The translations under genes were made by a program, and so were the position numbers. A stretch of 45,078 nucleotides of DNA from Willaertia magna (Eukaryota; Heterolobosea; Eutetramitea; Acrasida; Naegleriidae), in the NCBI GenBank assembly GCA_902984215.1, contig CADWAF010000251.1:1-45078 (forward strand), in the 5' to 3' direction. The notes beneath the pieces are model-generated. The model saw only the letters and a list, made by a program, of their open reading frames with translations, did no database searches and had not been told where the DNA came from. Shown here in pieces: positions 1-45,078 of this stretch (the stretch's first letter is position 1; every line of letters begins with the position of its first letter).

Positions 1-651
1 ATAATTACAATTAAAAAAATAGTACTTTAAAACTTAAATAAATTAATTAATAAATAAATTAACAATAATTACAAGTAATTTACAGATAAAATTAAGTAAA
101 AAAAATTGGGCGAATATTGTAGATACTTTATTTGAATAAAAAATAATTTCTTAAAATAATAATAAAAAGAATATAAATTTATATACTTTTTGAACAGTTT
201 TAATTTTTAATTTTTTTTAAAAAGATGTTTTGTATAAAAGTAATATTTTTTAAAATGTATAAATTGTACAGTTAATTTTTATTTAAATTTTCTGAACCTT
301 AAATAATTATTAAAAAACCAGCTTAATATTAAAAAATATCAAATATTTTTTTGTGTAATTTTTTTAATATTAAATATTTTTTATAACTAATTGTTTATAA
401 TTTGCATTAATTTTTACTTTAATTAATTTATAATAATTAAATTATTATTATTTTAAAATTATTTTATAATTATTCTATTAATTTTGTTTTTAATTTTTTA
501 TTTTAATTAATATATTTCGTATTTATTTTTGACATATTTATTAAATTATTTTAAATGTAAAGCTTAACAGCTGGCCTTATAAATATTTTTATTGTTAATA
601 TTATTTGGTTACTTTTTTTTTAATTAATAATACTAAACAATGATATATTTA
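1..651. other. AT-rich gene-free stretch
   Basis: This stretch is almost entirely A and T, with runs of A and T and no open frame of useful length on either strand. It lies downstream of the F-box gene. I see no tRNA, repeat array or mobile-element signature in it. It probably holds 3' flanking DNA of that gene and spacer. Confidence 0.7.
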
Positions 652-1965
652 TTACATGCAAATACATTTAGATTGAGTATTTTCTTTAGTTACATTAACA
701 TTAATATTTGCTTCTTCCGTATGTTCCCCACTTAACAACTTTGTTTCCCCTAAAGTTTTCTTTTTTCCACTCCAATCCCTTAATTCTAAATAATCAAAAG
801 ACATGTTAGATTTAGTTCCACTAGTATTAAACCCCCTAAAACCAAAATAAATACGATCATCATTCATAGTTGTTTCTAATGTCCCAATATAAGTTTCCAT
901 CCAATCTTGTTTATTTCTATTCTTACTTATTAAACTATTACTTAAAGGACAAACATCAACTTTAATTTCATTATCAGTATTTTCAGTGGCAAACACAATA
1001 GTTAAATCTTCATTAGTTCTTGAATCATATTTTAATTTATATTTTAAATAAACCTCATATTTTCCTTTCTTTAAAGGAAATACTTTAGATACTTCAAACC
1101 ACCAAACATAATTTAATGTTGCAACTTTACCAAATAAACTTTTATCACATTCCTCAACTTTCCAGTAATCGCCATTCATCCAAGTGATTGACATTTCTGT
1201 AAATGATATTTTGTAATCTTTATATAATTTATAGTTTTTAAATAATTCTTTATTTGTTAATTCTCTTAATTCAATTTGTTTATTTTCTAAATATTTTAAT
1301 GGAATGTTTTTACAATGTTGTAAAACTAAATCCAAAATAAATTCTCTATTGTTGATTAGCAAATAATATTTTTTACAAACAAATTTAAAATCTTGTAATT
1401 CACTAAAATTTAAGTATTGTAAAATAATATTCATAACATCTAAATTATTTAAAATATTTGTAAAATTATTATTATTTAACAATTTAATTTCATTATTATA
1501 CAAATTTTCATCGTTTAAATTACCAAAGAAATTAAAATCTTTGTAATCATTTTGTAATGAATTATTCAACATTTCATTATCTCTTCCAAAATGTATTAAT
1601 CTATATTTGTCATTTTCATTTATTAATTCCCATTCATTATTCATTTCATTATTAAATAAATTTAATTCATTATTATTTGTAATTGCAATAATTTTAAAAA
1701 GATTAAAATTCTTAATTAAAATTAAAACGTGCTTTAAATCTTTTAAATTTTCTAATTCTTGTTTTGTAATTGTTAAATGTCCATAATAAGGGTGAATGGT
1801 AGTAATTTCTTTAATGTTATCTTTATTCTTTAATAAAGTTAATACTTTTTCCTTTAATTCATCTTCATTTTCCAATTCCTTTAATTCCTCACTAACTGGC
1901 ATAAACAATGCTTTGAAAACCCTTTCTTCTTGCTGTTGTTGATCTCTACTGTTACTGCTTGGCAT
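652..1965 (-). CDS. F-box protein with PP2-like lectin domain and CaaX tail
   Basis: A single-exon gene of 437 residues with an ATG start. An F-box-like segment lies at about residues 170-215 (motif around LDVMNIILQYLNFSEL and a following KxVCKKYY). The C-terminal half, about 255-415, resembles the PP2/FBA-type beta-sandwich found in F-box proteins: an SITWMNGDYWK stretch, a YVWWFEV strand, then KGKYEVYLKYKL and a closing FDYLELRDW. F-box proteins recruit targets to SCF ubiquitin ligases; PP2-type domains often bind glycans, so a role in ubiquitination of modified proteins is the family expectation. The last four residues, CICM, form a CaaX box that would allow prenylation and membrane attachment. 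The first 110 residues are acidic and not assigned. The PP2 assignment is by pattern, the F-box is moderately sure. Confidence 0.7.
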   Translation of the reverse strand: MPSSNSRDQQQQEERVFKALFMPVSEELKELENEDELKEKVLTLLKNKDNIKEITTIHPYYGHLTITKQELENLKDLKHVLILIKNFNLFKIIAITNNNELNLFNNEMNNEWELINENDKYRLIHFGRDNEMLNNSLQNDYKDFNFFGNLNDENLYNNEIKLLNNNNFTNILNNLDVMNIILQYLNFSELQDFKFVCKKYYLLINNREFILDLVLQHCKNIPLKYLENKQIELRELTNKELFKNYKLYKDYKISFTEMSITWMNGDYWKVEECDKSLFGKVATLNYVWWFEVSKVFPLKKGKYEVYLKYKLKYDSRTNEDLTIVFATENTDNEIKVDVCPLSNSLISKNRNKQDWMETYIGTLETTMNDDRIYFGFRGFNTSGTKSNMSFDYLELRDWSGKKKTLGETKLLSGEHTEEANINVNVTKENTQSKCICM

Positions 1966-2132
1966 GCTTTCTGACTTTAATAATTTTTTTTAAAGTTTTT
2001 TATAAGTTTTTTTTGGAGAATTGCATTCCCCAATAAGCAACCAAAAGCATAATTATGTTTACAGTAAAAAGGGAAGCGTTCCTAATGATGAACTTTTGAA
2101 AAGTGTTTTTCACCTTAAGAAGGCACTTTAAT

Positions 2133-3122
2133 TTATTGGAAATTGAATTGAATATCAATTAGTTTACAATATTCATATTTTTCTTTAAGGTTTTGAATAA
2201 ATATTTTTAGATTTTTAAATTCTAAATGTTCAAATAATAAATATTGTAATAAATAACTTATTAAATCATGTGCAAATTCATTTCCATGTGAAAAACCATA
2301 CCAATGACTAATGAAAATTTTATATTTTTTGTGCTTAGATTTTATAACTAATACATATGAACTATCCCATTGCATATATGGCTTTCTCCAAACAATGCAG
2401 GCAGCATATTTCTGATTTGTTGGATGAAAAATAATGTCTGATTGTAAATCCCATTCTTTTGGAATAGCAAAGGTCTTTCCAACAACAGTATTATTAAGAT
2501 TATTGACTTTTACGCACTGGATGCTATAGCGATCTTCCAAAATTTCATCAGAATGACACGTTACAATCATTTCATTTTCCAAACCAGTTGACCAAGCTCT
2601 AGGTGTAAAAATAGTTCTTTTGGGCAAATCTCTATTTTCACACAATAACATTGGCAAACCTCCCTTATTGATATCTACTTTATAAATACCTCCCACTTGT
2701 AAAGGATAAGAGGCAATATCCAACATACATTTAGTTTCCATTCCCTGAACTTTCTCCATTGTTACGAGGGATGGATTTGTGAAATCAGAAGGTATTGTAT
2801 TTGGTTCTATATTACACACAAAAATAATTGATTTTGAATCTGGACTCCAACAATATACACCTCCACCATATCCTGATGCCAGTCCAATTGGATGTAAAGA
2901 TGAATTTGTTAATTGTTTATAATGTAAGGAATCATCTAAATCTTCATTATTTGAGTTAAGTTTTTTAATGTAAAGTTGGCCATTTCTTAATAGAGATAGA
3001 TATTCACCATTAGGTGAAAACATTACATCCGAATATCTATCAGCATCAACTAAATAGTGAATTGGTAAGATATTTTCTTTCCACTTTCCTCTTATTTCAC
3101 AATTGTTATTACACGCTGCCAT
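2133..3122 (-). pseudogene. Truncated chimeric copy of an S9 peptidase gene
   Basis: The frame encodes 329 residues. Residues 1-263 are identical to the first 263 residues of the intact S9 peptidase at 42731-45032, and the DNA is identical too. At 2333 the match stops within the first exon, and 66 different residues follow before a TAA stop. The copy therefore has only part of the beta-propeller-like N-terminal region and lacks the whole catalytic alpha/beta-hydrolase domain with its Ser-Asp-His triad. It retains the same start codon and at least 46 bp of the same upstream DNA, so it may still be transcribed. The new tail contains an SHWYGFSHGNEFAHDL stretch that I do not recognise. It is either a partial duplication or an assembly artefact; as a protein it cannot be a peptidase. 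Confidence 0.8.
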
Positions 3123-3168
3123 TTTTTTGTTGTTGGACTTAACTCCTCCCGCTAACTTTGTAAAGCGA
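2334..3168. repeat. Direct repeat copy A (835 bp)
   Basis: This segment matches 44244-45078 in the same orientation, with a constant offset of 41,910 bp and no difference found on line-by-line reading. The right limit is set only by the end of the window, so the repeat may be longer. It covers 263 codons of an S9 peptidase gene and the DNA upstream of its start. Confidence 0.97.
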
Positions 3169-3314
3169 AATTTCCTGCTTCCAATTCAACGTTGTAAACT
3201 TTGGGAAATATTTGTCAAACCTTCTTGTTTTTATTAATTTTAAACCATTCAAAGCAAAGTAGACTTAACTACTTATTTTTGAATGTTTTATTTTATTTAC
3301 ATTAAAAGTACAAG

Positions 3315-4952
3315 TTATATTATATCATTAATAGTATTTGTTTTAGAACTAACTGTTGAAGAACAAATAGTCAATTTACTCCTAGTTGGCAATGAAAGTT
3401 TAGGTAATGATCTTGTGTCAGAAACGGATCTTTCTCTTGTGTCCACAGAAGACATCTTGGGCGTTAAAGTTACCTCTTTGTTTCTTGGAGTTCTTGGACT
3501 CATTCTGGCAATATGCTCTTCAGAGTTATTTCTTTGAATATATTGTTGTCTTACTTTCCTTACTAAAGTGAAGAAAACTTCATCAACATCTAATTGATTT
3601 TTACTTGATATTTCCATGAATAAACAATCGTCTCCAATCTTTTTTGCAAATGCCTCTCCCTCTTCATACCTAACTTGTCTTACATGTTCTGAAGTTTGAA
3701 AATCAGAAAATTCACTATAAATAGATGGTCTTCTGGCCATATTTTGTTTATGAAAGTAAATTGGAGGTAATGGTGGAGCTTTTGTTCCCTCTTCCACTTT
3801 GTTGTTTTCATCTTTTCCAAAACCATAATAAAATCCGTATTGTGACGAACGAGGATTGTAACTGGAGCTAATCACACTGAAAGGGGATATAGTACTGTGA
3901 TCTAAATCTGTTTTATTTCCAACTAAAAGCACTGTTGGAGCAAAAAGAAAAGAATCTATTGTATCAGTGTTTTGTTTGTTGCTATTCTTCTTTTTGTTTA
4001 ACTTTGTCTCCAGAGCTAAAAGCATTAAATTCTCATACATTATATCTAACTTTTCAAAACTTTCAACATCTGTTATAGAATACATTAATAAAATTACAAA
4101 GTGGACTGGTATTTGTGTCTTTTTGTTAGCAGTTAATATACTATTTAATAAGTTTCTTTTTAAATTTACTTCTAAACTGGAATTTGATTTTCTCTTTGCT
4201 TCTTGTGTTGTTGGTTCTGATAATAAATCTCCTTGCGTATCCAAGATATCAAAGTGGAAAACATCTCCATCTAATTCTATTAATTTCTTAAATTGGTCTT
4301 CTATAGTTGGTTCATAAGATTCTACAAATCTATTTTCTATAAATTGTGAGGCAAAGGATGATTTTCCAACTTTTTTGGATCCAACAATAACAACCTTAAT
4401 TTCTTGTGACTTTGGTTTTTCAAAACCAAAACAAAAAGAACCTCCACAACAATCTGTTGATGAGAAACAAATTGTATTTCTTCTTTGAAGACTGGATTGA
4501 AAAGGGTTGTCAGTATTAATTTCTCTGGAACGAGTACCCTTCTTAAATAATTTAGAGAAAAAGCTAAAAACGCCACTTCCTCTTTTATTATTAGCAGTTG
4601 AATTTCTTTTTTGTTTTGGGATTTTGGCTGTTGGCGTTTCTCTTGGTGTTGTGGTTGAATATGTTGTGGCTGTGCTGACTGTTGTGTATGTGGTTGCGTT
4701 ACTGACAGTCGTTCTGTTGGTTGGTAGATCTTCTTGTAGCGATATATCTGTCAAGTTACTAAAGTTTTCTAAAGACAAGGGTGGAGGAATGCTGGATGTT
4801 GTCACAGTTGACTGATTATTACAAGTAGTTGTTGTTTTATGAGTTTGTTCATCTTCTTCTTCTTCTTTTACCTCTATAACTTCATCTGAACAAAAGGTCA
4901 AATTGGAATTATTATTGTTTGGTTTTATATCTTTCAGTACGTTCGAACTCAT
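3315..4952 (-). CDS. Atypical Ras-like small GTPase with long N-terminal extension
   Basis: A single-exon gene of 545 residues. The first 180 residues are Ser/Thr/Asn-rich and low complexity. The GTPase core starts near residue 185: the P-loop GSKKVGKS at about 191-198, a switch I YEPTIED with the conserved Thr, a G3 motif that reads DTQGD near 239 instead of the usual DTAGQ/E, the G4 motif NKTD, and a G5-like EISSKN. Two insertions split the core, one between G3 and G4 and one of about 80 residues between G4 and G5, which makes it much longer than the 190-residue Ras norm. The glutamine at the Ras Gln61 position is Asp, so intrinsic GTP hydrolysis may be altered. There is no CaaX box (it ends NDII), so membrane attachment by prenylation is not expected. 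Class membership is sure; target pathway is unknown. Confidence 0.85.
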   Translation of the reverse strand: MSSNVLKDIKPNNNNSNLTFCSDEVIEVKEEEEDEQTHKTTTTCNNQSTVTTSSIPPPLSLENFSNLTDISLQEDLPTNRTTVSNATTYTTVSTATTYSTTTPRETPTAKIPKQKRNSTANNKRGSGVFSFFSKLFKKGTRSREINTDNPFQSSLQRRNTICFSSTDCCGGSFCFGFEKPKSQEIKVVIVGSKKVGKSSFASQFIENRFVESYEPTIEDQFKKLIELDGDVFHFDILDTQGDLLSEPTTQEAKRKSNSSLEVNLKRNLLNSILTANKKTQIPVHFVILLMYSITDVESFEKLDIMYENLMLLALETKLNKKKNSNKQNTDTIDSFLFAPTVLLVGNKTDLDHSTISPFSVISSSYNPRSSQYGFYYGFGKDENNKVEEGTKAPPLPPIYFHKQNMARRPSIYSEFSDFQTSEHVRQVRYEEGEAFAKKIGDDCLFMEISSKNQLDVDEVFFTLVRKVRQQYIQRNNSEEHIARMSPRTPRNKEVTLTPKMSSVDTRERSVSDTRSLPKLSLPTRSKLTICSSTVSSKTNTINDII

Positions 4953-5296
4953 GTTATTGTAAACCTTTTTTTTAATGTTGAGTTTTTTAGCAAGTCGATC
5001 TTTTCAAAAAAGAGTTACTACAGCTTAGAAATAATCAATGAAGGTTTGTCACATTTCTATCCTAAGTTGAGTAGCACTGAAATAACTAAAGAATCATTTA
5101 GTTTAAATGATCAGAAATGAATAGACGGTTTTTAAAAGCGTAATAATTAGTTTAAAAACTTATCTTTTGATTTTGGAAAGAAAATATCCGCAATAAGCGC
5201 TTTTTTATTTTGCTGTCAATGTTTTAAAATTGTTATATTTTACAAAATTGTTTAAAACTAGTTGAATACCGTAATATTACCAATTAATACTCTGTT
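4953..5296. other. Intergenic spacer, no gene seen
   Basis: About 340 bp between the start of the Ras-like gene and the stop of the DUF4112 gene. It should hold the promoter of the Ras-like gene and the 3' end of the DUF4112 transcript. I see no open frame or RNA gene. Confidence 0.6.
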
Positions 5297-5779
5297 CTAG
5301 GCCGGTGTTCCCTCCAATAATTTACCATTACTATTTGCACTTTGAATTGCCCTAAGATAAAAACATCTCTTAAACAATTTCCAGTTTCGTTTGTTTGCTT
5401 TAAAATAAATATCAAAAACATCTCCAACAATTGGAATACTTCCTACAATAAAATCGATAAATAAATTAAATAGCATTTCTATAGCAACTTTATCATTTAC
5501 TTCATCAAAACTTCTCATCACAAAAAAAGCAATCATAGACAGAATGAAAGAAATAAAATCTCCAATTACAGGAAATAATCCTAGCAGTGGATCTAAACCA
5601 ATTCTTATAGAGGTGTATGGTATTCGAAATGCTTCATCCATTAAATAAGAAAAAGTTCTAAGCCATTGCATTCTTTTAGGTATTTTACTGGAAGCTTTGT
5701 TTTCTTCGTGCAGAGTTTGTGATTTGTAGTACAATTCATCATCTATATTAAAATAATCGTCAAAAGGTGTCACAGACAT
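5297..5779 (-). CDS. DUF4112 family membrane protein
   Basis: A single-exon gene of 160 residues, ATG start, TAG stop. Residues 35-145 fit the DUF4112 pattern: an aromatic and basic start (MQWLRTFSYLMDEAFRIP), an IRIGLDPLLGLFPVIGDF segment, then a hydrophobic stretch, and a second IVGSIPIVGDVFDIYFKAN segment with the family's repeated G-x-IP-x-VGD signature followed by N. The family is found in bacteria, fungi and protists and has no established biochemical function; two hydrophobic segments suggest membrane association. Length is typical for the family. It is flanked by unrelated genes on the same strand, so context does not help. Confidence 0.85.
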   Translation of the reverse strand: MSVTPFDDYFNIDDELYYKSQTLHEENKASSKIPKRMQWLRTFSYLMDEAFRIPYTSIRIGLDPLLGLFPVIGDFISFILSMIAFFVMRSFDEVNDKVAIEMLFNLFIDFIVGSIPIVGDVFDIYFKANKRNWKLFKRCFYLRAIQSANSNGKLLEGTPA

Positions 5780-5921
5780 TTGTTTTTAATTCTTTTGGTT
5801 GAAGGTAGTCACCCTTAAATATCTCATAAATAGTATTCTATTTTAACAATTTATTTTTATCTAAATTAGCATGCTTATTTTGGGTGACGATTGTTTATTG
5901 TTGTAATTTATCTACATTAAT

Positions 5922-8456
5922 TTACTCTTTATACATATGCTCAATATCTTTCTTGTAAAAATCTGCAATTGCATTTCTCTTTAACTTTTGTGTTGCTGTT
6001 AACAGTCCATTTTCAACTGTCCATTCTTCTTCACAAAGTTTAAACTTCTTTACTCTTTCGTAAGTTGCTAATTTATTCTTACTTGCTAGTTGGTCAAATG
6101 ATTTATGAACTTCATTAATAATTTTATCATTGTGTAAAAGTTCGTTTTCATCTTTGTAATTAATACCAAGTTTTTCTGCAACACTAGTTAAATATTTATG
6201 TTGAGGCATAATAAAAGCAATTGGGAATTCACCAAATGAACTACCATGAACGAAAATACCATTTGGTTGAACAAATGGAGAATCTCCATAAACACTTTCT
6301 AATTTACTTAGAGCAACATATTCACCACTCATAAGTTTAACTAAATTTTTCTTTCTGTCAATAATCTTAACAGTACCATTAGGTAATATTTCAGCAATAT
6401 CACCAGTTTCAAAGAACAAAACATCTTTTGATTCACTTGGTAATTTACCTCCAAATGCTTCTAAGGTGAGTTGTTTTTGTTTCAAATAACCAACACAAAC
6501 ATTTCTTCCTCTAATTAATAATTCCCCTCTTGGATTAGGTTTATCATTGTGTGTATAACCCATATCTGGTACGTCACGTAATCTAATTTCAGCAACAGGA
6601 ACACATGGTCCACAATTTCCAGTAGAGAACTCAGCCCAAATATTATTAATTGCAGCTCCAGCACAAGTTTCTGTAAGACCTAAACCAACAATGAAAAGAG
6701 CATTAGTGATAGCACGAATAAATTTGTGAGTACTTTCAACAAGTGGGGCACCACCGACTAACATCGCCTTAATATTTCCTCCTGTCACTTCCTTGAAACG
6801 ATTGAAAACCAACAAGTCCCATATTGGTGTTTCTCTCTTATTTGCAATAGCATTTACCTTACAATTATAAGCCATATCAAATAATTTACGAACAACATAA
6901 CCAGATCCATTAACCTTTAATAAAGCTTGTTTCTTAATTGTATCAAAAACTTTCGGAACTCCAACAAAAATAGTAGGTCTAAAAGCACGTAAGTCACCAC
7001 ATGGTTGACAACTTCCATCAACTAAATATCTTGCATTACCAAATGCAACTTTACCTCCTCTTAAGAGAATAATGGATTCAACTAAAAATTCTAAAATGTG
7101 AGCTAATGGTAAATATGCCAAATGAGTGTATTCAATTTCTCGTTCAGTTCCAAGACAAACGTTGAATGAAGAAACAGTTGATAATAAATTCCAATTTGTA
7201 ATTTGGACACCTTTTGGAATAGAAGTAGTACCTGAAGTATACATAATAAGGGAAATATCTTCTCTTGATTGTTTCTTTCCTCTGATTTGGAAAGTTGAGT
7301 TATCTTGCAATCCCATCTCAATTAATTCATCAATAGTAATTAAAACTACCTTTTCACTATATTTTCCATTTAATTCATTCAATAACTTTTCACGTTGTTC
7401 AACCTTTTCCTTAGTAGAACTGTCACAATTTCTTAAATTGTAAACGATATATTTAATCTTTGGACATTTTTCAACAATTAATGGAACGCTATCCTTAAGA
7501 GAAGTATAATTTAACATTATACCAACAACTTGAGATTCATTCAAAGCAGTTACCAAACTATCTAAACCTAAAGTAGCATAAACAGTAACAAGTGCTACAT
7601 TTTGTTTAAATAAAGCTTGAGCAAATAAAAACCAATCTGCAGAGGTATCATCAAATATTGCGAATCTATCATGTTTCTTAATATCATTAACTTTATCATA
7701 ATCAAAGAAATCATTATCTCCGGCGCTACTTTCTAAATTAAAACATTTTTGCATTGCCTTTGCTAATGCTTCAACTGTTTCTTTTACTTTCTTATAAGAC
7801 ATTTCTTCCTTTGTTTCTTCAAATCTAGGGACTAACCAGTCCTTTTCCTTTCCTCCAATAATTCTCTTTTCACTATGCATTTCCTTTAACTTTCTGTAAA
7901 CAAGACAAGTTCTATCGGAATAGAATTCAAATAGTGCTTCATAAAAGTCATAAGTAGTTTCAGGTACTTTACGGTCTACTTTAACTTTATTTTCTCTTGG
8001 TACTCCACTAAGGTTACCTTTCTTTACATTATTATATGCTCTTTCTTTAAAATCTTCAAATTCTTTATCTACTTGGTCTCTTAAGCTTTCAGGAGTTATA
8101 ATTTCATCTAAAACATTATCAATATCAATTCTGGAACCATCTTCAGTGTGTGAAAGTAAATGACGGTAAATTGGTGAATAGCCTTCAGTTTCTTCATAAT
8201 CTTTAAGATTCTTTGTAAAAATTATTAATCGGGAAAGTCAATTATATAAAAAACTTACAAGTTTATCTTTAGCCTTCTCGGTAGGTTTATAAGGTGCTGC
8301 TTGTAAATCAGTTTTATATTCACCTCTTAAATCATGAGTTAAATACTTTTTTCCTTTTATTTGTAATAAAATTATATGTACAACATAATCAATAAAATTG
8401 ATACAAGTGGAAAGTAACCAAAGTAAAGGCTTCTCTAGCCATTTAAATAAACCCAT
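5922..8456 (-). CDS. Long-chain fatty acid-CoA ligase (two exons)
   Basis: Exon 1 is 8259-8456 (66 codons) and exon 2 is 5922-8210, joined in frame across a 48-nt intron with a GTAAGT donor at 8258 and an AG acceptor at 8211. The product has about 828 residues. It activates fatty acids to acyl-CoA using ATP, the entry step for both beta-oxidation and lipid synthesis. Visible motifs are the AMP-binding P-loop IMYTSGTTSIPKG (about residue 389), AMLVGGAPL, GLTETCAGA, and the acyl-CoA synthetase signature from FFETGDI through DRKKNLVKLMSGEYV (about 665-693). The first 35 residues contain hydrophobic stretches that suggest an N-terminal membrane anchor. It is about 130 residues longer than the usual 690, mainly through the N-terminal region, and an internal ATG at 7878-7880 is not the start because the frame stays open and conserved above it. 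Confidence 0.93.
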
Positions 8457-8770
8457 TTTTAATTAGATCTTGGCAATTTTTTAATTGTTGTAAAAAAATA
8501 GTGTTTTGGCTTGAAAGGCTATAAATATACTGACAGCGTGGTGCAGGAGATTATAAGGGAACATTTTGTTTATTGAGACTCTTTGCGGTGAGGAACTTCA
8601 TTTACCGTCCAATCTAAATTTTTGTGTGGTGAGTTCTGTACTTATTCACGTTGGAGAATTAATAAAAATCTTTTTACAAAATGCTAATCCTTAATGCCTC
8701 AAATAAAAATTTGTTAATAAAGAAATAATGGTAAATAAATGTCATGGACTTTCAAATTTATTTCTAATAT
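8457..8770. other. Intergenic spacer, no gene seen
   Basis: About 310 bp between the acyl-CoA synthetase start and the copine stop, both on the minus strand. It should contain the synthetase promoter and the copine 3' untranslated region. No open frame or RNA gene is visible. Confidence 0.6.
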
Positions 8771-10662
8771 TTACATTTTCTTTGGGTTTGGTTTAATACT
8801 CTTAGATTTAAAGTATTCAATAATTTGATTTGGTATTTCTGCTAAAGTTTCATTTGCTAATGTTTGATAATTGAGTGAATTAAACTTTCTAAATGGAACA
8901 AATTGAACAATATCTCTTGCAGCATAATCGTTACCACTTCTTAATTTTTGATCCTTTTTTAGTAAATAAATAATAATTTTAAAACAATAATTAAAAAAAA
9001 ACTTACGTCACTATCTAAGAATTCCATTGATGAAAACTCTGCAGATCCCACACCAACAATTACAATACTTAAAGGATAATGTGAAGCTTTTACAATCTCT
9101 CTAACTGTTTCAGCCATATCTGTAATAACACCATCAGTAATAATTAAAAGAATAAAATACTTTTGATTTTGTTGACTATTTTCCATTTCTGCATTTTGTG
9201 ATAATTTAACAGCTGTCTCTAAAACTGGTTGGAAATTTGTTGGACCATACAATTGTACATTATTTAATGCTTGTCTATATGATTGTAAAATACCATTTAC
9301 TCCAGAACATTGTGGATTGCTTGGATTACCATTTAAAGCAAAACAGTGAGAAACAGCTCCATTTATTTTAGCACCAAATCCAAAACTAGGGAATAATCCA
9401 TCACTGTCATAATAAGCCAAAACGTCACCAACTATTTAATTAAATAATTAAATAATAATTTTAAATAACATACCTGCTCTAATTGCCATTTCATATTCAT
9501 TCATTTTACCACCAAAATGAAGACTATTTACATCATTTGGATTACCATTAGATGCTGTGAAATCTATACTAACCATTAACGAGATTTCTAAACCACCTAA
9601 TAAATAATCTATAAAACTAAATACTTCTTCAACTTTAAATGTATGTAAATATAATTTACCAGCTTCTTTTGCTTTCTTCTTTTTATTTTCATATGAACCA
9701 TCATCTATTAAAACTAATGGTGTACGTCTTTCATATGCTTCTTTTAATTGTTGTAAATTTACAATAATTAACCCAATCTAGTATCATAGTTGTTAATAAA
9801 AAATATTTTCAAAAATATAAAACAACATACAAAATCATGTGACGAATGTTTATCCCAATCAAAAACTAAAATTCTTAAAGGTAAAGAATAATCACCATTA
9901 CAAAGTCTTTGTACATTAACTTGTCCAGCTCCCCAACTTGGATTTAAATCATTCATAATCACTTCACTTTTAACAACATCAACCCATTGATTATTATTTA
10001 CTTGTTTTTGAATAATATAATATGGATCCTATTAATTATTTATTTTAATTATTATTTTAATTATTATTTTAATTATTTCAATAAAATGAATTATAAAAAT
10101 TTTAAAAATAAAAAAAAACATACGGATTTACCTAAAAAATCTTTTCTTGGTAAATTTTCACCACGAAAGCCTAGATGAATAACATCTTGTCTACCTGATC
10201 TTTCTTCAACTCTAATATTTAGAGTTGAATGACCCATAGGTTTACCATATCTATCTTTTAATGGTCTAGAAAAATTAGATGCCGAAACTATCTCAGCTAA
10301 TTTTACATCTAGTTGTCCTAAGAAATCATCATCATTTAAACTAGAAGTACCATTATCAATATCATAAACTCTAAATGTTAATGGTTGGATTTCTTCAAAT
10401 TTATAATCTAATACGAAAGTTTTATTAAAGGAAGGATTTACTGTTATTGTTTTCACATTGTTAAAAAGATTGTTAATAAACAATTTTACTTACAATTATC
10501 TTTAACTACTTCAGTTCTTCCACTTTCTTTGCCGTTAAGATATAATACACAACAAGGATCGGATTTTGATAAAACATCTTTGTTTTTTAAGTTTTGGCAA
10601 GAAATAAATAATTCCACTTTCATTTGAGGAGCGGAAGGTGTTGGAGTAGAAGTTGATAACAT
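8771..10662 (-). CDS. Copine (two C2 domains and a copine-type vWA domain), six exons
   Basis: Reconstructed exons are 10494-10662, 10124-10440, 9831-10028, 9474-9777, 9007-9431 and 8771-8953; introns are 53, 95, 53, 42 and 53 nt with GTAAGT or GTATGT donors, and all junctions keep frame, giving 531 residues, the usual copine length. Copines are calcium-dependent phospholipid-binding proteins that move to membranes when calcium rises. The first C2 domain includes the [20 protein letters not shown] start and the FRVYDID strand; the second includes [15 protein letters not shown] joined to DPYY and [12 protein letters not shown]; the Asp pairs expected for calcium are present in both. The vWA part shows [12 protein letters not shown], the [19 protein letters not shown] segment and [12 protein letters not shown]. 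It ends with the VQFVPFRKF motif typical of copines. The start ATG at 10660-10662 precedes a Ser/Thr/Pro-rich leader. Confidence 0.93.
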
Positions 10663-10963
10663 TTTTTTATTGTTGATGATTTTAAATCAGTTATTGACAT
10701 TGACAATAAAGAGCTGCACAGTTTCACTTCAGAAAAGAAAAGTATTGCTCTCAGTCTATCTATTTTGCGGTTCTTCTCTCATGTACACAGTTTAATTATA
10801 TGACTTACATCTTGTAGAACACAAAATTAAACGAAATAAAAAATCAAAGGAGAAGCAATTGAACTATTTGTAAACGACTAAAGTTCAATCTGGAAATTAA
10901 AAGTTGTACTCTTCTTCAAAATAAAAAAAACAAAATTAATTCAATTTGAGAAATAAAAAAAAA
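10663..10963. promoter_or_regulatory. Shared divergent promoter region
   Basis: About 300 bp separates the start codons of the minus-strand copine and the plus-strand Tpt1 gene, so the promoters of both must lie here. There is no open frame. I could not define a core element beyond general AT richness. Confidence 0.5.
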
Positions 10964-11722
10964 ATGATTAGCGCATCATCTGACAGAAATAATAATTACA
11001 AAAAGAGAGGTGGCGGAAATAATAGATTTGACAATATGGGTCTCGTTGAAAAAACATCTAGACAATTAAGTAAATTATTGAGACATCAAGCAGATAAAAC
11101 AAAAGGAATAACATTAAGAAGTGATGGATATGTTCCTGTTCAACAAATTCTTAAACTTCCACAATATAAAGATGTAACTTTTGAAATTATTGAAAAAACA
11201 GTTAAAGAAAATGATAAACAAAGATTTCAATTAATACAAGATGAAAATGGTGAATGGTTAATTAAAGCAAAACAAGGACATTCAATGAAAACAGTTCAAG
11301 ATTTAGAATTACAAGCAATTACATCTATTGAAGATCTAGGTGAATATAAAGATTCAGTAATACATGGTACTTATTTTGATTCTTATTCTAAAATCATTAC
11401 TTCTGGTGGATTGTCTAGAATGAAAAGATTACATATCCATTTCGCAATAGGAGAACCAGAACAAGGTCATGTTATATCGGGAATGAGAAAATCAGCTCAA
11501 GTTATTTTCTTTTTAAATGTTGAATTAGCCTTAAAGGATGGAATTGCTTTATTTAAATCTGAAAATAATGTTGTTTTATCTCCAGGTGATGAGAAGGGTT
11601 TAATTCCATTAAAATATTTTACAAAGGTATTAGATAGACAAACTAGAAGAGTTTTATATGATCCAATTAATCAACCAATACCTATTCAATTAGAAGAAGA
11701 TAATAAAGTAAAGAAAAAGTAA
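10964..11722 (+). CDS. TPT1: tRNA 2'-phosphotransferase (Tpt1/KptA)
   Basis: A single-exon gene of 252 residues starting at the ATG at 10964; the open frame extends slightly upstream only through a TTG codon. Tpt1 transfers the 2'-phosphate left at the splice junction of tRNA to NAD+, the last step of fungal/plant-type tRNA splicing. The family pattern is plain: LSKLLRHQADKTKGITL near residue 30 with the Arg-His pair, GYVPVQQIL, GEWLIKAKQGHSMKT, IHGTYFDSYSKI, GGLSRMKRLHIHFA with its Arg, GMRKSAQVIFFLNVELAL, and LSPGDEKGLIPLKYF near the end. Length matches the eukaryotic enzymes. A basic, Asn-rich leader of about 25 residues precedes the domain. It is divergent from the copine gene and converges on the LRR gene with no spacer between the stop codons. 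Confidence 0.95.
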   Translation: MISASSDRNNNYKKRGGGNNRFDNMGLVEKTSRQLSKLLRHQADKTKGITLRSDGYVPVQQILKLPQYKDVTFEIIEKTVKENDKQRFQLIQDENGEWLIKAKQGHSMKTVQDLELQAITSIEDLGEYKDSVIHGTYFDSYSKIITSGGLSRMKRLHIHFAIGEPEQGHVISGMRKSAQVIFFLNVELALKDGIALFKSENNVVLSPGDEKGLIPLKYFTKVLDRQTRRVLYDPINQPIPIQLEEDNKVKKK

Positions 11723-13041
11723 TTATATATTATTTAATTTTGTTAACATATTTTGTTTTGCTTTTTCTTTGATAGATTGTAATCTATTTAATCTACTCAT
11801 TTCAGTATTGTTGTTATTAGATAATTGTTGCTTAGATGACAGTATGTGTTTTAAAAGTGCTTCACCATCGTATTCATCATCTTCAATTTGTGACATGTTT
11901 GTATTTGGTTTTGGTTCTGATTTCTGTTTAGGGGAATCCTTTATTGGTGATTGTTCTCTCACCATTGCCTTATTGCCGTCACGTTTGTGAGGAGATGTAA
12001 TGGAGGGGCAACTCCCACTTCTTTTAACTCTGTTCTTTCTGCTTAATGCAAATATTGTCAAGTTTTTCACTAAACTAGGATCATTAAATAAGGATTGCTT
12101 TAATTCTACTGATTTAACACTTGAAGTAGAAGATGAAGGGCTAACTGGAAGTGAACCAGCAATCCTTTGAGAAACAATCGTGTCTAATGAGGGACTACAA
12201 GTTCTTTCTGTACCATACGAACAACTATTTAGTTCTTCTTCCCTCTGTAAAGATTCAATTTCTTCCTCTTCATTCCCTTCTTTCCCATTATTTGCGAGGA
12301 TGGTGTTGCCATTAATAAACCAAACATTATTGCAATTATTTACGATTTCTTCATAAATTAAATTTTCTTCTTCTAATGATTTGATTGGATTTCCTCTAAA
12401 ATCAAAGTTAGTTAATTGTTCTAAACTTAAAATATGTTTCATATCTTCAAATGTTTCAATAAGATTATTTTGGACATTCTTAAAAGAAAGGTTAACTGTT
12501 ATTTATTTCACAAACTTACCAGTATTTGCAAACTGAACTTTAGTGGGAGAAGGCCATCAAGCTTAGATAATCTATTATTACTTAAATCCAGAACCTTAAT
12601 ACTTCCATAAATAGGAATTGAATGTGGTTTTATATCACTTATTAAATTATTACTTAATATTAAAATATTTAAATTTGTAAATAATCTACTAAAATTAAAA
12701 ATACTAATTTTACTCAATTTATTTTTATTTAAATTTATATATTGTAAATTTCTAAAAGGATTATTTAATTTTTTAATATCATCGTCTTCAATCTCATGAA
12801 TACCATTATTTTCTAAAAATACATGTGTTATTTCAGATACATTTCTCATTTGAAAATAACAATTTAATTGTTTCTCTAAATAAATAAAACTTAATATTAC
12901 TACCTCCCTTGTGTTGCTTCCTCCAACAACCGTTGTTGTTGTTAATCTTTTAAATAGAGAAGCAACAACAAAATCCTTATTCCCGTTATTAGAACTAGTT
13001 CCCTCATAAGCCTCTTCATGGTTCAAGTACAAGTAAGACAT
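11723..13041 (-). CDS. Leucine-rich repeat protein (two exons)
   Basis: Exon 1 is 12520-13041 and exon 2 is 11723-12478, joined by a 41-nt intron with a GTAAGT donor, giving about 425 residues. Splicing restores a leucine-rich repeat that is broken at the border: SLQIL joins NVQNNLIETFEDM. Four to five repeats are visible between about residues 80 and 210 (patterns such as LQYINLNKNKLSKI, LNILILSNNLISDI and IKVLDLSNNRLSKL), closing with a cap-like FRGNPIKSLEEENLIYEEIV. The rest, about 180 residues, is Ser/Asn/Lys-rich and low complexity. The repeats resemble the SDS22 type, which serves as a protein-binding scaffold in phosphatase regulation and cilia, but the partner cannot be told from sequence. 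The stop codon abuts that of the converging Tpt1 gene. Confidence 0.85.
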
Positions 13042-13161
13042 TTTTTACTGCACAGTACATTAAGAAGTACTAGTTATTTAATAATTAATTATTCACATTC
13101 ATGGATGCATTGGATTATAAATACGTTAATTATAATGAAAGAGAAAGGTTGTTGTTATGAT

Positions 13162-14695
13162 CTAAACATCACATTGGATAGATGATTTATTCCATAGTTT
13201 TTTCATTGCTTCTTCATATGTATTAAAAACTTGTTTACCTTCTACCTTAGTTTTTCTTTCTATCAATTCAAATTGTTTCTTCCAATAATTAATTAATTGT
13301 TCTTGTAATACCTTATTATGCTCCATCATCTTCTTACTTATCTCAGCATAATACTCAGGTGTTGCCTTAGATAATTTCTCATATAAATCATTCATATCAT
13401 TAAATATTATAATATGAGGCCATTGATATAAATCACTATATTGTAACCAATATTTTACACTTTCTGAATCACGATCATTATTAGGATCATAATTGTGATC
13501 AATAATTGAGCCATGTTTTGGAAGAGTTGAACCTGGTGAATGTCTTCTTCCATTCGATACTGAATACCATGTCCTTTCATTCAATAAATTTCTTTCAACT
13601 TGCAATTTAGTTAATAAATCAAGTGAAGGGAAATACATTGGAATGCCCATACGATAATATTCAAAGAAACTCATAACAGATACTTGATATGGAACTATTA
13701 CAATTGCTGGATGTTTTGCTAAATCAGAATATTCATAATGTGGATATAATGATCTAATTGGTTCTAATTTAATATTTCCACCACTTTTACTAAAAACTTC
13801 AGAGAAAAACTCATGAGGATTGACATGTAAATGACTTGGCCCAATTAAAATCTCTTTTCTACTTGGATTATAAGTGTTACCATTATCAGCTGCATATCCA
13901 CAATAACTATCAACAACTGGGACATTTAATCCTGTAAAATAATTTACATATTTTGAATCATACAAATTATTTGCGATAATTGCGTTGTAAGGTTTTTGAG
14001 AAATTAATTTTAAGTTTTCATTTAAATTTTGCCAACGTTCTTTTTGAAATCTCCAAACTTCATATCTTGTAGTTGCCCAAACGATAAGGGGAATGTCAAA
14101 TGCCATATACATTTCAAAAATACTTATATTATGGTCACAAACTACAGCATCTACTTCTTTAAATTCAGAATCATCTTTATAAGAATTATAAAACTTTCTT
14201 GCATATTCTACAGGACATGTTCCATCATCACCTGTTGCAGTTTTCTTATCTAATACCCTTAAATCATGAGCACAAGTTTTCGTTAAGTGACAATGTCCAC
14301 TTAAACTCTTATCAATTACATTTACTTTTATTCCAGTTTTTGGTTCAAAAATAGTTTTAAAGAAATGCTTAAGACAGTAAATTGGAGAAATATCTATAAT
14401 TTTTTTAATTTTCTTTAATTATAAAATACTTACGGAAACTTGTAGACCAAAGTGTTATGACTTTAGGTTTCGTTTTAATTCTTTTTATTTGTGTTTCTTC
14501 TTCTTTTCTTTTACTTATTCCGGGTGTAATTTCATTATTATCATTACTGTTGGTTTCACTTAAATTTTCATTATTATTATTAGTAGATGATGTAGTTTTA
14601 AAATAAATTACATTTAATAAATAAGCAAATAGAATAACGGAAAGGAAAATCAAAAAAATTTTTCGAAAAGAAAAGAGAGATGTTTTTGTTTGCAT
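13162..14695 (-). CDS. Type II membrane protein, possible glycosyltransferase (two exons)
   Basis: Exon 1 is 14434-14695 and exon 2 is 13162-14393, separated by a 40-nt intron (GTAAGT donor, TATAG acceptor), giving about 497 residues. The start is the ATG at 14693-14695; the open frame above it begins only with TTG. A single hydrophobic segment at about residues 13-30 follows a basic N-terminus and is followed by an Asn/Thr-rich stem, the layout of Golgi type II enzymes. The lumenal part has a VVCDHNISIFEMY segment, an HVNPHEFF segment and a late PAIVIVPYQVSVMSFFEYYRMGIPMYFPS block; a Pro-Tyr-Gln with a following Glu and GIP resembles the nucleotide-sugar end of GT-B glycosyltransferases. I do not recognise a named family. 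The function is inference from layout and this one block. Confidence 0.75.
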
Positions 14696-14932
14696 TTTTT
14701 TATTTTTTAGTTTCAATTTTTTCTTTGTAAATTGTTGTAAAGGAAGTTTAATTGTAAAGAATTTAAATTTTAACAATCTAAATAAGGGAATATAGAATTT
14801 ACACTAAACACTTCCATATAGTATTTTTTTCTTTTTAAGTTAATTTCCTAACCAGTATAATTTCTAAATCATAATTTTACATTTAAACAAACAGCAGCAA
14901 CAAATTAATGCTTAAAGTTTGAACAAAACAAA

Positions 14933-15553
14933 ATGAAACTATTAATTATCACTTTACTAGCAATCACTTTCTTACTTTGTTTTTATTTTTGTAAGGTTGA
15001 AGCAATTAATCAAGACTTGACAAAAACTGCAAGCACAGAATTAGAAGAGTTGTTGCAAGAAGAAAATAAACAATTAAAGAAAGTAATTAAAGATTTAAAG
15101 AGAAAATACGAAGGTACTGAAGAATGGCTTCCAACTATAATTAAAGATAACTTCTTTGATAAAACCTTCAAGAAGATGAATAGTTTTCGCAAGAAAATGA
15201 TGAAAAGTTTATTTCCAGCAAAGAAAATGGAAAAATCATTGAGGGCTGTTGTAAAAAAGGAATCTGATAATTTGTATAGTGTTGACATTGCAAACATTCC
15301 AACTGATATTTTAGATAAGAAGGATTTTGAAATTACAGTCGATCACACAACTTACAGCGATTTGTTAACAATTAAGGCTGAAAAGAAAATAACAAAAGAG
15401 AATAGAGATTCATTCTATAGATATTATAGAGCATTTAGTTTTCCCAAAGGGACTATCAATAGAGAAGCAGTTAAAGCAAACTTTAGCAATGGAAAATTAC
15501 ATTTAGATGTGCCAGTAGAAGAACCAAAACCAAAGGTTATTAGCGTTGAATAA
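14933..15553 (+). CDS. Small heat-shock protein (HSP20) with signal peptide
   Basis: A single-exon gene of 206 residues. Residues 1-24 are a clear signal peptide, hydrophobic with a KVEA end. A charged segment of about 30-60 (ELEELLQEENKQLKKVIKDL) should form a coiled coil. The last 100 residues match the alpha-crystallin core: LYSVDIANIPTDILDKKDFEI, LTIKAEKKITKENRDSFYRY, a FSFPKGTINREAVKANFSNGKLHLDVPV end block that is the family's most conserved part, and a short tail. Small heat-shock proteins hold unfolding proteins in solution without ATP and are nearly always cytosolic, plastid or mitochondrial; entry into the secretory path is unusual. There is no KDEL-type retention signal, so the product may be secreted or vesicular. 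Confidence 0.85.
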   Translation: MKLLIITLLAITFLLCFYFCKVEAINQDLTKTASTELEELLQEENKQLKKVIKDLKRKYEGTEEWLPTIIKDNFFDKTFKKMNSFRKKMMKSLFPAKKMEKSLRAVVKKESDNLYSVDIANIPTDILDKKDFEITVDHTTYSDLLTIKAEKKITKENRDSFYRYYRAFSFPKGTINREAVKANFSNGKLHLDVPVEEPKPKVISVE

Positions 15554-15588
15554 AAAAAAGTCACTTTGAAAACAAAACCCAAATTTTC

Positions 15589-15683
15589 TGGTCAGGGTGG
15601 GATTTGAACTCACGAACCCATGCGTGATTAGATCTAAAGTCTAACGCGTGTATATGATGACCTAATTAGGTCATCACCTGTCA
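15589..15683 (-). tRNA. Degenerate tRNA(Leu)-like gene, likely pseudogene
   Basis: On the minus strand the 3' half is tRNA-like: a TTCAAAT T-loop in a B-box context (GAGTTCAAATCCC), a T stem with one A-C mismatch, a 14-nt variable region typical of leucine or serine tRNAs, a 3' acceptor strand CCTGACC with discriminator A, and T runs soon after that could end polymerase III transcription. The anticodon arm is a perfect 5-bp stem (TTAGA/TCTAA) with the 7-nt loop CTTTAGA, which reads as anticodon TTA. The 5' half does not fit: the candidate acceptor strand TGACAGG pairs at only five of seven places and the D-arm region is replaced by a palindrome. I read it as a decayed leucine tRNA; a functional gene is unlikely. 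Confidence 0.45.
15655..15676. repeat. Perfect 22-bp palindrome
   Basis: The sequence reads TGATGACCTAA followed by its exact reverse complement. It sits where the D arm of the neighbouring tRNA-like sequence should be. It may be a binding site for a dimeric protein or a scar of an insertion or inversion. Confidence 0.9.
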
Positions 15684-16201
15684 CTTTATTTTGTTAGGTG
15701 ATTTAGATTAATGTTTTGGAACAATTAAACTTTCAACACTATAAAACTAATGAAAAGTTTACAGCAACTGAATAGAATTGAGGTCATTACCAAATCAGAT
15801 CAATTTAATTCTAATTCTAATTAATTAATATATAAGAGCAAACAAAATAAAATTAATTACTTTACTTAAGACCATAATAAATAATTTTAAAATTTTTAGT
15901 TCACATTATAATATTAATAATAAATTTGTAAATATTTTTATAATAATTAAATTATATAGTAAGAAATGAAATATAGTTAAATATAATAATATTATTTAAG
16001 AAAAATTAATTAATTTAGCTAAAAGAAATTTAGAAAATAGTCCGTTGGTTTTTTAGTTTTGTTTTGGTGTGCATTTTTGTTTTAATAGGCAAGGGTGGAA
16101 CAAAGTCAACCAAAGTTTTCCTGTTACAAAACCCTCTAGCTCAGTACACAAAAAAAATGTCTGCAAATGATCAGCACCACAGGTTGTAAAAAGAACTACT
16201 T

Positions 16202-19200
16202 TTATTCACCTTCCACTTTCTCTTGTTCTTCTTTTTCTTCATGTTCTGATGCCTCATCGCCCAAAGAAGACGAGGTTTCATCCATATTTTGCTGAATTTC
16301 TTCAGTGTTTATGGCTTCATCTTGTACTTCAATATTTACCTTAATTTGTCCGTTTTCTTCAACTACACTCTTCTTGATTTCTTCAACAATTATATTTTCT
16401 TGTAATACTGAATCTTGTTTCACAACTCTACCTAAACAATTTCTTTCTTTATCTTTCATAACTGTATATAAATGATATCTGTGTGTAGTAATTAAATTGA
16501 TAAAAGGTTCCCTTAACTTATTAGATGTTTCAACACAAATCCTTTCAAACACTTCAATCACTGCCTTAAGTTTATCTTTCTCTTTTTGTACTTGGTCAAT
16601 CATTGGTATTGTTACAACAGTTGTATTTATATTATTATTATTTTCAATATGATGAATAGTATTACTTTCATTATTAGTAATAGTATTGTTGGAAGTAAAT
16701 TCATTAGGAGTAGTAGCTGTTAAATTAGCAGATGTATGAGCACTTGAACTGCGATGGTGAACAGTACTATTAGAAGTGGCAGCAATTTCTTTTAATTCTA
16801 TTGATGATTTAAATAATTGACATTTACCATTCACATAGGAGCTTTCAATTAACTCAATAAAATCATGTCTTAAATCAAAAGATAAGGTTACTTCCATACA
16901 AGCACCAATTTTTATAAAATTATTATAAAGATCTTCAATCTTTCTGTTCATATCATTTTCATTAAAGTCATTATCCAATAATTGTTTTAAAATCTTAGCA
17001 GAACGTTCATATAATAATAAATTCTCTAAAGAACATTCACGTTTACAATAATGATGAAATAACTCTCTACCATCAGCATCTTTTAATGTATCTTTTAATA
17101 ACATTAAAGTATTATCTACATTTTGATCTTTTTTCATCATATTTCTTGTTTTAATAAATCTAACAATTTGTACAAATGTAACAAACCCACAAGTTAATAA
17201 AACATAACTCAATTCAAATAAAAGAAATAAAATACCATGAATTGAATATGATATAGTTTTTATACTAATATTCTCAGTTGGAATATATTGTAAATCAATC
17301 ACACCAACAATAAATGTTGAAACTCCAAAAATAGTATTTAATAAAGCAGCTAAAATAAATTCAATACGATAAAATAGTGGATCATCAAAAGATCCAAAAT
17401 ATAAACTCCAACCTTCTTTTAAAGATTCTTCTGTTTGTTTAAAACAATATGGCATAACTCTCTTTCTATTAATAAATAAATCTATAATGACTGCTAATAA
17501 TCCAGGTAATAAAAAACATGCAACCATTGAGATTAATTTAACATAAATAACAACATTACTTATAGTATTAGTATTAAATGTACCTTCTACATAATAACCA
17601 ATTAAAAACATTACTGTAGGTATATTTACAATTAAAATTGCCAAAATAATAATTGAAATATAAACTCTATGTGAAGCTAATTTAGATAATATATTTAATT
17701 GTGAAATTCTTTTAGCAATATTCTTATCTTTTTCTTTATCTTCAAAAGTTGTCTCTAAATTATCAACTAAATGAATAACTCTATATAAATTTCTAACAAA
17801 CATATATCTAACCATAGATGTTAAATATAAAACACCTAAAGTACTATAAAAGGCATATTCAAAAGCATCAAATGTTGGAATAATTGAAACATCTGCTAAA
17901 ATACCTAATAATCCATAAAAGAAACAGAAAAAGAGACATATTGCTGCAATTAAAAATCTACTCTTAATTGGTTGTTTATCTTTAAAACTAATTAAAATAA
18001 AAACAATTGGAAAACAAACAGCTAATATTAATGAATGTCTAGCTATTCTCCAATCAACATAAATTCTAATAACTGATGTATGATATAAATTATAATAACG
18101 TTCACAATCTTTATCAATCCCTTCTTTTGAGAAATCCATCTCTTGTAACAGAAACCAATCATTATAATCTGTCTTAATATCTATTGGATAATCTTTAATA
18201 TTAAAATTATTTTCAATAAATGTTCTACTTGAATTTGAAAATATAAAAATAAAAAACTTTTTTTCTTTTAAACTTTCATTAAAAGTTGTATATTTCCCAA
18301 TTTGATCTGAAAACTTCTCAAAACTAACAATAGTAGCTTGTGGACGGTTGTCAACTGCAAAATAATTACATAAATTAGAAGTAATATTAGTTGTTGAATT
18401 AAAAGTTGAAGTTAAACTGAGAGGTAATATAGACAAATCATTCCTACATTTGGCATCGTTATCTACATTAAATTCAAAAGTAGATACCAAGTTCTCAAAA
18501 TATAATGCATTACTTGTATTATTCTTTGTTAATGAATAAGTGACAGGGTTATTAGTTACATACACGTAGGGATTATTATAATTTTGTATTTGATAAAAAA
18601 CACTATCATTTAAGCCAAATATATCAGAAGCTGTAACTCTCTCCGTTATTGGTAATTTAGTATTATATTTTAAATAATGATTAACAATTAAATCATCACT
18701 ATATAAATATCTTTCATTATTATTATTTCTTAATAAATATTTATTTAATTTAGAATAATTTGGTATATCTTTTATAAATCCAATAACTTTCCCTCTATGT
18801 TTCTTTGTTTCTCCAAAAATTACTCTCATACTTAATATCCTTCTATTATTATTATTAGATTGATAATTAAATTTCATCCATGCATTATTATTATATCTAT
18901 TATTATTTATTTTATCATTAGAGATTGGTGAAAAAAATTGTGGAATTGTTAAATTATAAATATTTAAAGGAATTGTATAATTTGTTATACAGGGTATATC
19001 AGTATATTTCCACAGAACTAATGCTCTTCCTTCTTTACTAGTTACATTATTAGGTATTGGTAAAACTTTACAAGAGGTATATCCATCTATTTTGTTCACA
19101 CTACTGTTGTTATTACTAGAGTTAGTTATTGAAAAAAGGTTATTTAATATTTTAAATTGTGTTACTGTTGAAATTGTAGACGGTGATGTTAAAAGTAGTA

Positions 19201-19603
19201 TTGTAGGAAAGGCAAATAAAAAACAAATCATTAAAAGGATAAGTATTGAAAAGAAAAAATAGTATTTAATTCTACAAGTATTTGAATTGTTGTAGTTATT
19301 GTTGTTCAGTATTATTTTATTCTTATTTTCAAAATTGTTATTTCCTAGTGTTGTTAAAGGTGACGAATAAAAGGTATTATTGTTGTTATTATTAGGTAAG
19401 TTTTGAAATTTATCGCTGCAATGTTTCTCCGAATTACTATTTATTGTCAGTATAGAAGAAAAAGAAGAAGATAATATACTTTTTATTCCATTTACTATGG
19501 AAACAAAAGGTTCTTTAATTATTAAATTCTCTTCCAGTACATTACTGCAATCCTCTTTGTTATTACCAGAAGAAACTAGTTCTGAAAGTGGTGATCGCCT
19601 CAT
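16202..19603 (-). CDS. Multi-span membrane receptor-like protein with RGS domain
   Basis: A single-exon gene of 1,133 residues. One membrane span lies at about 115-140, followed by an Asn-rich, many-times N-glycosylatable region of nearly 390 residues. Seven further spans lie between about 525 and 815 (for example LILAVCFPIVFILISF, FLIAAICLFFCFFYGLLGIL and the last around ILFLLFELSYVLLTCGFVTF). A cytosolic RGS domain spans about 835-1050: LLLYERSAKILKQLL, MNRKIEDLYNNFIKIGA, a broken central part with an Asn/Thr/Ser insertion of about 90 residues, then FERICVETSNKLREPFINLITTHRYHLY. RGS domains speed GTP hydrolysis by G-protein alpha subunits; a seven-span plus RGS layout is known from plant RGS1 and from amoebae. 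The protein probably couples an extracellular signal to G-protein shut-off. The acidic tail is low complexity. Confidence 0.85.
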   Translation of the reverse strand: MRRSPLSELVSSGNNKEDCSNVLEENLIIKEPFVSIVNGIKSILSSSFSSILTINSNSEKHCSDKFQNLPNNNNNNTFYSSPLTTLGNNNFENKNKIILNNNNYNNSNTCRIKYYFFFSILILLMICFLFAFPTILLLTSPSTISTVTQFKILNNLFSITNSSNNNSSVNKIDGYTSCKVLPIPNNVTSKEGRALVLWKYTDIPCITNYTIPLNIYNLTIPQFFSPISNDKINNNRYNNNAWMKFNYQSNNNNRRILSMRVIFGETKKHRGKVIGFIKDIPNYSKLNKYLLRNNNNERYLYSDDLIVNHYLKYNTKLPITERVTASDIFGLNDSVFYQIQNYNNPYVYVTNNPVTYSLTKNNTSNALYFENLVSTFEFNVDNDAKCRNDLSILPLSLTSTFNSTTNITSNLCNYFAVDNRPQATIVSFEKFSDQIGKYTTFNESLKEKKFFIFIFSNSSRTFIENNFNIKDYPIDIKTDYNDWFLLQEMDFSKEGIDKDCERYYNLYHTSVIRIYVDWRIARHSLILAVCFPIVFILISFKDKQPIKSRFLIAAICLFFCFFYGLLGILADVSIIPTFDAFEYAFYSTLGVLYLTSMVRYMFVRNLYRVIHLVDNLETTFEDKEKDKNIAKRISQLNILSKLASHRVYISIIILAILIVNIPTVMFLIGYYVEGTFNTNTISNVVIYVKLISMVACFLLPGLLAVIIDLFINRKRVMPYCFKQTEESLKEGWSLYFGSFDDPLFYRIEFILAALLNTIFGVSTFIVGVIDLQYIPTENISIKTISYSIHGILFLLFELSYVLLTCGFVTFVQIVRFIKTRNMMKKDQNVDNTLMLLKDTLKDADGRELFHHYCKRECSLENLLLYERSAKILKQLLDNDFNENDMNRKIEDLYNNFIKIGACMEVTLSFDLRHDFIELIESSYVNGKCQLFKSSIELKEIAATSNSTVHHRSSSAHTSANLTATTPNEFTSNNTITNNESNTIHHIENNNNINTTVVTIPMIDQVQKEKDKLKAVIEVFERICVETSNKLREPFINLITTHRYHLYTVMKDKERNCLGRVVKQDSVLQENIIVEEIKKSVVEENGQIKVNIEVQDEAINTEEIQQNMDETSSSLGDEASEHEEKEEQEKVEGE

Positions 19604-20016
19604 TTTTTCAAACTTTTGTTGAAAAAGAAGGTTTGAATGGTTTTTTTATTGAAAGGTGATGCCTTGGGTTTTTTTGAATATACCTTTGTTTGTTAGTTAA
19701 TACGATTATTATTAAAACATGTTACAGAATCTAGAAAAGATAATTCTCTTAGAAGCAACATAACTTCCCTTACATTAATTGTTTGCGTAATCTTATGCAT
19801 TCAGCAATCTTTTCTTTTAAGGACTATTACCATACCATCAATCTTTCCAAACAAAACCAATGTAAGTTTTAGAACAAGATGAAAACATTCTTAAAACAAT
19901 AAAAGAAGAAAATAATAACATTAAAAGAATAACAATAACGTACTATTACTACTGTTCAACAAGCTTTGTTGTTATTTCCTTTAAAAATAAATAAAAAAAT
20001 AATCATCTTCTGGACA
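19604..20016. promoter_or_regulatory. Divergent intergenic region
   Basis: About 410 bp between the start of the RGS gene and the start of the small membrane protein gene, transcribed away from each other. Both promoters should be here. I see no open frame and no recognisable element other than A/T runs. Confidence 0.5.
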
Positions 20017-20708
20017 ATGGGTTTTACCAAACAAGATTTTAAAAGACATTTAGTTACTATTATTTTATATGTTGTAACTTTATTGTTTTTAGCTTTTGAA
20101 TTTGTTAGTATTTATATTATTTATTTATTCGGTTTTTAATCATTAATTAATTATTTGTGATCATGATTCGGTTTGTCAAATCTTTTAATTGATTAGGCAG
20201 TACCGTTCATATTCAGGTCCGAGTTTTGTCCTGCTGCAACGACATCATCGGATGACCCTTGTAGTGGAATGTATTGGTTACATATGTCTCCATGTAAGTT
20301 TTATTCCGATTAATAATATTAATCAATCTTCTACTATTTCAACTATTAGTTTTTATCGTTTCAGTCTTAACTTTATTATCTCTAGGAATTGGATTATGTC
20401 AAAAAGTTGTTGGTTTTGTTCTTTATCTAATAATTACAGTTTTACACATTGGTGGATTAGTTTTTTATATTTTATTCTTTATTACCGGTTCTGTTTATAA
20501 AACACAAGTGGAAAAACATTTATTCTTAAAGATTGTTCCTCCAGTAGCACTTGGTTTAGCAACAATTTGTTGTATTATTTGTATGTTAGATGCTTGTAGG
20601 CATGTATTTGCAAAGAAATTTGGTGGAGAAAAAGAAGAGTTGACAACAGATTATGTTCCTCTCCAAGGTTCTAGAAGAATTGATTCAGATAGTGATGATT
20701 CTGATTAA
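20017..20708 (+). CDS. Small four-span membrane protein (three exons)
   Basis: Proposed exons are 20017-20103, 20197-20293 and 20365-20708, giving 175 residues. The second intron has a GTAAGT donor and a TTTCAG acceptor and is well supported; the first uses a less usual GTTAGT donor and rests on frame and on the AVPFIF continuation. The product has four hydrophobic spans: residues about 12-34, 61-80, 85-110 and 126-148. A short loop between the first two has two cysteines (EFCPAATTSSDDPC). The cytosolic tail ends in an acidic Ser/Asp run (DSDSDDSD), a likely casein kinase 2 target. The layout recalls tetraspan proteins such as MARVEL or tetraspanins but lacks a CCG motif. I do not recognise the family. 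Confidence 0.7.
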
Positions 20709-20887
20709 TTACTATTATCTTTTACTAACAATATTTACTAATGAGGTATTAAGGAAAACTTTTTTGTGTTAAATATTTGTATTTTTATAAAAAGAATAAC
20801 CTTTTTTTATTCCACTTTACAAAATTCAAGCTTTTTGTTTACAAAGTACCCTTTTTAAGAGAGGGAAAAGATTTTATTTAAATGTAT

Positions 20888-21382
20888 TTAAACCTTAAAA
20901 TTAAGGAATCTAGCAATTTTCTTCTTATCAGCCTTATTAGTAAGAAATACAGTCTTACCTAATCTATTTATTCTTTTTCTGTTCTTAGACCAAGCGTGAT
21001 GGCGTTTACCTGCTTGTTTTCGTTTAATTTTACCAGAACCTGTTACTCTGAAACGTTTAGCTGCTGCAGATTTAGTTTTTAGTTTTCTTCCTACAGGAGC
21101 TTTTGCGTGTCTAGTGATACGTCTATTACGGATTTGAACATTACTTTGATTTAAAATTGAAGAGACGGAAATACAAGATGATGTTTTTGTGTTAAAAGAA
21201 TTTACTCTATTAAATAATGTTCCTGAATAACATTTAAATATACTAGAATTTAAACTTTTCTTTATCAAATTTGCTATTAAATAAATATTAATATTTTTCA
21301 AATAATTACACAATAATGGAATACCTACACCTCGAAAGCAAATGAGAACATGTTCCAATAATTCTCTGCATTTTTTATTCAT
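20888..21382 (-). CDS. Mitochondrial ribosomal protein bL35m
   Basis: A single-exon gene of 164 residues. The C-terminal 75 residues match bacterial ribosomal protein L35: KLKTKSAAAKRFRVTGSGKIKRKQAGKRHHAWSK is the family signature (KTKKAAAKRFKVTGTGKIKR in bacteria), followed by KTVFLTNKADKKKIARFL. The first 85 residues are basic, poor in acid and rich in Ser/Asn, as in a mitochondrial targeting leader. The protein belongs to the large subunit of the mitochondrial ribosome. The leader is long for the family, and the start could be a later codon, but the first ATG is the only one near the top of the frame. It converges with the small membrane protein gene. Confidence 0.92.
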   Translation of the reverse strand: MNKKCRELLEHVLICFRGVGIPLLCNYLKNINIYLIANLIKKSLNSSIFKCYSGTLFNRVNSFNTKTSSCISVSSILNQSNVQIRNRRITRHAKAPVGRKLKTKSAAAKRFRVTGSGKIKRKQAGKRHHAWSKNRKRINRLGKTVFLTNKADKKKIARFLNFKV

Positions 21383-21561
21383 AAATTTTTAAAAAATAAT
21401 TTTTTGAAGATAATTTTTAAAAATTTCTTTAAAGAAATGAATTGCGGAGAGCCATGGAGCATAACAAAATAAAATTATTGCAAGTTAATATGTTGTTTAT
21501 TTACAATTTTTTAAATCAAAAAAATATATTTACAAAAGGAAAGAATAGTCACTTATTCTTT

Positions 21562-21933
21562 TTAATACTTCTTTCCTGGCTTTCCATAAAAATCTTCAAT
21601 TTTATGATAGAGAGAGGAATAAACTGATTTTTCTTCTTCCTCACTTGGAATTTCTCTCCAATCCATACCCCCAAGACGTTCATATAATTCCTTATTGTTC
21701 TTTCTTTCCCTTTCTCTATCCCATTCTAATGCTGGAGAGGATTTCTCATTATCTTCTTCAATGTGAGTAAACTTAATTGGTTGTTGTTGTGGTTGCTCAG
21801 TTGTTTGTTGCTGTTCAGTTGACATTTCTTCGTTTGCATAAAAGTTATAAAGGCGAGGATGATAAAATCTTTTCTGACCACTGAAAGAACAGGTCTTCAA
21901 AAAGTTTAAAACTGAATTCTTTGATTGTTTCAT
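21562..21933 (-). CDS. Small protein of unknown function, possibly mitochondrial
   Basis: A single-exon frame of 123 residues with an ATG start. Residues 1-30 are basic and hydroxylated with no acid (KQSKNSV, FLKTCSFSGQKRFYHPR), as in a mitochondrial leader. A Gln/Thr-rich linker (about 37-52) follows, then a charged region with DRERERKNNKELYERLGGMDWREI and a tail ending GKPGKKY. The compact helix and the YERLGGMDW motif look conserved, but I do not recognise the family. It lies upstream of bL35m on the same strand. Confidence 0.65.
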   Translation of the reverse strand: MKQSKNSVLNFLKTCSFSGQKRFYHPRLYNFYANEEMSTEQQQTTEQPQQQPIKFTHIEEDNEKSSPALEWDRERERKNNKELYERLGGMDWREIPSEEEEKSVYSSLYHKIEDFYGKPGKKY

Positions 21934-22488
21934 TTCTTTTTTTTCTAATTTTTAATAAATTTACTCAATTACAATTTATGTGTTTAAATACTTTTGGTTA
22001 TAGGATATTATTAAGGAAGGAAGGCGTTGTTGATAACAAGGGAAAAAACTAATTTAGTAAGATTTCCTTATAAACAATTTATCCAATTTTGCAAGCTTAT
22101 CCATTACTTTATATTTTATATTTTTTACTTTTTATTTTTATTGAGCTGGCAAATACAATTGTCAGAATAAAGTTTGTTATTGTAAAACACTTACTATGGT
22201 ATTTAAATGAAAAGACTTTTTAATAATATTCAAAGTTAAAGCTGTAATAAATTGACAGTCCTTATTTAAGATTACTACACGGTTTAAACAAAATTTGAGG
22301 TATAAAATAGATCCAACGAGAAAATTAATGGCTATGGTAAAGTTTTACAAACTTGAAATTTTTTCTCGTTTTGTAGTTTGGTAAGTGTTTTGGAATTTCT
22401 TTTAAGGGATGAAATATGATCGTCATGTAATTTTATTCAAAAACAATTCATTAAAAACTAAAGATTTTCAAAAACCAAAGGATCAACA
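21934..22488. promoter_or_regulatory. Divergent intergenic region, no gene seen
   Basis: About 555 bp between the minus-strand small protein gene and the plus-strand FG-GAP gene. It must carry both promoters. No open frame with an ATG start of useful length or RNA gene is visible. Confidence 0.55.
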
Positions 22489-23208
22489 ATGCTTAGAAGA
22501 AAGAAATTAATAGGTTTTGATTTTAAATTAACGCTGTGTATATTTATAATTATAAATCTTACGATATATTATGTTTCTTGTATCTATCCTTTCAGTGCAG
22601 CTCCTACGATTTATATTGGTAAGTAAATTTTCTTTGTCACAACTCTAATTGTAAAATTTTAATATTATTGTCCAAAACAAATTTCAAAATTGAAATTTAA
22701 TAGCTGCTGGTTATCAAACGCAGGGAGGGTATGTCCAAGATGTGAATGGTGACGGATTGGCAGATATAGTTTTAAGTTACTATCAAAGAGATTATGGTTT
22801 TGCTTCACTGGCTATTTTCATGAATAATGGTAAGTTATTAAAAGCGAATCTTTAAAGAAGGTTAACCTTTCGGAAGGGTGCAATTTTGTTAGACACTTGG
22901 ATCCAGCTACACCTGTTGAGTATTGTCCATACTATTTCGAACAATTGAGAAGGTTGAAGTGGGAAGCAGATCCACCCGTTGTTAACTTAATAATACCACT
23001 TTTAAACACAACAAAAGTAATTGAACTACCATACTTTGAATTTGATCTACCCTCTTTACTACATAATGTTTTCGGAATTGATATAACACCACCTATTGAA
23101 TTCTATAGAAACGGTACAAGAATTGATTATAACGCAATAAGAACAGGAAACACAATCCAACTACTTTCTGCAAATGCAACCCGAACACCAGTGATCATTA
23201 CTCCCTAA
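22489..23208 (+). CDS. Short secreted FG-GAP repeat protein (three exons)
   Basis: Proposed exons are 22489-22618, 22704-22829 and 22877-23208, with GTAAGT donors and all junctions in phase 1, giving 195 residues. The third exon uses the AG at 22875-22876; the later AG at about 22892 would break the frame. Residues 15-40 form a signal peptide or membrane anchor after a basic start (MLRRKK). The second exon encodes one FG-GAP repeat: GGYVQDVNGDGLADIVLSYYQ, with the calcium-binding D-x-N-x-D-G-x-x-D loop of integrin-alpha-type propellers, followed by AIFMNNG. A full propeller needs about seven repeats, so this is a single-repeat remnant or a protein that assembles from several chains. It ends 586 bp before a giant surface adhesin on the same strand. 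Confidence 0.7.
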
Positions 23209-23794
23209 GTGGGTAAAAACTACCGACTTTCCACTCTTACTAATTAGATATTGACACACAAATGCACGATTCCAATTACGCATTTTTTCTTTTATTTTAA
23301 GCTAACTGCATTTCCTTGCCATTATAATATAATTTACCTCCTCTAATAAAGTGCTAACAATAGTCAGTGTTAATAGAATACTTTGATTATCTTGTTGTTT
23401 TCTTGCCAGTGATGACTTTCAGAAGCTGTTACTCTAACGCCAATAACGTACATCTCAAAATTGCCTACCTAAATGATTCGTGGGTAGCATCCACTACTGC
23501 ACTTTGTTGAACAAGTATTGAATTTTATACACTCAGAATAGCCACTTTCAAAACCCATTTTGCCATAACAAAGCCTTTCATGTTGACAATGGATAAAAAA
23601 TAGGTTGTGGGGTTTGCTTTTTACAAATCCATGAATCTCTTGATAAGTAGTTACAGCTATTTTGAATGACACGACGTTAAACAAAGACTTGACGATTGTA
23701 ACTGGCCTAGTATAAAAGCTGCTGTCTCTAATCAACTGAAAAATCACAAAAAAAAACAGTTTCAAATTATTTTTAATTCTTGATTCCAAGATAG
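23209..23794. promoter_or_regulatory. Upstream region of the giant adhesin gene
   Basis: About 590 bp between the FG-GAP gene and the adhesin start. An open frame on the minus strand here has no ATG near its top and I do not call it. The region should include the adhesin promoter; I could not place a core element. Confidence 0.5.
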
Positions 23795-26700
23795 ATGCCT
23801 GAACAAATTACTCTTGGATCTACCACAGCTCATACTAGCTCTATGGGCTTTAACCTTTCTCTATTGAAAGGTGGTACCATAACACAAACAATTTTAGGTG
23901 CAATCATCAGTTCCATGGTTGTTGTCGCTGTAGTAGTGACAATCGTCATGGTTTCAGTTAACGTTGGATTTAACCCACCTAACCCTAAAGATGATTATTT
24001 ACAAGTTTACAAGAATACACTCTATACTATTCAACCTTTATTAAACGATGCAGACCCAGCTCAAAGTAACTTAACTATTTTAAATGCAACCCAACCACAA
24101 TATGGCGCAGTTTATTTGAAGAGTAATACAGAACTAGTTTACATGTCAAACTATTATTATGCTGGTAATGATTCCTTTACTTACACTGTTTCTAATGGTT
24201 TCTTATCCGCTGTCGCAACTATTCATATTACCGTACTCAATCGTCCTCCAGAATTAATTCCATTGTACTATACCGTTAGTAAAAATAGTATCAACAATGT
24301 TTTTGATATTTTTAACTACGTTTCAGATGGTGGAGCAAAAATTACTGATCCTGATGCAGATATCTTAAGTATTGTTAATGTAACTGCTCCAAGTGTTGAA
24401 GGTTCTACTTTTACTTTTAATGACCAAAGAATTTTATATACTCCTCGTCCTGAATTCAACCAAGAAGATACTTTTAATTATACAGTTTCCGATAGAAATA
24501 CAACTGTAACAAATACTATCACTATTAAAATTATTAATGATGCTCCAGTAGCAAGACCAGATTCTTATACTATACCAAAGAATAAAATCGCAATACTTGA
24601 TGTTTTATTAAACGATTATGATCCAAATGGAGATAATATCACTTTAGTTAGAGAAGAAAGTGGTCAAGGAGGTATGGGTTCAGTACTTATTGCAGACGAT
24701 TTAAGATCCATCACTTATATTCCAACAACTACCGCAAAGCCTTACGTAGATGCATTTGATTACTCTATTACTGATTCCGATTTAAAGGCTTCAAGTTATG
24801 TTTTCGTTAGTGTTATTAACACTCCACCAGTAGCAAAAGACGAAACTATTAAGATTCCAAAAAATTCCGAAAATAATACTATTGTATTAACTTATAGTGA
24901 TGCTGATATTTTAGATGTTTTAACTTTATCTATTACAACTCCTCCTGCTCGTGGTTCATATGTTTTAAATAAGAAGGAAACATCAAAGAACGTTTTATAT
25001 TTACAACAAGAATGGGTTGTCATTACTGACAATCAATATAAATTAGAATATACTCCACAAAAAGGTGGTGCATACAGTGATAAGCTCGTTTATAAAGTAA
25101 CTGATGGTTATGACACTGTTTCCGCAACAGTTAATATTGAAGTTGTCAACACTGCTCCAGTTGCAGTTGATGATCATGCAGAATGTGCAAAGAATGGTGA
25201 AATTATTGTTAATGTTTTAGAAAATGATTATGATATTAATGGTGATGCAATTTTATTAGCAACTGAAGGTTTTATTTCTAGATCAGCACATGGTACTTTA
25301 TACAGAATTAATGATACCCATGTCAAATATGTTCCAGACCATGGTTTCTTAGGTCAAGATACTGCAAATTACATTGTTAGAGATACTAGTACTGATGGTT
25401 CTCCATCCTTAACCTCAACAGGTAATTTAATTGTTAAAGTCACAAATACTCCTCCTGTAGCTGTTGATGACTCCCTTACTATTCCAAAAGGTTTAGTTGC
25501 AACCTTAGATATCTTAGTTAACGATTATGATCCAAATGGAGATGATGTATTTTTCAATAATACTGATGGTCAAGTTACCACTCAAGGCATTACCCTTAAA
25601 GTTGTTGCTCCAGTTCAAACTAAAAAGATTTCTGCTCAACAAAATAGACAAACATTAGAATATGCAGCACTCCCTGATTTATACAAAGATTCATTTACTT
25701 ATGCAATTTATGATGTAGATGGAGGTATTTCTAATGTTGCAAGTGTCTCAATTAATATTATTAACACCCCTCCAACCCCAGTTGATGATACTGCTACTAC
25801 TCATTGGAATACATCTGTAGTTGTTGATGTTTTAGCAAATGATAAAGATGAAAATCCAGGTGATTTAGCCAGATTATTTGTAACAAGAGTTGAAGCTATT
25901 AATGTTGGTGCTACTGCATCAATTTTCGAAGGAGGAAAAAAGATTTTAGTCACCCCAACCCTTGGTTTTACAGGTACTTTCCAATTCAGATATTATATTA
26001 GTGACTCATATGATGAAAGTAAAACTTCTGCAACTGTAACTGTTGCTATTACAAATGAAGCTCCTGCACCAGTAGATGATACCGCATCAGTTCATTGGAG
26101 AGATGGTTCAATTGTTATTGATGTTTTAAGCAATGATGTAGATGTTGATCCAATCTTTATTCAATCATTTACTCAACCAGCACATGGACAAGTCGAAAGA
26201 GCAACTATTGGTCAAAAAGATGCATTAAAGTTCACAATTCCTGCAACAGATAAATTCGTTGGTACAGTTACATTCACATATGTTGTGTCAGACAGTCAAT
26301 TAACGGCAACCGCTACCGTTACAGTAACAGTAACAAATGCAGTACCAGTAGCAAATACAGATTCAGCAAATCTCCACTGGAATACTGCTTCTTTCGGTAT
26401 AGATGTATTATCAAACGACAAAGACGATAACTCTGATCCATTAAGTATTGTAAATGTAGATCCAAATCAAATTGTTAAAGGTCAAATTTCAACTGATGGA
26501 AAAACTGTTACATTTAAACCAACAACATTCAAAGGCGAACAAACAATTCCATATACCATCACTGACGGACCTGCAACTGCAACATCATCCATTTTAATTA
26601 CCACAACAAACAACGTTGTTCCACAACCAAAGACTTTAGAATATACTGTACACTGGTCTACACAAACAACTGGTACATCAATTCCATTATTTACTTCAGC

Positions 26701-29700
26701 ATCACCAAGAGATGAAGATGGTGATTTACTTGTTGCAAAGAATTTAGTTCAAGCAACTAATGGTAATGCAGTTTTAAATGCAGCTGATGCAACTACCCCA
26801 CAAACTATTGTATACAAACAAAATGCAAATTATTTAGGTACTGACACTTTCACTTTTGACATTACTGATGGTTTAGATACTGCAACAACAACTGTTAAAT
26901 TTACTATTTACAATAATGAACCTGTTGTTAAACCAGCAGCTGAAACATTCCACTGGAAACAAGCAAAAGACGGAGTAACAAGAGATTCAATTGCATTATG
27001 TCAAGTAACTGACAGTGATAAGGAAGATACCGTCTCTTTAGTTAGTGTTTCAACCATTGACGCACAAACACAAGGTACTATTACAAAATCTGGAAATCAA
27101 GTAACCTTCACTCCAAAATCAGGATTTGTTGGAACTGTAACAATTACTTTAACTTTCACTGATGGTCTCAAACAAGTACCAACTACTTGGTCAATTACCG
27201 TTCAAAATGCTGAACCTGTTGCAACACCTTTCCCAACAACTTTACATTGGTCAACACCTTTCGTTTATGTTGATGTTTTAAGTCAAATTACTGATTCTGA
27301 TTCTGTTGATACCGTAACATTCACAGTTACCTCTGTTGCAACACCTCAAGGAACTCCTTCTTTAGTAACTGTCAATAACAAACAAGTAGTTCAATGGACA
27401 GTCCCAACTACTAATAATATTCCGCAACCAACAGTTGGCGCTACAACCTTTACTATTAGCTATACAGATGGTTGGATAACTAAAACTGCAACTTACCCAG
27501 TAACTGTAACAAATACTGATCCTACTGCTGAAGACGTCACTGTTTCAACTCATTGGAAATCATATGCAGAAGGTATTTTAATTGATGTATTAGCAACCGC
27601 TAAAGATACTGATGCTGAAGATACTGTTACCTTAACTACTAGTCCATTCACTACACCTTCAAATGGTGCTGTTACATTAAAAGACAACAAAGCTTTATAC
27701 AAACCAACTCAAGGTTTCGTAGGAACTGATAGTTTCAAATATAGTGTTACTGACGGCTTAAAGACTATTACAAAGACAGTAACTGTAAACGTTGTAGATG
27801 CAATTCCAGTTTCTAATCCAGATACTGTTTCTGTCCACTGGGCCTCTACAGATGTTCAATTGAATGTTTTATCAAATGACAAAGATGATGATACACAAGA
27901 TATTTTATCTATAGATACAACCACCTTAACCCAACCAACTGCAGGTAGTTCATCAATTGTTGATGCAACTGTTGGTACTGTAAAATATACATTAGCTGCA
28001 AATCCAACTTTAGGAGATGTCACATTTACTTATAAAGCAACTGATGGCGCAAAATCTTCAACAACCCCTGCAACAGTAACAGTCACAATTACTAATACTG
28101 ATAAACCAGTCGCAAATCCATTATCTCAAACGGTACATTGGAGAACTTCCCAAGCTGGAATTACTTATAGTGTTTACAATACTGCTAAAGATTCTAATGG
28201 TGATACTATTACTTTAAGTTTAGTTAGTAATGATAATGGTGCATGTACAATTACTGGTACAGATATCAAAACAATTGCATTCCAACAAACAGCAACTGGA
28301 GATCACGTTTGTACATACAAACTTTCTGATGGTAAAGAAGAAGCACAATCAACTGTTACTACAACTATCACAAATGCTCAACCAACTGCTTCAAATCTTA
28401 ATTATGATTTCCACTTTACTATGTTAGAAACTGGTTTAGAAATTGATTTATCTGAAGTAATTGCAGATACCGATGTTGCTGATGTTGAATTCTTGAAAAT
28501 TAAATCATTCTCTCCATCTGCCCACTTTGGAAATTGCATTACAAAAGTTAGTGATACCAAGTTCAATTATAATCCAAAGAATAGTATTACAGAAAATACT
28601 GATGATACCTTTACTTACACAATAACCGATGGCCAAACAACTTCTGAAACTTATACAATTAGTATTCACATTGGTAGTACAGAAGCAAAATCAACAGATC
28701 AATTATATAAAGTACATTGGAGAACTTATGAAAACGCTGCAACATTCCAATTATTACAAAACGTAACTGAAACTTCTGGTTTGACAAATACTTTAACTAC
28801 CATCACACTCAATCCTGATAAACAAGGAACAGTAACAATTTCTGCAGATAAGAAGTATGTTACTTATAAACCAAAACAAGGTTTTGTAGGTACAGAAAAA
28901 TTCAATGTAGGTTATACAAATGGAGTTGTTAGTCCAACAATTTATGTAACTGTAACTGTTTATGATAACGCTCCAACTGCTCCAGCATTAACTGGTACAA
29001 CTCATTTCCGTGATGAAATTAATATCAATTTATTAGAGAAGACAACTGATGCTGATTCTGAAGATTCTGGTAAATTAACTGCTTCTTTTACAAGTCCTGC
29101 TACCTCTTATGGTACTATTACAACTGTTTCAACAGGTGTAATTAAATTCACACCATCAACCGCTGCAAATGCTCCAATTGGTACTGTCTCTTTCACTTAT
29201 ACAATTACTGATGGTAAACTCTCCACTACTGGTCCTGTTACAATTACAGTAACCAATACTCCTCCAACTACTGGTATTAAATCTTTAAATGTTTTATGGA
29301 GAACATTCAAGAATACTGGTGCAGTTTTCACACCAAAATCATTGTCACCTGTAGATACTGATGCAAATGCAAAGGATATTGCAAATCTTAAAATTTCTTC
29401 CCCAACAACAACCGTTGGTACTGTTTCTCTTGCAACTGATACCATTACAGTACAATACACAACTCAGCCATACAAAGGACCTGTTACTGTTACATATCAA
29501 TTAACTGATGGTGCATCAAATGGTAAAGTAACTGGTACTGTCAATCTTAATGTTTATAATACTAAACCAGTTGCAAATCCAGATACCGCAACTACAAAAT
29601 GGAATGTTGCTCAATTAGATATCCCAGTACTTACTAATGACGTAGATGGTGATAGTGATCCTTTAACTGTTACAAGTGTTACCGATAACTTTGCAACCTC

Positions 29701-32700
29701 AGCTCCAACTATTCAATCTGGAACAACCGTTAGATATTACCCAAAGACTGCCCCATTAGGTACTACTACTTTCACTTATATTGTTTCTGATGGTTTTGAA
29801 ACAGCTGAAGGAAAAGTCACTGTTACAATTACAAACGCAAAACCTGTTGTAAAGAGTTATGATGTAACAAAGAAATGGAATGAAGCAAAACCAGGTTTAG
29901 TATTCAATGTTCTTGCTGATGCAACTGACGCAGATGGAGATTCCCTAACATTGACTTCAGTTTCAAAACTTTCCTCCTCTCTAGAAGGAACTTTAACAAA
30001 TGATGGTTCAAAGATTACTTATACCCCAGCTCAAGGTTATACTGGTACTGTTACTTTAATTACTTATACAATTTCTGATGGTCGTGAAGAATCTACTGGT
30101 ACTATTAAGATCACAGTAACAAATGATGCCCCAACTGCTGATACTACTGCGTACACTTATCACTGGCGTCAAGCATTGGCTGGACAAGCTATTGATTTAA
30201 CTTCAAGATTAACTGATGCAAATAGTGATACTGTTACCATTGTCTCAGTAACTACTCAAAGTACTGCTGCTACAGTTCAATGGAATTCTGGAACAAAAGT
30301 TGTCAATTATAAGACTAAACAAGCTTGGAAAGGTACTGATTCATTCACAGTAACATTCACTGATGGATGGGCACAAAAAACTGCTGTATTCACAGTTCAA
30401 GTAACAAATAATATTCCTGTTATCAAAGCAATTACAAAGACTATCAAACACACTGAAGCATTAAATTATGCTTTAACCATTGTAGGTTCAAGTGATTCAA
30501 GCATTGCACCAACTGATGCAGACACTGCAGATTCTTCATTATTAACTATTTCTTCTATAGGTGTTCCAGCAAAAGGTTCTGCAACAATTTCACAAGACTC
30601 TAAATCAATTACGTTTGCCAATACTGCAGGTAACCTCAACACAGTATCATTCTCTTATTCAATTACTGATGGTTTAGATACAGTCTCAAGTACTATTACA
30701 ATTAATATTGTAGATCAAGCACCAACAGCAAACAACTTTGACAAGACTTATCACTGGTATGTCATCAGAGGCGGAGTAGATATTAATTTATTAACTGGAT
30801 CAAGTGCAAGTGACCCTGATGGAGATACCTTAAAAGTTATTTCTGTAGTTCAACCAACCAATGGTCAAGTAACCCTTAAAGCAGATGCAGCAACAATTAC
30901 TTATACACCACCAACCAACAGAGCTCCAATTAATGATGTAGTTACCTTTAAGATTTCTGACGGAAGCATTTCAATTGATAAAACTCTTAATATCTATATT
31001 ACAAATGCAGCACCAGTTGCAAATCCAGATACTGTTACAAAATTATGGAGAGAAACTTCATTTACTATTTCTCCATTAGATAATGATGTTGATTCAAATT
31101 CTGATCCAATCACAATTACCTCAGCTTCAGGTTCAAAAGGTACCTTGACTATTTCTCAAGATAAGAAGACTATCGCATATAACTATGGTGGAACCAAAGG
31201 TGTTTTCTCTGAAATAATTACCTATACCATTACAGATGGTCCAGCAACTTCCACTTCAACCATCACAATAGATTTCATTAATACTGCCCCAACAACTCAA
31301 GATTTATCTGTATCCACTAAATGGAATTCTGCAGTTGCTGTTACTGGTTTATTAAGCAAATGTACTGATTCAAACAATGATCCATTAACCTTCCAAGGAG
31401 TTGATCCTGCAAGTAAAGGAACAGTTACTGTTACTAACGCTCAATTAGGTGATACTAGTTACACCCCAAGTACTTTAATTACTTATACAAGTAAACCATC
31501 AAATGGTGCATGGTCAACAACAGACTCATTCAATTATAAATGTTCTGATGGTTTAGTAACATCTACAGGAAAAGTTTCAGTAACAATTACTAATACTCCT
31601 CCAACATGTGTAAACAAGGCAAAGACTGTCACAAGAGATTATAACAATCCAAATGTTCAAATTACCTCAGCTGAATTATTAACCGGAGCAACAGATGCAG
31701 ACTCAGATTCCCTTTCCGTTAGTAGCGTAGCTTTAGTAGCAGGTTCTGATAGTCAATCCTCAGTTATCCTACAAGGTTCAAACGTTGTTTTCTCTTATGG
31801 TCCATCCTACTCTGGTGTTCAAACATTTACCTACACTGTCACTGATAAACAACTTACTGCAACCTGTAATTACGTAGTTACAATTGAAAATCCAAAGTTA
31901 ACTTGTGCAGATTATACAATTACATGTTCAAAGAATGATGGTGCAATTGATTTCTCTGCTGATATTAGATCTAAGAACCAAGCACTTAACACTCAAGATT
32001 CCAGTCCAAAGTATTTCACTATCACTAATATTTCACCATTACAACAAGTTGGTACTATTTCATCCTCATTAGTGTATACCCCAACAAAGACTCGTTCATG
32101 TACTGGAAATGTTTGTTACGCAACTTATGATTATAGTAATAGTGCTGGTCAAAAATCAACATGTAAGATTATAATCAACCAATCAAATACTGCTCCAACA
32201 GCTCCAAATTGGTCATACACTTACTCAGCAAGAAGAGATGGAACTCTCTCATACACTTTAGATTACTTAAATGATGCAAATCCTCGTGACACTGATACAG
32301 CAGACACAGTCTCATTAAGTGGTATTCCAAATGTTGGAACCTGTGGTTCAAGTGCTGTAACAAGTATTACAATTTCAAATGGTAAAATTGTTGTTGTTAG
32401 AAATAATAACTTTATTGGAACTTGTTCCTTCACTGTACGTGTTACTGATTCAGATCAATTATCACCATTAACTGCAGATGCCACAGTAACAATTACTTTC
32501 ACTACAACCCCACCAAATGCTGTAGATGATTCTTACACAACTGACTACAATACAGATATTGATATCACTGCTTCAAGTATTTTATCAAATGATTATGATA
32601 ATTTAGGTGGTACTTTCACTGTTAATAGAATTATTTGTCCTGATGCTACTTATTGTACTCATGGTACCCCAACAATTTTAAATCCTTCTGATAATCCAAA

Positions 32701-34474
32701 TAACTGGATTATTCGTGTTGCAAAGAAGCTTGGCAGTTGTGATACTGAAAAGTTCCAATATGAAATTAAATCAGCACAAGATGGTTCAGTAGATATTGCA
32801 ACAGTCTATGTTAGATATGTTAATTGCGTTTGTACTAACAAGAACTTCGATATTGTATTCGTTTTAGATGGTTCAGGTTCAATCTCGTCAACTAATTGGA
32901 AGAGTATGAAATATTTCATTGGTAATATTACTAAAGGTTTCTCAATTTCTACAACTAAAACACAAATTGGTATTGTCCAATATTCCACCAACTCAAGAAC
33001 AGAATTAGATTTAAATACAGGAACTTCCCTTTCATATGTTCAATCAGAAGTTGCTGCATTATCACAAATGGGTTCAAGTACAAATACTATTTCTGGTGTT
33101 GACGCAGGTATTACAATGATGGTGAACCAAGGTCGTGATTCTATTAAAGATAAATTAGTTATTCACGTAACTGATGGTGAAAGTAATTTACCTTGTTCTT
33201 GTACTGATTGCGAGAGTTATTATGGCTTGTACTCTACTACCACACCAATGGGTAATACTTGTTTATCAAAGAGATTCCCTGGTAAGACTTGTACTAATTG
33301 TAACTGGAATGATGCTAATTCCAAATGTATGCCTTGTGGTGAAGCAGTTACAAGAAGCTTGCAAATAAATTCCTGGAAATCCGGTAATAGTCAAAATCCT
33401 GAAGCATCAAAGACTTGGAATTGGAGACAAATCGCTGTAGGTATTGGTTCTGGTGTTACTGCCGCATTTGGTCAAATGCAAATTTCTAAAATGAATTACG
33501 ATCCATTCAGATTTATTATGGTTGACTGGAATGATTTGTCTGGTGCATATCAAACAATTATTGATGAAGCTTGTAATACTGTCAGTTCAGCTGTAGCTTA
33601 TGCTCAAAGACCAATTGGCGATTCTGAATACAAAGTTCAATATGTTGGTAAGACTCTCACAAATTCTGGTAGAACACAATTTGGTAAAACATTTGTTTAT
33701 TCTACATTTACTTACAAAGTTTCTGTTGCCGCAGGTGGTAAAGCATTAAAGAGATTTACTGTAGCAATGGATACCACTGATGTAAGAAATATTTATACAA
33801 GTTCTCCAGTATTCCCAGTTTTCTATGGTACAGATGCTGTTTCTGGATATGAAGGTTTTACCTTCGAATCTTTACCAAAGACTACAGATTATATCACTGC
33901 TGTTGGTCAAACTGGAACTTATTCAATTTCTGTTTATGGTGATGTTCCAGAAGGTACTGTTAACTTTGCTGTTCAAGGAGGTTCTTCATATAGTTTAGGT
34001 ACTACTCTAGGTCCTGTTGGTTCCTTTGATTTAGATAATGTTCCTATTGATGGTATAGATGGTATTACTGTTTTAGCAACAAACAATGGCTGCTTTAATG
34101 GATATGGTTGTTATGCATATTATAAGTTATCAACTACAGTAAATTACCAAATTGCACAAAGAATTTGTTACAAACTAAATGGAGGACGTATTGCGACTAT
34201 CAAAACATCACAAGAAAAATCAAATATTGTATCAGTTATCCCAGTAACATCCGATAGTGTCGCCTTCTTTATTGCTCTTAACCGTGTTACATCTGGTTCT
34301 TCCTCATGGGCCTGGATTTATGATGGTGCTTCAACTTCCTCTTTCTCTGACTTCCAGTCAACTTCTGGTACCTCCAACCGTGTCGCAATAGCACAAAAAG
34401 CTAACAATTACAAATGGACTGCTGTATCAACCACTAATGCATATCAATACGTTGTCTGTAACTACAATTATTAA
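23795..34474 (+). CDS. Giant surface adhesin: cadherin-like repeats, vWA and C-type lectin domains
   Basis: A single uninterrupted exon of 10.7 kb encodes 3,559 residues. Residues about 33-55 form one membrane span after a short polar start, so the protein should sit N-terminus inside with its body outside. About 30 repeats of roughly 98 residues fill 60-3012, each with an Asp-rich calcium-type loop (for example DVLSNDKDD), a TYTITDG turn and a TVTVTITN end; they resemble the cadherin-like/Big_9 tandem repeats of bacterial giant adhesins. A von Willebrand A domain follows at about 3019-3230 with a full MIDAS set (DGSGS, a Thr and an HVTDGES Asp), then a spacer, and a C-type lectin domain closes the protein from about 3432 (CYAYYKL, ICYKLNGGRIATI, SWAWIYDG, VVCNY). 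This predicts a long stalk with a ligand-binding tip for prey, surface or cell contact. The lectin lacks an obvious EPN or QPD sugar motif. Confidence 0.93.
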   Translation: MPEQITLGSTTAHTSSMGFNLSLLKGGTITQTILGAIISSMVVVAVVVTIVMVSVNVGFNPPNPKDDYLQVYKNTLYTIQPLLNDADPAQSNLTILNATQPQYGAVYLKSNTELVYMSNYYYAGNDSFTYTVSNGFLSAVATIHITVLNRPPELIPLYYTVSKNSINNVFDIFNYVSDGGAKITDPDADILSIVNVTAPSVEGSTFTFNDQRILYTPRPEFNQEDTFNYTVSDRNTTVTNTITIKIINDAPVARPDSYTIPKNKIAILDVLLNDYDPNGDNITLVREESGQGGMGSVLIADDLRSITYIPTTTAKPYVDAFDYSITDSDLKASSYVFVSVINTPPVAKDETIKIPKNSENNTIVLTYSDADILDVLTLSITTPPARGSYVLNKKETSKNVLYLQQEWVVITDNQYKLEYTPQKGGAYSDKLVYKVTDGYDTVSATVNIEVVNTAPVAVDDHAECAKNGEIIVNVLENDYDINGDAILLATEGFISRSAHGTLYRINDTHVKYVPDHGFLGQDTANYIVRDTSTDGSPSLTSTGNLIVKVTNTPPVAVDDSLTIPKGLVATLDILVNDYDPNGDDVFFNNTDGQVTTQGITLKVVAPVQTKKISAQQNRQTLEYAALPDLYKDSFTYAIYDVDGGISNVASVSINIINTPPTPVDDTATTHWNTSVVVDVLANDKDENPGDLARLFVTRVEAINVGATASIFEGGKKILVTPTLGFTGTFQFRYYISDSYDESKTSATVTVAITNEAPAPVDDTASVHWRDGSIVIDVLSNDVDVDPIFIQSFTQPAHGQVERATIGQKDALKFTIPATDKFVGTVTFTYVVSDSQLTATATVTVTVTNAVPVANTDSANLHWNTASFGIDVLSNDKDDNSDPLSIVNVDPNQIVKGQISTDGKTVTFKPTTFKGEQTIPYTITDGPATATSSILITTTNNVVPQPKTLEYTVHWSTQTTGTSIPLFTSASPRDEDGDLLVAKNLVQATNGNAVLNAADATTPQTIVYKQNANYLGTDTFTFDITDGLDTATTTVKFTIYNNEPVVKPAAETFHWKQAKDGVTRDSIALCQVTDSDKEDTVSLVSVSTIDAQTQGTITKSGNQVTFTPKSGFVGTVTITLTFTDGLKQVPTTWSITVQNAEPVATPFPTTLHWSTPFVYVDVLSQITDSDSVDTVTFTVTSVATPQGTPSLVTVNNKQVVQWTVPTTNNIPQPTVGATTFTISYTDGWITKTATYPVTVTNTDPTAEDVTVSTHWKSYAEGILIDVLATAKDTDAEDTVTLTTSPFTTPSNGAVTLKDNKALYKPTQGFVGTDSFKYSVTDGLKTITKTVTVNVVDAIPVSNPDTVSVHWASTDVQLNVLSNDKDDDTQDILSIDTTTLTQPTAGSSSIVDATVGTVKYTLAANPTLGDVTFTYKATDGAKSSTTPATVTVTITNTDKPVANPLSQTVHWRTSQAGITYSVYNTAKDSNGDTITLSLVSNDNGACTITGTDIKTIAFQQTATGDHVCTYKLSDGKEEAQSTVTTTITNAQPTASNLNYDFHFTMLETGLEIDLSEVIADTDVADVEFLKIKSFSPSAHFGNCITKVSDTKFNYNPKNSITENTDDTFTYTITDGQTTSETYTISIHIGSTEAKSTDQLYKVHWRTYENAATFQLLQNVTETSGLTNTLTTITLNPDKQGTVTISADKKYVTYKPKQGFVGTEKFNVGYTNGVVSPTIYVTVTVYDNAPTAPALTGTTHFRDEININLLEKTTDADSEDSGKLTASFTSPATSYGTITTVSTGVIKFTPSTAANAPIGTVSFTYTITDGKLSTTGPVTITVTNTPPTTGIKSLNVLWRTFKNTGAVFTPKSLSPVDTDANAKDIANLKISSPTTTVGTVSLATDTITVQYTTQPYKGPVTVTYQLTDGASNGKVTGTVNLNVYNTKPVANPDTATTKWNVAQLDIPVLTNDVDGDSDPLTVTSVTDNFATSAPTIQSGTTVRYYPKTAPLGTTTFTYIVSDGFETAEGKVTVTITNAKPVVKSYDVTKKWNEAKPGLVFNVLADATDADGDSLTLTSVSKLSSSLEGTLTNDGSKITYTPAQGYTGTVTLITYTISDGREESTGTIKITVTNDAPTADTTAYTYHWRQALAGQAIDLTSRLTDANSDTVTIVSVTTQSTAATVQWNSGTKVVNYKTKQAWKGTDSFTVTFTDGWAQKTAVFTVQVTNNIPVIKAITKTIKHTEALNYALTIVGSSDSSIAPTDADTADSSLLTISSIGVPAKGSATISQDSKSITFANTAGNLNTVSFSYSITDGLDTVSSTITINIVDQAPTANNFDKTYHWYVIRGGVDINLLTGSSASDPDGDTLKVISVVQPTNGQVTLKADAATITYTPPTNRAPINDVVTFKISDGSISIDKTLNIYITNAAPVANPDTVTKLWRETSFTISPLDNDVDSNSDPITITSASGSKGTLTISQDKKTIAYNYGGTKGVFSEIITYTITDGPATSTSTITIDFINTAPTTQDLSVSTKWNSAVAVTGLLSKCTDSNNDPLTFQGVDPASKGTVTVTNAQLGDTSYTPSTLITYTSKPSNGAWSTTDSFNYKCSDGLVTSTGKVSVTITNTPPTCVNKAKTVTRDYNNPNVQITSAELLTGATDADSDSLSVSSVALVAGSDSQSSVILQGSNVVFSYGPSYSGVQTFTYTVTDKQLTATCNYVVTIENPKLTCADYTITCSKNDGAIDFSADIRSKNQALNTQDSSPKYFTITNISPLQQVGTISSSLVYTPTKTRSCTGNVCYATYDYSNSAGQKSTCKIIINQSNTAPTAPNWSYTYSARRDGTLSYTLDYLNDANPRDTDTADTVSLSGIPNVGTCGSSAVTSITISNGKIVVVRNNNFIGTCSFTVRVTDSDQLSPLTADATVTITFTTTPPNAVDDSYTTDYNTDIDITASSILSNDYDNLGGTFTVNRIICPDATYCTHGTPTILNPSDNPNNWIIRVAKKLGSCDTEKFQYEIKSAQDGSVDIATVYVRYVNCVCTNKNFDIVFVLDGSGSISSTNWKSMKYFIGNITKGFSISTTKTQIGIVQYSTNSRTELDLNTGTSLSYVQSEVAALSQMGSSTNTISGVDAGITMMVNQGRDSIKDKLVIHVTDGESNLPCSCTDCESYYGLYSTTTPMGNTCLSKRFPGKTCTNCNWNDANSKCMPCGEAVTRSLQINSWKSGNSQNPEASKTWNWRQIAVGIGSGVTAAFGQMQISKMNYDPFRFIMVDWNDLSGAYQTIIDEACNTVSSAVAYAQRPIGDSEYKVQYVGKTLTNSGRTQFGKTFVYSTFTYKVSVAAGGKALKRFTVAMDTTDVRNIYTSSPVFPVFYGTDAVSGYEGFTFESLPKTTDYITAVGQTGTYSISVYGDVPEGTVNFAVQGGSSYSLGTTLGPVGSFDLDNVPIDGIDGITVLATNNGCFNGYGCYAYYKLSTTVNYQIAQRICYKLNGGRIATIKTSQEKSNIVSVIPVTSDSVAFFIALNRVTSGSSSWAWIYDGASTSSFSDFQSTSGTSNRVAIAQKANNYKWTAVSTTNAYQYVVCNYNY

Positions 34475-34805
34475 ATGTACAATAATACTTAAATAAATTT
34501 TTTAATTTATTAATTTAATAGTCTAAACTAAATTTAAAGAATTTGGTATAACTTTATTTTACTTAATTTACAACTTTGTTAAAATATTCGTGAAGGTCAC
34601 ACATTAAAAATTAATTGAAAAAATTACAAAAAAATATAAATAAACATATAAATTAAAAAATATAATATTAAATGTAATTTACAGATATTATATTATTTTG
34701 AAACCGACTGCGAGATTTAGAGGAACATTTAAGGAAAGAAATATATTTTAGTTTTGCTAGTTTAATTAAACAAATGATCACAAAAAATTTAAAGTTAAAA
34801 ACTTA
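34475..34805. other. Convergent intergenic spacer
   Basis: About 330 bp of strongly AT-rich DNA between the stop codons of the adhesin and the nuclease fusion. It should hold the 3' untranslated regions of both. No gene is visible. Confidence 0.6.
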
Positions 34806-37800
34806 TTAGTCATTGTTTTGACTTCTATAATAAACACCTCTTCCTCTTGTATTGTATTGTCTGCCACCCCCTCTAGCTCCACCTCTTCCTCTTTCTCCAC
34901 TAAAATTGTTGCTTCTTTTCTTTTGAGTATTTTCATTCTTATTAACATCATTTTGAGTAACTTCTTCTTGTTGAGCTAATTGTTTCATCTTCTTCTCCTT
35001 TTTATTCTTCTTTTGAATGTTTTCAATTAACTTTTCAATTTGTTTTGTTTGAGAATCTTCTGCTTGTAAAACACTTGTTGTTATAGTTGTTGTTGTAGAT
35101 TCTGTATGTACTTTCTTTCCAATATGTGATATTTGTGCTTTTAATAGTTTCTTAGAAATAAATTCTTGTTTTAAACCTTGATCATATTCCCATACATTAT
35201 ACACAATAACATCAAATGGAATACTTTCTGTATATACATCTAAATCAACTAATACCTTCTTTAAACGTTTTAATTCAATACTTCTATTCAATGGATCTGC
35301 TAATTGTTCTTGATCATTACCTTGTTGTTGTTGTGGATTAGTCCATGTTATAGTAAATTGATTAACAATTGATGTCACTTTCTTATTTGGATTAGTTGCT
35401 TCTTCACCACTATCAATATTACTTTTAGAACAAACCATTAAGATATCTTGTGGTATTTCTTCTTCTAAACTTAATTCTTCAACACTTAAATTAGTTGGTG
35501 CTGGAGAGAAATGTTTCATTACATTAACTTGTACTTCTAAATCATATTTTGGTATAAATACAGTGAATGCTCTTTTACCCATTGATAGAACAATTGCTTC
35601 TACACGTTCAACTCTTCTACTAATAATTGGTAATAAATAATTTGTTAAATAATGTTTTTCACAATCATCTTGAGCTAATCTTGCACGATAAGCTTGATCA
35701 TTAATATGTTCAGCTAATTCTGTTAATTCTTGATAAGTTAATGAAGTTGGTTGACGTTCATCCTTCTCTGTAGTAATTGTTCCACTCTTTTGATCTCTTA
35801 ACATTGTCAATAAACTTCTATGAACAATTAAATCAGCATATCTACGAATAGGAGAAGTAAAGTGAGTATAATATTGTTTTCCTAAAGCAAAATGCCAAGT
35901 TTTAGTTTCAGTATTTTCACAAGCCCCAACAGTTGAATATTGAGCTAATTGCATTTCTCTTAAAAGTATGTGTTGTACAGTTCTTTGAAGATATGAATAT
36001 TTACTTGTATTTTCAACTAATTGATTAATAACTACTTGAATAGGAATTTCAATGTTACGCAACATATCAAATATAAAGAGTTTCTCTCTTTCAATCTTTA
36101 AATTCTCTTCTTCCATATTAGATGGTTGTTGTTTTGCAATTATTTCCTTTTTAAATCTACAAATATTAATTGCTAAAATTGCAACAGTTAATGTCCATTT
36201 CTCACGTTTTGGAGAAGAATGGAAACGAATGAATGCACTCTTTCCAAAATGGTTATATAATGCAGTAGCTGCTAATTCATTTGCAATTAACATAAATTCT
36301 TCAATTAAAATGTGTGATTCATTATGTTCATCATTTTGGAATGATGTTGGATAACCATTTTCATTACAATCGAAACGTAATTGTTCATTTGCAAGGAAAA
36401 TACTTCCAGTTGTTGCACGGATATGACGAACCTTTTGAGCTAATTCATTGAATCTTAAAACATCTTTACAAACATCTTCAAATTTGAAATCACCATAAAC
36501 TTCAGGGATTTCTTCTTTAGTTAATCCATAGAATTTAGTGTCATCCTTATTTTCTTCCTTTTGAGATTCAATAATCTTTTGTACTCTGTCATAATCTAAT
36601 CTACAACAAGATTTAATTAATGTTCTTTCAAAGTGAATAGATTGTTGATCAATATTACATTTATCATCTATAATAAACTCAACACTTAATGCGAAACGGT
36701 TTACACCAGGATGTAAGCTACAAAGATTTTGAGATAATGATGGATCTAACATGTGTTCAACACTATTAACTAAATAAACAGAAGTTGCACGTTTTCTTGC
36801 CTCAATATCAGATGCATCACCTTCTTTAACAAATCTAGAGACATCAGCAATTGCAACTGTAACTAAATATTTTCCTTCTTCAATTTGTTCAATAGCAACT
36901 GCATCATCTAAGTCTCTTGAGGTTGTTGGGTCAATTGTGAAAATTCTTCTATTTCTCCAATCTTTATATTCTTTTAAGATTTCTTCATTATTTAATTCAA
37001 TATTACTATAAGTCTTATCTGATGATAATTCTGAAGTACTTAATGAAGGAGTATTATCTTGAATGGATTCCATGATTTTTGCATCTTTCACTTGTTCAAC
37101 CTTCATTGTAGATTCACGATTACGATCTTCTTTTCTTTTAGATAAAATATTATCAAATAGATTTGGTAAATGTTGTAATAAAATTGCACGTTTTTGTGAC
37201 CATAAATCACGTCTTAAACCTAATGTTCCAAGTAATCTACCTTTTGGATAAGATTGATTTCTCTTCCATGGATAAATAGCTTCAACTACAAATAAACATT
37301 GTTCCATTTCACTTGATCTTGTATTAAAAGCAACTTCAAATTCATCAAAGTTGACCATAATCTTAGGATATGCCTTATCAATAGGTATTAACCAACGATA
37401 TCCTTTTCCAATTTCATCTTGGGATAATAAAGTACAAGCAAAGAATACAGGTGACTTCTTTTTCAAAACTGCTACAACAGTTCCTGTGACAATAACATCA
37501 TCAGAATTTACGTGTTGTGTTTCTTCAGTAATAGCAGTAGTGGTATTTTCTTCTTGTGGTTTAGTAGTCTCACTTTCTTCAACACTACCTTCTTCACCTT
37601 CTTTAATAGCGTTCATAACTGAACCAGCAACTCTCTTTTGTGAGTTAATCTTAATTACAACTGTATCACCGTGCATAGCTCTGTTTCTTGCATTTAAACC
37701 ATCAATTAAAACATCTTTTTTCATACCTTCAACTGTCACATAAGCTTCAACAAAACGTTTCTTGTTGATACGTATTTCACCTTTAAATAACTCTCCTTTT

Positions 37801-40800
37801 TCGAGTCCCTTTTGTATTTCTTCTAAATCTATGTGTTCTTCATAATCAATTTGATTTCTCATTTGATAAATGTTGACAGCAGTAATTCCTTCGCGTTCTT
37901 CAATTAAATCTGATAACTTTCCTCCATTTAAAAGTATTTCATAAGCACGTTTAATTTCATTTACAATAACAGGACCCATTTCATTACTAATAACACCTCC
38001 CAAGTCTCTCAATTCGAAAGGATCTTCAAGAGAGATAATTGTATTTGACATCTTCTTTGGAACTGGTTTACCATTTTTAATAGAAATTGTTTGATTGTCA
38101 AAGTTAAACTTTGTTGCATAATATTCAAAGAAACCAAATAATAAATCTCCCAAAAGTAAAGATTTAGTTTGTTCTTGATTTGATGGTTGCCATATTTCAT
38201 GAAGTTTTTGTAAATTACCAAAGTATTTAGTGTTATATGCATTTACATTGTGAGGTAATGGAATATCTTCCTTTGAAATAAGTTGTTCTTTATCAACAAC
38301 TAAATTTTGTAAAGAAGGTACAATATCTAAACTTTGTAAATATTGAATAATCATTAAAACATATGAATAAGAAGATAAACTACCACTTGGAGGATCATTA
38401 ATGTGACGTTGTTTTGCCCACTTCTTAATATTAAATATTAAAGGCTTAATTCTATCATCAACTTGCATATAAGTTTGAATTAATTTTGAATTTACAACTC
38501 CCATAAACATTTGAATACAAATATCACAATCTAAATTACGTTTTCCATCATGAATCTTTAAAATTGGTACTCTACTACGAATAACTTCTTCTTTTGCACG
38601 TAAATATGGGAACCTCTCTTTAAATTTATCATTGTCTAATGATTTTCTTATTAAACCTAATAAACGTGATTGTACCTTGTTATTATCTTGAATGTTGTCT
38701 AATTCTTCAAATTTAATACAAATATCAATATCACTTCCACGCAAATTCAAACCATTTGCAGAAGATCCATAATGATATACTTTTGGAGGACTAACACCAA
38801 TATCCTTACTTTCTTCACTTGTAAATAATTCATTACAAATTTGTTCAATATCTTTAATTAATTCTAATTTTAATTTTTCTTCTTCTGGTGTTGGTTTTAA
38901 TTTATCTTCATAAAGTTCTAACATTTCATTTGTCAAATCTAATTTTCTAATATAATTAGATTTTTGTAATAAAGATAACTCTACATCTTTAGTAATAACT
39001 GTACTTTCTTCAATCTTTATAGTTTGTTCAGATGTTGCTGTAATAATTTGTTTTTCAATTTCTGATTTCATAGTTTCCATTATTGTTGTGTCTTCTTCAC
39101 CTTCTTCAACAACTGCATCTTCATTAATTTCTGATTCATCTGTACTTCTTTTAACAAATGGACCTAATGATGTTTCTCTTAATGCTAAATGTCTAACTTC
39201 ATCAATCTGTTTCATCCAACATAAAACATTTCTTTCATAAAACTTTGCAATATGGAAAGTTAATGAAGGATTAGTCATTAATAAGATTGCACATAAACTT
39301 TGAAGTTCCCATAACTTCATTAAACTATTGTTATCACTAACAAATGAAATTAAATGTTTTGGCAAATTAAAACTACAATACTTTAACATATCTAATAATT
39401 GTTTGTTTTGATCTAAATATGTTGTTAATGTATTTAAAACAAAATGAGTATTTTCCATCTTACGAATATTCATAGTTTTACCAAATTGTGAAATTGTATT
39501 CTTTGATGCATCAAATAATGCATCTTTTTTTAATTTCATTCTAATTACTTTTGCAACAATAAATAATATATCTTTAATTACTGATTGTGGTAATTTACTT
39601 GAATTTTCTTCTAAAGCAGTTAATAATGATTTAATTAAACTTTCTGGAATGGATCTATATAAGATATTTGGAATAATTTGATTACCCCTATTATCACGAC
39701 ATGTAGCTTGAATTAAAAATCTTACTGCTTCACCAATTTTCTTTTCAGCAATTAAATGTGTTATCCATTCTAAAAATTGCTTTTCTTTTTCTAATGCTTC
39801 TTCTTTTTCTTCATCTTGTTTATTGTTGTATTCTTGTTGTGGAATAATTTCAGTAGAAGATGATCTTGTTACTTTTTCCTCTTTAATTGTCACACCTGTT
39901 GGAGTAGTAACCTCTGTCTTTTCTTCTACCTTCTTTTCAACAACTGTAACTATATTATTTGTTAATACTGGTTGAGTTTGCTTAACCACAGTTGGTTGTT
40001 GTTGAATTGTTTGTTGAGTGTTATTATCAAAATCTACTGATTTAACAGAAGTACTTGATTGTGGTGTATTTGCAGGGGTACTTGGTAAACTACCACCAGT
40101 ATTACTTACACTAGCGTTATCAGTAGTGGATAATAAATTACTATTTTTAGCTAAAATCTTTAATTGTTTCTTTTTTGCCTTTTCAATTTTATTTTCCATG
40201 CTTTTTGTAATCTCTTCAACTTTCTTTAATTCTCTTTCATAAAAATCTTTCTTTTCTTTAATTTTATTTGAAAATATTTTAAATTGTTCTAAAACTAAAT
40301 TCTTATGATTTACTGATTTACAATTATTATTAAATACTTCCATTATATTTTTTCTAATATTTTCATATTTATTTTCAACAATTGAATTTAGAGATAATTC
40401 TTTTCCTAGAAGTGTTTCACTTAAGCTTAGAATTTCTTTTTCTTCTTCTTCTTTTGTTTCTTCATGTTGTTCAATTACTTGTTGTGATAATAAAGGTGTG
40501 TTGTTATCTAAAGGCTTAATTTCTTCTTCTTCAATATTTTGTTGTTGATCTGATTTTTTCTTTCTATAATAAACTGGAGGCTCAACATGAGATCTTCTAC
40601 TTCTATTGTTGTTATTACTACCTCCTCTAGATGAAGAATGATGATTATTATGACCTCCTCTGTGATAGTGAGGTTGATGATGATGAGAACTAGATGATGA
40701 CGAACTACTATATGATTCATTATCATCATAATCTACATATTGATCGGAGTTACTATTTCTTCGGTTTCCTCCACCTCTACTTTTTCTATGTGTGCCACTA

Positions 40801-40820
40801 CTACTTCCTCTTGAATACAT
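34806..40820 (-). CDS. RNA terminal nucleotidyltransferase fused to DIS3L2-type exoribonuclease
   Basis: A single exon encodes 2,004 residues. An N-terminal Ser/His/Gly/Gln-rich part and a helical region of unknown type (about 365-570) lead into a Cid1/TUT-type nucleotidyltransferase: GSSANGLNLRGSDIDI at about 687 with the first two catalytic Asp, the third in LDCDICI near 765, a GSLSSYSYVLMIIQYLQ helix, and LEDPFELRDLG in the nucleotide-recognition loop near 935. Directly after it come two cold-shock-type domains (from about 1010), an RNB exonuclease domain with the four-Asp block FTIDPTTSRDLDDA near 1298 and THFTSPIRRYADLIVHRS near 1650, and an S1-like domain. No PIN domain precedes the cold-shock part, which is the DIS3L2 rather than DIS3 layout. 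The tail is an RGG box. The protein should both add nucleotides to RNA 3' ends and degrade RNA from 3' to 5', probably in the cytoplasm. Both active sites look intact. Confidence 0.93.
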   Translation of the reverse strand: MYSRGSSSGTHRKSRGGGNRRNSNSDQYVDYDDNESYSSSSSSSSHHHQPHYHRGGHNNHHSSSRGGSNNNNRSRRSHVEPPVYYRKKKSDQQQNIEEEEIKPLDNNTPLLSQQVIEQHEETKEEEEKEILSLSETLLGKELSLNSIVENKYENIRKNIMEVFNNNCKSVNHKNLVLEQFKIFSNKIKEKKDFYERELKKVEEITKSMENKIEKAKKKQLKILAKNSNLLSTTDNASVSNTGGSLPSTPANTPQSSTSVKSVDFDNNTQQTIQQQPTVVKQTQPVLTNNIVTVVEKKVEEKTEVTTPTGVTIKEEKVTRSSSTEIIPQQEYNNKQDEEKEEALEKEKQFLEWITHLIAEKKIGEAVRFLIQATCRDNRGNQIIPNILYRSIPESLIKSLLTALEENSSKLPQSVIKDILFIVAKVIRMKLKKDALFDASKNTISQFGKTMNIRKMENTHFVLNTLTTYLDQNKQLLDMLKYCSFNLPKHLISFVSDNNSLMKLWELQSLCAILLMTNPSLTFHIAKFYERNVLCWMKQIDEVRHLALRETSLGPFVKRSTDESEINEDAVVEEGEEDTTIMETMKSEIEKQIITATSEQTIKIEESTVITKDVELSLLQKSNYIRKLDLTNEMLELYEDKLKPTPEEEKLKLELIKDIEQICNELFTSEESKDIGVSPPKVYHYGSSANGLNLRGSDIDICIKFEELDNIQDNNKVQSRLLGLIRKSLDNDKFKERFPYLRAKEEVIRSRVPILKIHDGKRNLDCDICIQMFMGVVNSKLIQTYMQVDDRIKPLIFNIKKWAKQRHINDPPSGSLSSYSYVLMIIQYLQSLDIVPSLQNLVVDKEQLISKEDIPLPHNVNAYNTKYFGNLQKLHEIWQPSNQEQTKSLLLGDLLFGFFEYYATKFNFDNQTISIKNGKPVPKKMSNTIISLEDPFELRDLGGVISNEMGPVIVNEIKRAYEILLNGGKLSDLIEEREGITAVNIYQMRNQIDYEEHIDLEEIQKGLEKGELFKGEIRINKKRFVEAYVTVEGMKKDVLIDGLNARNRAMHGDTVVIKINSQKRVAGSVMNAIKEGEEGSVEESETTKPQEENTTTAITEETQHVNSDDVIVTGTVVAVLKKKSPVFFACTLLSQDEIGKGYRWLIPIDKAYPKIMVNFDEFEVAFNTRSSEMEQCLFVVEAIYPWKRNQSYPKGRLLGTLGLRRDLWSQKRAILLQHLPNLFDNILSKRKEDRNRESTMKVEQVKDAKIMESIQDNTPSLSTSELSSDKTYSNIELNNEEILKEYKDWRNRRIFTIDPTTSRDLDDAVAIEQIEEGKYLVTVAIADVSRFVKEGDASDIEARKRATSVYLVNSVEHMLDPSLSQNLCSLHPGVNRFALSVEFIIDDKCNIDQQSIHFERTLIKSCCRLDYDRVQKIIESQKEENKDDTKFYGLTKEEIPEVYGDFKFEDVCKDVLRFNELAQKVRHIRATTGSIFLANEQLRFDCNENGYPTSFQNDEHNESHILIEEFMLIANELAATALYNHFGKSAFIRFHSSPKREKWTLTVAILAINICRFKKEIIAKQQPSNMEEENLKIEREKLFIFDMLRNIEIPIQVVINQLVENTSKYSYLQRTVQHILLREMQLAQYSTVGACENTETKTWHFALGKQYYTHFTSPIRRYADLIVHRSLLTMLRDQKSGTITTEKDERQPTSLTYQELTELAEHINDQAYRARLAQDDCEKHYLTNYLLPIISRRVERVEAIVLSMGKRAFTVFIPKYDLEVQVNVMKHFSPAPTNLSVEELSLEEEIPQDILMVCSKSNIDSGEEATNPNKKVTSIVNQFTITWTNPQQQQGNDQEQLADPLNRSIELKRLKKVLVDLDVYTESIPFDVIVYNVWEYDQGLKQEFISKKLLKAQISHIGKKVHTESTTTTITTSVLQAEDSQTKQIEKLIENIQKKNKKEKKMKQLAQQEEVTQNDVNKNENTQKKRSNNFSGERGRGGARGGGRQYNTRGRGVYYRSQNND

Positions 40821-41021
40821 TTGTTAATTTTTTTTTGATTAATTTATTAAATTTGATATTTTTTTTATTTTTAATTTTTAAAGCAAAAATATTATTGATT
40901 GCGTTTTTAAGGTTGATTTAATCTGTTTGTGGTCAACAGTGGGATTGAATGTTTTTTTGGTGAATAATTTGGAATTCTAAGTTGTAACAATATTTTCTGG
41001 TCAATTATAGATGATAATAAT

Positions 41022-42506
41022 TTATTGTTTTGCCCAACCTTCTTCAACTAAACTTTTAACAATTTGCCATCCTCTGTGACCAATTATTGGATTTTCAACA
41101 TTAGATAATTCATCAGCTAATTGATTTGCAGCTAACCCAGTTGGAATGTTCTTTTCCTTTGAAGCTTGTAAAATCTTTGAAACAATAACAAAAACTGAAT
41201 TATCCCAATCCCTACCAAAATGTCTATAAATTGCTTCGTCATGAGCAATATAACCAAAAACTTCATTTGCACAATTGACAATACCCATTCTATTATTAAC
41301 ATAATCTGGAACATAAATAATTCCTCTTTCTTGTAACATTTTATCATGAACAACAGGATCTAATAATTGATTATTTGCTGCACCACAAACTATCTTACAA
41401 TTTAATTTTGGAATAGTTGTTGAATTTAAAATACCTCCTAAAGCTGAAGGTGCGAAAATATCACAAGGTTCTTCAAAGATACTTAAATCACCTGGTTCAA
41501 CAACTTTTAATTGGACATTTGGATGATTTTTAAATTGTTCTCTTCTCTTTTCAATTAATTTTGGATCAATATCAGTTGCGATAATTTGTCCTGCATTTCT
41601 CTTAACTAATTCTTCAATAATATAAGATGCAACATTTCCGGCACCTTGAACTACAATCTTCTTACCAGTTAAATCTCCCAAGCCTAAAAAATTAACAGCA
41701 GCCTCCATACCACAAACTGTTCCGATTGCAGTAAAGGATGAAGGGTTTCCAGAACCTAATGGTGGTGATAAACAACTAACAAATCTAGATTTAGTATACA
41801 TTCTATCGCAATCCTTTGTTGTTAAACCAACATCTTCTGCTCCATAATATCCTCCCTTTAAACTTGTTAAGAATTCACCATATTCGGAGAAGATAACATC
41901 TCTTACTTTATCATCACTATAATCAACATTAGCATTTGTCTTTTGAACTATACCTTTACCACCACCCCAATATAAACCTGCTAATGCATTCTTTCTAGTC
42001 ATACCTAAAGATAAACGTAATCCGTCTCTTACATAGTCTTCCATGTTATTATATTTCCAGAATCTAACACCACCCTATTATTTTGTTAATAATGACATAG
42101 TTCAGTAAATTATTTTCAAAATTATACTTACGTGTGGAATACCTCTATTTGATTTGTGTAAGAATGCTGCAAAAAGTAAACCACTTTTTGGTCCAATTTG
42201 GAAGAAGACACCTTCGTGATTTAAAAAGTCTCTTTTATCGTTAGTGATGAATTTACCTAAATCTTCAAAAAGTGGGTGGCTAGCAATTAATTTCTTTTCT
42301 TTTGCATCATAAACAATATATCCACGTGTAATTCCTTCCTTTTTCATTTCTTCTTGGAATTGTTCTGGTGATAATGCACTTGTATTTGTAGCTACAAAGT
42401 GATTATTTGTTATAGAGAAATTTCTAGAAATATTACTAGTAAATAATGGTTTATTGAAAATAGATTGTTTGCATTTGAAAACAGATGAGATGGTATTCTT
42501 CAACAT
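41022..42506 (-). CDS. Leucine/phenylalanine/valine dehydrogenase-like enzyme, mitochondrial (two exons)
   Basis: Exon 1 is 42132-42506 and exon 2 is 41022-42074, joined by a 57-nt intron (GTAAGT donor, TAATAG acceptor) and giving 475 residues. The enzyme should oxidise a branched-chain or aromatic amino acid to its keto acid with NAD. The catalytic domain has MTRKNALAGLYWGGGKG with the substrate Lys153 and catalytic Lys165, GAEDVGLTTKDCD, a Rossmann motif VVQGAGNVASYI, APSALGGILN, CGAANNQL and PDYVNNRMGIVN. These follow bacterial leucine dehydrogenase rather than eukaryotic glutamate dehydrogenase in size and motifs. The first 40 residues are basic and rich in Ser/Asn/Phe with no acid, a mitochondrial leader. 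About 65 residues between leader and domain are longer than in bacterial enzymes. Exact substrate is open. Confidence 0.9.
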
Positions 42507-42730
42507 GATTGTGAAATTGGGTGAATTTTTTTCGACAAAAAAATGGGATATTTATGGAGACGTTGGAGTGCGTGATTAAATCTGGCACTATCGGAATTAG
42601 ATGGAGTTGTAATCTTCAAAGATTTTTTGTTGTAATGGTTGTGACGAAATGTGACTATCGAAGTAATTAATTGGTTCTACGGTCTAAAATCTAATGTAAT
42701 TTAATCATTTATAACATTTAAAGAATTTTA

Positions 42731-45032
42731 TTAAAACTTTAACTGTTGTTGCAAAAAGTAATCGACACGAGGAAGTAAATCTTTTAATACCATCCCTGAC
42801 ATGTATAATACATGTCCAGCGCCTTTATAAGACAGAAAAGAGCATGGGGTAGTTGAGGGAATTCTATTAACCAACGTAAAAGTTTGTTCAATTGGAACAA
42901 CTTCATCCTTTTCACCATGTAATACAAGTATTGGTTTACATATTTTAGAGGCGTGATTTATAGGTGAACGGTCTTCATAAATATGTTTTGTTTCTTCGTT
43001 CAATGGTCCAATTAATCTTTTGTAATAATGAGATTCTAAGGTGTGGATATTCTTTGTTATTTGTAAATCTGCAACACCACAAATGTTTACACCAGCAGCA
43101 AATACATTAGGATATCTTGCCATAACATTTGATACAGTATATCCTCCTGCACTTCCTCCAAGTATTACTGATTTACTAGGATCTAAAATTTGAAGTGTTT
43201 CATTTAGGTATTTAAAAGCGTCACATGAATCAAGAGCATCAAAAACTCCCCAATTTCCATTAAGGCATTGTCGGTATTTTCTTCCAAAACCGTACGAACC
43301 TCTGTAGTTTACACAAACTACAAGGTAGCCTCTAGAGGTAAAGTATTGAGTAAATGGAGAGAAGCTGTCAAAGCTCAGCCCATTGGGACCTCCGTGAATA
43401 TAGAAAATACTAGGTAGATTCCTTGCCTCTGAATCATTTAAGATATCTTCTAAAGTTTTATAAGAAGATTTTTCCTTATTGTTATTGGACAAGTAAAGAA
43501 TGGCTTTTCCTTTCATTTCATCACAAGAGGATAATGGATATTCTATTACAATTGGAGGGGAAAGTTGTTTCTTAATGTTTTCATCAAATTCAAATCCGTT
43601 TCTAGTTAATACTTTTGTAGAGGTCAAAGACAATTTCTCTAGGTCAACTTTGCACAAAAAGTTTGTGGAATTGGTTTCAAAGTTGGAAAAATTACAGACA
43701 AACTTGTCTCCAAAGCCTCTTACTTGGGAATAGTATCCTACATAGCCGCCTAAAATAGTATTCGTTGAATAGTCAATTACTTGTTTGGATTCATGGCCTA
43801 GCTTCAGTTTTATAATTTCCAAGTTATATATTCCCATATTATTCTTTACTGAAACCAAAGTGTCGTTGGTCAACCATGAATAAAAGTAAGACCCTGTAAC
43901 CCAAGGCTGAACAGCTACTGATTTGTTGGAGTTTAGCACAAAAGGTTTAAAGGGATAATTAGGAGTGAAAAATTCTCGATCAACTTGTTCAGCAACAAAA
44001 GGAACAATCACAAGTTGTTCATTATCAGAGAATTCATCAGTAATATAAGATAGGAACTATAAATTATGTAAACATTAAAGAAGGCAATGTGAGTCTATTA
44101 CTTACTTCTCCGTTTGGTGAGAATTGTACTTGTGCACAAAGAACACCTTTTGTATTTTCTTCGTCAACTGTTTTTTTGATTGGCAAATAAGCAAATTCCA
44201 TTAGATCTTCTTTGTCACAAACATCAAATAAGCTGCACTCTAACTTAGATTTTATAACTAATACATATGAACTATCCCATTGCATATATGGCTTTCTCCA
44301 AACAATGCAGGCAGCATATTTCTGATTTGTTGGATGAAAAATAATGTCTGATTGTAAATCCCATTCTTTTGGAATAGCAAAGGTCTTTCCAACAACAGTA
44401 TTATTAAGATTATTGACTTTTACGCACTGGATGCTATAGCGATCTTCCAAAATTTCATCAGAATGACACGTTACAATCATTTCATTTTCCAAACCAGTTG
44501 ACCAAGCTCTAGGTGTAAAAATAGTTCTTTTGGGCAAATCTCTATTTTCACACAATAACATTGGCAAACCTCCCTTATTGATATCTACTTTATAAATACC
44601 TCCCACTTGTAAAGGATAAGAGGCAATATCCAACATACATTTAGTTTCCATTCCCTGAACTTTCTCCATTGTTACGAGGGATGGATTTGTGAAATCAGAA
44701 GGTATTGTATTTGGTTCTATATTACACACAAAAATAATTGATTTTGAATCTGGACTCCAACAATATACACCTCCACCATATCCTGATGCCAGTCCAATTG
44801 GATGTAAAGATGAATTTGTTAATTGTTTATAATGTAAGGAATCATCTAAATCTTCATTATTTGAGTTAAGTTTTTTAATGTAAAGTTGGCCATTTCTTAA
44901 TAGAGATAGATATTCACCATTAGGTGAAAACATTACATCCGAATATCTATCAGCATCAACTAAATAGTGAATTGGTAAGATATTTTCTTTCCACTTTCCT
45001 CTTATTTCACAATTGTTATTACACGCTGCCAT
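42731..45032 (-). CDS. S9 family serine peptidase (prolyl oligopeptidase type), two exons
   Basis: Exon 1 is 44106-45032 and exon 2 is 42731-44056, separated by a 49-nt intron with a GTAAGT donor, giving 750 residues. The N-terminal two thirds form a beta-propeller-like region (SPNGEYLSLL, WSPDSKSIIFV, FSPNGE blades). The C-terminal hydrolase domain carries the nucleophile motif GGSAGGY near 609, the acid in GEKDEVVP near 690 and the His in GAGHVLY near 722, plus an oxyanion-side HGGPNGLSFDSFSPF segment. This order and spacing are those of acylaminoacyl-peptidase or dipeptidyl-peptidase-like S9 enzymes, which cleave short peptides; no signal peptide is seen, so it should be cytosolic. Exon 1 codons 1-263 and the upstream DNA are duplicated at 2334-3168. 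Confidence 0.92.
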
Positions 45033-45078
45033 TTTTTTGTTGTTGGACTTAACTCCTCCCGCTAACTTTGTAAAGCGA
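44244..45078. repeat. Direct repeat copy B (835 bp, runs off the window)
   Basis: This is the partner of 2334-3168. The left border is at codon 263 of the S9 peptidase and the match continues unbroken through the start codon to the last base of the window, so the full length is not known. Confidence 0.97.

Follow-up and report, generated by a model that had tools for sequence, protein, structure and literature searches.

A single gene on the minus strand fills positions 34806..40820 of the 45,078-nucleotide stretch of Willaertia magna DNA analyzed here (contig CADWAF010000251.1; the window). Its product joins, in one very long protein, two jobs that are usually done by separate proteins, with a tailing (TENT) half placed ahead of a DIS3L2-type nuclease half. 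The initial annotation had read the two enzymes, from the letters alone, as sharing one intron-free frame of 2,004 codons, and this was borne out: a profile search recovered both halves at high significance, Pfam placed the domains in the order palm, PAP_assoc, CSD1, OB_Dis3 and RNB, and both sets of Asp residues were present. The features of the gene, in the order of the protein, were as follows.

34806..40820, minus strand: complete fusion gene, 2,004 codons with no intron in the frame (open reading frame and translation)
39816..40820, minus strand: low-complexity N-terminal part, residues 1-335, with a Ser/Arg/Gly/His-rich start (from sequence); poorly conserved across the 17 fusions described below
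39165..39815, minus strand: all-helical domain, residues 336-552, predicted by AlphaFold2 model m8c5dc0124643; moderate conservation
38463..38933, minus strand: nucleotidyltransferase palm domain, residues 630-786 (Pfam PF22600, MTPAP-like_central, E 4.7e-24), with the GS motif at 685-686
38010..38153, minus strand: PAP_assoc (central/fingers) domain, residues 890-937 (Pfam PF03828, E 1.3e-12)
37995..38027, minus strand: nucleotide recognition motif E932-D-P-F-E-L-R-D-L-G-G942, without His and one residue shorter than in TUT4/URT1
37824..37994, minus strand: conserved inter-enzyme linker, residues 943-999 (alignment of 17 fusions)
37632..37823, minus strand: cold-shock domain 1, residues 1000-1063 (Pfam PF17216, Rrp44_CSD1, E 2.4e-7)
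37170..37400, minus strand: cold-shock domain 2, residues 1141-1217 (Pfam PF17849, OB_Dis3, E 2.8e-10)
35796..36965, minus strand: RNB exoribonuclease domain, residues 1286-1675 (Pfam PF00773, E 4e-86)
36903..36932, minus strand: RNB Asp block DPTTSRDLDD, residues 1297-1306 (pattern in all 17 fusions)
35181..35600, minus strand: probable S1-like C-terminal domain, at about residues 1741-1880 (weak match, Dis3l2_C_term, E 0.11)
34836..34898, minus strand: Arg-Gly-rich C-terminal tail, residues 1975-1995 (from sequence)

At the base composition of the window, an open stretch of 2,004 codons would arise by chance with a probability of ~10^-68. Third-position GC ranged from 0.06 to 0.18 in the 20 full 100-codon bins of the frame, junction included, and the other two minus-strand frames of the 64-codon junction contained 7 and 9 stops. 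A W. magna protein from another assembly, P0002 (NCBI ABK040_005756, encoded on a 1.0-Mb contig), was identical to the window protein in 2,004 of 2,008 alignment columns, with gaps in the remaining four. An assembly or frame error fusing two genes, a possibility that the initial annotation had raised, is contradicted by P0002, by 16 further joined proteins and by the unbroken codon-position signal, and we ruled it out; its probability is close to nil. One of the 16, P0014 from Percolomonas, carries an MMETSP label. We take this label to denote a transcriptome collection; if so, both halves lie on one assembled transcript.

These relatives came from a protein search in which 7,991 candidates were scored and 290 matched at E<=1e-5; among the best 120 of the 290 matches, 17 proteins (P0002-P0018) contained both enzyme halves. 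Hosts are named for six of them: W. magna, Naegleria lovaniensis (two proteins), N. fowleri, N. gruberi and Percolomonas cosmopolitus (P0014), whose taxid, 63605, falls in Heterolobosea. The same join, for which a search in other heteroloboseans had been proposed, is present in Naegleria and Percolomonas as well as in Willaertia. Two more searches, which scored the candidates sharing most words (one list being the best 120 of 7,096), yielded no new fusion. They recovered 11 of the 17 known fusions (P0011, a query row, was missed) and 16 of the 17 among the matches listed, and both may have missed rarer or more distant ones. None of the 81 IMG/VR stretches that matched both patterns encoded a relative of the fusion.

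The 17 fusions formed one clade in the RNB tree (52 rows; 100/100), and the fusions likewise formed one clade in the TENT tree (40 rows; 98/99). P0018 was the deepest fusion in both trees and close pairs agreed; the two trees disagreed on where P0011 belongs and on how the deeper groups follow one another. Because each half-tree yielded a single fusion clade, one old fusion is likely, and its vertical descent within Heterolobosea is the simplest reading; a wider spread is possible, with hosts named for only the six proteins above.

The helical domain was modeled as ten helices in model residues 2-217, with pLDDT values of 77-90 in most 10-residue blocks and lower values in three. No Pfam family beyond the two enzymes occurred in more than one fusion, among the 25 of 36 families listed, and the structure matches listed cover the TENT part, not residues 336-552. 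In the linker region, residues 961-1000 had a mean occupancy of 0.97 and a majority conservation of 0.52 across the 17 fusions, and, in the 12 fusions out of 17 with a match to the CSD1 pattern, 77-82 residues separated the nucleotide recognition motif from CSD1. A moderately conserved helical domain ahead of the TENT half, together with the RG-rich tail, could indicate that the join serves co-delivery alone, through one or the other of these parts, with the two sites using different RNAs and exchanging no ends. However, the near-constant length of the linker exceeds what tethering needs, and we consider this explanation very improbable.

The residues established as catalytic in the two families were present, namely D697, D699 and D766 in the palm and D1297, D1303, D1305 and D1306 in the RNB domain. 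The first half combined the pol-beta palm, GS motif, three Asp residues and PAP_assoc domain of a Cid1-type TENT, and PF22600 and PF03828 both matched at E<=0.1 in all 17 fusion rows. Its predicted structure matched the folds of TUT7, URT1, CutA and Cid1; by sequence, TUT4 was its best solved relative, followed by GLD2 and URT1. This kinship is what would be expected of a true uridylyltransferase, whose oligo(U) ends would pass straight to a U-selective DIS3L2 site, and the nuclease half falls in the DIS3L2 branch, a family known for acting on U-tailed RNA (PMC10023572). The recognition motif argues against it. In Cid1, a His selects UTP, and its replacement by Ala or Asn was reported to turn the enzyme into a poly(A) polymerase (PMC4605311, PMC4357723). 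No fusion of the 17 had a His, the mark of the TUT subgroup, at this position (Cid1 H336); because of this, the oligouridylation that the initial annotation had invoked was not established for the TENT half, and we regard a true uridylyltransferase as unlikely.

The recognition loop read DPFE-x-R-D-LG in all 17 fusions, with E instead of D in P0010, and in each it was one residue shorter than in TUT4 and URT1. In P0011 alone, x was His, two residues before Arg-Asp, and this residue might substitute for the UTP-selecting His. The corresponding motif is DPFDLN-H-NLG in TUT4 and DPFETS-H-DLG in URT1, and GLD2 has Asn. In 21 of 22 comparators the motif was present and, read by eye, had His in 7, Arg in 5 and another residue in 9; three oomycete proteins were among those with His, and those with Arg included a Peronospora protein, a Histoplasma protein and P0162 (EPFNTS-R-NLG). 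The loop was also shortened in the comparator P0142, so that a short loop is not exclusive to the fusions. Depending on the placement of the one-residue gap, Arg938 occupies the same position as CutA R557 or the one before it, and the fusion loop recalls this arginine of the cytosine-preferring enzyme. CutA R557 was reported to lie near the incoming base, and single changes left the preference of CutA for C not fully switched (PMC7498324). Strict U addition is the option least supported by the motif, from which base choice is not readable, and a tail that is perhaps non-U, of C, A or mixed bases, would be as likely as one of U. This His is not known in trypanosome TUTases, which nevertheless select UTP, and U addition by the fusions may thus still occur.

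For the nuclease half, DIS3L2 was the best PDB match both by sequence and by predicted structure. Two cold-shock domains and a four-Asp RNB domain were present and the Pfam scan of the fusion protein found no PIN family at E<=1, which is the layout of DIS3L2. Dis3l2_C_term matched at E<=0.1 in 8 of the 17 scanned fusion rows, 16 of which held this part, and the predicted model, which stops at residue 1800, has beta strands from about residue 1743. The complete DIS3L2-layout nuclease of the initial annotation stood as to CSD1, CSD2, RNB, the four Asp residues and the DIS3L2 branch, with only a weak match for the S1-like domain.

Among RNB proteins, the fusions fell within the DIS3L2 branch, with support of 93/95 in a first tree, which held the long rows L019 and SSD1 Ophiostoma, and of 97/91 in a second, from which L019, both SSD1 rows and several others were removed, and to which more DIS3L2s were added, with 13 of the 17 fusions used. 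Grouping the fusions with DIS3/DIS3L1 instead gave a p-AU of 0.029, in a test chosen after the tree had been seen; a sister relationship of the fusions and the W. magna DIS3L2 gave 0.43 and was neither shown nor rejected. The site that we take to be equivalent to the U-contact N663 of human DIS3L2, located by the human sequence around it and with the horse protein P0210 to mark the place, was His in 14 of the 17 fusions, including that of W. magna. In ordinary DIS3L2s the site varies as well (N, H, S, A, L or I). Because of this variation it does not decide U-specificity, and we dropped U-specificity as a conclusion from it.

In the W. magna genome draft (19.2 Mb, 894 contigs, possibly incomplete), RNB gave eight matches at seven places, the fusion gene included. 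The others comprised a PIN-bearing DIS3 (L016), a DIS3L1 (L018; 634 bits against human DIS3L1), a stand-alone DIS3L2 (L017) and L019-L021, three RNB proteins of greater divergence. L017 scored 390 bits against human and 389 against mouse Dis3L2, had an intact Asp block and lay on the DIS3L2 side of the RNB tree, where its long branch stood closest to the fusions. PAP_assoc matched at three places, namely the fusion gene, L022 (best match URT1, with Phe replacing the motif His) and the Trf4-like L023; a fourth, L024, had a sub-threshold palm match alone. With a separate DIS3L2 in W. magna, the fusion exists in addition to the usual enzyme, which ruled out its being a replacement for the sole DIS3L2; it is thus an extra, dedicated unit.

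The presence of DIS3, DIS3L1 and DIS3L2 for decay in W. magna is also consistent with a fusion used in RNA maturation and not destruction, in which the nuclease would trim a precursor and the added tail would stop the trimming, comparable to the RET1-DSS1 complex. In Trypanosoma brucei, uridylation was reported to stop a complex holding RET1 and DSS1 from trimming rRNA and gRNA precursors any further (PMC6329795). We consider such a role quite unlikely for the fusion.

On balance, the fusion is probably, by a modest measure, a bifunctional 3'-end enzyme that tails and then degrades RNA on one chain, with a tail that is perhaps non-U. The TENT half would put a short untemplated tail on an RNA 3' end; the single-stranded tail would enter the RNB tunnel of the DIS3L2-type half, and the RNA would be degraded 3'-5'. 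As the short conserved linker would hold both sites on one molecule, an RNA whose end offered the nuclease too little length or too much structure could be re-tailed and retried without leaving the fusion protein, the polymerase supplying single-stranded nucleotides and renewing them whenever the nuclease stalls. Human Dis3L2 was reported to need seven single-stranded nucleotides for RNA to reach its active site, after which it unwinds structured RNA (PMC10023572). The activity of both halves, the order of tailing and degradation, the hand-off in cis and a tail that is not strictly U are what we infer, and the RNB half alone could act on untailed RNA. More tentatively, the fusion may be a single-chain 'write-then-erase' machine of Heterolobosea, in which a polymerase with an altered base choice would keep rebuilding, with C- or A-rich tails instead of U tails, the 3' foothold for its own nuclease and the decay of structured RNA would be independent of separate TUT and DIS3L2 enzymes; we hold this as possible but doubtful.

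TUT4/TUT7 or Cid1 with DIS3L2, in animals and fission yeast, share both enzyme families and the sequence of tailing followed by 3'-5' decay. They are separate proteins there, whereas the fusion is one chain, is without the UTP-selecting His and exists beside a stand-alone DIS3L2. In the trypanosome mitochondrial processome, the TUTase RET1 and the 3'-5' exonuclease DSS1 also act jointly (PMC6329795). That system is a multi-protein mitochondrial complex, in contrast to the covalent, DIS3L2-type fusion of W. magna. In bacteria, tails added by PAP I serve as a foothold for the 3'-5' decay of structured RNA by RNase R or RNase II, and PNPase combines tailing and decay in one protein with a single reversible site. 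The bacterial enzymes belong to other polymerase families, and the fusion consists of two unrelated domains, unlike the one reversible site of PNPase. CutA of Aspergillus, unlike the fusion, is without a nuclease, and the loop of the fungal protein P0162, presumably a CutA relative, is one residue longer than that of the fusions.

Both halves come from known enzyme families, but neither their covalent join nor the altered motif was named in the titles and abstract openings of the open-access PMC papers that the searches matched; the initial annotation likewise knew of no described fusion of this kind. Tailing and tail-directed decay are studied with a separate enzyme for each step, and it is difficult to control how the two meet inside the cell. 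The natural fusion in Percolomonas, Naegleria and Willaertia suggests that their coupling is worth one polypeptide, and it would provide a ready-made single purified component for measuring hand-off, tail length and base choice. Its changed nucleotide motif would also offer a test of whether DIS3L2-type decay truly requires uridine. In public databases, the sequences of the fusions carry the labels 'hypothetical protein', 'RNB domain-containing protein' or 'ribonuclease II family protein'.

In Cid1, a histidine in the nucleotide recognition motif selects UTP. The separate URT1-like tailing enzyme of W. magna (L022) carries the motif DPFELDFNVAR, and comparison of motifs showed that Phe replaces the UTP-selecting His of TUT4 and URT1. 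This gene lies, in the organism's own genome, at:

987-2948 of locus L022, (-) strand, URT1-like tailing enzyme

The same His was likewise absent from the Trf4-like protein (L023) when it was aligned to yeast Trf4. Since the fusion also lacks this residue, the UTP-selecting His was found in none of the three PAP_assoc genes identified in the W. magna genome.

A shortened motif equal in length to that of the fusions, DPFELYDLG, was observed at residues ~688-700 of the comparator P0142, which contains two TUT-like domains; it differs from the fusions in having Tyr where they have Arg. In N. lovaniensis, a second, shorter fusion copy of 1,226 aa (P0011, C9374_012743) contains an internal His in its motif, DPFEHRDLG. 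P0011 retains both active sites, lacks the N-terminal part and stops shortly past the RNB domain, an early C-terminal end that is perhaps a limit of the gene model. The 2,494-aa fusion P0012 (EukProt gene452-6863_t) includes a RING zinc finger (PF13920), consistent with the Cys-rich stretch at the end of its sequence.

Structure prediction placed, with fair confidence, a helical domain N-terminal of the tailing half, where no Pfam family was common to the fusions among the Pfam matches listed:

39165-39815, (-) strand, helical domain

The W. magna genome encodes three additional RNB-domain proteins (L019, L020 and L021). The strict four-Asp pattern was searched for in all three and not found; they may be enzymes of the RNase II/Dss1 type or inactive ones.

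Domain matches and position identified neighbouring frames in the window:

23795-34474, (+) strand, large uninterrupted frame of 3,559 codons (domain matches)
41022-42044, (-) strand, Glu/Leu/Phe/Val dehydrogenase fragment (domain match)
42102-42506, (-) strand, second frame adjoining the dehydrogenase fragment (position)

The first contains a VWA domain and 25 stretches that match the Ig-like Big_9 family, and probably encodes a very large adhesion protein. The frame at 42102-42506 may be the first exon of the dehydrogenase gene, which suggests a short intervening intron near 42045-42101.
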